From Chondrocystis sp. NIES-4102 (lineage in GTDB: Bacteria; Cyanobacteriota; Cyanobacteriia; Cyanobacteriales; Xenococcaceae): a stretch of DNA of 64,000 nt. The stretch's first letter is position 1. Each line of letters opens with the position of its first letter. The notes under the pieces are model-generated. The model did not search any database and had not been told where the DNA came from. It saw only the letters and a program-made list of their open reading frames with translations. Shown in pieces: positions 1-64,000 of this stretch. Both the position numbers and the translations under genes were made by a program. The stretch is taken from the NCBI GenBank assembly GCA_002368355.1, contig AP018281.1, positions 3,224,001-3,288,000 on the forward strand, written 5' to 3'.

Positions 1-2
1 TT

Positions 3-650
3 TATTTACCACCCCCGCAACCTGTTTTGAACAAAGATATACGGATTAGTGGTGATGTTGAAATCCATCCCACCGCTTCTTTAGCACCAGGAGTAATATT
101 ACAGGCAGCACCAGATAGTCGTATTGTTATTGGTGCTGATGTCTGCATTGGTATGGGAGTTATTATTAATGCCTGTGGTGGCTTAATTGAAATTGACAAT
201 GGTGCAATTTTGGGGGCTGGGGTTTTAATTGTAGGAATAAGTAAAGTTGGTAATAATGCTTGTATTGGCACTTCAACAACTATATTTCAGTCAAATATTG
301 CAGCGATGACCGTTGTTGAACCTGGTTCAATTATTGGTGATGTTTCACGTAAAAATGATGACCAACAGCAGGATAAACAAGCTGATTTAAAAAGTAAAAA
401 TACCACTGAATACCAACAGAAAAATTATAGTTATAATCAATCAAATTCACATCAAGCAGAGGTTAGTCCGCCAAATCAGCAACAGCAGAAGTCTGTTGAC
501 AATCCTGCAAAAGAAAAAGTTAAAAAAGTAGAAACACCAGTTGAGCCGTTAATGGAAACTGAGAAAATTCCAGTAGTCGGACAATTTTATATTAATGAAT
601 TATTAATCACTTTATTTCCTCACAAGAAAAATAAAAATTCTGAGCCTTAA
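3..650 (+). CDS. ccmN: Carboxysome assembly protein CcmN (5' end outside window)
   Basis: CcmN links the CcmM core of a nascent beta-carboxysome to the CcmK shell. The frame is open to the window edge and reads YLPPPQPV before the first possible internal start, which matches the N-terminus of CcmN proteins, so the true start lies a few codons upstream. The first ~110 residues form a left-handed beta-helix of hexapeptide repeats (VILQAAPDSRIVIGADVCIG region). A low-complexity Gln/Lys/Asn linker follows (about residues 120-180). The last ~25 residues (PVVGQFYINELLITLFPHKK) form the short amphipathic encapsulation peptide typical of CcmN. The rest of the ccm operon is expected upstream; rbcL follows on the same strand. 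No terminator is visible between them. Confidence 0.9.
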   Translation, partial: YLPPPQPVLNKDIRISGDVEIHPTASLAPGVILQAAPDSRIVIGADVCIGMGVIINACGGLIEIDNGAILGAGVLIVGISKVGNNACIGTSTTIFQSNIAAMTVVEPGSIIGDVSRKNDDQQQDKQADLKSKNTTEYQQKNYSYNQSNSHQAEVSPPNQQQQKSVDNPAKEKVKKVETPVEPLMETEKIPVVGQFYINELLITLFPHKKNKNSEP

Positions 651-1290
651 AATAATGGGAAAATGGAATATTATTGGTATTAAAATTGTTTTATATAATG
701 GTGGTCAGAGTTGATGATCCACTAGTGTAATCTATAGTCTAACAGAAAGACAATATTTAATAAAAGTGTCTATTTGTAATTATTATAATTGTAACTTGAC
801 TAGCAATTACCTAGTTTGATGTTGCTAGATATAGCTAGATTAATATTATGCTGTAAAACCCCAAATTTAATGGGGAAAAGTTATTATATTTCGCTAAGTG
901 AATAATTAAGTAAATATACTTAGATTGACATTAGGAGTCATGGTTTAAAAAACATTTTAAATTAACATTATAAAAATAATATTAATAATTCTTAACCCAA
1001 ACTTAGTAGTGGGAAATATATATTAGTTTAGTTAATCATTTATAAAAAAGAATTAAATCAAAATCAAGAAAAAATATTTAATAGAAGGATTAACATTCAT
1101 GCTATGGTATTAAAATAGAAAATTGCAGAATAAAGTAGCTGATTGTGCTATTTGAAGCAACGTTTTTTTAAAAGACCGCAAAGATATCTTTCTAGTGATT
1201 TTTTTTAACGGTAATAGAGTCTGTATAGATTTGAGTGGCTCTATAAGAAAGTAAAAATTAAGCGTTTTAATTATGGAGGAATGACCAAAG
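651..1290. other. AT-rich leader between ccmN and rbcL
   Basis: This 640-bp stretch has no convincing gene. It should hold the rbcL promoter and a long 5' leader, as is usual for cyanobacterial rbcL. A small perfect stem-loop, CCCCA-AATTTAA-TGGGG, lies at 859-875. TTAACA (1090-1095) and TAAAAT (1111-1116) are a possible but badly spaced (15 bp) promoter pair, so I do not call a promoter. The ribosome binding site GGAGGA lies about 10 bases before the rbcL start codon. Confidence 0.5.
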
Positions 1291-2706
1291 ATGGCAACTA
1301 AGACAAGTGCTGGGTTTAAGGCTGGTGTACAGGATTATCGCCTAACTTATTACACCCCAGACTATACCCCCAAGGATACAGACCTATTGGCTTGTTTCCG
1401 TATGACTCCTCAGCCAGGTGTTCCAGCAGAAGAATGTGCTGCTGCTGTAGCTGCTGAATCATCTACTGGTACTTGGACAACAGTTTGGACTGATGGTTTA
1501 ACAGACCTAGATCGTTATAAAGGTCGTTGTTATGAAGTTGAACCAGTTCCTGGAGAAGACAATCAATATTTTTGTTTTGTAGCTTATCCTATGGACTTGT
1601 TTGAAGAGGGTTCTGTAACCAACATTCTTACTTCTTTAGTAGGTAACGTATTTGGTTTTAAAGCTCTACGTGCATTACGTCTAGAGGACATTCGTTTTCC
1701 TGTAGCTTTGCTAAAAACATTCCAAGGACCTCCACACGGTATTACTGTAGAAAGAGATTTACTAAACAAATATGGTCGTCCTTTATTAGGTTGTACTATT
1801 AAACCAAAATTAGGTTTATCAGCTAAAAACTACGGTCGTGCAGTTTATGAGTGTCTTCGTGGTGGTCTTGACTTCACTAAAGATGACGAAAACATTAACT
1901 CTCAACCTTTCATGCGTTGGCGCGATCGCTTCTTATTTGTACAAGAAGCAATTGAAAAATCTCAAGCAGAAACTAACGAAGTTAAAGGTCATTATCTTAA
2001 CGTAACTGCAGCTACCTGTGAAGAAATGTTAGAGCGTGCTAATTTTGCTAAAGAAATTGGTACTCCAATCGTTATGCACGATTTTCTAACTGGTGGATTT
2101 ACTGCCAACACTACTTTGGCTAAGTGGTGTCGCAAGAATGGTGTATTATTGCACATTCACCGCGCAATGCACGCTGTAATCGACCGTCAAAGAAATCATG
2201 GTATTCACTTCCGCGTATTAGCAAAATGTTTACGTTTGTCTGGTGGAGACCACTTACACTCTGGTACTGTTGTAGGTAAATTAGAAGGGGAAAGAGACAT
2301 TACCCTTGGTTTCGTAGACCAAATGCGCGAAGATTATGTAGAAGAAGATCGTTCTCGTGGTAATTTCTTCACTCAAGATTGGGCTTCTCTTCCTGGTGTA
2401 ATGCCTGTTGCTTCTGGTGGTATCCACGTATGGCATATGCCTGCTCTAGTAGAGATTTTCGGTGATGATTCTTGTTTACAGTTTGGTGGTGGTACTTTAG
2501 GACACCCTTGGGGTAATGCGCCTGGTGCAACTGCTAACCGTGTAGCTTTAGAAGCTTGTATCCAAGCTCGTAACGAAGGTCGTTCTTTGGCTCGTGAAGG
2601 TAACGATGTAATTCGTGAAGCTTGCCGTTGGAGTCCTGAGTTGGCAGCAGCTTGTGAACTTTGGAAAGAAATTAAATTTGAGTTCGACGCTGTAGATACT
2701 CTCTAA
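1291..2706 (+). CDS. rbcL: RuBisCO large subunit, form IB
   Basis: This is the catalytic large subunit of ribulose-1,5-bisphosphate carboxylase/oxygenase, which fixes CO2 in the carboxysome. It is 471 aa, the normal length. The active site is intact: the loop TIKPKLGLS gives Lys171 and Lys173; [11 protein letters not shown] gives the carbamylated Lys197 with Asp199 and Glu200 (spinach 175, 177, 201, 203, 204). The His of HIHRAMHA, the loop 6 Lys in GKLEGER and the phosphate-binding [10 protein letters not shown] are also present. The start is supported by GGAGGA just upstream. It heads an rbcL-rbcX-rbcS operon directly after ccmN, so shell-assembly and enzyme genes sit together. The sequence is closest in memory to Synechocystis-type proteins. 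Confidence 0.98.
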
Positions 2707-2746
2707 GGAACGAGAATAGTTATCTTTAAACAGTTAATAATTTAAG

Positions 2747-2800
2747 TCTGGGATTTTATAAATCAGGGTTTTAAACCAATATCCAATTTATAATCCCAGA
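2747..2800 (+). promoter_or_regulatory. Intercistronic stem-loop between rbcL and rbcX
   Basis: The arms TCTGGGATTTTATAAAT (2747-2763) and ATTTATAATCCCAGA (2786-2800) pair over 15 bp with a two-base bulge. Inside the loop a smaller hairpin GGTTT/AAACC is possible. There is no T-run after it, so it is not a classical terminator. It probably stabilises the rbcL mRNA 3' end or sets the ratio of rbcL to rbcX-rbcS transcript. Function is inferred from position and structure. Confidence 0.65.
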
Positions 2801-2818
2801 ATAACTTTCCTCAATTCA

Positions 2819-3232
2819 ATGCAACCCAAAGATATTGCCCAAGATACAGCTAAAGTTGTCCAAAATTATCTAACTTATAAAGCGGTAATGATAGTAATTG
2901 AGCAACTGGGAGAAACTAATCCAGGAGAAGCTATTTGGTTAAGGCAATATTCTTCAGGTGGAAAATTGCGAGATGCAGAAGCCTACATTGAAGAGCTAAT
3001 GTCTGAGCATAGAGGAAAAGAGTTAGCCTTGCGTATAATGATCGTCCGCGACAGTATAGCAGAGCAGACTTTAGAATTTTTACCAGAAATGGTTACTTCT
3101 GGATTAAAACAAGATAATTTAACCCATCGTCGCCATCTTTTGGAACGTCTTACCCGATCGCCTAATGAAACCGAAACTTCTGATTTAGATGTCTCGCAGG
3201 TGGAATCGGAAACCGAAGAATCTTCTGATTAA
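2819..3232 (+). CDS. rbcX: RuBisCO assembly chaperone RbcX
   Basis: RbcX is a homodimeric, all-helical chaperone that clamps the C-terminal tail of RbcL and promotes assembly of the RbcL8 core before RbcS binds. The 137-aa product is of family length. The helical body spans about residues 1-115 and includes the conserved [14 protein letters not shown] and [13 protein letters not shown] segments that line the peptide-binding groove. The acidic Glu/Ser-rich tail (about 116-137) is variable in the family. It lies between rbcL and rbcS with 26 bp to rbcS, the standard cyanobacterial order. Confidence 0.96.
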
Positions 3233-3258
3233 AACCAAAACATACAGAAATACACACC

Positions 3259-3594
3259 ATGAAAACATTATCAAAAGAACGTCGTTACGAAACTCTTTCA
3301 TATTTACCCCCTTTAACAGATCAGCAAATCGCTAAACAGATCGATTATATGATCGCTCAAGGTTATATTCCTGGTGTAGAATTTGAAAAAGATCCTACTC
3401 CAGATCTACACCACTGGACTTTATGGAAATTACCTCTATTCTCTGCTCGTAGTTCTCAAGAGGTATTAAATGAAGTGCGTGAGTGTCGTTCTGAATATTC
3501 TGATTGCTATATTCGTGTAGTTGGATTTGACAACATTAAACAATGTCAAACTGTTAGTTTTATTGTTTATAAACCAAATCAAAACCGCTACTAA
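3259..3594 (+). CDS. rbcS: RuBisCO small subunit
   Basis: This is the 111-aa small subunit that caps the RbcL octamer at both ends to form L8S8. The conserved core is visible: the N-terminal [21 protein letters not shown] segment, the IPGVEFE and [11 protein letters not shown] strands, and the C-terminal [21 protein letters not shown]. Length is typical of cyanobacteria, which lack the longer plant N-terminal presequence. It closes the rbcLXS operon; a strong terminator follows 52 bp after the stop. Confidence 0.98.
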
Positions 3595-3646
3595 ATAATA
3601 TCTTGGTTGATTTAGTTAGCTGATTTATTCATACTAAAAACAAAAT

Positions 3647-3691
3647 AAGAGGATGAAATAAGAAAGTTATTCTTACGCCATCCTCTTTTTT
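3647..3691 (+). terminator. Rho-independent terminator of rbcLXS
   Basis: AAGAGGATG (3647-3655) pairs with CATCCTCTT (3679-3687), with a second inner stem TAAGAA/TTCTTA, and a T-run follows directly. It is the end of the RuBisCO operon. Confidence 0.9.
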
Positions 3692-3780
3692 AATGTACAC
3701 AATTTTTAATTAAACTTAATTATCTATTGGCTGATCATGTAATAATTATTTTCTATCATATAGCCAACAAAAAACTAACT

Positions 3781-4551
3781 ATGCTTGCCAAAAGAATATT
3801 ACCTTGTCTTGATGTTAATGCAGGGAGAGTAGTTAAAGGGGTAAATTTTGTTGACCTTCAAGATGCAGGAGATCCTGTTGAATTAGCTAAAGTTTATAAT
3901 GATGCAGGAGCAGATGAATTAGTCTTTTTAGATATTACTGCAACTCATGAAGATCGAGGCACAATAGTAGATGTAGTCTATCGGACAGCAGAACAGGTTT
4001 TTATCCCACTAACAGTAGGTGGTGGAATTCAATCATTAGATAATATAAAAGTTTTGTTGCGAGCAGGGGCAGATAAAGTTAGTATAAATTCGGCTGCTGT
4101 TCGATCGCCAGATTTAATTAATCGTGCTAGCGATCGCTTTGGTAAACAATGTATTGTTGTAGCTATTGATGCTCGTAGACGGGAAACTCCAGATAATCCA
4201 GGGTGGGATGTTTATGTGCGTGGAGGCAGACAAAACACAGGTATAGACGCGATCGCTTGGGCCCAAGAAATGGCAAAGCGAGGTGCAGGAGAGTTATTAG
4301 TAACTAGTATGGACGCTGATGGCACAAAAGCAGGTTATGACTTAGAACTGACTCGTACCATCGCACAACAAGTAGAAATTCCTGTAATTGCTTCTGGAGG
4401 TGCTGGTAACTGTCAACATATATATGAAGCCTTCGCCGACGGGAAAGCAGAAGCTGCTCTTTTAGCATCCTTATTACATTTTGGTCAATTGAGTGTGCGC
4501 GAAATAAAAACCTATCTTCACCAACGTCATGTTCCTGTGAGAATTGTTTAA
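3781..4551 (+). CDS. hisF: Imidazole glycerol phosphate synthase, cyclase subunit HisF
   Basis: HisF is a (beta/alpha)8 barrel that uses ammonia from HisH to convert PRFAR into imidazole glycerol phosphate and AICAR, in histidine biosynthesis. From the ATG at 3781 the product is 256 aa, exactly the family length; an in-frame TTG at 3727 would add 18 residues with no family counterpart. Catalytic Asp11 ([10 protein letters not shown]) and Asp130 (VVAIDARR) are present, as are the phosphate-binding loops GGGIQ and ASGGAGN. No strong ribosome binding site is seen. It follows the rbcS terminator and is probably transcribed alone. Confidence 0.96.
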
Positions 4552-4631
4552 TAAAGTTTAAAAATTACAAATCCTTCCCAAGACTTAAAAATTGTGTATT
4601 AAAATGAATTAGTATTTACAATTCGTAAAAA

Positions 4632-4814
4632 ATGCTGATTCCAATTCTCATATTTGATGTTGCTTTAGTAGCATGGTCGCTGCATTTAATGCAGTCAGCT
4701 TTGGATCGGCAAGAGTTTTCCCTGATGCTTGCTGGAACATTAGTTGCTGCTTCTGCTGCTGCGATGCTTGTAGTTTATTTTCTGATCAATAATTGTTTAA
4801 GTCATTTAAGCTGA
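4632..4814 (+). CDS. Small two-helix membrane protein, unknown function
   Basis: This 60-aa protein has two hydrophobic segments (about residues 2-19 and 30-53) joined by a short polar loop with an Asp-Arg-Gln-Glu stretch, so it should be an integral membrane hairpin. I do not recognise a family. It lies 80 bp after hisF and just before tRNA-Ala on the same strand. The hydrophobic pattern and lack of stop codons make it a likely real gene; no function can be read from it. It does not match the small photosystem or cytochrome b6f subunits I know. Confidence 0.55.
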   Translation: MLIPILIFDVALVAWSLHLMQSALDRQEFSLMLAGTLVAASAAAMLVVYFLINNCLSHLS

Positions 4815-4866
4815 GATTAAACACATTCAACTCAGTCGGTTGTTGTGGTAATATTATTTAAGTGTC

Positions 4867-4939
4867 GGGGCATTAGCTCAGTTGGTAGAGTGCTTGCATG
4901 GCATGCAAGATGTCAGCGGTTCAAGTCCGCTATGCTCCA
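4867..4939 (+). tRNA. tRNA-Ala (GGC)
   Basis: A full 73-nt cloverleaf folds here. The acceptor GGGGCAT pairs with ATGCTCC (one G-U). The anticodon arm is CTTGC-ATGGCAT-GCAAG with anticodon GGC, and the T arm is AGCGG-TTCAAGT-CCGCT. The discriminator is A and the CCA end is not encoded. Confidence 0.96.
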
Positions 4940-5299
4940 CTTCAGTTAAATCTTTATTATATAAGTCTTAGAGGCTTGCCTATATCTTTTGATTAACGGT
5001 AGTTGTTAAAGTTTAAATCTGCTTCTACCTAAAGTGCGATCGCCGAGGCGTGGGCTATACCCAATCGCGCTTAATAATAATTACTCAAATTTTGATATTT
5101 AATGAATTGATACCCAAACAAGCATTTATTATATTGCTTGTTAACCATCTCCCAATTATTAAGATTAATTTAGAGATATTTTAAGAAAACTATTAGGCGC
5201 AATTAAACTAAAATCAGCATAAGAGCTTTTTGGCAATGAAAAATGGCTCGATCTCAAAACCAAATAATCTTTGAGATCATAACCATAGAGTAATTGTGT
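4940..5299. other. Gene-free stretch with a palindromic HIP1-containing element
   Basis: There is no gene between tRNA-Ala and the next coding region. It contains a GC-rich palindromic element at 5032-5072 in otherwise AT-rich DNA: AAGTGCGAT (5032-5040) pairs with ATCGCGCTT (5064-5072), with inner short stems CGCC/GGCG and GGG/CCC. It resembles the small mobile hairpin repeats common in cyanobacterial spacers. Confidence 0.5.
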
Positions 5300-6493
5300 C
5301 TAATCTAATTCAAAATTAATTTCAGATTTATTAAAGGGTAGATTATTATTAATTGCGCTGATTTCCTCTTGTTCCATACGGTTAACTTCGCCGATATAAT
5401 TGTTTAATATTCTGGTCATGCGTGGATTATAAAAGCGATGCAAACTATAATTAGCCGTTGCTGGAAATCCACGTCTTTTTTTGTGGCTACCTCCAGCCCC
5501 AGGATCGTACATTTGAATACCATTGGCGATCGCCCATTCAATCGGCTTATAGTAGCAAGTTTCAAAATGTAGGCAATCATATTCCTTTTGGCAACCCCAA
5601 TAACGTCCGTATAACTTTTGATCTTTGTTGATACAAAAAGATAAGCCAACAGGATGGCGATCATCTTTCTCAGTGTAGGCTACCACCAGTAAAACGCGAT
5701 CGCTATAGTTAGGATAAAGCTGTTCAAAAAATTGACGAGTTAAATATTTACTACCCCAATAAAATTTATCGCAGGTACTACTATAAAACCGATAAATATC
5801 CGTATATAAATGGCGAGGAATTTCTGAACCTACAAAGGTTTTAGTATATAAACCAGCTTTAGTAACCGCTTGTCTTTCGCGCTTAATATTTTTACGCTGA
5901 TTACTGTTAAACATAGTCAAATAATCATCAAAACTATTGAAATTGCGATTTGACCAAATATAACCATGATGTAGCCAGCTTTTAAAACCATGACGTTCCA
6001 TAACTACTCGCCAGTCTGGATCAACAAATAAAAAATTACAACCAGAAAGACGATTGCGATTACAAAAATTATCAATGGCTGCGATCATCATTTCCGTAAT
6101 CATCTCCTCATCTTCTCCCTCGGCTATTAAAAAACGGTATCCTACAGCAGGGGTAAAAGGAGTCATACCTAATAATTTAGGATAATATGCTACTCCCAAA
6201 CGATAGGATAAATCTGCCCACTGATGATCAAAGACAAATTCACCATAGCTATGTCCTTTAATATATAAAGGGGCTGCACCTACTAATTGACTATTGCGCC
6301 ATACAGTTAGATGACAAGGTTGCCAACCATTGCGCGCGGTAGCACTACCAGATATTTCAATATTGTTAAGCCATTCCCATTCTAAAAAGGGTGTCTCTTG
6401 AGATTTTGCCAACTCATCCCAATGTGGTTGAGGAATTTCGGCAATGTTAGATATCCAAGATAAAGAATATTGAGGTTTGATTTGCTCAACCAT
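5300..6493 (-). CDS. GNAT/FemAB-like acyltransferase family protein (DUF482/COG3146 type)
   Basis: The 397-aa product resembles the FemAB-like GNAT-fold proteins of COG3146, whose substrate is not established. Recognisable parts are the N-terminal block with TPFLEWEWLNNIE, the middle FVFDHQWADLSYRLG region, and the C-terminal block with FYSSTCDKFYWG, GRYWGC and YDPGAGGSHKKRRGF, which are family hallmarks. The fold would be a double GNAT domain without membrane segments, so a cytoplasmic enzyme. The gene stands alone on the minus strand, divergent from the HyuA-type gene. I am fairly sure of the family but not of the reaction. Confidence 0.8.
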   Translation of the reverse strand: MVEQIKPQYSLSWISNIAEIPQPHWDELAKSQETPFLEWEWLNNIEISGSATARNGWQPCHLTVWRNSQLVGAAPLYIKGHSYGEFVFDHQWADLSYRLGVAYYPKLLGMTPFTPAVGYRFLIAEGEDEEMITEMMIAAIDNFCNRNRLSGCNFLFVDPDWRVVMERHGFKSWLHHGYIWSNRNFNSFDDYLTMFNSNQRKNIKRERQAVTKAGLYTKTFVGSEIPRHLYTDIYRFYSSTCDKFYWGSKYLTRQFFEQLYPNYSDRVLLVVAYTEKDDRHPVGLSFCINKDQKLYGRYWGCQKEYDCLHFETCYYKPIEWAIANGIQMYDPGAGGSHKKRRGFPATANYSLHRFYNPRMTRILNNYIGEVNRMEQEEISAINNNLPFNKSEINFELD

Positions 6494-6690
6494 AATGGTG
6501 TATTTATGACTAAAATATTGAGATTTGATTAGATATACTTGTATTTAGCCTAATAAATCTCGTTGAAGATTGCAGACAAATTCGGCTCTTTCTTAGATCA
6601 AGTGCGATAAATAGAATATCGCTCTAGTTTCTTGCTACAGTAACTGGTTAAATAGCAAAGCAAAAAATAGAATTTAAGACATTTTAATCA

Positions 6691-8742
6691 ATGACTGTTT
6701 CTCGTTGGCAATTTTGGATCGATCGCGGTGGAACATTTACTGATATTGTTGCCCAAGACCCTACAGGTTCAATATTAGTACATAAATTATTATCTGAAAA
6801 TCCAGAACAATATGAAGATGCAGCCCTTCAAGGAATTAGGGATGTAATGGGGATAGAAAAACAACACCCTATTCCCACTAGTGAAATAGAAGTAATCAAA
6901 ATGGGTACAACAGTAGCTACAAATGCGTTGCTGGAAAGAAAAGGCGATCGCACTGTTTTAGCTATTACTAAAGGATTTAAAGACGCGCTAAGAATTGGAT
7001 ATCAAAATCGTCCTGATATTTTTGCCTTAGAAATTATTTTACCAACCCTACTTTATGAAGAAGTAGTAGAAATTGTTGAACGTTATGATGCTAAGGGTAA
7101 AGAATTAATTCCTGTAGATGTTTTTCAAACTCGCAAATCTCTTCAGGCTGCATACGATTTAGGTATCCGTAGTTGCGCTATAGTTTTAATGCACAGTTAC
7201 TCTTATCCGCAACATGAATTAATAGTAGCAGCGATCGCCAAAGAAATAGGTTTTACTCAAATTTCCATCTCTCATCAAGTTAGTCCTCTAATTAAATTTA
7301 TTAGTCGAGGCGATACTACTGTTGTGGATGCTTATCTCTCACCTGTTTTACGTCGTTATGTTGAACAGTTTACACGGAATTTATTTACTCAAACCAAGCA
7401 TAATCATCAACCAGCAACCACCAAAATCATGTTTATGCAGTCGAATGGAGGGCTGGTAAACGCTGATAGATTTCAAGGTAAGGATAGCATTCTTTCTGGG
7501 CCTGCGGGGGGAATTGTGGGCGCAGTAAAAACCTGTAGTTTAGCTGGCTTTGAGCAAATTATAGCCTTTGATATGGGAGGAACATCTACCGATGTCAGTC
7601 ATTATCGCGGAGAATATGAACGCAGTTTAGAAACCGTAGTAGCAGGAGTGAGAATGCGATCGCCGATGATGGCAATTCATACGGTAGCTGCTGGGGGAGG
7701 GTCAATCTTACATTTCGATGGTAATCGCTATCGCGTCGGCCCAGACTCGGCTGGGGCTAATCCTGGGGCTGCTGCTTATGGTCGTGGAGGCGATTTAACT
7801 GTTACAGATTGTAATGTTATGGTGGGTAAATTGCAACCTGAGTTTTTCCCCAAAGTATTCGGAATTAATGCTGATGCGCCTCTTAATCAAGCAATTGTAG
7901 CAGAAAAATTTCAAGCTCTAGCAGCCAAAATTCAAGATGGCAAAACCCTTGAACAAATTGCTGTAGGTTTTTTAGCGATCGCTGTGGAAAATATGGCAAA
8001 TGCTATTAAGAAAATTTCTTTACAAAAAGGATATGACATTAGTAATTATACCCTCTGTTGCTTTGGTGGTGCTGGAGGACAACACGCCTGTATGATTGCT
8101 GATGTTTTAGGAATGAAGCGTATTTTTATTCATCCTTACGCTGGGGTTTTATCGGCTTATGGTATTGGTTTGGCAGATATTCGCATTCTTAAGGAAAGAT
8201 CTATTGAGAAGCCATTAATAGCACCATTAATTGATGATTTGCTATCTATCTTTGAGGAATTAACCACTCAAGCCCAAACAGAATTAAATCAGCAAATAAC
8301 TACAGTTAAAGAAGTTAAAATTATTCAAAAAGTTTATCTTAAATACAGTGGGACAGATTTTAGTTTAAGTGTTAATTTCGCTACTGTTGAATCTATGCAG
8401 TTACAATTTGAACAACAATATCTACAGCGATATGGTTTTGTAGTTCCAGCTAAAGATTTAGTCGTAGAAACTTTGACCCTAGAATTAATTTATCCTACTG
8501 CAACCCCCGACCAACCAAAGATTAATACCCAACATAATTCTGCACCACAACCTATCACGAAAGTTAATATGTATACTGCCAATGCCTGGCATCAAACCCC
8601 CGTATATCAAAGAAATACCTTACGCCCAGGAGATATAATTAATGCCCCTGCTATAATTATCGAACCTACAGGGACTAATATTATCGAACCTGGTTGGCAA
8701 GCAACTATCAATGAGCGTCTTGATTTAATTATTACCAAATAG
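6691..8742 (+). CDS. Hydantoinase/5-oxoprolinase A-type subunit (HyuA)
   Basis: This 683-aa protein is the ATP-binding A half of the hydantoinase/5-oxoprolinase family, which opens the lactam ring of 5-oxoproline or hydantoins at the cost of ATP. It shows the N-terminal IDRGGTFTDIVA phosphate loop (about residues 11-22), MGTTVATNALLERKG, the second ASKHA-type loop DMGGTSTDVSHYRGEYE near residue 300 and GGAGGQHACMIADVLG near residue 460. The length fits HyuA alone; fused oxoprolinases are about 1,200 aa. No B-type subunit follows: the next gene is an unrelated 119-aa protein. The partner is presumably elsewhere. Substrate cannot be decided from sequence. Confidence 0.85.
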   Translation: MTVSRWQFWIDRGGTFTDIVAQDPTGSILVHKLLSENPEQYEDAALQGIRDVMGIEKQHPIPTSEIEVIKMGTTVATNALLERKGDRTVLAITKGFKDALRIGYQNRPDIFALEIILPTLLYEEVVEIVERYDAKGKELIPVDVFQTRKSLQAAYDLGIRSCAIVLMHSYSYPQHELIVAAIAKEIGFTQISISHQVSPLIKFISRGDTTVVDAYLSPVLRRYVEQFTRNLFTQTKHNHQPATTKIMFMQSNGGLVNADRFQGKDSILSGPAGGIVGAVKTCSLAGFEQIIAFDMGGTSTDVSHYRGEYERSLETVVAGVRMRSPMMAIHTVAAGGGSILHFDGNRYRVGPDSAGANPGAAAYGRGGDLTVTDCNVMVGKLQPEFFPKVFGINADAPLNQAIVAEKFQALAAKIQDGKTLEQIAVGFLAIAVENMANAIKKISLQKGYDISNYTLCCFGGAGGQHACMIADVLGMKRIFIHPYAGVLSAYGIGLADIRILKERSIEKPLIAPLIDDLLSIFEELTTQAQTELNQQITTVKEVKIIQKVYLKYSGTDFSLSVNFATVESMQLQFEQQYLQRYGFVVPAKDLVVETLTLELIYPTATPDQPKINTQHNSAPQPITKVNMYTANAWHQTPVYQRNTLRPGDIINAPAIIIEPTGTNIIEPGWQATINERLDLIITK

Positions 8743-8961
8743 TTTATTTTTAAATAAGCTATTTAATTGCACCAATTCGTTACTATTAGATTGTGCTTTT
8801 TTAGAGTTTATTAATCAACAAAAATAGCAAAAAAACAAGGGTGGAAACTTCTCTATTAATTACGTGAAAACTATAATCTCTATATTAGAAAAATTATTTA
8901 AAATAATAATAACGCAACGGAGAAAATAAATTTATAATTTAACCTAGTAGTTATCCATTTT

Positions 8962-9321
8962 ATGAAAATACAATCATCAGTATTAGTTCCTCTCGGTTTT
9001 GGCAAATATGTTCGTAGCGATCGCGTAACTGCTTTAGTTCCCATCGAAGATGATCGAGGTTCTGGAAGACGTACTTATGTATATTTAGAGGATGAAGGTA
9101 CTCCTTTAGTTGCGTCTCGTTCTGAAGCAACTATTTTGAGAGATATTGTACAAGAACCAAAAGAAGTTACACAGTCTCGTCAACAACAAGAAATTTTACG
9201 TGATTTGCTTAGTGATTTAAGTCAAATTAATGGCACTGTACGTCGTATTAGCCGTGATGAAGGAGGCTTGGATTTAGATCGCTTAGAACAACGTATTCGT
9301 CAGGTAATTGAAGAAGATTAA
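8962..9321 (+). CDS. RemA/DUF370-like small protein, conserved in cyanobacteria
   Basis: The 119-aa product has an N-terminal half (residues 1-60: VPLGFGKYVRSDRVTALVPI, then RRTYVYLEDEGTPLVASRSE) that resembles the RemA/DUF370 fold, in which a GRRT-type turn precedes a strand and a conserved final helix. RemA of Bacillus is a DNA-binding ring-forming regulator of matrix genes. The C-terminal half (about 65-119) is charged and helical, with a Gln/Arg-rich stretch, and is absent from RemA. The similarity is judged by eye and may be only partial. A terminator follows directly, so it is a single-gene unit. Confidence 0.5.
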   Translation: MKIQSSVLVPLGFGKYVRSDRVTALVPIEDDRGSGRRTYVYLEDEGTPLVASRSEATILRDIVQEPKEVTQSRQQQEILRDLLSDLSQINGTVRRISRDEGGLDLDRLEQRIRQVIEED

Positions 9322-9350
9322 AATACTAAAAGATTAATTTATTTTCATGG

Positions 9351-9389
9351 GCGATCAATTGCTAAAGGGCGAGCGATCGCTTTTTTTTT
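9351..9389 (+). terminator. Terminator built on a HIP1 palindrome
   Basis: GCGATC (9351-9356) can pair with the GATCGC of the AGCGATCGC octamer (9375-9380); AGCGATCGCT is also self-complementary. A run of nine T follows at once. Confidence 0.7.
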
Positions 9390-9473
9390 CGTAATTAACT
9401 ATAAAAATAATTTTGATTTTATGTCAAGATAATTTAAATTAAAGCCTGCGTCTCAACTTTATTAAATTTTTAA

Positions 9474-9854
9474 ATGTCTGGATTACTCAAGGTAATTGAA
9501 ATCGAGTTGCATCATATAGTAACTCTCCTAAAACTATTAATTGAAGGCATCGCCATCTTTATTATTGCCTTTTCAATTATCAAAACTATTCCTAAATTTT
9601 TACGCAGTTATCGTCGCCGTGATGCTGAAGATTTTTATCATACAATTAGACTTGATTTAGGTTTATCCTTATCACTATCCTTAGAATTTCTTTTAGCTGC
9701 CGATATCCTAGGGACAGCTATTTCTCCTAGTTGGGTAAGTATTGGCTTATTAGCTGCAACAGCTGGTATTAGAACTTTCCTAAATTATTTTCTACATCAA
9801 GAAATCAAAGAACTAGAAGCAGCCAAATTTCACAAAGATAGCGATCATATTTAA
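9474..9854 (+). CDS. DUF1622 family membrane protein
   Basis: The 126-aa product matches the DUF1622 family of small inner-membrane proteins of unknown function. A first helix covers about residues 18-40 (VTLLKLLIEGIAIFIIAFSI). A cytoplasmic RSYRRRDAEDFYHTIRLDLG stretch follows, which is the family signature. Two more helices cover about 66-82 and 88-108. The C-terminus is charged and soluble. It lies between single-gene units, with no operon partner. Confidence 0.8.
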   Translation: MSGLLKVIEIELHHIVTLLKLLIEGIAIFIIAFSIIKTIPKFLRSYRRRDAEDFYHTIRLDLGLSLSLSLEFLLAADILGTAISPSWVSIGLLAATAGIRTFLNYFLHQEIKELEAAKFHKDSDHI

Positions 9855-10017
9855 TTTTATATTAATCAAGTCTAGTTAAATATAATATACCTTAAAATAT
9901 CTATAATTCTTAAGAATTTTTATCAGCTTTTTAAAAATAAACTATAGTTAAATTAAGCGAGATCAAATAAAAAAATTCCGATTAACTAACCTCAAAGAGC
10001 AAGCAATTGATTCAATT

Positions 10018-10674
10018 ATGAGCCAATATCCAGAAAACCAATCATATCAAGAAGATGGAACTCGTCCAATTGAACATGGACATTTAGAAATCGCAGATAC
10101 GTTTGAAGATTCAGGTACAAGACCTATAGAAGAAAGTCCCGATTTTCTAGTACCAGGTAGACAGAAAAAAACTGAGCGTGTAGAAGTTATAGAAATAAGA
10201 GAGTCGCGTCCTGTTGAAGAGAGCAAAATAGAAGTAGTAGTTGCTTTTGAAAGGAATGATCAAGATACAGTTGTTGAAAATAAACAAGATGATGTCTTAA
10301 ATATTGATGATCAACCTCCCGTAACATCAACTAATTTAGATGGTCGTACCTTAAACGTTGATGGTCAACGTCCTATAGATAAAAGCGATATAGAAGTAGT
10401 AGGCACTTTTGAAGAGGATGGCAAACGTCCTATTGTTGAAGGTCAGCAAGAAGTGGTAGATGTTTTAAATATCGATGGTCAACGTCCCATCACCTCTAGC
10501 AATTTAGAAGCAGATCACACCTTAAATATTGATGGTCAACGTCCTGTAGATAAAAGTGATGTGGAAGTAGTAGGTACTTTTGAAGCGGATGGCAAACGTC
10601 CTATTATGGCAAATGACTATAAAGTAGTAGATACCTTAAACATTGATGGCGATCGCCCGATAACTTCTAAATAA
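10018..10674 (+). CDS. Acidic repeat protein with about 11 copies of an 18-20 residue DGxRPI motif
   Basis: This 218-aa protein is made almost entirely of a short repeat. A typical unit reads DGQRPIDKSDIEVVGTFE or DGQRPITSSNLEADHTLNI, alternating so that a two-unit super-repeat is visible in the C-terminal half. Early copies are degenerate (GTRPIEESP, SRPVEESK, DQPPVTSTN). The conserved core is Gly/Asp-x-Arg-Pro-Ile/Val. There is no signal peptide, membrane segment or cysteine, and the protein is strongly acidic. I do not recognise a named family. It is followed by another small acidic protein and may belong to a stress-related set, but this is inference from neighbours only. Confidence 0.75.
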   Translation: MSQYPENQSYQEDGTRPIEHGHLEIADTFEDSGTRPIEESPDFLVPGRQKKTERVEVIEIRESRPVEESKIEVVVAFERNDQDTVVENKQDDVLNIDDQPPVTSTNLDGRTLNVDGQRPIDKSDIEVVGTFEEDGKRPIVEGQQEVVDVLNIDGQRPITSSNLEADHTLNIDGQRPVDKSDVEVVGTFEADGKRPIMANDYKVVDTLNIDGDRPITSK

Positions 10675-10829
10675 TAACTATTACTGTTAAACGCTGAGTA
10701 TTCTTGACGATTTTACTCTCAATGTACCTAAGATGTATTTTCAAAGGTAATTAAAGTAAATCAGAAGATAGAAGTTAAAAAAAGTAGAAATTGTTATCTT
10801 TATCGTAGAAATAAATAACAAAAAAACCT

Positions 10830-11027
10830 ATGGATATTAAAGACGCTAAAAACAAGATCCAAGATGCAGTAGAAGGGTTAAAAGATAAAGCAGAAGCTAG
10901 AAGCGAAAATATCGAAGGAAAAATTTTAGAAAATATGGGCGAAATGGATGATGATGCCCAGAAAGCTGAAAAAGGTCGTGATAAACAAGATAAGGCAGAC
11001 GAATTAAGAGAAGAAGCTGATAGTTAA
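10830..11027 (+). CDS. CsbD-like small acidic protein
   Basis: This is a 65-aa, highly charged, helix-forming protein without cysteines. The central part (RSENIEGKILENMGEMDDDAQK is the relevant block, residues 24-45) matches the pattern of CsbD-family proteins, which carry an (N/V)IEGK-x6-G motif and are induced by stress in many bacteria. Regular Lys/Ala/Glu-rich helices flank it. It lies 155 bp after the repeat protein with its own terminator downstream. The biochemical function of CsbD proteins is unknown. The assignment rests on composition and one motif. Confidence 0.6.
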   Translation: MDIKDAKNKIQDAVEGLKDKAEARSENIEGKILENMGEMDDDAQKAEKGRDKQDKADELREEADS

Positions 11028-11061
11028 TATCTGCTCAAAGTAATTAATAAATTAGTTCTTC

Positions 11062-11094
11062 AGGTAGTGTAATTAAACCTCACTACCTATTTTT
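11062..11094 (+). terminator. Terminator after the CsbD-like gene
   Basis: AGGTAGTG (11062-11069) pairs perfectly with CACTACCT (11081-11088), followed by ATTTTTA. Confidence 0.85.
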
Positions 11095-11125
11095 ATGTAT
11101 ATAAGCAATGCTAGATAGTTAAGGG

Positions 11126-11262
11126 ATAGTTTTTAGTTTTTAGCCATTAGCTCTTAGCTTCTTTATTTTTAATTGCTAAATAATCAAGTAATAAGTACTA
11201 ACTTGACTACTCCCCCCTCCTGACTTTACTACTCCTGTCTCCTGACTTTTACTACGTATAGC
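11126..11262. repeat. Degenerate heptamer repeat tract
   Basis: A period-7 AT-rich tract (TTTTTAG, TTTTTAG, CCATTAG, CTCTTAG) near 11131-11160 is followed by a second tract near 11205-11255. The second tract contains CTCCTGACTTTACTAC and CTCCTGACTTTTACTAC, 22 bp apart. The same two kinds of tract sit side by side near 24.8 kb and 39.8 kb. No coding potential. Confidence 0.6.
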
Positions 11263-11279
11263 TATAAATATTGATAGTC

Positions 11280-11310
11280 AAAAAAAAAGACAGGTAGATA
11301 AACCTGCCTT
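11280..11310 (-). terminator. Terminator of petC-petA
   Basis: Read on the minus strand, AAGGCAGGT pairs with ACCTGTCT (one G-U) and a run of eight T follows. It lies 37 bp after the petA stop codon. Confidence 0.88.
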
Positions 11311-11346
11311 CAACGATATTTAATTTCCAACTAAGAACTAAATAAA

Positions 11347-12333
11347 TTAAAAGTCCATTTCTGCTGCTTGAACTCTTTCTACTTGTTTCTTCTTAATTAC
11401 CAAAAGAATTTGGCAAATCATAATTCCACCGACAAAAGCCATTAAACCACTAATACGGGCAGGACTTTGTAGCACAACTTCAGTATCCTTCTGACCAAAG
11501 CCACCAACATTAGGATTATTTGTTAAAGCTTCGCCCGCAGCAATTTGCTGTCCTTGGCTGACAATTAATTCTGGCCCTGCGGGGATAGTATTAGTAACAG
11601 TACCATCTTCAGTATTAATAGTAACTTCATAACCACCGCCATCTTGGGAAGCAATAGAAGCAATTGTACCAGCAGCACTAGCTTTTATTTGGTTATTGTT
11701 GCTAAGTTCACCAGTAGGATATACCTGTCCGCGTCCACGGTTAGCTCCTAAATGTACCGCATACTTACCAAATTTAATATTTTTATCAGTATTAGGGTTG
11801 GGAGAAAGAACAGGGAAAGTAATTTCTTGATATTGATCGCCAGGTAAAGGCCCAACAATCACAACATTTTCCTCACCTTCTTTATACTGTTGGAAGTATA
11901 AACCACCAATTTTTTCTTTCATTTCCTCAGAAATGCGGTCTTCAGGGGCAATTTTGAACCCATCAGGCAACATTAATACTGCACCAACGTTTAAACCACC
12001 TTTAGACCCGTCGCCTAATACCTGTTGACTACTCAAGTCGTAAGGAATTTTAACTACTGCTTCAAATACTGAGTCTGGTAATACTGATTGAGGAATTTCA
12101 ATTTCAGCTTTTTTCTCAGCTAAATGGCAGTTAGCACAAACAATTCTACCTGTAGCTTCTCTAGGGGTTTCTGGAGCAGTTTGTTGCGCCCAAAAAGGAT
12201 AGGCAGCAGCAGATTGAGTAATAGCTAGATCACTGGCAAAGAAAATTGCTACAGTTGCGATCGCCACTACAGTAGATTTAGTTATTATTGCCTTGACAGA
12301 CTGTAATACTGTCAATGGTTTCAATGTTCTCAT
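11347..12333 (-). CDS. petA: Cytochrome f
   Basis: Cytochrome f is the c-type haem subunit of the cytochrome b6f complex and passes electrons to plastocyanin or cytochrome c6. The chosen ATG (12333) gives 328 aa with a 44-residue signal peptide ending SAAA, matching other cyanobacterial precursors; an ATG at 12384 would add 17 residues. The mature protein starts with YPFWAQ, whose Tyr N-terminus is an axial haem ligand. CANCH is the covalent haem site. A C-terminal membrane helix ([20 protein letters not shown]) is followed by the stromal [15 protein letters not shown] tail. The large domain is exposed to the lumen. It follows petC in one operon. Confidence 0.97.
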
Positions 12334-12431
12334 TTGTTCGATCAACAATCTCAAAAAATTAATTTTATGAATACTTGCAGGCATTACTTGAGAGAATTAA
12401 ATATTAAATCTTGTCTCTCACTACATCTTGT

Positions 12432-12971
12432 TTACGCCCAATAAGGTTTGTCCCCAGTACGGAAATCTGTTTCAGTCCACTGACTAAAGTAAAGTTTGTC
12501 GTCTTTTTCTTCCGCATGAACTAATGCCAAAGATAAAGGTGCAGGGCCTCTAACAACCTTACCAGTTTCGTCATATTGAGAACCATGACAAGGACATTTG
12601 AACTTATTCTCACTAGCATTCCAGGGAACTACACAACCCAAGTGAGTACAGACAGCATTAATTCCATAGTTACGAAGAGTAGAATCTCCTTCTACCACTA
12701 CATAAGTAGGATCACCTTTCAACCCTTGAGCCAAAGTGCGATCGCCTGGTTGATGATTTGCTAAAAATTCGCTGACTACAATATCATTACCCAATGCGTC
12801 TTTAGCAGCTATACCACCAGCACCACCGCCACTACTATTAGGAATAAAGTATTTTACTACTGGATATAAAGCTCCTAAAGCTACTCCTGTGATTGAGCCG
12901 AAAGTGAGCAAGTTCATAAATTGTCTGCGCCCCATTCCTGGGACATCAGAAGAACTAGAAATTTGAGCCAT
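12432..12971 (-). CDS. petC: Cytochrome b6f Rieske iron-sulfur protein
   Basis: This 179-aa protein carries the Rieske [2Fe-2S] centre that takes electrons from plastoquinol at the Qo site and hands them to cytochrome f. Cluster ligands are Cys108 and His110 (CTHLGC) and Cys126 and His129 (CPCHGS), with the disulfide pair Cys113/Cys128. An uncleaved N-terminal membrane anchor spans about residues 19-44, preceded by a twin-Arg (GRRQFM) typical of Tat-inserted Rieske proteins. A Gly-rich hinge SSGGGAGG follows. It is the first gene of the petC-petA operon. Length and composition are normal. Confidence 0.98.
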
Positions 12972-13448
12972 AACTATAGATAAATTGTATTTTTTTGTAA
13001 ACTAAGATAATGACAATAAAATGTCTCAACTCTTGATTCCTAGAATCTTCTAGGGAGTTCTCCATTTCTATAATAAAAGCTAAGAGCTTTTAGGTGCTTG
13101 GGTACTAGACCCTGTTTCAATTTTTTAAAACATGAAACATTAATTATTTCAGAAGAGTTTATTTTCCTTCTGATTAACGGTCACGTGCCGTCTCCGTCGC
13201 CCGTAGGCGGAATACCCAAAGGGCATTTTTATAATCTGTGACTTAGCTTATAGCTTACAGCTTTCTTGCCAGTTAACAGTTGCGTATTCTTATATAAAGT
13301 TTGCTTAAGAGTTGTTGCCAAAATGACATTAACCTGCCTTATTACAGCTTTAGTTAAAACGCAATATGAACCAATGTATTAAATTATTACAGAGATTGAG
13401 TATCCATTCCACTCAGAGTTGTTTTTCTTTTTTAATAAATACAAATAT
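12972..13448. other. Spacer between petC and the DUF3067 gene
   Basis: This divergent spacer should carry the petCA promoter and that of the plus-strand gene. Besides the dispersed repeat listed separately (13179-13244), a small hairpin AAAGCT-AAG-AGCTTT is visible near 13077. I see no further gene. Confidence 0.5.
13179..13244. repeat. Dispersed ~70-bp hairpin repeat, copy 1
   Basis: This GC-rich island shares most of its length with 55168-55243: GTGCCGT, CGTCGCCCGT, then TACCCAAAGGGCATTT and TATAATCT. It can form CGCC-CGTA-GGCG and CCC-AAA-GGG hairpins, and is bounded by GTCAC/GTGAC. It is non-coding. Confidence 0.75.
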
Positions 13449-13763
13449 ATGATTACAGGCGAACAATTACATCAGCTTTTATTAGAAAAATGGGGCTGTT
13501 CTTACGATGTACAACTGCGTAAAGTTAAGGGCAAAATTTTTGTCCAGGTAATGTGGAAATATTTAGAACAAGCATCTTTTCCATTATCTCCCCAAGAATA
13601 TAGCGAGAATCTCAATGCGATCGCGCATTATCTTAATGCTTGGAATGGAGTAGAGCAGTTACAAGCTTTTATTGCTAACACCCGTCAAAGACCGCGTTTA
13701 GGTAAAGCTGTGAGTATACAATTAGACTTAGGAGAGCGAGCTTCAGAATGGATTATCGATTAG
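13449..13763 (+). CDS. DUF3067 family protein
   Basis: From the ATG at 13449 the product is 104 aa and matches the DUF3067 family, found in cyanobacteria and plastid-bearing eukaryotes. Family segments are ITGEQLHQLLLEKWG, FVQVMWKYLEQASFPLS and RPRLGKAVSIQLDLGERASE. An in-frame TTG upstream (13419) would add ten residues, mostly Phe and Lys, that the family lacks. It is a small soluble protein with no cofactor motif, and its function is unknown. It precedes purK by about 70 bp on the same strand. Confidence 0.85.
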   Translation: MITGEQLHQLLLEKWGCSYDVQLRKVKGKIFVQVMWKYLEQASFPLSPQEYSENLNAIAHYLNAWNGVEQLQAFIANTRQRPRLGKAVSIQLDLGERASEWIID

Positions 13764-13836
13764 TAATTACTGACCAATTAACAATCAACTAACTAGTAAA
13801 CTGGTTATTGGTTGAATTGAACAGGTAGAGCTAGTC

Positions 13837-14964
13837 ATGAACAGTAAACGGGTTGGGGTAATTGGTGGCGGACAATTGGCTTGGATGATGGGGGCTGAGG
13901 CATCTAATTTAGGTTTAGAGTTAATAGTTCAAACTCCTAATCAAACCGATCCTGCTGCAAATCGTGCTGCTCAAGTGGTTTTGGCTCAAATCGATGATGC
14001 CCAAGCAACAGCTAAATTAGCAACCTTATCGGATGTAATTACTTTTGAAAACGAATTTATCAACCTTGAAGCCTTAAAAAAACTTGAACAACAAGGTGTT
14101 TGTTTCCGCCCTAGTTTAGTTGCTCTTACACCCCTATTGGATAAATATCAGCAACGTAGTTTTTTACAAAGTATTGGTATTCCTGTACCTAAATTCAATC
14201 TTTGTTCCGCTTCGAGTAATTTAGCAGATGATTATAATTTTCCTTTAGTATTGAAAGCGCGCCGTCATGGTTACGACGGACAAGGAACTTTTATCATTAA
14301 GGATGCTCATGCTTTAGAAGATTTATCCCAGCGTTTACCTTTAGATGAATTATTGGTAGAAGAATTTATACCTTTTGAAAAGGAATTAGGTATTATTGCA
14401 GCCCGTAATGTAGCAGGAGAAATCGCTATCTATCCTGTTACACAAACCTATCAGAAAAATCAGGTGTGTCATTGGACAATTACCCCTGCTGATGTGTCCC
14501 AAACAGTAGAGCAAGAGATAAGCGCGATCGCTCGCACTATATTGTCCAAGTTAGAAGTTATTGGCTTGTTTGGCATTGAGTTTTTTTTAACTAGTGATAA
14601 CCAAGTGTTGGTAAATGAAATTGCTCCTCGTACCCATAATTCAGGACACTATACCCTTGATGGGTGTCATACTTCTCAATTTGCTATGCAGCTTATGGCA
14701 GTTGCTGATTTACCCTTTAAATCTACAGCTTTAAAATCTGCTGGGGCGGTAATGGTTAATCTTTTGGGTTATGAAGAATCAGAATCTGATTATCTAGAAA
14801 AACGCCGTCGTATTCTAACTATTCCTAACTCTTTTGTGCATTGGTATGGAAAAAGTTCTCGTCCTGGAAGAAAACTAGGTCACGTTACCGTAGTCTTGGA
14901 TGAACAACAATTAGAAATGAATAGATCAATCATTGAGCAAATAGAAGCAATTTGGTACGCTTGA
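13837..14964 (+). CDS. purK: 5-(carboxyamino)imidazole ribonucleotide synthase PurK
   Basis: PurK is an ATP-grasp enzyme that carboxylates AIR to N5-CAIR with ATP and bicarbonate, in purine biosynthesis. The 375-aa product shows the N-terminal Rossmann-like GVIGGGQLAWMM, the ATP-grasp centre with FPLVLKARRHGYDGQGTF and LLVEEFIPFEKELG, and the catalytic LVNEIAPRTHNSGHYT near residue 268. The C-terminal HVTVV strand is also present. Length is normal. The start ATG has a weak upstream GGTAGAG-like region. It is followed at 129 bp by crtP, with no functional link. Confidence 0.95.
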   Translation: MNSKRVGVIGGGQLAWMMGAEASNLGLELIVQTPNQTDPAANRAAQVVLAQIDDAQATAKLATLSDVITFENEFINLEALKKLEQQGVCFRPSLVALTPLLDKYQQRSFLQSIGIPVPKFNLCSASSNLADDYNFPLVLKARRHGYDGQGTFIIKDAHALEDLSQRLPLDELLVEEFIPFEKELGIIAARNVAGEIAIYPVTQTYQKNQVCHWTITPADVSQTVEQEISAIARTILSKLEVIGLFGIEFFLTSDNQVLVNEIAPRTHNSGHYTLDGCHTSQFAMQLMAVADLPFKSTALKSAGAVMVNLLGYEESESDYLEKRRRILTIPNSFVHWYGKSSRPGRKLGHVTVVLDEQQLEMNRSIIEQIEAIWYA

Positions 14965-15093
14965 GCAGTAAGGAGTGATAATTGTTCACTAATTTTAAGC
15001 ATTTGTAACGAATTGCAAAGTATAATAATCAAATTGAGTCGTAAATATAACGACTTAGCGTACACACCATTATTTGAGATTTAGTATATTTAA

Positions 15094-16512
<1,419 letters not shown>

Positions 16513-16627
16513 AATTTGTTATCTGTTGTTTGCCTTTAGTATCTTAGAGGATGAGACAATGCTAAAAGGCTAGGGAATTCCAATCATCCTTCTGCTACCA
16601 ATAAGACAGTACCTTGTTTGCTTCTGA

Positions 16628-17557
16628 ATGTTGCAATTACCAAAATCAAAAACGAAAAAAAATCTAGTCTCGCTAGACGAGGCATACGAAATCTGTCGTC
16701 AGATTACGGCAGAATACGCTAAAACTTTCTATCTCGGCACACTATTAATGCCCAAGGAGAAAAGTAAAGCTATTTGGGCAATCTATGCCTGGTGTCGTCT
16801 TACCGACGAACTAGTAGATGGTGCTAAAGCCAGATATACCACAAAGGAAACACTTTCAGAATGGGAACAACAGTTAGAAGCTGTTTTCGCTGGATATCCC
16901 ATAGATGATACGGATATCGCCTTGATAGATACCATTGAACGCTATCCTATGGGCATTCAACCGTTTCGGGATATGATTGCAGGACAAAGGATGGATTTAG
17001 AACGTAATCGCTATCAAACCTTTGAAGAACTCAAGTTATATTGTTATCGCGTTGCTGGTACAGTTGGGTTGATGTCTAATGCTGTCTTAGGCATTGGCGC
17101 AGATAATAATGGTGTACCTTGGCAAAAAGATAAGCCAATATATGTTCCTACCTCTGAAGCGATCGCCCTTGGGATAGCTATGCAATTGACTAATATTTTG
17201 CGTGATGTTGGGGAAGATATGCAGCGCGATCGCATTTATTTACCCCTCGATGATCTACAGGCTTTTAATTACACAGAAGCAGATTTGATTGCTGGAGTTA
17301 TTGATGATCGTTGGCAAGCGATTATGAAGTTCCAAATTAAACGTGCTAGGGAATATTACAAGGAAGCTGAAAAGGGCATTCGTTATTTAATTCGTGATTC
17401 TCGTTTACCTGTTTGGGCATCTTTGATGTTATATCAGGGTATTCTCAAAGAGATTGAGGCGAATAATTACGATGTTTTTAATAAGAGGGCTTTTGTCGCT
17501 AAACGTAAGAAAACTCTATCTTTACCCATTGCTTGGCTGAGGGCGCAGGTATTGTAA
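16628..17557 (+). CDS. crtB: 15-cis-phytoene synthase CrtB
   Basis: CrtB condenses two geranylgeranyl diphosphates to phytoene. The 309-aa product shows both Asp-rich prenyl diphosphate-binding motifs of the squalene/phytoene synthase fold: the first in WCRLTDELVDG (about residues 56-66) and the second in NILRDVGEDMQRDRIYLP (about 188-205). The conserved YCYRVAGTVGLM lies between them. It is a peripheral membrane enzyme. It is probably co-transcribed with crtP. No clear terminator is seen within 100 bp. Confidence 0.97.
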   Translation: MLQLPKSKTKKNLVSLDEAYEICRQITAEYAKTFYLGTLLMPKEKSKAIWAIYAWCRLTDELVDGAKARYTTKETLSEWEQQLEAVFAGYPIDDTDIALIDTIERYPMGIQPFRDMIAGQRMDLERNRYQTFEELKLYCYRVAGTVGLMSNAVLGIGADNNGVPWQKDKPIYVPTSEAIALGIAMQLTNILRDVGEDMQRDRIYLPLDDLQAFNYTEADLIAGVIDDRWQAIMKFQIKRAREYYKEAEKGIRYLIRDSRLPVWASLMLYQGILKEIEANNYDVFNKRAFVAKRKKTLSLPIAWLRAQVL

Positions 17558-17739
17558 TGATCGTAAAGATCTATTAGCCGTTTTTAGTTGGGTAAACTTT
17601 CTTGTAATAGTAGTTCCAAGCTATATGCTATCAAGACCCCTACGGCTATAGGCTTCTTGTTATTCTTTATTTACTATCTGCTTAGTAATTAAAGTATTTT
17701 AGCGATCGCAATTATCTATAAAGTAAAATTCTGCCTTAT

Positions 17740-17800
17740 TTGTAAAGTGATACTTGACACTTTAATTTCTCTGCTTGTAAAGTGGTACTTAACAGTTAAT
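17740..17800 (+). promoter_or_regulatory. Two direct repeats overlapping a promoter, likely Xre operators
   Basis: TTGTAAAGTGATACTT (from 17740) and TTGTAAAGTGGTACTT (from 17775) are 35 bp apart, and both contain the palindromic core AAGT-NNN-ACTT. The first also forms AAAGTG/CACTTT. TTGACA (17754-17759) lies inside the first repeat and TAAAGT (17778-17783) inside the second, spaced 18 bp, so a sigma-70-type promoter is masked by both sites. The start codon of the HTH-ClpN gene is 10 bp further on. Autoregulation is inferred. Confidence 0.65.
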
Positions 17801-17810
17801 AGAGCAAGGA

Positions 17811-18476
17811 ATGAAAAACCGACTAAAGGAATTTAGGAGAATACATCAGTGGTCACAAGCTGATCTCGCCAGAAGATTAGAAGTAAGTCGTCAAGCAATT
17901 AACGGCTTTGAATCTGGTAAATTCGATCCAAGTTTAGATATGGCTTTCAGAATTGCACATCTATTAAATGTCAAGATTGAAGATATTTTTATCTATGAGG
18001 TAAACAATCCCATGCAGGCATTAGTAAAACAAGTAAAAGGTTTTTTGGGCTTAGAATTTGGTTTTGAGCGATTTACTGAAAAAGCAATTAATGTCATTAA
18101 TTATGCTCGTAATGAGGCAGTAAGAAGAGGGAGTAATCAAGTTACACCAGAACATTTATTATTAGGTTTATTAGCCGATGAAACTACAACTTCGGCTCAA
18201 TTACTTAAGGGTAATGGTGTTAAACGCAGTCTAGAAATTAATGAACATTCTTTTGAAAACCTTGAGAAGGTAGAATTAAATTCGGAGATTAAATTTATTC
18301 TAGAATTAGCTTTGCAAGTGGTTCGGTTAAGGGGTGAAAAATCGATTGGAACTGAACATCTTTTGTGGGGTTTAGTGCGTTTAGCAGAAACAGGTAATGC
18401 TGCTATATGTAACTTGTTGCAACAATATGAAATAGATATTCAATCATTAAATCAGCAATTAACACAAGAAGTTTAA
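17811..18476 (+). CDS. Xre-family HTH regulator fused to a ClpA/ClpC-type N-terminal domain
   Basis: The 221-aa protein has two parts. Residues 4-60 are a compact Xre-type helix-turn-helix (WSQADLARRLEVSRQAINGF, then DPSLDMAFRIAHLLNVKIEDIF). Residues about 86-210 are a Clp N domain with its two internal repeats: FERFTEKAINVINYARNEA...VTPEHLLLGLL and EIKFILELALQVV...GTEHLLWGLV. The start FERFTEKAI is the start of ClpC itself. There is no AAA+ module, so it cannot unfold proteins. The Glu residues equivalent to the phosphoarginine-binding Glu of Bacillus ClpC appear kept (Glu114, Glu182). It probably binds DNA and senses the same adaptor or degron ligands that ClpC recognises. GGA directly abuts the ATG, so translation initiation looks weak. 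Confidence 0.85.
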   Translation: MKNRLKEFRRIHQWSQADLARRLEVSRQAINGFESGKFDPSLDMAFRIAHLLNVKIEDIFIYEVNNPMQALVKQVKGFLGLEFGFERFTEKAINVINYARNEAVRRGSNQVTPEHLLLGLLADETTTSAQLLKGNGVKRSLEINEHSFENLEKVELNSEIKFILELALQVVRLRGEKSIGTEHLLWGLVRLAETGNAAICNLLQQYEIDIQSLNQQLTQEV

Positions 18477-18499
18477 TTAATAGTAATTATTTTAAGAAA

Positions 18500-18540
18500 T
18501 AAACAGCATAATAACTAACTGCAATAAACCCACAATAAAG
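18500..18540 (-). pseudogene. 41-bp duplicate of the 3' end of the DUF445 gene
   Basis: Positions 18500-18540 match 19301-19341 at 40 of 41 bases. The second copy is the last 13 codons and stop region of the DUF445 gene (encoding [11 protein letters not shown]). The first copy has no reading frame around it, so it is a scar of a duplication or replacement flanking the 760-bp segment that holds the membrane-protein gene. Confidence 0.8.
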
Positions 18541-18636
18541 TATTTAGTTGTTTTCTATAAGTATATTCGTGCTAAATTGCCTATGACAGACCATTTCACG
18601 ATATATATAACTTAGTTATCCCTTTCAGGTAAATAT

Positions 18637-19011
18637 ATGTCTGATCAATCTGCTCAAAAAGCTCGAAATATATTGCTCACTATGTTTTTACTGCAAATCG
18701 TTTTAGATATTATCCTTGTGGCGATCGCGAATGATTTGTGGGCTATTGGTCGTATCTTAGTAACCATTGTGATAATGTATTTTGTGTTACAAGGGCGCAA
18801 ATGGGCTAAATGGGCTTTAATAGGTATTTTGAGTTTTTTAATTGTTGCTTTAATTGCCTTAGTTATTGCTCTTTATTCAAAGCTTTCCAGCATAATCATG
18901 ATAGGAAGTTTGTTATTAGCATTTCTTAGTGCAATTATTATAATTTATTTGCTTCGTAGCCAAAATTTAAATCACTACTTCTTATATAAAAGACAAGCTA
19001 GTAATTTATAG
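18637..19011 (+). CDS. Four-helix membrane protein, unknown function
   Basis: The 124-aa product has four hydrophobic segments (about residues 11-32, 35-52, 58-80, 84-107), with positive residues in the RKWAKW loop and at the C-terminus. No family motif is recognised. It lies 160 bp after the HTH-ClpN gene on the same strand and within the segment bounded by the 41-bp direct repeat, so it may have arrived together with that segment. No ribosome binding site stronger than CAGG is seen upstream. Confidence 0.6.
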   Translation: MSDQSAQKARNILLTMFLLQIVLDIILVAIANDLWAIGRILVTIVIMYFVLQGRKWAKWALIGILSFLIVALIALVIALYSKLSSIIMIGSLLLAFLSAIIIIYLLRSQNLNHYFLYKRQASNL

Positions 19012-19295
19012 TACCTTTTTGAAAATATATATTAACCAAGATTTATTATCAGTTTATTATTTAACAACATAAGCTAAAAGAAAAGAGGCGATTCAATAAT
19101 CTAGTATAAAAATTATAATTAATAGATCTACTATACTTATTGTCGTTTTTAATTGAATAGACTACATAATCAAGTAACTATTTCGTAGCAATACGCTTTT
19201 TTTAAATCTACTCATTTGCCAGGCGCAGCAAATAAAATTAGCTCATTGCGACCAGTTACACAAATAAAATGTTACAAGTAAACTGCTTATAAATA

Positions 19296-20525
19296 TTAAT
19301 TAAACAGCATAATAACTAACTGCAATAAACCGACAATAAAGCCAAGGATACCACCCAAATTAACGATCGCTTGTAATTCATTTTTAACAATGCCTTGTAC
19401 TGCTAATTCCAATTCTTCGGCGGAGGTAGCAGACACACGTTCAATAATCACCTGATCGATGGATAAAATTGGTATAGCTTCAGCAACAAGTTTTTCTAAA
19501 TCCTTTTCTAAATAACGTTCCAAAACCAAAGCCAACTCCTGGCTAATTATTCCCAGAGAATCACTAACCGTAGGGGAAGATTGAAGACGCTTAAGAATTA
19601 AAGCTGCTATATTTTCCCATTCTACCGACTCACCCAAACGGGTAACTAAATCCGTACCTTCTTCCTTTAAATAATTACGTACAGCTTCCCGTACAGTTTT
19701 ACGTAGCTGTCTGACGGTGGAAACAGGCAAATTTTGTAAAGACAGATTAGTTAACCAATTTTTTATGCGATCGCGGATTTGCAGTGAATAAGTTAATTCT
19801 TGTAAACGGGCGTTGCTAATTTCCTTTTCCTCAATACAAAAAGAGCGTAATCTTGTCAGACTATTGCGTAAACCGAACAAGTTAGCCACTACCCAATAAG
19901 TACCACTAGTTTTTTCCCGAAAACCCTCATCAATAATTTGAATATTGCGATCGCTCAAAAAATCAATTATCGCCCGACGTAGGGTATCGGGAGGAATAAC
20001 TGATTCGAGTAACCAATCGGCAAAATTCTTAGCCTGAGTATCTTTTAATTGAAAGTTTAAGAGAATTTGGTCAAAAATTTGGTTTGTTTGAGCTTCTAAA
20101 AAATCCTCTCGACGAGCCAATACTTTTAATAATCTGGGCAAAGACTGGCTAAACAAATCGTGTAGAATATTGCCTAAAATCTTAGCTGTCTTCTGTTGCT
20201 GATCCGCTTTCACCTCCTCTAAAGCAGATTTTAAAAGCCATAGAATAGCACTTTCCATGCGCTCGGTTGCCAACAGTCTTTGAGCTAACTTTTGGATTTC
20301 ACTAGGAGTTAATAAAGATCCCATAATCGTATCAGAAACCTTTTGAGCTAGACGCTCTTGATTACTGGGAATCAAACCAGGAGTGAAAGGCAATTTACGT
20401 TTGCCGATATAAATAGCCCGATAAGGACGAAAGAGCATTTTGATAGCTATATCATTAGTGAAATAGCCAATAACGCTTCCTGCTACGGGTGGGACAAAAT
20501 ATATCCAGAGATTCTCTAATGCCAA
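19296..20525 (-). CDS. DUF445 family membrane protein
   Basis: The 409-aa product matches DUF445 (UPF0754/YheB type), membrane-anchored proteins of unknown function. The N-terminal signature is [20 protein letters not shown], followed by [23 protein letters not shown]. The middle is a long helical, partly coiled-coil region (about residues 60-370). A C-terminal membrane segment ([20 protein letters not shown]) ends the protein. The topology suggests two anchors with a large helical domain between them. A 41-bp copy of its 3' end is found 760 bp downstream. menG lies 60 bp upstream on the same strand. Confidence 0.87.
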
Positions 20526-20584
20526 AGCAGTATCTTGAATCGATTATAAAAATTACACAGCAGAAAATTAATTCTATTTATATT

Positions 20585-21295
20585 TTATTTCTTAATTACC
20601 AATATCCCCATCATCTCTCCCATAAGAGGGTAATGGGTAGCTTCAGTAAATCCTGCTGCTTGAGCTAGTTTAACCTGTTCTTTACCTATAGGAAAGCGAT
20701 CAATACTTGGATTAATATAAGCATATTCTGCCCCCATACCCATTTTTTGAGCCGTCGGCACTACCACATTATCTAAATACCATTGTTGGAATTGCTGCAT
20801 CATCAAGTTACTAGGGCGATGAAAATCTAATAATGCTGCTTTGGCATTGGGTTTTAATACACGATGTAATTCCTGTAGACAAAGAGGAATATTTGTTACA
20901 TTTCGTAATCCATACCCCATAGTGGCGCAATCAAATTGTTCATCTGCAAAAGGTAATTCTAAAGCATCTCCTGCTATCCATTCCATCGCTACAGTTGGAC
21001 ATTTAAGCCTTTGTCTTGATTGAGCGATCGCCAATTGTTCACAAGCAAAATCTAAACCTGTCACCTTACCTGTCTTACCTACCTGTTTAGCGAGTAATAA
21101 AGCTAAATCTCCACTGCCACAGCAAATATCTAAGGCATGATCTCCTAGCTTTGCCTGACTCCATTTAACTGCCATCAACTTCCATATACGATGTTGTCCT
21201 AAACTCAAGCGATTGTTCAACTCATCATATACAGGAGCAATACGCTCGAAAATAGCTTTTATTTCTGTTGCTGTTGGTGAAATAGAATCGGTCAT
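20585..21295 (-). CDS. menG: 2-phytyl-1,4-naphthoquinone methyltransferase MenG
   Basis: This SAM-dependent methyltransferase makes the final methylation of phylloquinone, the photosystem I secondary acceptor. The 236-aa product belongs to the UbiE/MenG family: FERIAPVYDELNNRLSLGQHRIWK at the start, SAM motif I DICCGSGDLALLLAK, GDALELPFADEQFD, and GYGLRNV. In cyanobacteria, which lack ubiquinone, the ubiE homologue acts as MenG, so this name follows from the organism rather than a residue signature. It is probably transcribed from its own promoter after the DUF4912 terminator. Confidence 0.9.
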   Translation of the reverse strand: MTDSISPTATEIKAIFERIAPVYDELNNRLSLGQHRIWKLMAVKWSQAKLGDHALDICCGSGDLALLLAKQVGKTGKVTGLDFACEQLAIAQSRQRLKCPTVAMEWIAGDALELPFADEQFDCATMGYGLRNVTNIPLCLQELHRVLKPNAKAALLDFHRPSNLMMQQFQQWYLDNVVVPTAQKMGMGAEYAYINPSIDRFPIGKEQVKLAQAAGFTEATHYPLMGEMMGILVIKK

Positions 21296-21370
21296 TCTAA
21301 TAGTTTGTCAGTTTTGAATTAAATAATTATTAATTATCAATTATCTGAGGGCGAGCAACAATTTTTTCTA

Positions 21371-21403
21371 TAAAAAAACCGAGATGTATTCTTTCACCTC
21401 GGC
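21371..21403 (-). terminator. Terminator after the DUF4912 gene
   Basis: On the minus strand CCGAGGTG pairs with CATCTCGG (one G-U), followed by a run of seven T. It lies about 50 bp after the stop codon. Confidence 0.88.
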
Positions 21404-21453
21404 TATCAAATTATGACGATTAGCTAAATTAAATAATTATCAATTATCTATTC

Positions 21454-22686
21454 TTAAGTAAACCATTCTTGTACTGCTTCTTCTTTAGTATTAGTGTTAC
21501 GATTTGGAGTTTGACGTTCAAAATTCATGTGAATTGAGCGAGTCTGTTCCCCATCAACCGCTACAGCTTTAATAGGATAGTCAATGATGCCATCTTGGAA
21601 AGACATTTGGAAACGGAATGTACCATCAGGATTTAATTTAATTTGGCGATCGCCGATAGTTACAGTTGCATCAGGTTCGGTTGCACCATAAACAATTAAT
21701 TCTGCATCAGCTACTAACCAGAATTGACGTGGACGAGGAGCAGCAACATCTCCAGAGAATCCTACTCCAGACATATTTAACCCAGACGCATTAGGTACTG
21801 CCCACATTCCTACCCCTGAAGGGAAAACATAGGAACTTACCGCAGCCTCTGGTGTTTGCTGCATAGAACCAAATAGTGAACCTGCAATACGCATCGATTC
21901 TGTAGCTTGAGTCATACCAAACACAGCATCGTAAAGTTGATTGCCTTTTGGTGCTGGTATTCCCTCAATCATTGCTTCTTTCTCAGCAGGTGATAAGAGT
22001 TCATAAACAGTAGCACCCTCTAACTCTTGATTCCACTCAACAGTTACAAAAGCATCTTCAATCCAGTCAGAAGGATATACAGGAGGAACAGTAATTGGCG
22101 CAGAACGAGCTAAAATTAACCAACGACCATCAGCACAACGATACCCGATATCAGCTACATAATTGCGATCGCTTACAGGAATAGGTAAATACCATTCTCT
22201 TGCCATCTCATCACAAAGATATTCTTGTACGCTATGAGGTGCTTGATGATTAATATCAATATCAGTTACATCATATAGACGTAGGGCTAACTGTTGTCCA
22301 CCTTGACGGCGTAATTCTTCTTTATGATCATTAGGAATATCCCAGTAAGCGTAAGCCCATTGTGGATCACGAGGCATTAATACAATGCGACTCTCTCCAT
22401 AACCGTCGGGAAGTTCTCCTAAATCTTGGTCTACAGATGCTAGACTTTCCCTGAGATTATCTTCTTGACCGACTTCAAACTTGGTAGCTTTCACTTGTTG
22501 TTCCTCCTCAATGGCTGATGGATTTGGTATAAATCTTTCTAATTCTGTTTGTTGTATTGCTTCTTTTATTGACGCTAGCAATTGTGCTTTACGCATTCTG
22601 CTATAACGGAATATTTGATACTCACTCGCAACTTTTCTTAGTTGCCGCAAAGTCATTTCTTCTAGTGGTGGTCGCTCTTTTGCCAT
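21454..22686 (-). CDS. DUF4912 protein with N-terminal Rho-N-like helix domain
   Basis: The 410-aa product starts with a Rho-N/SAP-like helical motif (about residues 10-45: TLRQLRKVASEYQIFRYSRM), a fold that often binds nucleic acid. The DUF4912 domain follows (about 90-210), marked by RIVLMPRDPQWAYAYWDIPN and ADIGYRCADGRWLILARS. A C-terminal beta-rich part (about 300-395) includes RQFWLVADAELIVYGATEPDATVTI, which resembles a small Ig-like or SpoIID-associated strand set. No membrane segment is present. The family is widespread in cyanobacteria and has no established role. It is a single-gene unit with its own terminator. Confidence 0.8.
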   Translation of the reverse strand: MAKERPPLEEMTLRQLRKVASEYQIFRYSRMRKAQLLASIKEAIQQTELERFIPNPSAIEEEQQVKATKFEVGQEDNLRESLASVDQDLGELPDGYGESRIVLMPRDPQWAYAYWDIPNDHKEELRRQGGQQLALRLYDVTDIDINHQAPHSVQEYLCDEMAREWYLPIPVSDRNYVADIGYRCADGRWLILARSAPITVPPVYPSDWIEDAFVTVEWNQELEGATVYELLSPAEKEAMIEGIPAPKGNQLYDAVFGMTQATESMRIAGSLFGSMQQTPEAAVSSYVFPSGVGMWAVPNASGLNMSGVGFSGDVAAPRPRQFWLVADAELIVYGATEPDATVTIGDRQIKLNPDGTFRFQMSFQDGIIDYPIKAVAVDGEQTRSIHMNFERQTPNRNTNTKEEAVQEWFT

Positions 22687-23261
22687 TAAGATTACAGCCT
22701 CCGATAAATTAGACGGTGTTTAGCTGCTGGCAGCCATGTATAAGACCTTAAAAGCCTGAGAATACAACTCACACTTCCCTAGTCTTTCAACCTTAATTTG
22801 CGTCTACTTTTTATATTTAGTTATTTTTTATGTGTGGGAAAGGTCTTAACCACTAAGTTATGTTATACCAGCAAAATCGACTTGGGGATCATTTCTTGCT
22901 CAGGTAAAACTACTCTTTCAACGGTTTTATTGCGTTTTGTAATGTTTTTTGTCAGGAATTCTTGACATTTGGGACTCGCTAAAACGATTTTATCCCCACA
23001 ATTGTCATGATTTGATGACAAAGTTCTTAGTAAAGTTTAATTTTGTTACCCCTAACATAGAAACAATGATCACAATAGCTGCTTGGTGACGAGAGTGATG
23101 ATTGAGATCGCAGGTAATAGTGAGAAAATGTCTTTAGATTGCCTGATATTGCTATAAAGCTTGTACAGACAGATAAGTAAAGCAGGTTAGAGAGTAGATA
23201 AGTTAAACGGAAAATATAGGGAGTGGGGATTTTACTTGTATTCTCATCCCCATCAAATCAA
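22687..23261. other. 575-bp leader/spacer upstream of the DUF4912 gene
   Basis: I see no gene. There are two inverted repeats. TAAGACCTT (22741-22749) pairs with AAGGTCTTA (22840-22848) and would enclose most of the DUF4912 leader. TTGTCAT (23002-23008) and ATGACAA (23015-23021) form a perfect seven-base repeat with a six-base gap, the size of a dimeric regulator site. No promoter could be assigned with confidence. Confidence 0.45.
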
Positions 23262-23927
23262 CTAAGAATTGGAAGTCACTTCTTTATTTGCTGCTGATTT
23301 TAAATAGGCAAATACAGATTTATCCCCCAAATCAGGATCAATTTCTTGAGTCATCTTTCTAATAGCAAAAACACTAAACCCAATAGTCCACACGCCTAAT
23401 AACAGTTGTTGAGCCTCCACAGGTAATAAACCTGTCATGTGTCCGAGTAATAATAAGGGAACAACTAAGGTAAGAATTTTAGTTTCAGAACGGTTAAAAC
23501 AGAAAGCTTCTTTAAAATAGATCCCCGTTAAAGCTGCAAAAGTAAATCCTGTGCCGAATAAAGTCAGGGGATGTTGATAAATATAAAGGGCTAAAGGTTC
23601 TGAATGTTGCAAGGCGATCGCGCAAGATGCAACTGTACCAATTAACCAAAAGATTTGTAATACTCTATGTAACGCCTTCATATAAATATGAATGTAAATC
23701 AGACTAATTCCCAAACCCAAAGAAAAGAGAACAAATAAGGGAGTAATAGCAGGTAGAGAAGCAACCCCCTGAGTAAAGAAAAGATTAGTGGCGATCGCAA
23801 AACTAATAGCAGCAATTACTAGCCCAAGACGATAAATAATTACTTCCAGGCGATCACGTTTAGTGACAGTATATTCGCCAAATTGTCCTTGATAGGTTTT
23901 TGGTTCTTGATCTAAGATGGCAATCAT
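23262..23927 (-). CDS. DUF2301 family integral membrane protein
   Basis: The 221-aa product matches DUF2301, a cyanobacterial and plant family of multi-span membrane proteins of unknown function. After a soluble N-terminus (YQGQFGEYTVTKRDRLEVIIYR) come about seven hydrophobic segments between residues 33 and 190, including the family block LTGIYFKEAFCFNRSETKIL. The C-terminus is soluble and charged. It lies 46 bp after the SAM hydroxide adenosyltransferase gene on the same strand and is probably co-transcribed with it. Confidence 0.83.
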   Translation of the reverse strand: MIAILDQEPKTYQGQFGEYTVTKRDRLEVIIYRLGLVIAAISFAIATNLFFTQGVASLPAITPLFVLFSLGLGISLIYIHIYMKALHRVLQIFWLIGTVASCAIALQHSEPLALYIYQHPLTLFGTGFTFAALTGIYFKEAFCFNRSETKILTLVVPLLLLGHMTGLLPVEAQQLLLGVWTIGFSVFAIRKMTQEIDPDLGDKSVFAYLKSAANKEVTSNS

Positions 23928-23973
23928 TTTTTTATTAACTTTAAATTCCTAATTCCTTATCTTTCCAGGATAT

Positions 23974-24762
23974 CTAGTCAACTACAATTTGAATTGAATC
24001 AGCCCAATTAATTTTCAATTCTTTGTGAGCATTACCACCATTAAGTGCAATTTCCACCCATCCATGACTCCCAACTAAAGTTACAGCCGAGCCTATAGCC
24101 ACATCACTATAAGTATTACCCCTATAAATTATCAAGTGATCGTGTACTATGTGCCAGGTTTTACCTTTAACCAAGTCTCCAGCAACATTAGTAATTAAGT
24201 TGCCAAAATGATCTATATACTGAATTGAGCCAGTAATTTTTTCCTGATTAAATGCGATCGCAGGATTTTCCAGCCTCACTAAACTATGGAGATCAATTGC
24301 TTCACCCAAAGCATCTAAGGGAATACCACTAGCCAAATGCGCCCCTACAGCAGCAAAAATATCTCGACCATGAAAAGTAGTACTAGGTTGTGATACGCGC
24401 CAATATTGAGTATTTGTTAATTCCACAGCAGCGATCGCAGGATTTAGTTCCAAAATACCACTAACCAAACCATTATCAGGACAGACAATATACCCTTGAG
24501 GAAACTCAATAGCAATACCTCTTCTATTACTTCCCACTCCAGGATCGACTACAGCTACATGGACTGTTTGAGGCGGAAAATAAGGATAAGCAGTTAAAAG
24601 AGCAAACCTAGCTGCGACAATATTTTGAGGTGGAATTTGATGGGTTAGGTCGATCACCTGTAATTGTCTATTAATATTGGCTATTACTCCTTTGATGACT
24701 CCAACATAAACATCGCGATCGCCAAAGTCTGTTAATAAAGTAATTATCTTGCCCGCAGCCAT
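23974..24762 (-). CDS. SAM hydroxide adenosyltransferase (DUF62 family)
   Basis: These enzymes hydrolyse S-adenosylmethionine to adenosine and methionine and are related to SAM-dependent fluorinases and chlorinases. The 262-aa product has the family landmarks: ITLLTDFGDRDVYVGVIKG at the N-terminus, VVDPGVGSNRRG with the Asp and Arg of the conserved Asp-Arg-His set, and FHGRDIFAAVGA with the His. The C-terminal domain carries IDHFGNLITNV. The Arg/His pair marks the hydrolase type rather than a halogenase. It heads a two-gene unit with the DUF2301 gene; the repeat tract at 24.8-25.2 kb lies upstream of its start. Confidence 0.88.
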   Translation of the reverse strand: MAAGKIITLLTDFGDRDVYVGVIKGVIANINRQLQVIDLTHQIPPQNIVAARFALLTAYPYFPPQTVHVAVVDPGVGSNRRGIAIEFPQGYIVCPDNGLVSGILELNPAIAAVELTNTQYWRVSQPSTTFHGRDIFAAVGAHLASGIPLDALGEAIDLHSLVRLENPAIAFNQEKITGSIQYIDHFGNLITNVAGDLVKGKTWHIVHDHLIIYRGNTYSDVAIGSAVTLVGSHGWVEIALNGGNAHKELKINWADSIQIVVD

Positions 24763-25200
24763 AGTTAATTGGGTTTTTAATATGGTATTAATTTTTAGTT
24801 TTTAGCTTGATATTATTCTTGTTGAATATACTCCGTTGCCAATGAATTAGTTTTTGGCTGTTAGCTTTGGGCTTTTAGCTTTTAAAATTTAACTACTACC
24901 TACTACCTACTACCTACTACCTCCTACCTCCTACCTACTACCTACTATCGTCACGTTCTCTTGAGGCGACCTCAAGAGCGTGCGCTCAGGGACGCTTTCC
25001 GCGCCTACTACCTCCTACCTACATTGTCCCCTTGTGGGATTTGCGGTTGCGTAGCTGTCGTAGACATAGCTTATCCTTTAGGGCTACCTCCTACCTACTA
25101 CCTACTATCGTCACGTTCTCTTGAGGCGACCTCAAGAGCGTGCGCTCAGGGACGCTTTCCGCGCCTACTACCTCCTACCTACTACCTACTCCCGTAATCG
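24763..25200. repeat. Composite repeat region: heptamer arrays and two identical hairpin elements
   Basis: From 24790 to 24890 there are AT-rich heptamers of the TTAGCTT type. A GC-richer heptamer array (CCTACTA/CCTCCTA units) spans 24892-24949. A 60-bp hairpin element (24946-25005) follows, with a perfect stem CTCTTGAG-GCGAC-CTCAAGAG. A second, different GC-rich module fills about 25021-25085. An identical second copy of the hairpin element lies at 25106-25165, followed by more heptamers. Every copy is bordered by CCTACTA. Open frames here only translate the repeats. Confidence 0.85.
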
Positions 25201-25327
25201 TCTAACCATTACACAGCTATTCAGTTGCTTTTATGAAGATTTAATTATAAGTATTTCTGAGGATAGTAAAAATGTTATCTTATATATCCATATTACATAC
25301 ACTAAATTAAAAAATAAAAAGTCCACC

Positions 25328-25486
25328 ATGAACAATAAGCGTCAAGAAACTATTAAAAATGCCTATCAGTGCCATCGCGAAAGTATGCGCAAAAGTTTAG
25401 ATAACCGTTTAGAAGCTGCTAGAGCGACAGGTAATCAGAGATTAATTAAGCAATTGGAAGCAGAGGCTCAATATTTACACCTCTAA
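25328..25486 (+). CDS. Small charged protein of 52 aa
   Basis: From the ATG at 25328 the product is 52 aa: soluble, helical and rich in Arg, Glu and Ala, with a tail reading LEAARATGNQRLIKQLEAEA. Short proteins of this style, with an RLEAAR-x-GN-x2-LI pattern, occur as conserved hypothetical proteins in cyanobacteria. A relation to the PII-binding small regulator PirA crossed my mind from size and style, but I cannot confirm it. The frame is open further upstream only because it runs into the repeat region. There is no clear promoter. Confidence 0.6.
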   Translation: MNNKRQETIKNAYQCHRESMRKSLDNRLEAARATGNQRLIKQLEAEAQYLHL

Positions 25487-25550
25487 TTCTTATTAATTTA
25501 ATTCATTTCAAATTAATTGCGATATCGCGCTGAAATAATTAATCTCAAAG

Positions 25551-25600
25551 AAAAAGCTGAGATATCTAAATATAAACATGATTGTATATGTATCTCAGCT
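25551..25600 (-). terminator. Terminator of the Crp-family gene
   Basis: On the minus strand AGCTGAGATA pairs perfectly with TATCTCAGCT over ten bases, and TTTTTCTTT follows. The gene's stop codon is 29 bp upstream. Confidence 0.85.
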
Positions 25601-25628
25601 AATTAAACCTTATAAATTTATCTAAAAT

Positions 25629-26417
25629 TTAGCGAAGGGGCCACCAAGAAACCTTATCACGGGTTGCTCCATATACTGCTTTTAATTCTTCTGGATTAAT
25701 AACAGTAATTAAATCATTTTGAGAGCCTTTTGATGGTCTAAGTAGACCGACTTTAGTCATTCCTTTTAAAACTTGTTCTACAGTACGATGGTTTAATTGA
25801 CAAGCCTTAGCAATCATTTCAATAGGTAAATCAAAGACAAACGCACCATCATTTTGAGGTTGATTACCTAATTCTCGCTCTTGATAAATTAAAGCTCTGA
25901 GTAACGCTGCTACGGCTTGGGGTGGATAAGTGCTACAGTTAAGTAGATGATATTGAAATTTTTCCTGTAGTTCAAACATTAATCCATAACGTTGACGGAA
26001 TATTTCAGACTCTTGGTGTATAGAGCGAACTATTTCTAAGGGAATCTTGACTACATCTGCTGTTTTATAGGCTTCTACTAAACTAGGGAAAGAGCGAGAA
26101 AAATTACCATAACTAAAATCTAAATTGTGCATACCAAAGGCACTGTTAGCGTAGGTTATAGCAATAATACGATCTAATGGTGTGGTACGAACTACAATGG
26201 GACCGCCTTTAATTACTAAATAGAGATACTCTAGGGATGTGTCACTACGGAATGCTGTGTAAACTGGACGACTAGAGTACAGCTTTTCAACAATAAGTTG
26301 TTTGGAATCAAGATATTCACTTAGCCAAGATTCATCTAAATTTTTGAACAAAAAATTGTTTTTAATTACATATTCGATAGGGCTGAATTGTTGAGAGTCT
26401 TGGGTTATCTTCCTCAT
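25629..26417 (-). CDS. Crp/Fnr-family transcriptional regulator
   Basis: The 262-aa product (ATG at 26417; an upstream in-frame TTG would add 17 low-complexity residues) has an N-terminal cyclic-nucleotide-binding-like beta roll (about residues 15-130: YLYLVIKGGPIVVRTT) and a C-terminal winged helix (about 170-245). Its recognition part reads LPIEMIAKACQLNHRTVEQVLKGM. The beta roll lacks the RSxxxL-type phosphate-binding segment of cAMP receptor proteins, and there are no Cys residues for an Fnr cluster, so the ligand is unknown. It is a single-gene unit, with its terminator just downstream. Confidence 0.82.
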   Translation of the reverse strand: MRKITQDSQQFSPIEYVIKNNFLFKNLDESWLSEYLDSKQLIVEKLYSSRPVYTAFRSDTSLEYLYLVIKGGPIVVRTTPLDRIIAITYANSAFGMHNLDFSYGNFSRSFPSLVEAYKTADVVKIPLEIVRSIHQESEIFRQRYGLMFELQEKFQYHLLNCSTYPPQAVAALLRALIYQERELGNQPQNDGAFVFDLPIEMIAKACQLNHRTVEQVLKGMTKVGLLRPSKGSQNDLITVINPEELKAVYGATRDKVSWWPLR

Positions 26418-26655
26418 ATTACTATTATTATTGTTGCTGTTAAAGTCGCAGACTATTTGACCACACAAGGTGGCGAAGGCTGGATCTATTTTTTAAGAAG
26501 GATTAATGTTTACTATAAATTAATTTTAAAACTAAACCATAATTTATATAAAATTGAATTAAGATTGTATTTTAAAAATAATGATTTTTATTTGCAACAC
26601 ATTTAGATCTAGTTGATTGAATAAAAATAACTAAATTAATTAGAAGTATAATAAT

Positions 26656-26698
26656 AAGCAAGTATTAAATATTTCTTAAAATAATAGATACTTAGCTT
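26656..26698. terminator. Stem-loop, possible terminator after the TPR gene
   Basis: AAGCAAGTAT (26656-26665) pairs with ATACTTAGCTT (26688-26698) with one bulged base. T-rich sequence follows on both strands but without a clean T-run. It lies 23 bp beyond the TPR gene stop. Confidence 0.5.
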
Positions 26699-26720
26699 TT
26701 CTTAACTATTAATTAGGAAA

Positions 26721-27824
26721 TCAACGATTTAATTGCTTAATTAAGGTCTCTATGTTATCTGCTTGTTTGGTATTTCCCTGGCTTTGATACAATTTAAAAG
26801 CCTGATTAAAAGCTGCGCTCGCTTCATCGTATCTGTTTCTTGCTTGTAGAGCAATACCTAACTGATGATAAGGATAAGGATAATTAGGTGCAATTTCAGT
26901 TAAACGACGAAAATCAACAATAGCTCTAGAATAATCCTGTTTAGCTAAATAGATCTTGCCCATACCCTCAATAGCTTCGAGTAGATTTAATCTTAAATTT
27001 GATGCTTGTTGATATTCCAAAAAAGCCTGATCTAGTTTACCTTGTTGATATAATATATCTCCCATTTGTAGGTAAATAAGATAATTTTGCGAATCAATTT
27101 GTTTAGCAAGAGTTAATGTTTGTATACTTTGATCGATATCGCCCTCTTTAAATAAAGCTTTTGCCAACTGTAATTGTAGATCGACTACTTGAGGCTTTTG
27201 TTTAATTGCTGTTTGTAAATACGCGATCGCTTCTGGATAACGCTCTTGTTCAATTAAAATACGGGGAATAATAATATTGGCTTCTTCGTTACTCGGTTCT
27301 AGTTGTAAAATCCGATCATAAACTTCGAGAGCTTCTGTATATTTCTCTTCTCTCAATAGCACAATACCCAAGCCAAGATAGTTTTGCAGATTATCTGGTT
27401 CTAATTCTAGGGCTTTTTCATAAGCTTGGGCAGCTTCAATATTTTTCCCTATATTACCTAAACTAAAACCTAGGGCGTAATATAATTTAGGGTTTTCTGG
27501 CGATAAAGCGATCGCAGTTTGATAAGCAGTAGCAGCAGCACGGTAATTTTTACGTAGAGTTTGCACATAACCAATTCCCGAAAAGATTTCAGGGTTTTGC
27601 TGATCTAAAGTTGCTGCTTTTTGATAACTTTTGAGAGCTTGGGTATAATCTTGTTGTTCTACATATTTTTTGCCTGCAAGTAATAAATTATTTAATTCCA
27701 ACTCATTCTCATTGCCTTGAGCAACTATCGTCGGTAGTTGGGCTTTGGCTTCTAACCCGATAAAACATAGCCCGATCGCTATTAAACTTAAAGATACTCG
27801 GCGTTTAAAAAATTTCAACAACAT
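26721..27824 (-). CDS. Exported TPR-repeat protein
   Basis: The 367-aa product starts with a signal peptide (KRRVSLSLIAIGLCFIGL, cleavage near EAKA-Q) and continues as about nine tetratricopeptide repeats (residues 45-360). Clear units are YTQALKSYQKAATLDQQNPE, YRAAATAYQTAIALSPENPK and IEAAQAYEKALELEPDNLQ. TPR solenoids bind proteins; no catalytic domain is attached, so it should act as a scaffold in the periplasm or thylakoid lumen. It is a single-gene unit upstream of the amylase cluster on the same strand. The partner is unknown. Confidence 0.87.
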   Translation of the reverse strand: MLLKFFKRRVSLSLIAIGLCFIGLEAKAQLPTIVAQGNENELELNNLLLAGKKYVEQQDYTQALKSYQKAATLDQQNPEIFSGIGYVQTLRKNYRAAATAYQTAIALSPENPKLYYALGFSLGNIGKNIEAAQAYEKALELEPDNLQNYLGLGIVLLREEKYTEALEVYDRILQLEPSNEEANIIIPRILIEQERYPEAIAYLQTAIKQKPQVVDLQLQLAKALFKEGDIDQSIQTLTLAKQIDSQNYLIYLQMGDILYQQGKLDQAFLEYQQASNLRLNLLEAIEGMGKIYLAKQDYSRAIVDFRRLTEIAPNYPYPYHQLGIALQARNRYDEASAAFNQAFKLYQSQGNTKQADNIETLIKQLNR

Positions 27825-28077
27825 AGATTATACGACCATTAATTACGTCAAATATCTCCCAATTAATCAGTAATCAAATATTAACGTCAAATGATTTATT
27901 TTCTGGGTGTTAACCAAAAATTCATCGACTTGATGTTTTTTCTTTCTATTTAATTTCTAAAAAAAGTATAGATAGATAAACTTATCAACTAACTATTTGG
28001 GTAAAGTGAACTCTGTAAAATCTCTCAATAAGCTCCTCAAACAGCTTCAAGTTTATTCTATCTATAAGTCGCTTCTC

Positions 28078-29529
28078 TTATGCAACTATCATACTACCGT
28101 GAGCAGGTAGAGTCATTTCCAGCTTTTGATCTTTAAAGGTATCATGCCAAGTTAATCTCCCAGATCCATAAACCAAGTTTTGAGGTTGAGATTTCAAGTC
28201 AGTGACAACAAAGCTAGCTGTAATAGGATCGCTATTGTTATTGACAGCAATAATAAGTTCTTCTTGTTCTAAGATACGTGCAAAAACATATAAATACTGA
28301 TCGGCATAAAGAGTTTTATAAGTACCCGTGCGTAAACTAGGATATTGATGGCGCACAGCAATTAACTCCTTGTGAACTTTTAAAATTTCCACATCCCAAT
28401 TAGCAGCATCAGGAAAAACCCGACGACAGTCAGGATCTTTACCTCCAGTTAAGCCTACTTCATTCCCATAAAAAATACTTGGCGCACCTGGAAAAGTCAT
28501 CAATAGTAGTGTAGCTAGTATAAAACTATTCTTATCTTCCCCGACAGTGGTAAACATTCGAGGTGTATCGTGATTATCCAACAAATTCAATTGAGCCAGT
28601 TGTATTTCCCAGTTATATAACTTCAACAATTCCTCAATTTTGATAGCATATTCAACCGCTGAAATAGGTGGATAAGGTATTAAACCATGCTGACAATATT
28701 TTTGTTGATAATTATCTCCGCCAGCAAAAGCAATAGTAGCTTCAGCAAAGGGATAATTCATCACTCCATCAAACTGATCACCATCGAGCCAATAACTAGC
28801 ATCTTGCCAAATTTCACCAACAATATAAGCTTCTGGGTTAACAGCCTTAACCCGCAAGCGAAATTCTTGCCAAAACCCTGGGGTATCAATTTCATTGGGA
28901 ACATCTAACCGCCACCCATCAATACCTTGCAAGAGCCAGTATTCGGCAATTTGCATAATATATTCTTTTACTTGCGGATTATCGTGGTTAAATTCAGGTA
29001 AGGAGCGATTTCCCATCCAACTTTCATAGTTAGCAGGTTTACTACCATCATAGGCAGATAGTGGCCAGCCATCAATTTTAAACCAGTCTAGCCAGGGAGA
29101 ATGGGGCCCATTCTCCAAAATATCATTAAAAAAGAAAAAACCGCGACTGGCGTGGTTAAAGACTCCATCTAACACTATTTTAATATCCTGTTGATGGGCT
29201 GCTTTAATTAAGGCATCAAAAGCTATATTACCACCCAAAATAGGATCTATCTGATAATAGTCGTGGGTATGATAACGATGATTACAAGCAGACTGAAAAA
29301 TTGGCGTAAAGTAAATAGCATTAATACCTAAATCTTTGAGGTAGTCCAACTTATCAATTACTCCCCAAAGATTACCGCCTTTATATCCTTGTAAAGTTGG
29401 GGTTGCGTCCCATTCCTCATATTTAGTAGCTTCCCAGTGTTCTTTAATATTTGCTTTACCTCTAGCAAAGCGATCGGGGAATATTTGATAAAAAACCGCA
29501 TTTTTAACCCAATCTGGTGTTTTAATCAT
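28078..29529 (-). CDS. GH13 alpha-amylase family enzyme (cyclomaltodextrinase/neopullulanase-like)
   Basis: The 483-aa enzyme belongs to glycoside hydrolase family 13 and should cleave alpha-1,4 (or alpha-1,6) bonds in maltodextrins or glycogen fragments. Conserved region I is DGVFNHASRG (121-130). The nucleophile is Asp209 in GWRLDVPNE, the acid/base Glu239 in VGEIW, and the transition-state Asp321 in LLDNHD. The VPNE variant of region II, in place of the usual DVAxE, is common in cyclomaltodextrinase/neopullulanase relatives. A C-terminal beta domain follows (about 400-483). There is no signal peptide, so it is cytoplasmic. The MalK-like ATPase gene lies 30 bp upstream on the same strand, and a GH57 gene beyond it. 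Confidence 0.9.
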   Translation of the reverse strand: MIKTPDWVKNAVFYQIFPDRFARGKANIKEHWEATKYEEWDATPTLQGYKGGNLWGVIDKLDYLKDLGINAIYFTPIFQSACNHRYHTHDYYQIDPILGGNIAFDALIKAAHQQDIKIVLDGVFNHASRGFFFFNDILENGPHSPWLDWFKIDGWPLSAYDGSKPANYESWMGNRSLPEFNHDNPQVKEYIMQIAEYWLLQGIDGWRLDVPNEIDTPGFWQEFRLRVKAVNPEAYIVGEIWQDASYWLDGDQFDGVMNYPFAEATIAFAGGDNYQQKYCQHGLIPYPPISAVEYAIKIEELLKLYNWEIQLAQLNLLDNHDTPRMFTTVGEDKNSFILATLLLMTFPGAPSIFYGNEVGLTGGKDPDCRRVFPDAANWDVEILKVHKELIAVRHQYPSLRTGTYKTLYADQYLYVFARILEQEELIIAVNNNSDPITASFVVTDLKSQPQNLVYGSGRLTWHDTFKDQKLEMTLPAHGSMIVA

Positions 29530-29559
29530 AATTTACCCTAAATGATCTCCTAATTATGG

Positions 29560-30819
29560 TTATTGGGGAAATATTGCTCGTCCATCATCTCCTGTAAAAA
29601 GATGAATTTTATTTAAATCTATAGCTAACCAAAGATGATCGCCTATCTCGACTTTTTGCTCAGGTGGTAAACATACAGTTAAGGTGATTTGAGGATCACC
29701 TAGCATCTCGGCACTAATATAGGTTTCACTACCTAAAGCCTCCACCAGATTTACTTTAATTTGGATGTTGGCATCATTTGCAGTGGTAGAAGCAGATAAA
29801 TGCTGTGGGCGAATACCTAAAACTAGCGATTTAATTTTATTTGATTGTAATGGTTGCTTCCAAATAGCAGGTAAATTAAGTTTGAAGTGCCGATGAATTA
29901 ACTGTGTAGGTGCAATTAAATCTACGGGTAAAAAATTCATTGGTGGTGAGCCGATAAATTCAGCGACAAACTTATTAGCAGGTTTTAGGTATATTTCTAG
30001 GGGTGGTGCTATTTGTTGAATTTGTCCATTATTCATAACCGCAATGCGATCGCCCATAGTCATCGCTTCAGTTTGATCATGGGTTACATAGACAGTGGTA
30101 ATCTTAAGCTGTCTTTGCAATTGCACAATTTGAGCGCGAGTCTGGGTACGTAGTTTAGCATCCAAATTTGATAAAGGTTCGTCCATCAAAAAAACTTGAG
30201 GATTACGAGCGATCGCTCTTCCTAAAGCCACTCGTTGTTTTTGTCCTCCAGAAAGCTCTTTGGGTAAACGGTCTAATAAAGATTCTATTTGTAGTAAACT
30301 AGCTACATAACATACTCTTTCCCTGACAGCTTTTTCCTTACTTGAGAGATAACGCCAACTGCGGGGTGCATTACGACTGATACTAACTAAAAGATCCTCT
30401 AGAATATTTTTCTTAGACGAGGGATCATTACGCCTTAACCCAAAAGCAAGATTATTATAAATATTGAGATGGGGATATAAAGCATAATTTTGGAACACCA
30501 TAGCAATATCCCTAGCTTTGGGCGGTAAATTATTAACTAGGCGATCGCCTATTTGAATATTACCTCCACTAAGTTCTTCTAATCCTGCGAGTAAACGCAA
30601 TAGAGTACTTTTACCACACCCAGAAGGCCCAACTAAAACTAAAAATTCGCCATCTCCCACAGTAAAGTTAATATCTCGTAACACACTAACTTGTTTTGAT
30701 TTGTTTTTAGTGGATGTGAGATCTTTTGTGCGTCTTACCTCTGGTTCAGATAGATCAGGGCGATTTATCCGAGAACGAGAATAGTTTTTATAAACGTTTT
30801 CAACTACAACCTTTGCCAC
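29560..30819 (-). CDS. MalK/UgpC-type ABC transporter ATPase with two insertions
   Basis: The 419-aa protein is the ATPase of a sugar-type ABC importer. Walker A GPSGCGKS (64-71), Q-loop VFQNYALYPH, signature LSGGQ (189-193), Walker B VFLMDEP (209-215), and the switch His in YVTHDQTEAM are intact. A C-terminal TOBE domain follows (about 290-415). Two stretches are unusual: about 30 residues after the first strand (14-43, basic and polar) and about 30 residues after AFGLRR (131-162). Usual family members are about 370 aa. No permease or binding-protein gene is nearby. It lies 30 bp from the GH13 gene, so a maltodextrin or glucosylglycerol-type substrate is plausible. Confidence 0.9.
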   Translation of the reverse strand: MAKVVVENVYKNYSRSRINRPDLSEPEVRRTKDLTSTKNKSKQVSVLRDINFTVGDGEFLVLVGPSGCGKSTLLRLLAGLEELSGGNIQIGDRLVNNLPPKARDIAMVFQNYALYPHLNIYNNLAFGLRRNDPSSKKNILEDLLVSISRNAPRSWRYLSSKEKAVRERVCYVASLLQIESLLDRLPKELSGGQKQRVALGRAIARNPQVFLMDEPLSNLDAKLRTQTRAQIVQLQRQLKITTVYVTHDQTEAMTMGDRIAVMNNGQIQQIAPPLEIYLKPANKFVAEFIGSPPMNFLPVDLIAPTQLIHRHFKLNLPAIWKQPLQSNKIKSLVLGIRPQHLSASTTANDANIQIKVNLVEALGSETYISAEMLGDPQITLTVCLPPEQKVEIGDHLWLAIDLNKIHLFTGDDGRAIFPQ

Positions 30820-30905
30820 TATTAAACCTAAAATAATATTGTTTCAGTTGCTGATGTAATAGGTAGCTTTTAACTTCTGAGCCTTCAAATTATATCCACT
30901 ACCTA

Positions 30906-30969
30906 CTATCGTCACGTTCGCGCTTTGATCGCCAAAGCAAGCCTGCGCTCAAGGACGCTTTGCGCGCCT
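30906..30969. repeat. Hairpin repeat element, copy 3
   Basis: This copy shares TATCGTCACGTTC at one end and GGACGCTTTGCGCGCC at the other with the copies near 25 kb, but its hairpin arms are GCTTTG/CAAAGC instead of CTCTTGAG/CTCAAGAG. It is bordered by CTACTA on both sides and lies just after the GH57 stop codon. Confidence 0.8.
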
Positions 30970-30978
30970 ACTATTTAA

Positions 30979-33225
30979 TTAAGGTGCTTGTAATCTAATA
31001 AACTTATCTTCAGGAGCATAACTACGGAACTCATTACTATCAGCAAAAATAGCCAAAATTTCTAGAGGATAATCTGGTTCTATCTGCAAATCTGCCCAAG
31101 GAACGGCAATTTCTAGACATTTATCAAAGACAGCTTCTGCACGACAAGCCCGTATATGCCACTGATGATGTTCTTGAGCTTCTTGTAGCCAAACAGAATC
31201 AGTAAATAAATTAATGCCTAAATGATGGCGAAAATTATAATTTAGCGGGGCTTCATTGGGAAGATTAGCAATGGGAGCAGGGCTATTGTGATTAGTCACA
31301 TTAGGATAGTACCAAAGCAAATGTAATTCTCCTGGGATGTCTTTACCAGGTTGAACTCCTGCTTTAAAATCCAAGCGTAGATAAAAATTACGGTGATCTA
31401 AACCATAAAAAATCTTTTGTACAACGCTACTACGGTGCATAGTTCCCCGTGCGCCACCGACTTCGATTCTACCTGCTCGATCCCAATCCTGTTCGTTACC
31501 CAAACCGTTAATTATTGGATGAATAAAGCTTTGAGGAGAGCGATCGCCCTTTATTTCGTGTTTATCTACAGATTGATAGATTTTTTCAGGTACAGGTTCA
31601 TTTAAAGCATGGTAGATAGCACAAATATGTTCACGGAATAATTGGTCAAACATTTCATCTTGATTAGAAGAATGTCCTTCCCCAAACCACCAAAACCAAT
31701 CTGAACCCTCTGCTGCATAAAGTGCTTCCCAAGCTTGAGGATTTGCCTCTTCGGTTGCTTCAGGATGTCTTGCTAGGGTTTTTCTGGCTTCTGTTAATAG
31801 ATCCCAAGCACGATTTTTTACAGGATCACCAATCCAAGTAGTAAAGTTACCATCTACCCAAGATCCACTATGTAACTGATGAGCAGGAATTGTCTGTGTT
31901 GGCGGAAACTGCTCTATAAATTCATTGACAGTAACCAGTTTAATATTTTCATCACGGCTTAATCTTCCATAAAGAGCTTCCAAAAAAGGCTTGCCATCCT
32001 GTTGATAATATTCCCAACAATTTTCGCCATCTAGGGCAATAGTTACTAACCAAGGCTGTTCTAAAGCTGCATCGGGATTAGATTGATGAGACTTGAGCGA
32101 TCGCGAAATAGCTTCTAAATGCCCAATCAAGTCTGCTGCTGCACGACGAGGACTCATACCACTGTAGGTAAAGCCGATTAAATCCGATAAACGGTGATCG
32201 CGAAAAACAATAGCTAAATCTCCGTGTTCGGTTTCCAAACGATAGGGACGATAAAGTAGTTCTGGTTGATAAACATTACCTGCTTCATCTCGATGGAAAA
32301 AGCTTCTAATACTCCATCCTAAAACCGCTTCATCGGAGCAAATCCACTTAAAACCCTGTTTACTGATATGAGGTAAAATAGTCGGGCTAACGGACTGCTC
32401 AGAAGGCCACAAACCCGCAGGTTCACGTTCAAAACGGTCTATATACATTTCCCAAGCAATACTTAAATGACGGGGAATATCCTCCTCCCAACCAAAACGC
32501 AGTTCTGGTAAGGTCATATTGGGTACAGCAACCCGACCAGCATTAGTATCCGCCAACAAAGGTAAAATAGGGTGAGTGTAGGGAGTAGTCGTAACTTCTA
32601 TCTGTCCCTCATCCTGCATTTTCTTATGTTGAGGAATGATTCGACGAATAATTTCCCGTTGCTTAGAATAAATTCTCTGGCGATCGCTCAAAGTAAAATT
32701 CTTACCTTTTTTCAACCAAGCAGCAATTTGTTCATCATCCCAAAATAAAGGATCAATCCAGGCTAAATTATGCCAAGCTAGCAAATCGCTATAATCTTGA
32801 TCTGTCCAATTATGGAGACACCAATCAAACCCTTTATCTTCCCTCTGATCATAAAGTTGAGCATAACGCGCATGGGGTTCTACTAAGGTGTGATAGTAAC
32901 CATCAAAGAAATGTTGAATAATATATTGTTTCTCTTTAGGCTTAAGTTGCGCTTCTGGAGTCAGAGCCAAGGCTAAATAAGGATCGATCGCTTCTCCCTC
33001 TGCGTAGTCTTCTAGTTGCAGCATTAAAGAAGGTACTAGATTGACTGTTTGATGTAATTTGGGATAACGTTCTAACATTAAGACTAGATCTAAGTAGTCT
33101 TTAGTCCCGTGCAGACGTACCCAAGGCAAACGATACTGCCCCCAAGCGTCTGAGTCAGCTTCTCTTGACTTATATAAAGGTTGATGTTGATGCCAAACAA
33201 AAGCTACATAGAGAGGATGAGACAT
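30979..33225 (-). CDS. GH57 family glycoside hydrolase
   Basis: The 748-aa protein belongs to glycoside hydrolase family 57 (alpha-amylase, amylopullulanase or 4-alpha-glucanotransferase types). Its five family signatures are visible: HQHQP (12-16), the region-2 block near residue 205-240, WPSEQ with nucleophile Glu276, CSDEAVLGW with acid/base Asp298, and DGENCWEYY near residue 403. A C-terminal beta-rich domain (about 560-748) resembles a DOMON/carbohydrate-binding module. There is no signal peptide. Together with the GH13 and ATPase genes on the same strand it suggests intracellular glycogen or maltodextrin handling. The exact specificity cannot be read. Confidence 0.9.
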   Translation of the reverse strand: MSHPLYVAFVWHQHQPLYKSREADSDAWGQYRLPWVRLHGTKDYLDLVLMLERYPKLHQTVNLVPSLMLQLEDYAEGEAIDPYLALALTPEAQLKPKEKQYIIQHFFDGYYHTLVEPHARYAQLYDQREDKGFDWCLHNWTDQDYSDLLAWHNLAWIDPLFWDDEQIAAWLKKGKNFTLSDRQRIYSKQREIIRRIIPQHKKMQDEGQIEVTTTPYTHPILPLLADTNAGRVAVPNMTLPELRFGWEEDIPRHLSIAWEMYIDRFEREPAGLWPSEQSVSPTILPHISKQGFKWICSDEAVLGWSIRSFFHRDEAGNVYQPELLYRPYRLETEHGDLAIVFRDHRLSDLIGFTYSGMSPRRAAADLIGHLEAISRSLKSHQSNPDAALEQPWLVTIALDGENCWEYYQQDGKPFLEALYGRLSRDENIKLVTVNEFIEQFPPTQTIPAHQLHSGSWVDGNFTTWIGDPVKNRAWDLLTEARKTLARHPEATEEANPQAWEALYAAEGSDWFWWFGEGHSSNQDEMFDQLFREHICAIYHALNEPVPEKIYQSVDKHEIKGDRSPQSFIHPIINGLGNEQDWDRAGRIEVGGARGTMHRSSVVQKIFYGLDHRNFYLRLDFKAGVQPGKDIPGELHLLWYYPNVTNHNSPAPIANLPNEAPLNYNFRHHLGINLFTDSVWLQEAQEHHQWHIRACRAEAVFDKCLEIAVPWADLQIEPDYPLEILAIFADSNEFRSYAPEDKFIRLQAP

Positions 33226-33289
33226 AAATCAATCAGCAGATATATACAAGATTAATATAGATCTTTATTTCAAATTACGGTGCTTAAGA

Positions 33290-33320
33290 TAAAAAAAAGA
33301 CTTAGAGAAATACTAAGTCT
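33290..33320 (-). terminator. Terminator of the CARDB/DUF5648 gene
   Basis: On the minus strand AGACTTAG pairs perfectly with CTAAGTCT across a seven-base loop, followed by eight T. It lies about 115 bp after the stop codon. Confidence 0.9.
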
Positions 33321-33434
33321 AAATAATTAATGAGGGTTTTTTCAGGTTTGTGTAACGTTGTCTATGATTTATCATTGTCTCGTAACTTAATTGCCTACTT
33401 TGACGTTACCAAGCGGTAGTCAATTAAACATTCT

Positions 33435-35300
33435 TTACAAATCTAGTACGTAGAAAGCTACACCACCATTAGCTTCTTTGTTGAAGTTTGGTAGGTTGTT
33501 CTCAATGTAACTAACTTCGTTTTGATCGATGGTGAATAGGTGCGAACCTGATTGAGTATTGAGCATCCTAACCACAGGCATAGCGTCGATACCGAGACTT
33601 ATCGGATCTTCTTTGAAGGCATAGAATTTGACACCTTCGTAGTTGTAGTTCTTGAATTGGGTTTCAATAACATTTTTCTCGTTTTCATCCATAGTGTAGA
33701 GATGCGCCCCTGTATCTCTATTAAAGAAGCGATAAACTTCCTCTGTACCTGGAATATCTGCACCAGTTACCGCATCTTTGTTGCTAGATAAAACATTGAA
33801 CTTTGCTTCTTCGTAATTATAATTAAGCTCACCTCTTTCACTTCTTTGTCTAACAATATTAATTTCATTCGTGTCAGAAGTATAAAGGTGAGTTCCTCTT
33901 TGATACTGATAGAAGCGATGTACTGTAGTTGTTTGCAGGTAAGGGGCTACATCAGCCTCTACTAATGAGTAATCTAGGTCTTGTCCATGATTACTATTAT
34001 TGTTGTCATTAAGCTCTACAACTTTTTTATCAGGATCAATGATCATTCCTGCGTAATACATCCCATCAGCCTTCGACCAAAGGGGATTATTGAGACCTGG
34101 TGCGGTATATTGAGCAGTTTTTAGTCCACAATCTTTACTAGGATCTAGAACATCGTTAATGTTATATGTTCCTAAATAGTAATCTTCATCAGCAGAAATA
34201 TTTTCGTCCGCAGACAGATATAAATCAACCTCAAAACTATCGACTTTGACTGTACCTTTATTGGCAACTGTAAATTCTATGTCGAATTTTTCCCCAGGTT
34301 TAATTTTATCTTGAACAACGTCAAAATTAGTACCAACTAAATCTGCTGCATTAAATTTCTGATAGTCTATCCCCTGCGCAGTCAGACTATTGTTTGCTTC
34401 AATAGCTTCTGTAACATCATCATAGGGATCTGCTTGTGCGCCCAGATAATATTCTGCTCCATCAGCAAAGCCAGTCCAGTTTTGGGGAATGGTAAGTTTA
34501 GTGGTGTTTATACCTGTGCTTGCCCCTGGTGCTAGGGTAATCAGGTTATCATCGCGATCGCCCTGGAAGAAATAGACTTCAGGTACATCTTTAAGGCTTA
34601 AATTATGATGATTATCTAAATAATCTTGCTTAAATAGATAAAAACCAACAGCAGAATACTTTGCTTCTGCACCACCTTTATTTATGATTTCGTATTCTAC
34701 GGTAATCTCACTACCTGGTTTACAGTTTTCTGGAGCTTTAAAACTAGTGACAACTAGGTCGGCTAAGGGATTAGTGGGCGCATCTATGGTAATCTTTTGA
34801 TAGTCTTTTGTTGCCCCAGTCAGACTGTTATTAGTTTCATTACTTTCTGCTACTTCACTATAAGGATCTGATTCCAAACCCAGATAATAATCCCCATTCC
34901 CTGAATAACCTTTCCATTCTGAAGGCAGAATTAGTTCATTGCTTATTTTTGTTGTTTGCCCTGGTAGTAAGGTAATTAGGTTATTATCCTTATTGCCCTG
35001 GAAGAAATATACTTCAGGTACATCCTGTTGGCTTAAATTAGACTTAGTCGCCAGATAATCTTTATTAAACAGGTATAAACCTGCTGCAAAATATTTTGCT
35101 ACCGCATTACCTTGGTTCGAGATTTCATACTCTACTGTAATCTTTTCACCAGCTTTTGAGATCTGTGGAGCTTTAAAACTAGTTCCTAATAGGTCTGCTG
35201 CACTACTTTCAATGACAGGCGACTCTTCATTTGCAGGCGTTACTTCAATTATTTCTTCTTCAGAAATACCTAAAGAACTACTTGTTAGATCTATTGCCAT
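33435..35300 (-). CDS. CARDB and DUF5648 repeat protein, probably extracellular
   Basis: From the ATG at 35300 the product is 621 aa (an in-frame TTG at 35330 would add ten residues). It has three CARDB-type beta-sandwich domains (about 35-155, 175-300, 320-445), the first two clearly duplicated: VPEVYFFQGNKDNNLITLLPG and VPEVYFFQGDRDDNLITLAPG occupy equal positions. Three DUF5648-type repeats follow (about 460-621): VHRFYQYQRGTHLYTSD, VYRFFNRDTGAHLYTMD, VVRMLNTQSGSHLFTID. The protein is acidic and Asp/Asn-rich. There is no N-terminal signal peptide; such cyanobacterial proteins may leave by type I secretion using the C-terminus, which here ends VAFYVLDL. It is a single-gene unit. Confidence 0.85.
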   Translation of the reverse strand: MAIDLTSSSLGISEEEIIEVTPANEESPVIESSAADLLGTSFKAPQISKAGEKITVEYEISNQGNAVAKYFAAGLYLFNKDYLATKSNLSQQDVPEVYFFQGNKDNNLITLLPGQTTKISNELILPSEWKGYSGNGDYYLGLESDPYSEVAESNETNNSLTGATKDYQKITIDAPTNPLADLVVTSFKAPENCKPGSEITVEYEIINKGGAEAKYSAVGFYLFKQDYLDNHHNLSLKDVPEVYFFQGDRDDNLITLAPGASTGINTTKLTIPQNWTGFADGAEYYLGAQADPYDDVTEAIEANNSLTAQGIDYQKFNAADLVGTNFDVVQDKIKPGEKFDIEFTVANKGTVKVDSFEVDLYLSADENISADEDYYLGTYNINDVLDPSKDCGLKTAQYTAPGLNNPLWSKADGMYYAGMIIDPDKKVVELNDNNNSNHGQDLDYSLVEADVAPYLQTTTVHRFYQYQRGTHLYTSDTNEINIVRQRSERGELNYNYEEAKFNVLSSNKDAVTGADIPGTEEVYRFFNRDTGAHLYTMDENEKNVIETQFKNYNYEGVKFYAFKEDPISLGIDAMPVVRMLNTQSGSHLFTIDQNEVSYIENNLPNFNKEANGGVAFYVLDL

Positions 35301-36220
35301 AAGGTTTATTATTTTTAATACTCCGCGCAACTATAATCTATTTCATGTTATTAAGTATTGCTTAGGATCGAAAATAGTATTTATTCTATTCTTTTTATAT
35401 TTTTTATATAAAGTTTCTTTAAACTTTTGGGTGATTATACTAATTTATAATCGCTTAATATCAGACATATATTGACTTTTACTTGACAAATACTATATTG
35501 CTCTGGGCATAAATATTGAATATTTTTTTCCCTCTCTTGAATAATACTTAACTATTTTTACTAATCTATACCACTCCCTCCGTAAAGACCCTTAATAAAC
35601 AATTGGATAAAATAATTACGTACTTGTACGCATCTTTTTATTTAGGTATTATTTAAGTATATAACTGTAATTTTGAACAACTCTACATGAATAATAGCGA
35701 TTTATTAATATCTAAAACATATCTATTTTTAAGAGTAAATCTGAAAATTTTTTTTTATCTCATTTAAATTTTATAAGTAGCTTTGCACCATAACTTATAA
35801 AGTAAAAACTATTAAGAATGTTTGCTATTTTTTTAGTCGCCACTAATTACTAAGTATGGCTTTTTATTGATACCTATTTACTTGATATTATCCTTGAGAA
35901 TTACCTATTACCTGCTTTTTCAGATAACCTCTAAACTTTTTTAAACTACGTATTTACCCCTCTTCAACGACAGAAGTGCGCGTCATGTTGGTCTAAGTGA
36001 AGCTTTTTTAGCTTAATTTCAGATATATTAGTACTTAATCGAGCCATTATGAAAGGATATAGCAATGTCAGGGAATACTGATATCTTGAAAGCCGTGTCG
36101 TTATATATATAGTGCAGGATATTATTACATAATAGCTATACGCTTTCCACTGATCATTAATGACCGTTAATTAATCAAAATTTAGCATTGCTTTAATTAT
36201 AATTGCCAAAAACACTTAAA
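35301..36220. other. Long AT-rich spacer without recognisable genes
   Basis: More than 900 bp hold only short chance frames and long A/T runs. I see no RNA gene, repeat family member or clear promoter. The region separates the CARDB/DUF5648 gene (reading away) from the rhomboid gene terminator. Confidence 0.5.
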
Positions 36221-36251
36221 GAAAAAGAAGCACAATCACTAGACGTGCTTC
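36221..36251 (-). terminator. Terminator downstream of the rhomboid gene
   Basis: On the minus strand GAAGCAC pairs perfectly with GTGCTTC, followed by TTTTTCTTT. It lies 170 bp beyond the rhomboid stop codon. Confidence 0.75.
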
Positions 36252-36420
36252 CTTCAACTATATTACCGAGTTGATGGCAGTAAAAGATAGATTATCTGTT
36301 ACTACCATGTTTATTATTCCATAGGTATCTGAGAATTTGATTACCTTTATTCAATCTTTAGTTATCAATAATTCAGATGTATAGATATGTATAGGAAATA
36401 AATATTTAATTAATTGCTAT

Positions 36421-37017
36421 TTAAAGATTTCTTTTCTCACGAGCAATCATTTTAGCAGCGATCGCGCCACCAATAAATCCGAATAAATGCCCTTGCCAAG
36501 AAATACCGATGCCACTCGGCAATACACCCCAAATTAGACTACCGTAAACAATAGCGACAAATACTGATAAGGATATGGAAGGTAAGTTTTTTTGAAAAAA
36601 GCCCCGTAGTAATAAAAAACCTAAATATCCATAAATTAAAATACTAGCACCAATATGAACTGAATTAGGTGCGCCAAATAGCCATACACCTATCCCGCCT
36701 ACTAATGCACTAACTACAGAAACAATATAAAAATCACTTCTCTGCTGAATCATAGTTAACCATCCCAAGGTAATAAAAGGAATGGTATTGGCTATCAAAT
36801 GTCCGAAACCACCATGGAGAAAAGGCGCAAATAAAATATTTATTAAACTTGCTGATTGACGTGGATGGATACCATATATATCTAAACCACCTTGAAAAAC
36901 ACTAACATCAAGTATTTCTATTCCCCAAAAGATAGCAACGCAGATAATTAAAACTTTAAATTCTTTCAAGACTAGTTTTTTTTTTCCCGATCTTCGATAA
37001 TAGCTACTCATATTCAA
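36421..37017 (-). CDS. Rhomboid-family intramembrane serine protease
   Basis: The 198-aa membrane protein has six hydrophobic segments and the rhomboid catalytic dyad: Ser125 in IGASILIYG (the GASG-type motif with Ile for Gly) and His177 in WQGHLFGFIGG. The conserved HGGFGHLIANT (68-78) precedes the catalytic helix. It would cleave membrane-anchored substrates within the bilayer. A basic N-terminus (YYRRSGKKKLVLK) fits a cytoplasmic start. The second residue pair MNM allows a start two codons later. The gene stands alone between long spacers. Confidence 0.87.
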   Translation of the reverse strand: MNMSSYYRRSGKKKLVLKEFKVLIICVAIFWGIEILDVSVFQGGLDIYGIHPRQSASLINILFAPFLHGGFGHLIANTIPFITLGWLTMIQQRSDFYIVSVVSALVGGIGVWLFGAPNSVHIGASILIYGYLGFLLLRGFFQKNLPSISLSVFVAIVYGSLIWGVLPSGIGISWQGHLFGFIGGAIAAKMIAREKRNL

Positions 37018-37432
37018 TTCTACATTATGTACCTATAAATGTTGCGGATCTAGCCCGACGGTGATTATTTTTTAGCAAGACAATGAAGTGAACAGTATAT
37101 TTATGAATAAGGAATAACACTCAGATTAAGCTCTGAGAAATTGTCAAATTATAAGATTTATTAAAAAAAATGAAATATACAAACTGCTTAATTATGTCTA
37201 TGAGCAGCCCATTTTGTCGAGTCGTTAACCAATCATGTTTAAGTTAGTGTGTAAAAAATCAAGTTAAAGAATTATGATATATATCAACGCCATCTACTCT
37301 TAGGTTTTGCTTGTTGGTTATACATAAAAAACCTGTTCAGGGATAGATAAAACATAAAAATTAATATTTATAGAGAAAATAAAATATTTTTCTCAGGGTA
37401 GAATATTTTCAGATTAGGAGGAATTAAAATTG
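37018..37432. other. Divergent spacer upstream of psbU and the rhomboid gene
   Basis: About 415 bp contain no gene. It should hold the psbU promoter, but no pair of -35/-10 boxes stands out. The only clear element is AGGAGGA (37416-37422), the strong psbU ribosome binding site. Confidence 0.5.
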
Positions 37433-37843
37433 ATGAAAAGATTGTTAGGCATTATAGCTGCATTGTTATTGATTGTAGGCTCTTGGGGGTTTGCAGGTGA
37501 AGCCCTAGCACAGGAGATTGGGTTGTTTACTGTACAGCCTTCAACACTATTAGCTCGCGTGAATACAGCAGATGCCAAACGTCAAGAATTAGTTAAAGGC
37601 AAACTAGATTTAAACAATAGCCACGTGCGAGAATTTCGTCAGCTACCAGGATTTTATCCTAATCTAGCGAGCAAAATTATTCAAAACGCGCCTTATGATA
37701 ACGTCGAAGACGTATTAAATATTCCAGGCTTGAGTGACAGCCAAATCGAACGATTACAAGCAAATTTAGATAAGTTTATCGTCACAGATGTAGAAGCATC
37801 TATGAATGCTGGAGATGATCGTTATAACCCTGGATTATACTAA
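37433..37843 (+). CDS. psbU: Photosystem II 12 kDa extrinsic protein PsbU
   Basis: PsbU is a lumenal extrinsic protein that stabilises the oxygen-evolving manganese cluster of photosystem II. From the ATG at 37433 (not the TTG one codon earlier) it has 136 aa. The signal peptide is KRLLGIIAALLLIVGSWGF with cleavage near EALA-Q. The mature domain carries a helix-hairpin-helix-type fold: KLDLNNSHVREFRQLPGFYP and VEDVLNIPGLSDSQIERL are the family blocks. AGGAGGA ten bases before the ATG is the best ribosome binding site in the window, which fits a highly expressed gene. A perfect terminator follows. Confidence 0.97.
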   Translation: MKRLLGIIAALLLIVGSWGFAGEALAQEIGLFTVQPSTLLARVNTADAKRQELVKGKLDLNNSHVREFRQLPGFYPNLASKIIQNAPYDNVEDVLNIPGLSDSQIERLQANLDKFIVTDVEASMNAGDDRYNPGLY

Positions 37844-37872
37844 ATCGCCATAATTATCGTATTGATTTTTGT

Positions 37873-37903
37873 AACCACGTTTGCTGATCTGACGTGGTTT
37901 TTT
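37873..37903 (+). terminator. Terminator of psbU
   Basis: AACCACGT (37873-37880) pairs perfectly with ACGTGGTT (37892-37899), followed by TTTTA. Confidence 0.92.
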
Positions 37904-38012
37904 AGTCATCGGTACTGCGTCTTAAAAAGACGGAGCCAAGACTTGACTGCAAAGCAATCACTATGTGGCATGATCAATCCCAATTAATCAAAATATGTCA
38001 AATTAATTTAAA

Positions 38013-39641
38013 TTGAATTATTCTAAATTCGATGTTGTAGTAGTAGGTTCGGGAGCAGCAGGGCTTTACGGGGCATTATGTATCCCAAAAGGGTTAAAAG
38101 TTGCTCTAATTACTAAAGATATGCTGAATACAGGAGCAAGTGACTGGGCGCAGGGGGGTATTGCTGCTGCAATTAGTACTGATGATTCACCGCAATTACA
38201 TTTAGAAGATACTTTAAAAGCTGGGGCGGGATTATGCGATCGCCAAGCTGTAGAGTTTTTAGTTGAAAATGCTGCTGATTCAATTCAATCTTTGGTGGAA
38301 ATGGGTGTGGCTTTTGATCGACACCAAAGTCAGTTATCTATGACTTTAGAAGCTGCCCATTCTCGTCCACGAGTACTTCATGCAGCCGATACTACAGGTC
38401 GGGCAATTGTAGCAACTTTAGCTCAACAAGTATTACAGCGCGAGAACATTGAGGTTATATCTCAAGCATTTGCTTTAAAATTATGGATTAATGAAGAGAC
38501 GGGCAAATGTCAGGGAATTAGTGTATTAAAAGATCATGCCATTACTTGGATACAAGCTTCAGCCACAATTTTGGCTACGGGGGGTGCAGGACAAGTCTTT
38601 GCTCAAACTACTAATCCTGCGGTAAGTACGGGGGATGGTGTAGCGATCGCTTGGCGCAGTGGTGCAATTATTAGAGATGCAGAATTTGTACAGTTTCATC
38701 CTACAGCATTAACTGTTCCTGGTGCGCCTAGATTTTTAATTAGCGAAGCAGTTAGAGGAGAGGGAGCGCACTTAATTGATCAACAAGGAAGACGTTTTGC
38801 TTTTGATTATCATCCAGATGGCGAATTAGCCCCTAGAGATGTAGTTAGTAGGGCTATCTTTACCCATCTGGCAAAGACTGGGGAAAGCCAAGTTTATCTA
38901 GATTTAAGACCAATTGAACCTGAAAAAATTCGTTACCGTTTCCCTAATATTATTCGTGTCTGCCAACATTGGAATGTGGATTTATTTACTAAACCAATTC
39001 CCGTAACTCCTGCTGCTCATTATTGGATGGGGGGAATTGCTGTAGATACTAAAAATAAAACGTCGATTTCTGGGCTATATGCTGTTGGTGAAACTGCTAG
39101 TACAGGAGTACATGGGGCTAATCGTCTGGCGAGTAATTCTTTGCTTGAATGTGTTGTATATGCTTCACAGCTTGCTAAATTAGAAGTGGATGAGGAAGAA
39201 AAAATCACGCCAAGTGAGACTTTGACTGTTACTGATAATTGGGTTGAGCATTTAGAATTAGTCAACTCAATTAAAAATCAACTTCCTGATCTTATGTGGC
39301 ATAGTGCAGGAATATGTCGGACTCAAGTAGTTTTAGATTCAGCGATCGCTACTGTTATTGAATGGCGATCGCAATTACTTAGTTTACCTCTTAATCAATA
39401 TGTCCTCAATTTGTTACCACAACAAGCTATTGAGTTTAATTCTGTTGAGGCAGAATCTCAATTAAAACTATATGCAGAAACTCTAAATTTACTTGATATT
39501 GCTTATCTGATTCTCAAAAGTGCTGCATTTCGCACCGAAAGCCGAGGTGGACACTATAGAACGGATTATCCTAATACTTTAGCAGCTTGGTCAAAACATA
39601 CTATCATTCAAGGAAATAATCTTAGTTGTGTTGATATTTAG
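38013..39641 (+). CDS. nadB: L-aspartate oxidase NadB
   Basis: NadB is an FAD enzyme that oxidises L-aspartate to iminoaspartate, the first step of NAD synthesis. The 542-aa product begins with the FAD-binding VVVVGSGAAGLYGALC and has SDWAQGGIAAA, FVQFHPTAL, the substrate-domain EAVRGEGAHL, the catalytic-region PRDVVSRAI and ALYAVGE-type closing block (GLYAVGETASTGVHGANRLASNSLLE is the run in question). It starts at a TTG: the only upstream in-frame ATG (37995) meets a TAA after two more codons. A rare start codon suggests low expression. It stands alone, after a small hairpin CGTCTT/AAGACG near 37918. Confidence 0.94.
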   Translation: MNYSKFDVVVVGSGAAGLYGALCIPKGLKVALITKDMLNTGASDWAQGGIAAAISTDDSPQLHLEDTLKAGAGLCDRQAVEFLVENAADSIQSLVEMGVAFDRHQSQLSMTLEAAHSRPRVLHAADTTGRAIVATLAQQVLQRENIEVISQAFALKLWINEETGKCQGISVLKDHAITWIQASATILATGGAGQVFAQTTNPAVSTGDGVAIAWRSGAIIRDAEFVQFHPTALTVPGAPRFLISEAVRGEGAHLIDQQGRRFAFDYHPDGELAPRDVVSRAIFTHLAKTGESQVYLDLRPIEPEKIRYRFPNIIRVCQHWNVDLFTKPIPVTPAAHYWMGGIAVDTKNKTSISGLYAVGETASTGVHGANRLASNSLLECVVYASQLAKLEVDEEEKITPSETLTVTDNWVEHLELVNSIKNQLPDLMWHSAGICRTQVVLDSAIATVIEWRSQLLSLPLNQYVLNLLPQQAIEFNSVEAESQLKLYAETLNLLDIAYLILKSAAFRTESRGGHYRTDYPNTLAAWSKHTIIQGNNLSCVDI

Positions 39642-40010
39642 TTGCTTTTAGGGTTAGTTTATTTTGTACCGTAGGCAATTAGGGGTCAGGTAGTAGGCGC
39701 GGAAAGCGTCGTCACGCACGCTCTTGAGGTCGCCAAAGCGCGAACGTGACGATAGTAGGTAGTAGGTAGTAGGTAGTAGATAGTAGATAGTAGGTAGTAG
39801 GTAGTAGGTAGTAGGTAGTAGGTAGTAGGTAGGAGTCAGGAGAAGCTAAAAGCTAAAAGCTAATAATTAAAAGCTAATAACTAAAAAGCAAAGAGATTTT
39901 ATCATCCATCATGATTATTGCTATTTAGGTTTGTCCACCCTACTTTCTGTTTTTACTAGTTAAAGGGCGGATAACGATGTCTTGTTGCTATATGTATCAG
40001 TACACCTATA
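39642..40010. repeat. Hairpin element copy 4 with TAGTAGG and AGCTAAA heptamer arrays
   Basis: The hairpin element (39695-39754, reverse orientation relative to copies 1-3) is followed by 11 perfect or one-mismatch units of TAGTAGG/TAGTAGA (39753-39829). Period-7 units of AGCTAAA/AGCTAAT (39844-39885) come next. The same three modules occur in mirrored order at 24.8-25.2 kb. Non-coding. Confidence 0.88.
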
Positions 40011-42983
40011 TTATTGGCAATTAGAGGCTAGAGGATCAGTAGCTACTAATTCAATTTCTCCTGATGGGGATTTAATTAAGGTATCTGCGATCGCAATTGT
40101 GTTGGGTTGTGACTTTTTAGGAAGTTGTGTGAGATTACCATTGTTTGAGTTGATAAAAGCGTTTTGAGTAGTAATTGGGCAAGCTACTGTATTTACGGGT
40201 GTGATAGTAGCGATTTGTTCTGGTAAAATACTTGAAGGTAATTGTTGTTCTAATTTCGATGGTTTAATTACTACAGTTCCATCTGCACCTAATGGAGAAT
40301 TATCATCACCTGAAGGTAATTGTTCTTCTGATTTTGGTAGTTTAATCACTACACTACCATCTATACCTAGTTGAGAAGCAGCATCAATACTAGAAGATAA
40401 ATCAGTAAATAACACCTTAGTAGCAAGATCAATTTTACCGCCAGACCCTTCTACAGCATTAGCGAAAATATTAGAATTGTTACGCAGGGAAACTAGATCG
40501 TTGTTATTAATAGTGATATTACCACCATTACTATTGCTGTTTTTGGCTGAGGTACTAATCAAACTATTATTATCTAGCAAAAGATTATTAGAATTAATTT
40601 GAACATTACCACCCTGTGAAACTGTAGACTCAGAAAGTATTTGTCCATTATTAGTATTAATTTCTGCCACTTGTAAAGCGATCGCGCCTGCATTACCTGT
40701 TGCAGTTGCCGAAGCATTGATAGAGCCACGGTTAACTACATTTAACTCTGGAGTGGTTAAGTTAATGTTTCCGCCATTTCCTGCACCTTTGGTTAGAGTA
40801 CTGATAGTAGCATTTGATCCATCAATGGTGATTTTGCCTGGAGCATTAATATTAATCATACCTCCAGATTGAGCGTTAGCATCTGCATTGATACCTGTAG
40901 GATTATTGCCCCCAGTTTCCCTAATATCGATGGAATTGGCGTTAATTTCAATTGTTCCTGGTTTGCCTGTACCTGGATCTTTATTAGCGTTGCGAGTGGA
41001 AAAGTTTGATACTGAAATAGTACCGCCATCAGTAACTTTTAATCCTTCGGTACTGATTTTAATATTACCAGCATTACCAGAGCCTACTATGGCATTACTT
41101 AAAATACCACTATTACCCTCAGTTGTAGTTCCTGTTACTTCTATTTGTTTGGCATTTATGGTTAGATTACCTGCATTACCATTTCCTGCACCCACAGTAG
41201 CAGAACTAATTTGCCCACCATTAGTTACAGTTAGGTTATCTGTATTTAAAATTAAATTTCCACTATCTCCACCATTGACTCCAACAGTATTAATTAAACC
41301 TGTATTTAAATTGACATTTTTACTTTGAATATCTATATTGCCACCATTGCCTAAAGATAAACTTCTTGTAGAAATTGCTGCGAAATTATTAACTGTCAGA
41401 TTTTCAGCTTTAATATTAATATTGCCACCATCACCTAATTGTTCCTGGGTATACTCTAAACCTGAAGTATTTAGAATACCTGTAATATAATCTTCGGGTT
41501 TAGTCGCATTAGTAACAGTAATATTCTTAGATTCAATATTGATTTCTCCAGCTTGTCCTGTACCATTTGTAGAAGCAGTGATTTGTCCAGAATCTGCAAC
41601 AGTTAAACTATCGGATTTAATGTTAAGTACTCCACCTTTACCTGTTCCTTCATTACCGACTGCAATAAAAGGACTATATATGAAATCATCGACTCTATCG
41701 AAATCGCTTACTTTGATTAAGTTAGCATTTAAATTAATTGTTCCACCTTGGCTACTTCCATAACTAGATGAGGCGATCGCAGCACCTTTTACAACGTTTA
41801 CTGTCTCTGCATTTATATTAAGTAAACCGCCTTTTCCAATATCTCCAGAATCTATAATTATGGAGCTACTATAATTATTTCCGCTTCCGATAATATCTAC
41901 TTTACTAGCGTTAATATTTATTGTGCCACCATCTCCTTCGCCATTGGTAGAAGCACTAATCATACCCCCTTGATCTATATTTAAATGATTAGCATTAATG
42001 TTAATCGTACCGCCAAGTTGAGTAGAAGTTTCAGTATTATCGGTGCTAATAAAGCTAGGAAAAGGAATAGCAGATTCTCCCATCACTGTTAAAGTTTCTT
42101 TGGCATCTAGATTAATAGTTGCAGGAAGATTATCAAATTCACTTAGAGCAATTATGGCACTTCCATCACTAAGGGAGATATTTTTAGCTGTAGCGTTAAT
42201 TATTCCTTGATCTGGTGCATCTATACTAGCAGCATTGATTAAATTAAGATCGCCAAAACTCGTTACTTGCTCTAAATTAAAACCATTATCTGTAAAACCA
42301 ACTTCACCACTGGTTACTGCTGCTAAATTTATTTGAGAACTAGTTATATTGCCACCATCTAAATTAAAGTTTCCTGCAATTAAATTAATAGCTGAATTAG
42401 TTAAGCCTGTAGGTTTGTCGGTAACATCTGGGGCGTAAAAGTCATTAAAGAATAAATTATTTCCAGTACCGTTAACAGTAATTGATCCTGGTTCTCCTCC
42501 AAGTTGTACACCTGTGGGTAAAGATACTGTAAGGATAGAATTTTCAGGGGTAACGGCGTTAAATTCACTACCATCGGCAAATTTGACACTCGATGCTGTA
42601 GTGGCTGTAAAAGTACCACCAATATTGAGAGAAGCATTTTCACCAAAGATAATGCCATTGGGGTTAATTAGAAAAAGATTAGCATCGCCAACAGCACTAA
42701 TAAGTCCATCGATATCGGATACATTACTTCCTGTAACACGACTAAGGATATTAACGATATCAGCAGCATTATTAAATACCGCCTCACTACCAGTGGGTAA
42801 AGAAAATTCTTCAAAACTATGAAAAAGATTACTCCCTGACTGAGTACCACCTGTTATTGTATGGGTTTGATTTTCTGTATTAACAACAGAAGGAGTAACG
42901 ATAGTTGTATCTGGAACAATTTGTGCAGTCGCAACTTGGGGGATGCTAATTAAACTCAATAAAAATACTAAATTCTTTTTCAT
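40011..42983 (-). CDS. Two-partner secretion exoprotein (TpsA, filamentous haemagglutinin type)
   Basis: The 990-aa protein starts with a signal peptide (cleavage ATA-Q near residue 20). The TPS haemagglutination-activity domain follows (about 30-190), with SRVTGSNVSDIDGLIS and LFLINPNGIIFGENASLN, the NPNG-I hallmarks recognised by the TpsB transporter. The rest (about 190-930) is a right-handed beta-helix of degenerate repeats rich in NIN, GNAGNI and GGNI motifs. The C-terminal part has the cyanobacterial-type Ala-Cys-Pro and final Cys-Gln. It should be exported to the cell surface. The transporter gene lies 63 bp upstream but is interrupted by a stop codon. Confidence 0.92.
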   Translation of the reverse strand: MKKNLVFLLSLISIPQVATAQIVPDTTIVTPSVVNTENQTHTITGGTQSGSNLFHSFEEFSLPTGSEAVFNNAADIVNILSRVTGSNVSDIDGLISAVGDANLFLINPNGIIFGENASLNIGGTFTATTASSVKFADGSEFNAVTPENSILTVSLPTGVQLGGEPGSITVNGTGNNLFFNDFYAPDVTDKPTGLTNSAINLIAGNFNLDGGNITSSQINLAAVTSGEVGFTDNGFNLEQVTSFGDLNLINAASIDAPDQGIINATAKNISLSDGSAIIALSEFDNLPATINLDAKETLTVMGESAIPFPSFISTDNTETSTQLGGTININANHLNIDQGGMISASTNGEGDGGTININASKVDIIGSGNNYSSSIIIDSGDIGKGGLLNINAETVNVVKGAAIASSSYGSSQGGTINLNANLIKVSDFDRVDDFIYSPFIAVGNEGTGKGGVLNIKSDSLTVADSGQITASTNGTGQAGEINIESKNITVTNATKPEDYITGILNTSGLEYTQEQLGDGGNINIKAENLTVNNFAAISTRSLSLGNGGNIDIQSKNVNLNTGLINTVGVNGGDSGNLILNTDNLTVTNGGQISSATVGAGNGNAGNLTINAKQIEVTGTTTEGNSGILSNAIVGSGNAGNIKISTEGLKVTDGGTISVSNFSTRNANKDPGTGKPGTIEINANSIDIRETGGNNPTGINADANAQSGGMININAPGKITIDGSNATISTLTKGAGNGGNINLTTPELNVVNRGSINASATATGNAGAIALQVAEINTNNGQILSESTVSQGGNVQINSNNLLLDNNSLISTSAKNSNSNGGNITINNNDLVSLRNNSNIFANAVEGSGGKIDLATKVLFTDLSSSIDAASQLGIDGSVVIKLPKSEEQLPSGDDNSPLGADGTVVIKPSKLEQQLPSSILPEQIATITPVNTVACPITTQNAFINSNNGNLTQLPKKSQPNTIAIADTLIKSPSGEIELVATDPLASNCQ

Positions 42984-43046
42984 GGTTTTAGTAGAGATAA
43001 ATCTGCGTGTAGATAATCCTAATTAGAATTGTTGACTTTAAAATAT

Positions 43047-44645
43047 TTAGAACCCGTATTTGAAGTTAAAAGTGACAGGTTGATTGTCTGCATCAACGTC
43101 TTGTAAAGGAATACCCCAATCAAGTCTGGCTTTAAGGCGATCGCCAAATGCTGCAAAGTTTAAACCTAAACCCACTGATACTAAGGAGTTGGTGTTTAAA
43201 TTTAAATTGTCATCATCGTTCCAAACACTACCATAGTCAATAAACGGGGCAATTTGAAGCAAACCATCGATTTTTTGCCATTTAGCCACGGGAACTCTTG
43301 TTTCTGCCGATAAGACTAAGGCGTTATCACCTAACAGCAGATCTCGACGATATCCTCTAACTGTATTGCTACCACCTAGGCGAAACTGTTCTAGAGATAC
43401 TATTGCAGAGGGTGATAGCTGTAGATCTCCGCGTAAGATTAGAGGAAAGTTATCATTTAAGTTGCGTACATACTGAGTTTGACCAAGCCAGTTAAAAAAC
43501 TTGCCATCAGGTAAATTATTATTAGTTACAGTGGCATCAAAAGCGTCAATTCCTAAACTAAACTGCGATCGCGCTGCTAAAATACTCTTGTCACCACGAT
43601 TAGTATAATTTTGAGCAAAACGTAGGGCTGTTACATTGGTATTTCCTTGCTCATCCGCACCTAAAGCTAGTGCAAAAGGGGAATTTAGTAATGTTGTTTC
43701 GCTGTGCTGGCGAGTTAGCTGGAAAGATAAATTCAATTTATCGTTATTTTTCGCAAAAATATCTTGAGCTAGCCCTAAACTCCAAAAGTTTGATTTACTC
43801 TTAATATCTAATGGATTAAATATTTCTTCAATTACATCGTTATTATTGAAACCATAGTTAAAACTAATTTTACCTCGATTACTGTAGGGTAACTGATATC
43901 CAAAATCAACACTATCAGAACCTTTGGAATTAAAATAACCAACGCTGATACTATCACCAACACCTAAAAGATTTAAATGCTTAAGTTTAGTACCACGGCT
44001 AAAAGTACCCGTTGCAGGAGATTTTTGGTTATTAAGTTCTAATCCAATATTTTACGGTTTAGCTTCAGTTACAGTAATATCTAAGATGCTCTCACCTGGC
44101 TTATTTCCTACTGCAAGTTCAGCAGAAACGTCTTGAATTAAGGGATCTTGGCGTAAGACATAGAGTTGATCTTTTAATTGTTCAGCTTGTAGGGGAGTTT
44201 CTAATTTACCAAGGCGAGCGCGTACATATTTTTCTGATAAGTGAGATAAACCATTTACTCTTATTTCCCCTATCCCTCCTTCTAACACTATTATATTTAC
44301 CTTGCCATTTTTAATTTTTTGAGGTGGAATATAAGCCCCACTGTTGGGATATCCTTTATTGATATAAAGTTGCGAAATTTCCTGTTTAAGTTGATTGAGT
44401 TGTTGATAATTTAAAGTTCTTCCTTGATATTTTTTTGCCAACTGCTTAATTTCTGGCTGCAAAATACTATTACCTGTAATCTCTATTTTACGAGCCTTAA
44501 AATTAACTTCTTTATTGATAGACTCTTCTAGTTTTGTTGCCGTGGAAATTTGCCCCGTAGTTTCTTGGCTTAATCCTGGATTACTGAGTAATAAATCTAT
44601 TGTTAATAAGGCACAGGTAGTCAAAATTAAACTTTTACAAGTCAT
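43047..44645 (-). pseudogene. TpsB outer-membrane transporter (ShlB/FhaC type) with one in-frame stop
   Basis: Read through, the frame encodes about 531 residues, close to the family's ~550. The first 197 codons give a signal peptide and the POTRA domains (KIEITGNSIL, GYPNSGAYIPPQKIKNGKV, VTEAKP). A TAA at 44054-44052 follows VTEAKP, and the same frame continues without shift as NIGLELNNQKSPATGTFSRG, the start of the beta-barrel. It runs to the normal end QPVTFNFKYGF with the VRGYR motif of the plug loop. A single CAA-to-TAA change would explain it. No other disruption is seen. It may be a recent pseudogene, a sequencing error or read-through. Confidence 0.85.
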
Positions 44646-45112
44646 AAATTATCCAAAATTTATTCATAGCTAATCCAGACTTATTTTAAAATTCTAATGT
44701 TTTAGTAACCTGAGTATATTCAACTATCTTTCATTGAGAAATTATTATTATTAAGATATGTAAATAATTTAGTAAAAGACTAAAAAAAATAAATGATTGT
44801 TACAAAAATATCAGAATAAATTAACATTTGTATTTTATGTACTGAGATTGATAAACAATTAATCTGTTACTTAATAATTAATAAAGATGTTAAATTAATC
44901 TAATTGAGATACTTAAAATCATTGAGGGTAATTAGTACCTAAATAGAATTAAATATATATAGTGGAGAAAAAGTTAGAAGCAAGGGTGTAATTCAAATAC
45001 ACATAAACATAGTCCAAATCACGACAAACCACTTGGTATTCTGACCCTAGAAGCAGGACAATATTAATAGTCTTCTTTAATCACATCTAAAAAGTATTAA
45101 TTAAAATTATTT
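44646..45112. other. Divergent AT-rich spacer between tpsB and lepB
   Basis: About 470 bp without a gene. It should carry the promoters of the TPS operon (minus) and lepB (plus). I see no hairpin, repeat family member or convincing promoter. Confidence 0.5.
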
Positions 45113-45664
45113 ATGTCAGCAACTGAAAATAAAGCTAATTTACGGCGCAACCTCAAAGAAAATGGATCTACAGTAATCATCGCCTTACTATTAGCCTTTT
45201 TAATTAGAGTTTTTATAGCTGAACCTCGTTATATTCCCTCCGAGTCCATGTTTCCCACTCTAGAAACTGGCGATCGCTTGGTAGTAGAAAAAGTTGCCTA
45301 TAAATTTCATCCCCCAAATAAGGGAGACATTATTGTTTTTGAACCACCCGCACCCTTAAGACTTTTAGGTTACGAAAAAAATCAAGCCTTTATCAAAAGA
45401 GCGATCGCTACAGGGGGAGAAACTGTTGCTATTAAAGATGGTGTTGTCTATATAAATAATCAACCTTTATCTGAGGACTATATTGCTGCGCCACCAGAGT
45501 ATGAATTGATGCCTGTAACAGTGCCAGCAGGACAATTATTTGTTATGGGAGATAACCGCAACAACAGCAATGATTCTCATATTTGGGGATTTTTGCCCAC
45601 AGAGAACGTTATCGGTCATGCTATCTTACGTTTTTGGCCACTAAATAGGATAGGAACAGTTTAG
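45113..45664 (+). CDS. lepB: Signal peptidase I
   Basis: This membrane serine/lysine protease removes signal peptides from exported proteins. The 183-aa product has one N-terminal anchor (about 20-34: TVIIALLLAFLIRVF) and the catalytic Ser45 in PSESMFPTL. The Lys95 general base lies in FIKRAIATGGE, and the GDNRNNSNDSHIWGFLP box is present. The short single-anchor form is the usual cyanobacterial type. It stands alone on the plus strand. An inverted repeat of nine bases begins over its stop codon. Confidence 0.95.
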   Translation: MSATENKANLRRNLKENGSTVIIALLLAFLIRVFIAEPRYIPSESMFPTLETGDRLVVEKVAYKFHPPNKGDIIVFEPPAPLRLLGYEKNQAFIKRAIATGGETVAIKDGVVYINNQPLSEDYIAAPPEYELMPVTVPAGQLFVMGDNRNNSNDSHIWGFLPTENVIGHAILRFWPLNRIGTV

Positions 45665-45738
45665 ACCAGATTTTTAGATCTTGCTTTGATAACAAAGTCA
45701 AAAGTTGCAATTTGATACTTTTGCAAAACGGTCTAAAC
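45659..45738. promoter_or_regulatory. Large inverted repeat spanning the lepB stop codon
   Basis: GTTTAGACC (45659-45667) includes the lepB TAG stop and pairs perfectly with GGTCTAAAC (45730-45738). Inside, CTTTG/CAAAG and two TTGCAA palindromes give further stems, so the whole 80-bp spacer can fold. It may serve as a shared terminator for lepB and the convergent ferredoxin gene, though no T-run follows. Confidence 0.55.
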
Positions 45739-45769
45739 CACGTTTATATATTACATATCTTTACAATAG

Positions 45770-46087
45770 TTACTGCTTACCAAATTGTCTTTGATAAACA
45801 ATTTCTTCCTTATCCGACTCTAGCTTAATATCAGAACGAGGATATGCCACACACAACAAAGCATATCCCTCTGCTTGTAATTCTGGTGAAACACCCATAC
45901 CATCACTTTGTTCTACCTCCCCTGAAAGTATTTGAGCAGCACAAGTGGTACAAACTCCTGCACTACAGGAAAAAGGTAAATCGATACCTGCATCGAGAGC
46001 AGCGTTTAAAATACTTTGTGATGGGGGAACTTGAATAGTATGGGTTTGACCTTGGTGATTTATTTCAACAGTATAGGTGTTAGACAT
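45770..46087 (-). CDS. Plant-type [2Fe-2S] ferredoxin with C-terminal extension
   Basis: The 105-aa protein is a one-electron carrier. The cluster ligands are Cys41, Cys46, Cys49 (CSAGVCTTC) and Cys79 (ALLCVAYP). It differs from the photosynthetic PetF ferredoxin by a Met/Val-rich middle and a C-terminal tail ending IVYQRQFGKQ, a pattern known from a second cyanobacterial ferredoxin class of unclear partner. It is soluble. It is convergent with lepB and 130 bp downstream of the thioredoxin-like gene on the same strand. Confidence 0.92.
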   Translation of the reverse strand: MSNTYTVEINHQGQTHTIQVPPSQSILNAALDAGIDLPFSCSAGVCTTCAAQILSGEVEQSDGMGVSPELQAEGYALLCVAYPRSDIKLESDKEEIVYQRQFGKQ

Positions 46088-46219
46088 CTATCGAATAGGA
46101 ATTTTGCTAAACAAATTTAACTAAGATTTATTATCTTCTCACAATCTGATCTTTAATTAATCAATGCAGTCAGATTAGCAATGTTTAAAAATGTATGCTT
46201 TAACAATTCCAACTATTAT

Positions 46220-46528
46220 CTATATAGCCAAAATTCCTTGTAAGAGGGTGCGGAATTCACCTTTAGGATGACCACCCTTAACCTCGCCAATAATTTCAAA
46301 ATCAGCTTCGGGTGACTGACAAATAATATAGGTGGGCCAACCCATATCTTTTTTATCGGGGTATTGTGCCATTAAAATTTTACGATACTTACGGTAGGTA
46401 GCTGTATCTTGCATTTTTACATCGATAAAATCTAGATCTAATTCTTTGGCAACCTTAGCATCATAAAAAGACATTTTATGACACACCCCACAGTCTTCGG
46501 AAGAAAATTTAACTACTGCTTTAGTCAT
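46220..46528 (-). CDS. Thioredoxin-like protein with CGVC active site
   Basis: The 102-aa protein has a thioredoxin fold: strand VVKFSS, the redox motif Cys13-Gly-Val-Cys16 followed by HKM, the FIDVKMQD strand and the cis-Pro loop GWPTYI. The CGVC motif, an extended KYRKILMAQYPDKKDMGW helix-loop and the lack of the typical WAPWCGPC sequence distinguish it from housekeeping thioredoxin. The neighbouring ferredoxin gene on the same strand suggests a redox pair, but the 130-bp gap leaves this open. Confidence 0.85.
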   Translation of the reverse strand: MTKAVVKFSSEDCGVCHKMSFYDAKVAKELDLDFIDVKMQDTATYRKYRKILMAQYPDKKDMGWPTYIICQSPEADFEIIGEVKGGHPKGEFRTLLQGILAI

Positions 46529-46581
46529 GATTAATAACTGAAAATTTAAATGATTTTTAATAAAATTTTAAAGGATTATAA

Positions 46582-47739
46582 TTAAGAATTTACGAAAATT
46601 TCCTGAATTTTGCCAGCTTCAACTCCTAATATCTGTGAATTTTGTGTCCAATCATGGTTAAAAGAGTCTATGTGGGTGGTGGTAATAATAGTTTGAAAGC
46701 GATCGCCTATGACTTCTAAAAGTTGTTTTTGACGGTTGGGATCTAATTCTGCCAAAACATCGTCTAACAGTAATAGAGGCGGTTCTCCTACTATCTCTTC
46801 GATTAGTTTTAATTCAGCTAGCTTTAAGGCTAATACTAAAGTGCGTTGTTGTCCTTGAGAACCATAATAACGTGCAGGGGTTTTATTAATAGTAAATTCA
46901 ATTTCATCTCGGTGTATGCCTACTACACTTTTTCCTTGGAATTGTTCGGCAATACGACGCTGTTCTATTTTATTTAAAAAAGCTTGTTGGACTTTGCTTG
47001 CTTCGTCTTCTGTCCATTCGACGTTAGGCAAATAATTAATTTCTAAATGTTCATCCCCACTGATCCGCTTGTGCCAATATTGCGCGATAGGCGATAACCT
47101 AGCAATTACCCTCGCACGTCGTCGAGTTATCCTAGAACCTGCTGCTGCAAGTTGTTCATCCCATAGTTTTAATTGGGGTTCGTAGTCTTGAATAGTATTG
47201 GCATCTTCATCTAATGATTGCTGTGGCTGGGTACGTATTTGTTTTAATAGGGCATTACGCTGACGCAGCACTTGATTATATTGTTGTAGAATGCTGGCAT
47301 ATATCGGTTCTAATTGTATTAATAACCCATCAATCCAATTACGGCGAGAATCTGGCGCACCTCGAACTAAATCTAAATCGAGACTGGAAAATTGAACTGC
47401 ATTAAGTATGCCTAAAAAATCTAACTGACGACGAAGAGATTCTTGATTAATGGCAACGGTTCGTCTTCCCTGTTTACGCAAGGTAATACTAAGTTCACTT
47501 ACCCCATAAGCGCGTTCTACGGTGGCTACAATTTGACCAAGATCAGCAGTTTCTAAGACTAATTCGCGATCGCGACTGGTACGATGGCTTTTAAGGGTTG
47601 CTAGTAATTCTATCGCTTCTAATAAATTTGATTTTCCTTGGGCATTATTGCCTACTAAGATAGTTTTTCTGGCTGTAAATTCTATCGAGCGATCGCGATA
47701 ATTGCGAAATGAATGCAAATGTAGCCTTTTTAAATACAT
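46582..47739 (-). CDS. recF: DNA replication and repair protein RecF
   Basis: RecF is an SMC-like ATPase that loads RecA at gaps with RecO and RecR. The 385-aa product has Walker A GNNAQGKS (30-37), the signature YGSQGQQRTLVLALKLAEL, Walker B LLLLDDVLAELD and the final TTTHIDSF His loop. Length is normal. The start region YLKRLHLHSFRNYRD is typical. It is not next to dnaN or gyrB, as is common in cyanobacteria. hemJ lies upstream on the same strand, separated by 157 bp. Confidence 0.96.
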   Translation of the reverse strand: MYLKRLHLHSFRNYRDRSIEFTARKTILVGNNAQGKSNLLEAIELLATLKSHRTSRDRELVLETADLGQIVATVERAYGVSELSITLRKQGRRTVAINQESLRRQLDFLGILNAVQFSSLDLDLVRGAPDSRRNWIDGLLIQLEPIYASILQQYNQVLRQRNALLKQIRTQPQQSLDEDANTIQDYEPQLKLWDEQLAAAGSRITRRRARVIARLSPIAQYWHKRISGDEHLEINYLPNVEWTEDEASKVQQAFLNKIEQRRIAEQFQGKSVVGIHRDEIEFTINKTPARYYGSQGQQRTLVLALKLAELKLIEEIVGEPPLLLLDDVLAELDPNRQKQLLEVIGDRFQTIITTTHIDSFNHDWTQNSQILGVEAGKIQEIFVNS

Positions 47740-47823
47740 TGATTAATAGATAATTAATATTTGATATGTGAGGGTCAGCAACAGTCAAAATTGTTTTTTC
47801 TCTATTGCTCAACAAATCTATTA

Positions 47824-47869
47824 CTTGCATGAGTTTAAAGTACAATAATCAATTTTATGTTCATGCAAG
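47824..47869. promoter_or_regulatory. Perfect 9-bp inverted repeat between hemJ and recF
   Basis: CTTGCATGA (47824-47832) and TCATGCAAG (47861-47869) are perfect inverted repeats with a 28-base loop. No T-run follows on the minus strand. It may end the hemJ transcript or bind a regulator of recF; position alone cannot decide. Confidence 0.45.
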
Positions 47870-47896
47870 AGATTTATTAATTATCTATCATTAAAA

Positions 47897-48490
47897 CTAT
47901 TCCCCCACTGAGGAAGCAAATTCTGGTTGTTGTTGACTTTGGGCTAACTTTTCTTTATCCTGACGGCGTTTTTTAGCATATAGCTGGATACTAGCAACCA
48001 TTGCAATTACTAACGCTACAACCAACCAAGTAGTTATATCCAAAGGTAAATTATTTTTAAATACTGCGAGTAAAACTATCAGTACTAATAAAATTGTTGG
48101 TGCTTCATTTAAGGCTCTAAACTGCTGTCCTGTCCATTGACATTCCCCCGCAGCCAGTTTTTTCATAATTCTTTTACAAAAATGATGATACCCTATCAAA
48201 AGCAGCACAAAGGCTAATTTAATATGCAGCCAACTAGATTTTAAGATTTCTGGTTCAGTGGAAATTAAACCTATTGCCATCGCCACAGTAACCAACATTC
48301 CTGGCGTAGTGATAATACTGTAGAGGCGTTTTTCCATCAACTCATACTGCTTTTTAAGAATGCTGCGCGCTGGTTCAGGTTCTTGTTCCGCCTCCGCATG
48401 ATAAACAAATAAACGCACCAGATAAAATAAGCCAGCAAACCAAACCACCACACCAATTAAGTGAAATGCTTTAAACCAATAATAAGCCAT
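47897..48490 (-). CDS. hemJ: Protoporphyrinogen IX oxidase HemJ
   Basis: HemJ oxidises protoporphyrinogen IX to protoporphyrin IX in haem and chlorophyll synthesis, and is the form used by most cyanobacteria. The 197-aa membrane protein has four to five helices. It carries the family N-terminus YYWFKAFHLIGVVVWFAGLF with conserved His10, then LMEKRLYSIITTPGML, WLHIKLAFVLLLIGYHHFC and FRALNEAPTILL. A Gln/Lys-rich cytoplasmic tail follows. The gene is next to the split tRNA-Arg. Confidence 0.92.
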   Translation of the reverse strand: MAYYWFKAFHLIGVVVWFAGLFYLVRLFVYHAEAEQEPEPARSILKKQYELMEKRLYSIITTPGMLVTVAMAIGLISTEPEILKSSWLHIKLAFVLLLIGYHHFCKRIMKKLAAGECQWTGQQFRALNEAPTILLVLIVLLAVFKNNLPLDITTWLVVALVIAMVASIQLYAKKRRQDKEKLAQSQQQPEFASSVGE

Positions 48491-48537
48491 AAAAAATTTT
48501 CAAAATTCAGTGTATAATTTGCAACAGTGTAAGATAA

Positions 48538-48921
48538 CGGGACTGGCCAGATTTGAACTGGCGACCTAGCGCTTCAGATTTGTGTGAGTTTCCCCACTCT
48601 CTGGACTATTCCTTCACCCTGGGCAATGAATATTATTGATTGCCTTTAGGTGGTGGCCGTTGTGTTGCAGGTCTTCTAATTGCTAGGGTAATTCTGATTA
48701 AGCTTCGATTTACGCTAGTGTCCTGATTTTTAACCTACAACCAGTCTCTGCACCTTCTCTACCAGGAAAATATAGAGCTTGGCTCAAGATTACCATGATT
48801 ACTGATTTGAGGTCAGTAACTTTAGGCTTCCTTGAATTTGACCACATTCACTGATGAAGTTTCCTTCCATAGTGCCCGATCTCCAGGAGGCGCTTGCTCT
48901 ATCCTACTGAGCCACAGCCCC
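48538..48921 (-). tRNA. tRNA-Arg (CCU), interrupted by a group I intron
   Basis: The exons are 48885-48921 and 48538-48574 (minus strand), together 74 nt. Joined, the acceptor GGGGCTG pairs with CAGTCCC (one G-U), discriminator G; the T arm is GCCAG-TTCAAAT-CTGGC; the anticodon arm is AGCGC-CTCCTAA-GCGCT with anticodon CCT. The break lies between anticodon position 36 (T) and position 37 (A), a known group I insertion point. CCA is not encoded. Confidence 0.93.
48575..48884 (-). ncRNA. Group I self-splicing intron in tRNA-Arg(CCU)
   Basis: The 310-nt intron starts right after a T and ends with G, as group I introns do. Core elements are visible on the minus strand: P-like AATTCAAGGAAGCC (48825-48838), Q-like AATCTTGAGCCAAGC (about 48777-48791), R-like GGTGCAGAGACTGG (within 48741-48759), and S-like GGAATAGTCC (within 48601-48620). 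P·Q (P4) and R·S (P7) can pair. There is no homing endonuclease frame. Confidence 0.88.
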
Positions 48922-49135
48922 TTGTCTACCTTAAAAGTTTAATAAAATAATTTAAACTATAAATCACAACATAAACTAGGATAGAAAACCATTGGTTAAT
49001 CACCGTATTTTTGTATATAAAACTTTACTAAATTAATAAATATTGCAACATCGATTCACGTTTAGGTAATTTAAAGAAAAAAAATTATTATCGATTCAGT
49101 AAATAAATAATAAATATACTCAGGAGTAGTTTACT

Positions 49136-49402
49136 TTGAATTATTTGACTTTACTTGCAGCAGCATCAGTACCCCATACCGTTTCTTGGAGTCCTAAAGT
49201 AGCAATAGTTATGATCATTTGTAACATTGTAGCGATCGTTATTGGTAGATTTACTATCCAACATAAGAATGTAGGGCCCAGTTTACCAGCTTCTGGTTTG
49301 TTTGGAGGTATGGGGCTTCCTGCTCTTTTAGGCACAACTAGCTTAGGTCATCTTTTAGGAGTTGGCGTTATCTTAGGACTAGCTAATACTGGTGTATTTT
49401 AG
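49136..49402 (+). CDS. psaK: Photosystem I reaction centre subunit PsaK
   Basis: PsaK is a peripheral photosystem I subunit with two membrane helices that helps bind antenna chlorophyll. The 88-aa product has the first helix VAIVMIICNIVAIVIGRFTI and a second near the C-terminus (TTSLGHLLGVGVILGLAN), with the conserved SLPASGLFGGMGLPALLGTTS between. The start is a TTG preceded by CAGGAG; no in-frame ATG is available nearby. It stands alone with a terminator. Confidence 0.94.
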   Translation: MNYLTLLAAASVPHTVSWSPKVAIVMIICNIVAIVIGRFTIQHKNVGPSLPASGLFGGMGLPALLGTTSLGHLLGVGVILGLANTGVF

Positions 49403-49423
49403 TGCTTAATGCTCAATAATTTA

Positions 49424-49465
49424 TTTTTAGGAATTGATCAGCAGGTATTAACTCCTAAAATTTTA
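49424..49465 (+). terminator. Terminator of psaK
   Basis: TTTTTAGGA (49424-49432) pairs with TCCTAAAA (49453-49460) and TTTTATT follows. The stem is AT-rich but perfect. Confidence 0.75.
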
Positions 49466-49930
49466 TTCTGGTGTTGCTAATTTGGGTATTTTTTTGTTTT
49501 AAGCAACAAGGCGCGATCGCCATAGTTACTATCTATCGGCAGTTTTAAATTATTTTGCTTGTCTATTAGATAGAGTTTGCTTAAATGGTTGATCAATTGA
49601 AGTGATACATATATTTCAAATACCTTTTTTTGGGCAACACCTTATTTTAAAAATATATTAATAAAACCTACAATTTCTTATCAGTTTCGCTACGACTGAC
49701 CTAAGTATTTTTTCTAGATAATCTGAATTTTTGCTACTTCTACGCAATTTCTCTGATTTACGTTCTCGGCTATTAAAAGTTATGGTGAGATTTAGTTATT
49801 TTAACTGAAAATAATATTTAAAGCTTTAAATTATCAGGGAATAAATTAATTAAGTATAACTAATGAAAGCCCTATTATATTTTTGCTACAAGCCGAGGAA
49901 AAGATTTTGAGTTTGCTTTCTCAAAGAAAG
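49466..49930. other. Spacer upstream of the hybrid kinase gene
   Basis: About 465 bp with no gene, one HIP1 site near 49512 and no clear hairpin. It should hold the promoter of the two-gene signalling operon that follows. Confidence 0.45.
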
Positions 49931-52390
49931 ATGAAGGAATTAAGGTTGCACTTATCCTTTAGTTCGCTAAAAATATATATTTATATTATTCTTGCTGGTT
50001 TAAGTAGTTTATTAGCTTTCCTTTTATTCCAAAAAAGCTTACCTATAAACAAGCAGCAAACAAAAGAATATTATCAGGCATTACAAACAGCAAAGTTAGA
50101 AGTATTTAATTTAGAAAAAGATTTAATTAAATTTCAATATTTTCCTATTCAATTTACCGAAATTCTGAGTTTACAGTTAATTAAAACTCAAACTGCTTTT
50201 AATAAGTTAACAGACATACCCGATTTTTATTCTCCAGTTCAACAAAATATTTTAAATAATAAATTAGAAACACAGCTATTATTATTAACATCTAAATCAA
50301 CGGTTGTCGAGCAGATTCAAAACGCCCACGCTCAGTTAGAAGTCGCTTGTCAAGCTATTTTTACCCTCAATAAAGAATTAGCTAATAATCCTAGTATTTT
50401 GAGCGATAATTTAGTTGTCAATAGTCAATTATTTTCTCTAGTTGAAGAGTTATTAACTGAGGCTGTTGTGACTTGTCAAACGGCAAATCAAACCTTATCT
50501 CCAAGCTTTAAAAACAAAATTACTAAGTTAGAATTATTGCTCCAGCTAAAATCAACAGATAATATCAATAAAAATTTATTTGCTTTTGATAGCTTAATTA
50601 ATTATCTCAAAACTATAACTAACCAAAAACAAATATTACAAGATTTATTTAAAGAAATACAATTAAGTGAACTAGAAGATAAATTAACAATTCTGGAAAT
50701 AGAATATCTTGAACAATATCAAGCAGCTTCGGTACAAGTTAATAAATATAGACTTATCAGTGCCTTATTAATATTTATAATAATAATTGTTATAGCTTAT
50801 AAAATAATCAATAATTTAGCTAGAACTAATCGTAGTATAGTTAAAGTTTTAGAAGGTTTCACACAAGAATTAGAAAGCAAAGTAGAACAAAGAACTGCAC
50901 AATTAGAAACAAGTATTCAAAATACAGAAGCAGCATTAGCACAAGCTCAAAATGCCAATAAAGCTAAAAGTAGATTTCTGGCAAACATGAGTCATGAATT
51001 GCGGACTCCCTTAAACGCAATCTTAGGATTTACTCAATTAATGTCTCGTGATAGTACTATAGGTAAAGAGCAGCAAGAAAATTTACAAATTATTAATCGT
51101 AGTGGCGAACATCTCTTAAGACTGATAAATGACATCTTGGAAATGTCCAAAATAGAAGTAGGTCAAATAACTTTAAATGAAAGCAAGTTTGATCTTTATG
51201 CAATGCTCAAAAGTTTAGAGGAAATGTTACGTTTAAAAGCTAGAGCCAAGAATTTAAATTTAATTTTTAATATAGATGATAACGTTCCTAATTATATTTA
51301 TACTGACGAAGGCAAACTACGTCAAATTATTATTAATTTACTAGGAAATGCTCTAAAATTTACAGAACAAGGTTCGATTACCTTAACAGTTAAACTTCAA
51401 AAAAATAGTCACCCAATTAAAGATAAACTGTATTTTATTTTTACAGATATCTATTCACTTTTTTTTGCCGTTGAAGATACTGGCCCAGGTATTGAACCAG
51501 AAGAAATGCAATTATTATTTTGCCCCTTTGAACAGACAAAAATAGGTCGTATTTCTAATGAAGGAACAGGCTTAGGTTTATCTATTTGTCAGAAATTTGT
51601 AGATTTAATGGGCGGAGAATTAACAGTTGAAAGTAAAGTGGGTAAAGGCAGTATTTTCTCCTTTAATATTTTAGTTAAAATTCAAGATCTGGCAATTGCC
51701 GACAATGATAAAGAAGCAGAATTGTTAAATCGGAAAATTATTAGTATAGCCCCAGGGCAGAAGGAATATCGTATATTAGCAGTGGATGATGTGCCAGCTA
51801 GTCGTTTACTATTGAAAAAACTATTATCAGAAATTGGTTTTATTGTTAAGGAAGCAGGAAATGGTATGGAGGCAGTACAAGTATGGCAAGAATGGCATCC
51901 TGATTTAATATTCATGGATATGAGAATGCCTGTGATGGATGGGTATGAAGCAACAAAGCAAATTAAATCTCAGCCTCAAGGAGATAAGACTATCATCATA
52001 GCTTTAACAGCTAGTGCATTTGAAGAAGAAAGAGTCATAATTTTAGCTGCTGGTTGTGATGATTTTATGCGTAAGCCATTTTATCAAACCGAATTACTAG
52101 AAAAAATTGCCCATTACCTAAACATTAATTATCTTTACCAAGAGTCTGTAGAGCCTTTAGCAACTAAACAATTATATCAAGCAGAATTAATACCAGAAAA
52201 CTTAGCGGTTATGTCTTTAGAATGGCGATCGCAATTATACGAAGCAGCAGCTAAAGTAGATAATCAGGAAATATTACAACTTTTAGCCGAAATACCTAGT
52301 GAATATCAGTCTTTAGCACAAGGACTTGAAGACTTGGTAGAACAATTTCGTTGCGATAAAATTATTGACCTAACTCAAGCTGTTAAATAA
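49931..52390 (+). CDS. Hybrid sensor histidine kinase
   Basis: From the ATG at 49931 the product is 819 aa (an in-frame TTG at 49883 would add 16 residues). Two membrane helices (about 14-32 and 272-292) enclose a helical, Gln/Leu-rich sensor region of about 240 residues with no recognised fold. A coiled coil leads to the HisKA domain with phospho-acceptor His355 in MSHELRTPLNAILGF. The ATPase domain shows NALKFT, EDTGPGIEPEEM and GTGLGLSICQKF. A receiver domain follows with Asp663 in IFMDMRMPVMDG and the Lys in FMRKPF. The last ~110 residues may be an HPt-like helical part, but I see no clear HPt His. It overlaps the next gene by one base, so the pair is one signalling operon. Confidence 0.92.
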   Translation: MKELRLHLSFSSLKIYIYIILAGLSSLLAFLLFQKSLPINKQQTKEYYQALQTAKLEVFNLEKDLIKFQYFPIQFTEILSLQLIKTQTAFNKLTDIPDFYSPVQQNILNNKLETQLLLLTSKSTVVEQIQNAHAQLEVACQAIFTLNKELANNPSILSDNLVVNSQLFSLVEELLTEAVVTCQTANQTLSPSFKNKITKLELLLQLKSTDNINKNLFAFDSLINYLKTITNQKQILQDLFKEIQLSELEDKLTILEIEYLEQYQAASVQVNKYRLISALLIFIIIIVIAYKIINNLARTNRSIVKVLEGFTQELESKVEQRTAQLETSIQNTEAALAQAQNANKAKSRFLANMSHELRTPLNAILGFTQLMSRDSTIGKEQQENLQIINRSGEHLLRLINDILEMSKIEVGQITLNESKFDLYAMLKSLEEMLRLKARAKNLNLIFNIDDNVPNYIYTDEGKLRQIIINLLGNALKFTEQGSITLTVKLQKNSHPIKDKLYFIFTDIYSLFFAVEDTGPGIEPEEMQLLFCPFEQTKIGRISNEGTGLGLSICQKFVDLMGGELTVESKVGKGSIFSFNILVKIQDLAIADNDKEAELLNRKIISIAPGQKEYRILAVDDVPASRLLLKKLLSEIGFIVKEAGNGMEAVQVWQEWHPDLIFMDMRMPVMDGYEATKQIKSQPQGDKTIIIALTASAFEEERVIILAAGCDDFMRKPFYQTELLEKIAHYLNINYLYQESVEPLATKQLYQAELIPENLAVMSLEWRSQLYEAAAKVDNQEILQLLAEIPSEYQSLAQGLEDLVEQFRCDKIIDLTQAVK

Positions 52391-54591
52391 TGACTCTATC
52401 CCCCCTAAACTTAACCAAAGCTAAAATTCTAGTTGTTGATGATCAGCCAGAAAATCTACATCTACTATCTGATGCTCTAACTGCTCAAGGATACGAGGTT
52501 AAAGGGGTTGTCAATGGTGAAATGGCTATAATAGCAGCCAATGCGGTCTGTCCTGATCTAATTTTATTGGATGTTGTCATGCCAGGGATTAATGGGTATG
52601 AAGTTTGTGAGAAATTAAAAGCTAATATTAAAACTCAGAGAATTCCCATTATTTTTTTAAGTGCTGGTAATGATCCAGTTGAACGTGTCAAAGGTTTAAG
52701 TGCAGGTGGCGTAGACTATATCGATAAACCTTTTCAACTTAACGAAGTTTTATTACGTATTAATAATCAATTAAAATTACAAGCTGCTCAAACACAAATA
52801 TTAAAGCTTAATACCGATTTAGAACAAATAATTCAAGAGCGCACTAGGCAACTAGAACTAGCAAATCAAGAATTAAAATTTGAAATTTGTGAAAGAGAAC
52901 AAGTAACCAAAATGCTACAAGAGAGTGAGGAAAAACTAGAAAGTATTCTTAATTCTCTAGAAGAAGTAGTGTGGTCGGCAGAAGTTGCGACAAGTAATCT
53001 CATATTTCTTAACCCCGCAGCCCAAAAAGTCTATGGTCGTCAAGTAGAAGAACTACTAAATAATCCCAATTTACGTTTAGAATCAATCCATCCAGAAGAC
53101 CGCGATCGCGTAAGATCATTATTAATGAATTTCGGCGATCGCAATTTAGACCTAGAATATCGTATTATCCAACCTAATGGGCAAATTCGCTGGGTATGGG
53201 AGCGTAGTAGGCTCATCTTTGATCAAGCTGGTCTAGCAAGTCGACGAGATGGGATAATTTCAGATATCACTCAACGGAAAAAAATTGAGTGTGAGTTATG
53301 TTACGAAGCCAAACACGACTCTTTAACTAAATTACCTAATCGTTCGGCTTTTTTAGATAGAGTTGAACAGGCACTTCAATATACCCAAAAAACTCGTGAT
53401 TATCGATTTGCAGTTTTATTTATCGATTTAGATCGTTTTAAAATTGTTAATGATAGCCTGGGGCATTTGATCGGTGATGAATTATTAATTGCTGTGGCTC
53501 AAATATTAAATAATTGCTGTCGCCCCAATGATTTTGTTGCACGTTTAGGGGGAGATGAATTTACCATCTTACTAGATGCGATCGCAACTATCGAAGAAAG
53601 CAGTAACATAGCCCGTAAAATTCAGACTCAATTAAGTAATCCATTTTATTTACAAGGTAATACCGTATTCAGCAGTGCCAGTATCGGTATAGTGGAAGTC
53701 AATCATGAGTATGAAGATAGTTCAGCAATTCTAAGAGATGCAGATATAGCCATGTATCGGGCAAAACAAGGAGGCAAAGCAAGGTATCAAGTATTTAATC
53801 CCCAAATGTACCAAGATACTAAAGAATTATTAGAAATAGAGAATGATTTACGTCAAGCTATATTGCGTCAGGAATTTATGCTTTATTACCAGCCAATAAT
53901 ATCCTTAGATAATCATAAATTGTATGGCTTTGAAGCCTTGTTACGTTGGCAACATCCAACTAAGGGGTTAATATATCCAGACAAGTTTATTCCTTTAGCT
54001 GAAGAAACAGGCTTAATTATTAAAATGGGAGAATGGGTTTTAAAAGAAGCCTGTACTCAATTGCATTTATGGCAGACTAAATACTCTGATTTACAAGATT
54101 TAAAGGTCAGTGTTAACATTGCCAGTCAACAACTCAAAGATCCAAATTTCTTGTCCATTTTAGAGCAAACTTTGGCACAAACTGGGTTATCGAGTAATTC
54201 AATACATCTTGAGATTACGGAAAGTACTCTTATGGATTATAAACCCGAAACAATTAATTTATTACATGAAATTCAAAACAGAGGCATAAAATTAAATATT
54301 GATGACTTTGGGACTGGGTATTCATCACTACAATATTTAAATCGTTTTCCTATTAGTAGTCTTAAGATTGATCGCTCCTTTACTTTAGGAATGCTACAGG
54401 AGAGGGAAAACTTTGAAATTGTTAAAATGATTATAACTTTAGCAAAAACTTTAAAGATTGGTGTTATTGCCGAAGGAATTGAAAATTTAAGACAACTAAA
54501 AGTGTTAAAAACCTTTAATTGTCAGTTAGGTCAAGGACATCTTTTTTCAGAACCAGTTGATGCAACTACTGCTGAATTAATGCTTTCTTAA
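52390..54591 (+). CDS. Response regulator with REC, PAS, GGDEF and EAL domains
   Basis: The 733-aa protein should control cyclic di-GMP under the overlapping hybrid kinase (TAATG overlap). Domains in order: receiver (about 10-130, Asp61 in LILLDVVMPG), coiled coil (about 135-185), PAS with PAC (about 180-305, RWVWERSRLI), GGDEF (about 310-475, RLGGDEF at 385-391 intact) and EAL (about 480-733, EALLRW at 515-520, DDFGTGYSS, and catalytic Glu in AEGIEN). Both catalytic sites look complete, so the protein could both make and break c-di-GMP. No RxxD inhibitory site is seen before GGDEF in the usual position. It is cytoplasmic. Confidence 0.93.
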   Translation: MTLSPLNLTKAKILVVDDQPENLHLLSDALTAQGYEVKGVVNGEMAIIAANAVCPDLILLDVVMPGINGYEVCEKLKANIKTQRIPIIFLSAGNDPVERVKGLSAGGVDYIDKPFQLNEVLLRINNQLKLQAAQTQILKLNTDLEQIIQERTRQLELANQELKFEICEREQVTKMLQESEEKLESILNSLEEVVWSAEVATSNLIFLNPAAQKVYGRQVEELLNNPNLRLESIHPEDRDRVRSLLMNFGDRNLDLEYRIIQPNGQIRWVWERSRLIFDQAGLASRRDGIISDITQRKKIECELCYEAKHDSLTKLPNRSAFLDRVEQALQYTQKTRDYRFAVLFIDLDRFKIVNDSLGHLIGDELLIAVAQILNNCCRPNDFVARLGGDEFTILLDAIATIEESSNIARKIQTQLSNPFYLQGNTVFSSASIGIVEVNHEYEDSSAILRDADIAMYRAKQGGKARYQVFNPQMYQDTKELLEIENDLRQAILRQEFMLYYQPIISLDNHKLYGFEALLRWQHPTKGLIYPDKFIPLAEETGLIIKMGEWVLKEACTQLHLWQTKYSDLQDLKVSVNIASQQLKDPNFLSILEQTLAQTGLSSNSIHLEITESTLMDYKPETINLLHEIQNRGIKLNIDDFGTGYSSLQYLNRFPISSLKIDRSFTLGMLQERENFEIVKMIITLAKTLKIGVIAEGIENLRQLKVLKTFNCQLGQGHLFSEPVDATTAELMLS

Positions 54592-55255
54592 TTGATAATT
54601 ATTTTTTTAAGATATAAATGTAAAACAGATATACTAGCTATTTACAATAGAGTATTTTATCTTTTAAATTTAAGTAATTTGATAATTATTTAATTTAGAT
54701 GCAGATGAGAAGCTATCAAATAAATGAGCTTAAAATTGTTAGTAAGTTTACTCATTCCTTTTTTCATTAAAAAGAAATCTTAGAGGAAGTGACCCATCTG
54801 GCTTCCCCATAGCAAGTTTATTTTTATATGGATTGTTTATATTTCGCGCTTCTTATCCATCTGGGATTTATATAAAGCTTTAATTTTTCTCTTAGTATTT
54901 GTAATTCATATAATTATTATATTTTTTCTTCCACGTGAGCAACAGAAACATTTATTATACTTCCATTCTTTTTATATATTATTACCATTAAAAAGCAACT
55001 GGTCTTTACCCTTCACCATCTTAATAGCATATTAGAGAAAAGTAGCTAATAATAAATATATAATAATATTAATTATACAATTCTACTATTTAATATAGAA
55101 ACAATAATTTATCTATAAAAAAAAATTAATCTAGCTGCCAAAATATAACCATTAATTTAATAATAATTGACCTACGGCGATGTGCCGTATTCGTCGCCCG
55201 TGGGCGCGGAGTACCCAAAGGGCATTTCTATAATCTATGACCTTATATAATATTT
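54592..55255. other. Convergent spacer with dispersed repeat
   Basis: About 660 bp without a gene lie between the c-di-GMP gene and the convergent alr gene. Apart from the dispersed repeat at 55168-55243, the sequence is AT-rich. No clear terminator for either gene is visible; a weak GGAAG/CTTCC pair lies near 54784-54808. Confidence 0.5.
55168..55243. repeat. Dispersed ~70-bp hairpin repeat, copy 2
   Basis: It shares TGTGCCGT, CGTCGCCCGT, TACCCAAAGGGCATTT and TATAATCT with 13179-13244, with a few substitutions and a short insertion (GGGCGCGGA for GGCGGA). The terminal inverted repeat of copy 1 is not kept. It ends 13 bp from the alr stop codon. Confidence 0.75.
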
Positions 55256-56449
55256 CTATTCAATATTAATTCTAGGTAATCGATGCTTAAAGCCACAAAG
55301 AATTTCCCAAGAAATAGTATTCAAAGCAGTCGCCCAATCATCGGCGGAAATTTTAAAATTATTTTCTTGCCCTATTAAAGTAACAATATCTCCTGCTTGT
55401 AAATTAGGAATATTATCCACATTAAGCATCAATTGATCCATCGTGATTGTGCCAATTTGAGGAACTAATTCACCTGCTACAATTGCTTGGAGACGATTAG
55501 ATAAATTACGAGGAATACCATCAGCATAACCAATACCTACAACGGCAATTTTAGTAGCTTTCTGCGTAATATATTTACGACCATAACTAACTCCCTCTCC
55601 CGCAGGAATAGTTTTAATTTGAGTAATTTTAGCTTTAACCTGCAAGACAGGCTGAAGATTAATAATAGATTCTAAATGAGGGCTAGGATATAAACCATAG
55701 AGAGCTAATCCAACCCTAACTATGTCATAATGACAACTAGAATCACTCAAAGTAGCTGCTGAATTCGCCAAATGCAATTGAGGTAAAGGAAATCCTCTAA
55801 CTAATAATTGCTTAATACAGTGACGAAAACGTTGATGTTGCAAATCCATAATAGTGCGATCGCGCTGGTCATCAGCCGTGGCAAAATGAGAATAAATACT
55901 AGCAATTTTTAAATTCCCCAACCCTGCTACCAATTCCACAAACTCAACCGCTTCTTGCCAATTAGTGCCTAAACGAGACATCCCTGTATCCAATTTAAGA
56001 TGCACTGGTAAAGATTTACCAATAGTTGCTAAAGTAGAGGCAAAAATCAAGGCTTGAGAACAATTACAAATAGTCGGCTCAAGTTCCCAAGCTGCAACCG
56101 CTTTAATATCCTCTGGAGCATTAATTGCACCTAAAATTAAAATTGGGGCGGTAATTCCTGCTTGACGCAATTCTACTCCTTCTGCTAGAGTAGCGATCGC
56201 CAAACAATCTGCACCATGATCTAAAGCAGTTTGAGCCACAGTCACTGCACCATGACCATAAGCATCAGCTTTAACTACTGCCATAAGTTTTGTAGCAGGG
56301 GCAAGCAATTTTTTTAAAGATCTGACATTATTAGCTAAGGCAGTTAAATCTATTTCTATCCAAGCACGTTGACGATTGACTAAGAAAGATAAGGCATCTT
56401 GTGACGCTAATGTGGGATCAATTTTGCTTTGTTGCTGCCAACTCACCAT
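55256..56449 (-). CDS. alr: Alanine racemase
   Basis: This PLP enzyme interconverts L- and D-alanine for peptidoglycan. The 397-aa product carries the PLP lysine Lys60 in VVKADAYGHG, the barrel signature LHLDTGMSRLG-like block (HLKLDTGMSRLG), the catalytic-Tyr region GEGVSYGRKY at the C-terminal domain, and ITMDQLMLNV. A roughly 25-residue N-terminal extension before the RAWIEIDLTAL start of the family is longer than usual; a later start is not offered by an ATG, so it is kept. The gene stands alone and divergent from the HNH gene. Confidence 0.95.
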   Translation of the reverse strand: MVSWQQQSKIDPTLASQDALSFLVNRQRAWIEIDLTALANNVRSLKKLLAPATKLMAVVKADAYGHGAVTVAQTALDHGADCLAIATLAEGVELRQAGITAPILILGAINAPEDIKAVAAWELEPTICNCSQALIFASTLATIGKSLPVHLKLDTGMSRLGTNWQEAVEFVELVAGLGNLKIASIYSHFATADDQRDRTIMDLQHQRFRHCIKQLLVRGFPLPQLHLANSAATLSDSSCHYDIVRVGLALYGLYPSPHLESIINLQPVLQVKAKITQIKTIPAGEGVSYGRKYITQKATKIAVVGIGYADGIPRNLSNRLQAIVAGELVPQIGTITMDQLMLNVDNIPNLQAGDIVTLIGQENNFKISADDWATALNTISWEILCGFKHRLPRINIE

Positions 56450-56647
56450 ATTTGTCTTGTAGATTCTGATCCTAATTGTTGCTGTTATTATTCACTAAAT
56501 CTTAGTCGAGAATAAAATAAGGTCAAGACTTCTTTTTATATCCTGACTGCGTTAAACTACCTCTAAGCCTTAAGCAATAGTTATCAAACTACATTAATTA
56601 GTAAGTGTGTGTTACCATCTTTTGCATAAATAATATAAGTCTTTGTT

Positions 56648-57145
56648 ATGGGTAAGGTTTTAGTTTTGAATGCCTCCTATGAACCCCTGAATATCACCAG
56701 TTGGCGGAGGGCGGTGGTATTACTCTTAAAAGGCAAAGCTGAACAATTAGAACACAAAGGGAAAGTTATCTACACAGGTTTTCCGCAGCCTACAGTAATT
56801 AGGTTACGCTACTATGTTAGAGTTCCCTACAAAGAAATTCCGCTCACTCGTCGTAACGTTTTAGAGAGAGACTGTAATAGCTGTCAGTATTGTCAAGATA
56901 AAGGTGATCAATTGACTATAGACCATGTAATTCCGCGATCGCGTGGTGGTGGAGATACCTGGGAAAATTTGGTTGCAGCCTGCGTAAGATGTAATGTTAA
57001 GAAGGGAAGCAGAACTCCTAAAGAAGCTGGAATGACCTTATTAACTAAGCCTCGCCGTCCCTATAGTAGCTTACATTTTGAACTGATAAAATATACTCAG
57101 GGAAACTCTAATCAAGAGTGGAAAAAATACGTGATCGGAATTTAA
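56648..57145 (+). CDS. HNH endonuclease-family protein
   Basis: The 165-aa protein has an N-terminal cyanobacterial block (VLVLNASYEPLNITSWRRAV) and a C-terminal HNH nuclease domain (about 78-135). The latter carries the catalytic DHVIPRSRGGGDTWENLVAAC stretch and two Cys pairs (CQYC, CVRC) that bind zinc. The N-terminal part is typical of a chromosomally conserved family present in nearly all cyanobacteria, so it is more likely a housekeeping repair or processing protein than a mobile-element nuclease. It stands between alr and the DHH gene. Confidence 0.88.
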   Translation: MGKVLVLNASYEPLNITSWRRAVVLLLKGKAEQLEHKGKVIYTGFPQPTVIRLRYYVRVPYKEIPLTRRNVLERDCNSCQYCQDKGDQLTIDHVIPRSRGGGDTWENLVAACVRCNVKKGSRTPKEAGMTLLTKPRRPYSSLHFELIKYTQGNSNQEWKKYVIGI

Positions 57146-57262
57146 TTCTTTAGACAGTCATTTATTAAATAAGTTAATGGTAAACTCAGTATTTCTAACT
57201 AAATCAGTATATATATACCATAATATCCAGTAGTCAAATATGACTACCAACAGCATAATTAT

Positions 57263-58495
57263 ATGTCCTCACATTTAAACACTTCTCTCGAACATCATCT
57301 TGCAACCAAAAAAATAGCTAATAAAAAACAGTTAGAAGCAGTCGATAGTAATCAGTTGAATTTAGAGAGTAATAAAGTTAGTGATCTTGCCAAAATAACT
57401 CAAAGGTTTCGCCAAACGCTGGAAAAACATCAAGGGGAAAGACAAATTGTCATTATTCAGGACTTTCCTGATCCCGATGCCCTCTCCAGTGCTTGGGCGT
57501 ATCAACTGATTGCCTTAAACTATGAGATCAATTGCGATATCTTTTATGGTGGTACATTATCTCATCAAGAAAACATCGCCTTAGTAAGATTAACAGGTTT
57601 ACCTGCTAAAAGGATCGTCAATAATAGTTTAAAACTCGAAGACTTGAGTGTGTACAAAGGCTGTGTTTTAGTTGATAGTCAGGGAACTAATAGCCAAATT
57701 TTTCCTTTAGTAGAAGAAGCTAATATCCCTTTAATAGTAGTAATCGATCACCACAGCAAACAACAAGACTTAGGAGCAGAATTTATTGATCTACGTCCTC
57801 AAACTAGAGCAACAGCAACAATTCTAACTCAATATATCCAACAAGGGTTATTAAAGTTTGATAGTAGCAACGAAAATCATATTAAGTGTGCTACAGCCTT
57901 AATGCACGGTATACGTTCAGATACCAATCGCTTAATGCAGGCTAAAGAAGAAGATTTTATGGCTGCTGCCTATCTTAGTCGCTTTTACGATTCACAACTA
58001 CTCAATGCTGTCTTACAGTCAGCGCGATCGCGTCGAGTTATGGATGTTATAGAACGCGCCCTGAGAAACCGCATTATTAAAAATAATTTTTCCATTTCAG
58101 GGGTTGGGTATCTACGTTATGACGATCGCGATGCTATACCCCAAGCAGCCGATTTTTTGGTGACTGAGGAGGATATTCATACAGCAGTTGTTTATGGTAT
58201 TGTCCATAATGAAGATGATGATAGTGAATTAGTTATCGGCTCATTAAGAACCACTAAACTAACTTTAGATCCCGATGAATTTATCAAAGAAACTTTAGGT
58301 ACAGATACCCAAGGTAGATTCTTTGGTGGTGGTCGTTATATGGCTGGCGGATTTGAAATTCCCATTGGTTTTTTAAATAGCTTTAATGATAATTCTGAGT
58401 ATACTAAACTTAAGTGGGAAGTTTTTGACACTCAGATTAAACGTAAGCTTATGCGTTTAGTTGAACCTGGAGATAATGTCATTTCCACTGATTAA
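57263..58495 (+). CDS. DHH-family phosphoesterase (NrnA-like)
   Basis: The 410-aa protein belongs to the DHH/DHHA1 phosphoesterases, which include oligoribonuclease and pAp phosphatase NrnA and c-di-AMP-degrading enzymes. Metal ligands are in FPDPDALSSA (68-77), LVDSQGTN (near 137), and IDHHS (161-165). The C-terminal DHHA1 domain ends with RFFGGGRYMAGGFEIPIG, an atypical, longer form of the GGGH-type substrate loop. A polar N-terminal extension of about 50 residues precedes the domain. It is soluble, with 29 bp to sixA, so the two are probably co-transcribed. Confidence 0.88.
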   Translation: MSSHLNTSLEHHLATKKIANKKQLEAVDSNQLNLESNKVSDLAKITQRFRQTLEKHQGERQIVIIQDFPDPDALSSAWAYQLIALNYEINCDIFYGGTLSHQENIALVRLTGLPAKRIVNNSLKLEDLSVYKGCVLVDSQGTNSQIFPLVEEANIPLIVVIDHHSKQQDLGAEFIDLRPQTRATATILTQYIQQGLLKFDSSNENHIKCATALMHGIRSDTNRLMQAKEEDFMAAAYLSRFYDSQLLNAVLQSARSRRVMDVIERALRNRIIKNNFSISGVGYLRYDDRDAIPQAADFLVTEEDIHTAVVYGIVHNEDDDSELVIGSLRTTKLTLDPDEFIKETLGTDTQGRFFGGGRYMAGGFEIPIGFLNSFNDNSEYTKLKWEVFDTQIKRKLMRLVEPGDNVISTD

Positions 58496-58524
58496 AAGAC
58501 TAAACAGATAATTGTCTCTAAACG

Positions 58525-59019
58525 ATGAAAGTTTATTTAATCCGTCATGGTATTGCTGCTCAAAAAGGTACTTATTCTGACGATCAAAAACGTCCTCTGA
58601 CAGATAAAGGTCGTCAGAAAACAACCCAAGTAGCACAACGTTTATTAGCTGTTGGCGTTAAATTTGACTTAATCTTAAGTAGTCCATTAGTCAGAGCCAA
58701 GGAAACCGCAGAAATATTACAAAATCAAGGTTTATCATCGGGTATTGAGTCTTTTCCAGCCTTGCAACCTGATGGAGCAATAGAACAGTGGTTAGAATGG
58801 TTGCAGCAAGATAAAGTTCAAAATAATGATAGTTCGATGGCTTTAGTGGGACATCAACCCGATTTGGGTGATTGGGCAGAAAAACTAGTTTGGGGGACAA
58901 GTAAAGGACAGCTAATAGTTAAAAAGGCTGGTATTATTGGTTTGAATTTACCCCCTATAGGGACACCGATCGCTAGAAGTACTTTATTTTTATTAACTTC
59001 TCCTAAATGGCTCATTTAA
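58525..59019 (+). CDS. sixA: Phosphohistidine phosphatase SixA
   Basis: SixA is a small histidine-phosphatase-fold enzyme that removes phosphate from protein phosphohistidine. The 164-aa product has the catalytic RHG in YLIRHGIAAQKG (about residues 5-16), the second Arg in SSPLVRAKETAEIL and the second His in ALVGHQPDLGDW. Length and gaps fit SixA rather than cofactor-dependent mutases. It follows the DHH gene by 29 bp. The hybrid kinase encoded 6 kb upstream is not linked to it. Confidence 0.9.
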   Translation: MKVYLIRHGIAAQKGTYSDDQKRPLTDKGRQKTTQVAQRLLAVGVKFDLILSSPLVRAKETAEILQNQGLSSGIESFPALQPDGAIEQWLEWLQQDKVQNNDSSMALVGHQPDLGDWAEKLVWGTSKGQLIVKKAGIIGLNLPPIGTPIARSTLFLLTSPKWLI

Positions 59020-59022
59020 AAT

Positions 59023-59067
59023 TAGGCACGCTTGTACTAGGCACGCTTGCACGCTTGTATTAGGCAC
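59023..59067. repeat. Short tandem repeat after sixA
   Basis: TAGGCACGCTTGTAC and TAGGCACGCTTGCACGCTTGTAT lie side by side, followed by a third TAGGCAC. The core GCACGCTTG occurs three times in 45 bp. Non-coding. Confidence 0.8.
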
Positions 59068-59186
59068 AACTTTAAAGAAGGGGTTTTAGACCTTTGATTG
59101 GGACGATAATACTCAAGAAGAAGAAGCCACAAAAAAAAGCTCAAAGTCTAAAAGCAGATTTGAACTTATTAAATAACCAATTAATA

Positions 59187-60251
59187 CTATATTCCTGAAT
59201 ATTTAATTTTGTAGGGAATTTCTTCGACAGATAAATGCTCCGCATCCAAATTATCATAAACTAGTTGCAGTCTAACTTCACCTGCGTACTTACTCAACCT
59301 ACCACTATAAAGTCGCGCGTCTGTACCTAAACTTTGAATCCTAATCTTACCGCCAAAAACAGTTGCTCTAGCCAAGTAAATTACCAAATCATCCCGTGAA
59401 TGACGGTTGACAGTAGTACTAGCGGTTAAATGGGCAAGTCCACGCTCATCTATTTCTTGAGACATAGCGATCGCTGTATTACGAACCCCTTGAATCGCGA
59501 CAATAGCTGCTGCTACTACCATAGTTATATCCGTGCCATCATCGGTAAATATTTGATTATTAGCAAGATATTGAAAATTATCTTCTCCCAAATCTTCGCG
59601 AATACGACGATGAATTATATTTTCAGGATGATAATCGGTTAATGTCCCAACTATTGCCCCACAGGCATGACGAGGCTTGCGCCAAGGAGATTCTTGGGTT
59701 TTACCATAGATGCGTTTGCCTTCTTCTTCTAAACGTCCTACATGAGTTTTTAAATCGACAGCCACTAAAACCATAGATTGAGGATTACCTTGATAAAGTC
59801 TTTGGCGCAACGGTTCATCCAATTGATGAGCAACCGTAACATGAGCTAAAGTAGCACCATTATCTGTACCACCACCAGCAGGGAAAAACGCTTCTAACTT
59901 TAACTCGCCGATTTCCGATAGTGTAGCGAAGCGAGAGGCGACAACATCCCGATAACGTTTAGTAGCTTCCCCCTGATGAATGCGATCGCCACAATTAGTA
60001 TAAGCTAAAGTAGTAATTACACTGGGAAGACTTAAATCTGCTCCGCAAACCTGCATATCCGTTGCGCTAGAGGCTGCAAACTGTAATTCGTCCCGTAATA
60101 ATTGCAAACCATTAACTAAAGCATAGCGATCGCTAACTATTTCATTAAGATAATTATGATAGGCATTCCTTTCCATACCAAAGCTAGCAGGAAGACACCA
60201 AAGTTGATCAATACGTTTTTGAGCAGCAGTAGGATCAAAGGGAGTAGCCAT
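59187..60251 (-). CDS. Conserved protein of 354 aa, family not recognised
   Basis: I do not recognise this protein. It is soluble, without signal peptide or membrane segments. It has a Gly-rich AFFPAGGGTDNGATLAHVTV block near residue 125, a LVAVDLKTHVGRLEEEGKRIYG block near 165, a Cys in PRHACGAIVGTL, and a hydrophobic TDDGTDITMVVAAAIVAIQG stretch near 240, which reads as a buried helix. The pattern of Gly-rich loop, Asp/Asn and long alternating strands suggests an enzyme. It is divergent from pyrC with 90 bp between the starts, so a shared regulatory region is possible. Confidence 0.7.
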   Translation of the reverse strand: MATPFDPTAAQKRIDQLWCLPASFGMERNAYHNYLNEIVSDRYALVNGLQLLRDELQFAASSATDMQVCGADLSLPSVITTLAYTNCGDRIHQGEATKRYRDVVASRFATLSEIGELKLEAFFPAGGGTDNGATLAHVTVAHQLDEPLRQRLYQGNPQSMVLVAVDLKTHVGRLEEEGKRIYGKTQESPWRKPRHACGAIVGTLTDYHPENIIHRRIREDLGEDNFQYLANNQIFTDDGTDITMVVAAAIVAIQGVRNTAIAMSQEIDERGLAHLTASTTVNRHSRDDLVIYLARATVFGGKIRIQSLGTDARLYSGRLSKYAGEVRLQLVYDNLDAEHLSVEEIPYKIKYSGI

Positions 60252-60341
60252 AGTAGATAATTAACAAGTGATAATTGACAATGAGTTAATGCTGACTTGG
60301 TCATTATCAACTATCCCTAATAAATTATCAATTACTGAATC

Positions 60342-61358
60342 ATGGTCAAGCAACCCACCCAGGTAATTATTAAATCACCCTTGGATATGCATCTTCATTT
60401 TCGTGAGGGTGAAATGGCAAAAACGGTAATTCCTTTAAGTTCCTATTCTTTTGCTGGGGGGGTAGTAATGCCCAATTTAGTACCTGCTGTTAACAATTTA
60501 AAGCGTTTATTAGGGTATATCGAAGAAATTGAGGAAATTATCGATAAAGATGTTTTTACCCCTTATATGACCGTTTTTTTTCAGCAGTATAGTTATGAGG
60601 AATTAGAACAGTTAAAACCGTATATTTTAGGAGTAAAACTTTATCCTGCGGGGGTAACAACCAATAGTGAAGCTGGGGTAGCAGCGATAGATAGAGCCGA
60701 GCAGACAATTAAATATTTAGCAGAATTAGCCATTCCCCTACTGATACATGGAGAAACTCATGGTTTTGTTTTAGACAGAGAAAGGCTATTTTTACCAATT
60801 TTTGAACATCTAGCTCGAAAATTCCCCCGTTTAAAAATTATCATGGAGCATATCACCACCGCCGAAGCTGTTGAATTGCTAGATAAATACGACAATCTAT
60901 ACGCTACAGTTACCTTACACCATCTGATAATTACTTTAGACGATTTAGCAGGGGGATTATTAAGACCTCATCTATTTTGTAAACCAATCCCTAAACGCCC
61001 TGAAGATCGCCAAGCTTTGCTCAATGCTGCCATTGCTGCCCATCCTAAATTAATGTTTGGTAGCGACTCTGCCCCCCATCCTCTAGATAAAAAAGAAGCT
61101 TGTGGGTGTGCTGCGGGGGTTTTTACTGCTCCAATTGCTTTACAGGCATTAGTAGAATTATTTGATGAACATCAAGCGATCGCCAATTTACAAGCTTTTG
61201 TCTCTGATAATGCTCAACGTATTTATGGTGTTATTCCGCCTAAAAAAATAGTAACTTTAGAACCTATTGCTTATCGAGTACCTAAAATGTATGACAATGT
61301 AGTTCCTATGTTAGCTAATCAAGAAATCCCTTGGTCAATTACAAAGGTTGAAATTTAA
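60342..61358 (+). CDS. pyrC: Dihydroorotase PyrC
   Basis: PyrC closes N-carbamoyl-aspartate to dihydroorotate in pyrimidine synthesis. The 338-aa product is the short class II enzyme: metal ligands in DMHLHFREG (His17 and His19 region), the bridging carboxylated Lys in [11 protein letters not shown], further His in IHGETHG and [10 protein letters not shown], and the catalytic Asp in [10 protein letters not shown]. Length and these motifs match the E. coli type and not the aspartate-carbamoyltransferase-bound type. It stands alone on the plus strand, with tRNA-Val downstream on the opposite strand. Confidence 0.95.
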
Positions 61359-61562
61359 ATAAGTAGCTAAAGCTACCATAACTTTGAAAATAGAAACGAT
61401 TAAGATGGTTTTATTATTTGCTTTTAACTTTTAATTAATACCTACTAGCTTCTATCTACTACCCCTAGCGACTTATATAGCGCGATCGTTCTGATACATT
61501 AGATAACTATCAGAGTATTGTAAACTGTTGCAATCCCTATAAAATAAGGAATTAATAGTAAG

Positions 61563-61636
61563 TTGGGCTAGGCAGACTCGAACTGCCGACTTCCACAATG
61601 TCAATGTGACACTCTAACCAACTGAGTTATAGCCCA
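61563..61636 (-). tRNA. tRNA-Val (GAC)
   Basis: The 74-nt cloverleaf has acceptor TGGGCTA/TAGCCCA, anticodon arm TCACA-TTGACAT-TGTGG with anticodon GAC, and T arm GGCAG-TTCGAGT-CTGCC. The first pair is U-A, and the discriminator is A. CCA is not encoded. Confidence 0.95.
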
Positions 61637-61724
61637 ATAAGACTTAATTATTATATAACAAAAGTTGAAAAATAACAGCCTAATTAATAGCAAATCAATA
61701 AATCAAGTGATGGATATAAAGACC

Positions 61725-61750
61725 AAGCGTTCCCAAGTACAAGAACGCTT
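61725..61750 (-). terminator. Stem-loop after the nucleotidyltransferase gene
   Basis: AAGCGTTC (61725-61732) pairs perfectly with GAACGCTT (61743-61750), ten bases after the stop codon. The following minus-strand sequence is only moderately T-rich (GGTCTTTAT). Confidence 0.65.
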
Positions 61751-61759
61751 ACACTGCTC

Positions 61760-62926
61760 CTAACTATCTTCTTTCAACAACAAATCTTTAATAGCCTTGT
61801 GTTCATTGAGTTGTTGTTCTGCTGGATTTTTACGAGTATCAGTAATTAACCAGTCCAAGGCTGCTGCTTGCAAATCGATCGCTGCTCCTGTTTTATCAAC
61901 ACAATAACGACCAAAAACGAGCTTATCAACTAAACGAATACCTTCACCCAAACGAGAATATTCAAAAATGACACTATTATCAACGGTAGCACCACTGCAA
62001 ATATAACAATTAGGGCCGATCATACTAGGGCCGATAATTTTTGCCCCATCCTCAATTTTAGTCATCCCACCAATATAAACAGGGCCAGTAATATCTACTT
62101 TGTCCCAATTTACCGCGACATTCAAACCCGTGTAAATTCCTGGAAAAACCTCTGTTCCAGGAATGTTAACATTTTTTATCTCTCTAGTTAATACACCTCT
62201 TACAGCGTGCCAATAGTCAGGAACTTTGCCGATATCTACCCATTCAAAGTCCATCGAGACAGCATAAAAAGGAGCTTTTTTATCTACTAACTTAGGAAAT
62301 AATTCACCACCGATGTCATATTCGACATTTGGAGGAATATAATCAAATATTTCAGGCTCAAAAATATAAATTCCCGTGTTAATTTCGGTACTTAAAGCCT
62401 CTTCAACCGAAGGTTTTTCTTGAAAAGATTTAATTCGCCCTTGATCATCAGTAACTACTACACCATAACTTGGAACATCCTCTTTAGGAACTTTCTTAGT
62501 AATAATAGTTGCGATCGCGCCAAGAGATTTATGTTTTTTAAGTGCTGCGGTTAAGTCTAAATCAATTAGAGCATCCCCACACATAACTACGAAAGTATCA
62601 TCAAAAAAAGCATTAAAATCTTGGATCTTACGTAAGCCTCCAGCCGAGCCTACTGCTTGACCTACCAACTTACCATCAACAATACTACCTTCAAAAGAAT
62701 AACCAATGTCCACCCCAAAACGTTGACCATCACGGAAATAACCTTCTATTTCATGGGCTAGGTGACTTACGTTAACCATAATCTGATCAAAACCATGTTG
62801 TCGTAGAAGTTCTAACAAAAACTCCATGACTGGCTTTTGCAAAATCGGAATTAATGGTTTAGGGATTGTATAAGTTATGGGACGAACACGAGTGCCTTTA
62901 CCAGCAGCCAGAATCATGGCTTTCAT
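61760..62926 (-). CDS. Sugar-phosphate nucleotidyltransferase with left-handed beta-helix
   Basis: The 388-aa protein joins a nucleotide to a sugar 1-phosphate, probably as a mannose-1-phosphate guanylyltransferase or glucose-1-phosphate type enzyme. The N-terminal Rossmann-like domain (about 1-235) has the signature MILAAGKGTRVRPITYTIPKPLIPI, the metal-binding VMCGDALID, and EKPSVEEALSTEINTGIYIF. A C-terminal hexapeptide-repeat beta-helix (about 255-350) follows, with PSMIGPNCYICSGATV. No regulatory tail is recognised. It would feed cell-envelope polysaccharide synthesis. It is 90 bp downstream of scpA on the same strand. Confidence 0.88.
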   Translation of the reverse strand: MKAMILAAGKGTRVRPITYTIPKPLIPILQKPVMEFLLELLRQHGFDQIMVNVSHLAHEIEGYFRDGQRFGVDIGYSFEGSIVDGKLVGQAVGSAGGLRKIQDFNAFFDDTFVVMCGDALIDLDLTAALKKHKSLGAIATIITKKVPKEDVPSYGVVVTDDQGRIKSFQEKPSVEEALSTEINTGIYIFEPEIFDYIPPNVEYDIGGELFPKLVDKKAPFYAVSMDFEWVDIGKVPDYWHAVRGVLTREIKNVNIPGTEVFPGIYTGLNVAVNWDKVDITGPVYIGGMTKIEDGAKIIGPSMIGPNCYICSGATVDNSVIFEYSRLGEGIRLVDKLVFGRYCVDKTGAAIDLQAAALDWLITDTRKNPAEQQLNEHKAIKDLLLKEDS

Positions 62927-63016
62927 TAAAGCTTCTCCTCAACCAGACTTTCAATAACTATTCAAACTATTTTAGTTTATCAACAATGACTACCGTAGAC
63001 TTAAATTATGATTACC

Positions 63017-63808
63017 TCAATTAAGAGGACGAATCCTTAAATCTTGATAAAACTCTTGTTGAGACAATTCTACTTTCGATTGGGCAGAGAGTAATAATAA
63101 TGCCCAAAAAACTCCTGCACGGTCTAAATTGGTAGATTCTAGATGATCATAACTGTTAACTTGAGCAAATTCAGTTGTATGCCATCTTTGCAACAAATTT
63201 TCCCAATCTACATAATCTCGCTCTGAGGCTAACTGAGCCAAATTCAGAACCAGAAAGCTTTCTAACTGAGCAGCTAATTCAGTTAAATTTTCATTATGAG
63301 CTAATTGAGCGATCGCTTTGATGGCTGCACTACGAGAACTAGAAGAACGACGGGGAGAACTATCAGTACTAGCAGCTTCAATTTCGGCAGCAATATGTTC
63401 TAATTGTTCTATCAATTCTTGTAAGGTTACACGACGTTTGCCTATCGGTTGTAGGGAAGTACGCCGACGCAGGTGTTGCTCTAAATTAGCAGGTAAAGAT
63501 CCAGAAGCTGATTCTACTAATATTTCTGTCTCTAAAAATTCCTCCTCTTCTATCTGTGCTAATTCCGATTCCCATAAATCAAGACTGTCGGCTTTAAATA
63601 ATACCAACATAGATGCCCATAAAAACGCTTGACCAGAACGAGGTAGATCGGCTTCTTGTTTTGGTAAGTCTGTTTCGCCCATTAGCCCCAATTCGGCTAA
63701 AAAACGATCAATGATGTTGATTACGGGAACATCCCAAGGATCAATTTCCCCGCGTTCTGCGAGATTAATTAAATTGGCGATCGCGTTTTGAGCAGGAGTT
63801 ATATTCAT
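63017..63808 (-). CDS. scpA: Segregation and condensation protein ScpA
   Basis: ScpA is the kleisin that bridges the heads of the SMC dimer in chromosome condensation. The 263-aa product has the N-terminal helical block (ANLINLAERGEIDPWDVPV and SGQAFLWASMLVLFKADSL), a variable acidic middle (about 95-150), a Ser/Arg stretch near 155, and the C-terminal winged-helix part (VFWALLLLSAQSKVELSQQEFYQDLRI is the conserved end). Length is normal. scpB is not in the window. Confidence 0.92.
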   Translation of the reverse strand: MNITPAQNAIANLINLAERGEIDPWDVPVINIIDRFLAELGLMGETDLPKQEADLPRSGQAFLWASMLVLFKADSLDLWESELAQIEEEEFLETEILVESASGSLPANLEQHLRRRTSLQPIGKRRVTLQELIEQLEHIAAEIEAASTDSSPRRSSSSRSAAIKAIAQLAHNENLTELAAQLESFLVLNLAQLASERDYVDWENLLQRWHTTEFAQVNSYDHLESTNLDRAGVFWALLLLSAQSKVELSQQEFYQDLRIRPLN

Positions 63809-64000
63809 AATCCATCATTTATAATCCATAGTTTCTGATTTTTCCAACTAAATATTGCAGCATCTATACAATTGAGGTAAATAATTTCGCTATTTACGCC
63901 ACAACCCGATAAACTTAAACTTGTTTATCCCTTTTTATGAGTATTAGATTTTATAACCTCAAGACTAACACCATTAATTTAAATAGGTGTATTAATTGCT
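63809..64000. other. End of window, no gene seen
   Basis: The last 192 bp are AT-rich and upstream of scpA. I see no coding frame with family similarity and no structured element. Confidence 0.4.

Follow-up and report, generated by a model that had tools for sequence, protein, structure and literature searches.

The window, that is, the whole stretch of 64,000 nucleotides of Chondrocystis sp. NIES-4102 DNA that was analysed, carries a gene for a small protein that joins a DNA-binding domain to a double Clp_N domain. The following features are placed at this locus, the operators and the promoter being predictions.

17741 to 17759, no strand assigned: predicted operator O2, palindrome TGTAAAGTGATACTTGACA, from the palindrome scan and upstream scoring
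17754 to 17783, forward strand: predicted promoter, with the -35 box TTGACA in the right half of O2, an 18-bp spacer and the -10 box TAAAGT in the left half of O1
17776 to 17794, no strand assigned: predicted operator O1, palindrome TGTAAAGTGGTACTTAACA, 35 bp downstream of O2, from the palindrome scan and upstream scoring
17811 to 18476, forward strand: coding sequence of HTH_3 plus double Clp_N (short form), ATG start, 221 aa, from the frame, Pfam and the AlphaFold2 model
17823 to 17984, forward strand: Xre/HTH_3 DNA-binding domain, residues 5–58, from Pfam; nearest solved relatives 9k3w and CylR2
17997 to 18062, forward strand: linker of low model confidence, residues 63–84, from AlphaFold2
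18066 to 18230, forward strand: Clp repeat 1 with a shortened end, about residues 86–140 (limits by eye), from Pfam, the model and the alignment
18273 to 18461, forward strand: Clp repeat 2, about residues 155–217 (limits by eye), from the model and the alignment

Our analyses confirmed that this protein, referred to here as the fusion, consists of an Xre helix-turn-helix (HTH) and a ClpC-type double N domain without an ATPase, as the initial annotation had proposed; Pfam, the AlphaFold2 model and Foldseek agree on this. Residues 5–58 match HTH_3 at 51 bits (cut-off 23; E 1.5e-13), and the C-terminal part matches Clp_N in two stretches at 61.2 bits (cut-off 20.7; E 1.1e-16), the top one covering profile positions 1–40 of 53. 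Pfam found no AAA+ domain in the 221 residues, so that the AAA+ module of the ClpC unfoldase is missing, and the ClpB/ClpA-type NCBIfam matches were confined to the N-domain part and lay far under their cut-offs. The model (mean pLDDT 83.3, pTM 0.64, from a 32-row alignment) shows the HTH, a low-confidence linker (residues 63–85) and then two Clp repeats. The predicted fold points the same way as the profile, since the top Foldseek matches are ClpC N domains, with 2y1q first (E 9.2e-7; TM 0.77 by target and 0.49 by query), at a high rmsd of 5.5 Å over 140 columns that does not fix the packing of the two repeats. The HTH part matched 9k3w (target TM 0.94) and CylR2 (0.89). According to the model and the alignment, the first Clp repeat lacks a helix that precedes the inter-repeat loop in ClpC.

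The C-terminal part is nearer to plant ClpC (Arabidopsis ClpC1, 60 bits) than to the PDB chains named ClpC2, 8b9o among them (M. smegmatis, 49 bits; M. tuberculosis, 45 bits; a further entry, 32 bits), while a Bacillus-type ClpC scored 53 bits and M. tuberculosis ClpC1 44 bits; residues 84–217 are 39% identical to the ClpC of the same genome. In a tree of 47 N domains, built without actinobacterial ClpC2, L067 and the stand-alone HTH proteins, 25 short forms grouped together (support 99/99) and fell on the ClpC side of the branch leading to ClpB. The ClpC and fusion domains together were split from two ClpB domains with support 100/100, in a tree with a long ClpB branch, a long-branch warning from the tool and an unsettled bootstrap. 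A ClpB-type N domain was ruled out as the source of the fusion by this tree, with the same long-branch and bootstrap caveats, and by the bit scores. The genome also contains a second, diverged ClpC-like gene (G000:C1:1077188, in L003) with an open frame of 788 aa, in addition to the standard ClpC.

Among 388 genomes of the window's class (taken as Cyanobacteriia), 26 matched at E <= 1e-30, and loci were built for 12 of these. Twenty of the matching genomes carry a short full-length form (one with an internal stop) and three a form that is long by frame length; two matches are cut by a contig end or an assembly gap, and one is an HTH–pentapeptide form. A phylum search of 386 genomes yielded seven full-length fusions among the matches listed, including the window's own and one copy with an internal stop. 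Named genomes, some of them the same as in the phylum search, provided at least 33 fusion loci, namely 24 short (L039–L062, one broken) and nine long by length (L063–L066, L068–L072). The short-form family is sparse in cyanobacteria. L041 sits in a metagenome-assembled genome (MAG) titled Tatlockia (Pseudomonadota), perhaps through a binning error, and the remaining titles are cyanobacterial. The HTH has a median dN/dS of 0.057 (136 usable pairs out of 276) and Clp_N one of 0.158 (137 usable pairs), low values which indicate that both parts are under purifying selection. L047, L011 and L205 represent a single gene, located at a contig end, whose internal stop may reflect decay or a sequencing error. 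It was used neither in the tree nor in the alignments or operator counts, and L047 entered the neighbour clustering up to its stop. L071 was excluded from two alignments.

Two further architectures were found beside the short form. The long form (L014, L015, L063–L066 and L068–L072) has about 400 aa arranged as HTH-Clp_N-Clp_N-Uma2, and the Uma2 part was tested by profile in two proteins, L014 and L015 (E 8.9e-23 and 1.4e-17). One MAG holds both a long form (L066) and a short form (L054). The gene at L067:8001-8717, also seen in L212, shares the HTH and the double operator, but pentapeptide-like repeats, recognised by eye rather than by profile, stand in place of Clp_N, and its sensor part seems to have been swapped.

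The initial annotation aptly pointed to 17740–17800 as a stretch on which to test DNA binding, because two palindromes lie there. The palindrome scan of the window found two sites, each on both strands, thus four matches where 0.35 were expected, and only one of 100 shuffles reached four. We then scored the 160 bp upstream of 25 short-form genes and L067 (26 rows) with a pattern derived from the window, which favours the window's row and no other. Both 19-bp palindromes were present in all 26 rows (O1 at 13/14 or better, O2 at 11/14 or better), with a start-to-start spacing of 35 in 21 rows and 34 in five, and a score of 11 at both sites was reached by only 2 of 10,400 shuffled upstreams. Of six additional, distinct short-form loci, L196, L199, L201, L206 and L207 have both operators; in L213, which an assembly gap interrupts, O1 is kept (12) but O2 scores only 8/14. 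Overall, 30 of the 31 scored short-form upstreams have both palindromes, 34–35 bp apart. A further block upstream of O2, at about -130 to -70, looks conserved by eye in L042, L043, L050, L052, L053, L062 and L067.

The predicted promoter TTGACA-18-TAAAGT, with 10 of 12 matches, is the best of four promoter-like sites in 17558–18800. Shuffles of this stretch yielded a mean of 5.5 such sites, and the argument for the promoter therefore rests on conservation. The fourth base of O1 is A in 26 of 26 rows, whereas the palindrome, and O2 in 21 of 26, have C; this asymmetry is explained by the O1 base being the second position of the -10 box. All nine long forms have at least one palindrome of the GTNAA-N6/7-TTNAC type within 260 bp upstream, against 0.057 expected per upstream with a pattern shaped post hoc, and in seven of nine a TTGACA promoter match starts inside the palindrome. 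No site of 11/14 or better was found within 200 bp upstream of 45 stand-alone HTH relatives (L088 was excluded for its short upstream sequence); these genes seem to lie close behind another gene, so that their operators may lie further up. Judging from these sequences, the fusion is very likely an autorepressor that acts through two operators over its own promoter.

The operator appears to be devoted to the fusion gene. Its own genome contains no site with at most one mismatch apart from the two of the gene itself, and the five sites with at most two mismatches (two its own, three others) compare with six for a reversed-pattern control. In 18 genomes of relatives, searched for 18 of the 25 short-form loci (L039–L062 and L013), 34 distinct sites with at most one mismatch were found, of which 30 lie at the own promoter and four elsewhere, against one in the reversed control. 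Three of these four lie inside unrelated ORFs and one overlaps no ORF of 80 aa; no gene is shared between any of them, and no common target was seen. A wider regulon, considered as a candidate, was not seen by this site search in the own genome or in the 18 others. The neighbourhood was likewise rejected as a guide to function, save for clpB upstream in two related loci: clustering of 537 ORFs from 36 loci, with flanks of up to 8 kb on each side and less in several of them, found no family in more than five of the 36 besides the fusion gene. With no conserved neighbourhood, and with the sites at the own promoter, the only visible target in cis and in trans is the fusion gene itself. A hydrophobic ORF of 124 aa (window 18637–19011) follows the fusion on the same strand; it has no family match over cut-off and is absent from the neighbour families common to at least three loci.

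A phage or defence origin was rejected: none of 54 viral-contig loci matched past query residue 115, hence none holds a full-length fusion, in a scan with HTH peptides that an HTH-less Clp_N protein would escape. The PADLOC matches and most PHROG matches of the fusion begin in the HTH. PHROG 35667, of unknown function, matches the Clp_N part (window 18051–18437, residues 81–209, E 3.3e-9), and by this similarity some phages may carry a Clp_N-like protein. No plasmid record covered 80% of the fusion query. Clp_N matches occur in two plasmid-collection regions, from Tsukamurella and Nonomuraea, both unannotated at the match; the Tsukamurella one lies behind lsr2, which we take to be the place of clpC1.

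What the N domain might bind was approached through five ClpC1 residues of the ligand groove, F2, F80, K85, E89 and L92. The two Phe and the Glu of the ClpC2 cyclic-peptide site were mapped here to F2, F80 and E89, the offset of E89 being inferred; F2 and F80 also appear in PDB titles, K85 was taken from PMC12583610, and L92 comes from the title of a mutant structure. All five residues are the short-form majority at their positions, as compared with 41 of the 120 other positions invariant in ClpC (one-sided Fisher p 0.006); the set was chosen from publications and PDB titles that concern another clade, and L92 is itself not invariant (8 of 10 in the ClpC set). F2 has its equivalent in 21 of 25 short forms, F80 in 19, K85 in 22 and E89 in 24; the equivalents of T6 and K8, near the first phosphoarginine (pArg) site, are each kept in 23. 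Our comparison thus indicates that the groove residues are preferentially kept in the short forms, as far as sequences can tell; the long form has largely lost E89 and L92. The window protein keeps four of the five, with K85, E89 and L92 present in repeat 2 and F80 replaced by Leu, and its groove may differ on account of this Leu and of the helix missing from repeat 1. R122, an M-domain contact in S. aureus ClpC (PMC12583610), is replaced by an acidic residue (Asp or Glu) in 22 of 25 short forms. In the same ClpC, K85 is reported to anchor the resting state to AAA1 (PMC12583610); its retention despite the absence of AAA1 suggests ligand binding, and ClpC binding in trans would also be compatible with it. 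Peptide action on the ClpC N domain is described in an EMBO J 2025 paper (PMC12583610).

Taken together, these observations suggest that the fusion is an autorepressed sensor and decoy, of the ClpC2 kind, for ligands of the ClpC N-domain groove, a reading to which we give an even chance. A dimer of the fusion would bind the two palindromes that hold its own -35 and -10 boxes and keep its level low. By analogy with ClpC2, a ligand of the ClpC groove, such as a cyclic or antibacterial peptide, an unfolded segment, a phage protein or an adaptor, would bind Clp_N and free the fusion from DNA. The resulting surge of free Clp_N domains would presumably compete with ClpC for the ligand and shield it. 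Among the inferences, release by a ligand of the groove and protection of ClpC have the best support, an adaptor role being their main rival. As for the initial annotation, which saw a regulator turning ClpC signals into transcription, the sensor half remains the natural reading of the ClpC-like ligand-site residues, whereas a wider transcriptional programme does not, as the sole detected target is the own promoter.

The main rival proposes a self-levelled adaptor or anti-adaptor: the HTH would fix the concentration, and the free Clp_N domain would bind ClpS1/ClpS2, NblA or ClpC and tune ClpCP proteolysis with no ligand-driven derepression. Autorepression with no other detectable target suits such a level-setting loop, two ClpS genes are present in the genome, and ClpS and NblA are listed as adaptors in a review of cyanobacterial Clp systems (PMC7966870). 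Moreover, clpB lies upstream on the same strand in two of the four loci of one clade of the tree, at L013:1486-3637 (about 145 bp away) and L061:4584-8663 (about 650 bp away). However, the loss of R122 with the groove kept speaks for small or unfolded ligands more than for docking to ClpC, and a sparse distribution would be odd for a tuner of core proteolysis; we consider this role possible, at about half the weight of the sensor and decoy.

A sensor of proteotoxic stress, in which unfolded proteins titrate Clp_N off the DNA and the induced protein holds its clients, is a less probable explanation still. It draws on the mild heat induction of ClpC2 and the holdase role that its authors suggest from casein assays (PMC10030653), and on the groove of the ClpB/Hsp104 N-terminal domain, which binds unfolded proteins (PMC12583610), but no heat-shock gene was seen at the few other operator sites examined. 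That ClpCP sets the stability of the fusion, delivered through its Clp_N domain, an idea of the initial annotation, appears quite improbable: the domain could meet ClpC adaptors, but to our knowledge Clp_N receives adaptors and is not known as a degron. Most improbable of all is a regulator of a distant regulon that reads ClpC signals, phosphoarginine included, into wider transcription, because the retained pArg Glu pair and the four sites off the own promoter against one in the control are offset by the 30 of 34 sites at that promoter, by the lack of a shared gene among the other four, by the same Glu pair in a ClpB and by a PF00217 search whose negative outcome extends to its controls.

The phosphoarginine question deserves detail, since the initial annotation had stressed the two Glu residues. 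They are indeed kept, E114 in 24 and E182 in 25 of 25 short forms, but Glu occupies both positions in one ClpB of the same genome as well, and the pair is therefore not specific; a phosphoarginine reading is not supported. The arginine kinase profile PF00217 had no match in the own genome, nor in any of 14 control genomes.

Returning to the sensor and decoy, a broader proposal, which we hold more tentatively, is that cyanobacteria independently built a ClpC2-like alarm and sponge: an Xre autorepressor with a copy of the ClpC N domain as its sensor, induced by, and neutralising, peptides or phage proteins that attack ClpC. The HTH and double operator would then be a modular cassette with swappable sensors, and as part of the same tentative proposal these would be Clp_N, Clp_N with Uma2 (in a related HTH branch) and pentapeptide repeats. 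If this is true, decoys that protect the ClpC protease arose on more than one occasion, using DNA-binding parts unrelated to each other, which would imply that ClpC is widely under attack from natural peptides or phage proteins, in cyanobacteria as elsewhere. The promoter of the fusion gene would then offer a reporter already at hand for ClpC-binding natural products yet to be discovered; with so sharply defined a double operator, the decoy idea can be tested directly.

Several known systems share parts of this architecture. The ClpC unfoldase has the same double Clp repeat, whereas the fusion lacks the AAA+ and M-domains, has a shorter repeat 1 and has R122 replaced. As expected for an Xre/HTH_3 regulator, the fusion has an HTH_3 domain over the gathering score and a predicted palindromic operator. 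Stand-alone PbsX/CylR2-type HTH proteins of about 65 aa (L073–L118) have an HTH mostly 47–65% identical to that of the fusion, among the matches listed, but no sensor domain. The plastid protein ClpT resembles Clp N domains and is, like the fusion, a free Clp accessory protein without an ATPase; we know of no DNA-binding domain in it. ClpT is listed as exclusive to algae and plants, where it associates with the ClpP ring (PMC7966870). The accessible part of that review of cyanobacterial Clp systems names no HTH-Clp_N protein (PMC7966870), and our searches of the open literature found no prior description of one.

The closest functional parallel is mycobacterial ClpC2, an autorepressing Clp_N protein that cyclomarin releases and that acts as a sponge, keeping the drug away from ClpC1 (PMC10030653). 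The remark in the initial annotation that no regulator of this build had been described was accordingly too strong, since ClpC2 is an autorepressor with a Clp_N sensor, although it holds for an Xre HTH in that role, as far as the accessible text of that paper goes (PMC10030653). In M. smegmatis, the small proteins ClpC2 and ClpC3 reportedly weaken the effect of degraders directed at ClpC1. Some other reports count against the decoy reading. Three peptides bound ClpC2 in M. tuberculosis and only a cyclomarin analogue induced it (PMC12913811), so that binding to Clp_N need not relieve repression, and the cyclomarin pocket is reported to be absent from the ClpC of Gram-positive bacteria, so that the chemistry of the pocket is not uniform.

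ClpC2 (PDB 8AD9, 8ADA and 8B9O; 252 aa) and the fusion (221 aa) are both small proteins with a C-terminal Clp_N domain and no AAA+ module, and the ligand-site equivalents of F2, F80 and E89 are common to ClpC2 and most short forms. Repression of the own promoter, shown for ClpC2, is predicted for the fusion. As ClpC2 operators, CGTCAAC-n5-GTTGACG palindromes cover the -35 and -10 boxes, and many ClpC2 genomes have two such palindromes (PMC10030653). Both proteins thus have 19-bp palindromes with a GTCAA-N7-TTGAC core overlapping these boxes, a geometry that the embedded -35 box may explain by itself. The DNA-binding part differs. The ClpC2 authors assign DNA binding to the Clp_N domain, with arginines R185 and R189 (PMC10030653), and dimerisation to an N-terminal four-helix domain (8ADA; PMC10030653), whereas the likely DNA binder of the fusion is its CylR2-like Xre HTH. 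HTH_3 takes the place of the four-helix domain at the N terminus, in a comparison by sequence rather than by fold, and no ClpC2 chain matched the fusion HTH at E up to 10 (phmmer). As the working plan is that of ClpC2 but the DNA-binding module is not, we do not claim membership in ClpC2. To conclude, the autorepress-and-sponge plan was already known from ClpC2, and the firm sequence results of the present work are the domain architecture and the predicted double operator by which the fusion family appears to control only itself.
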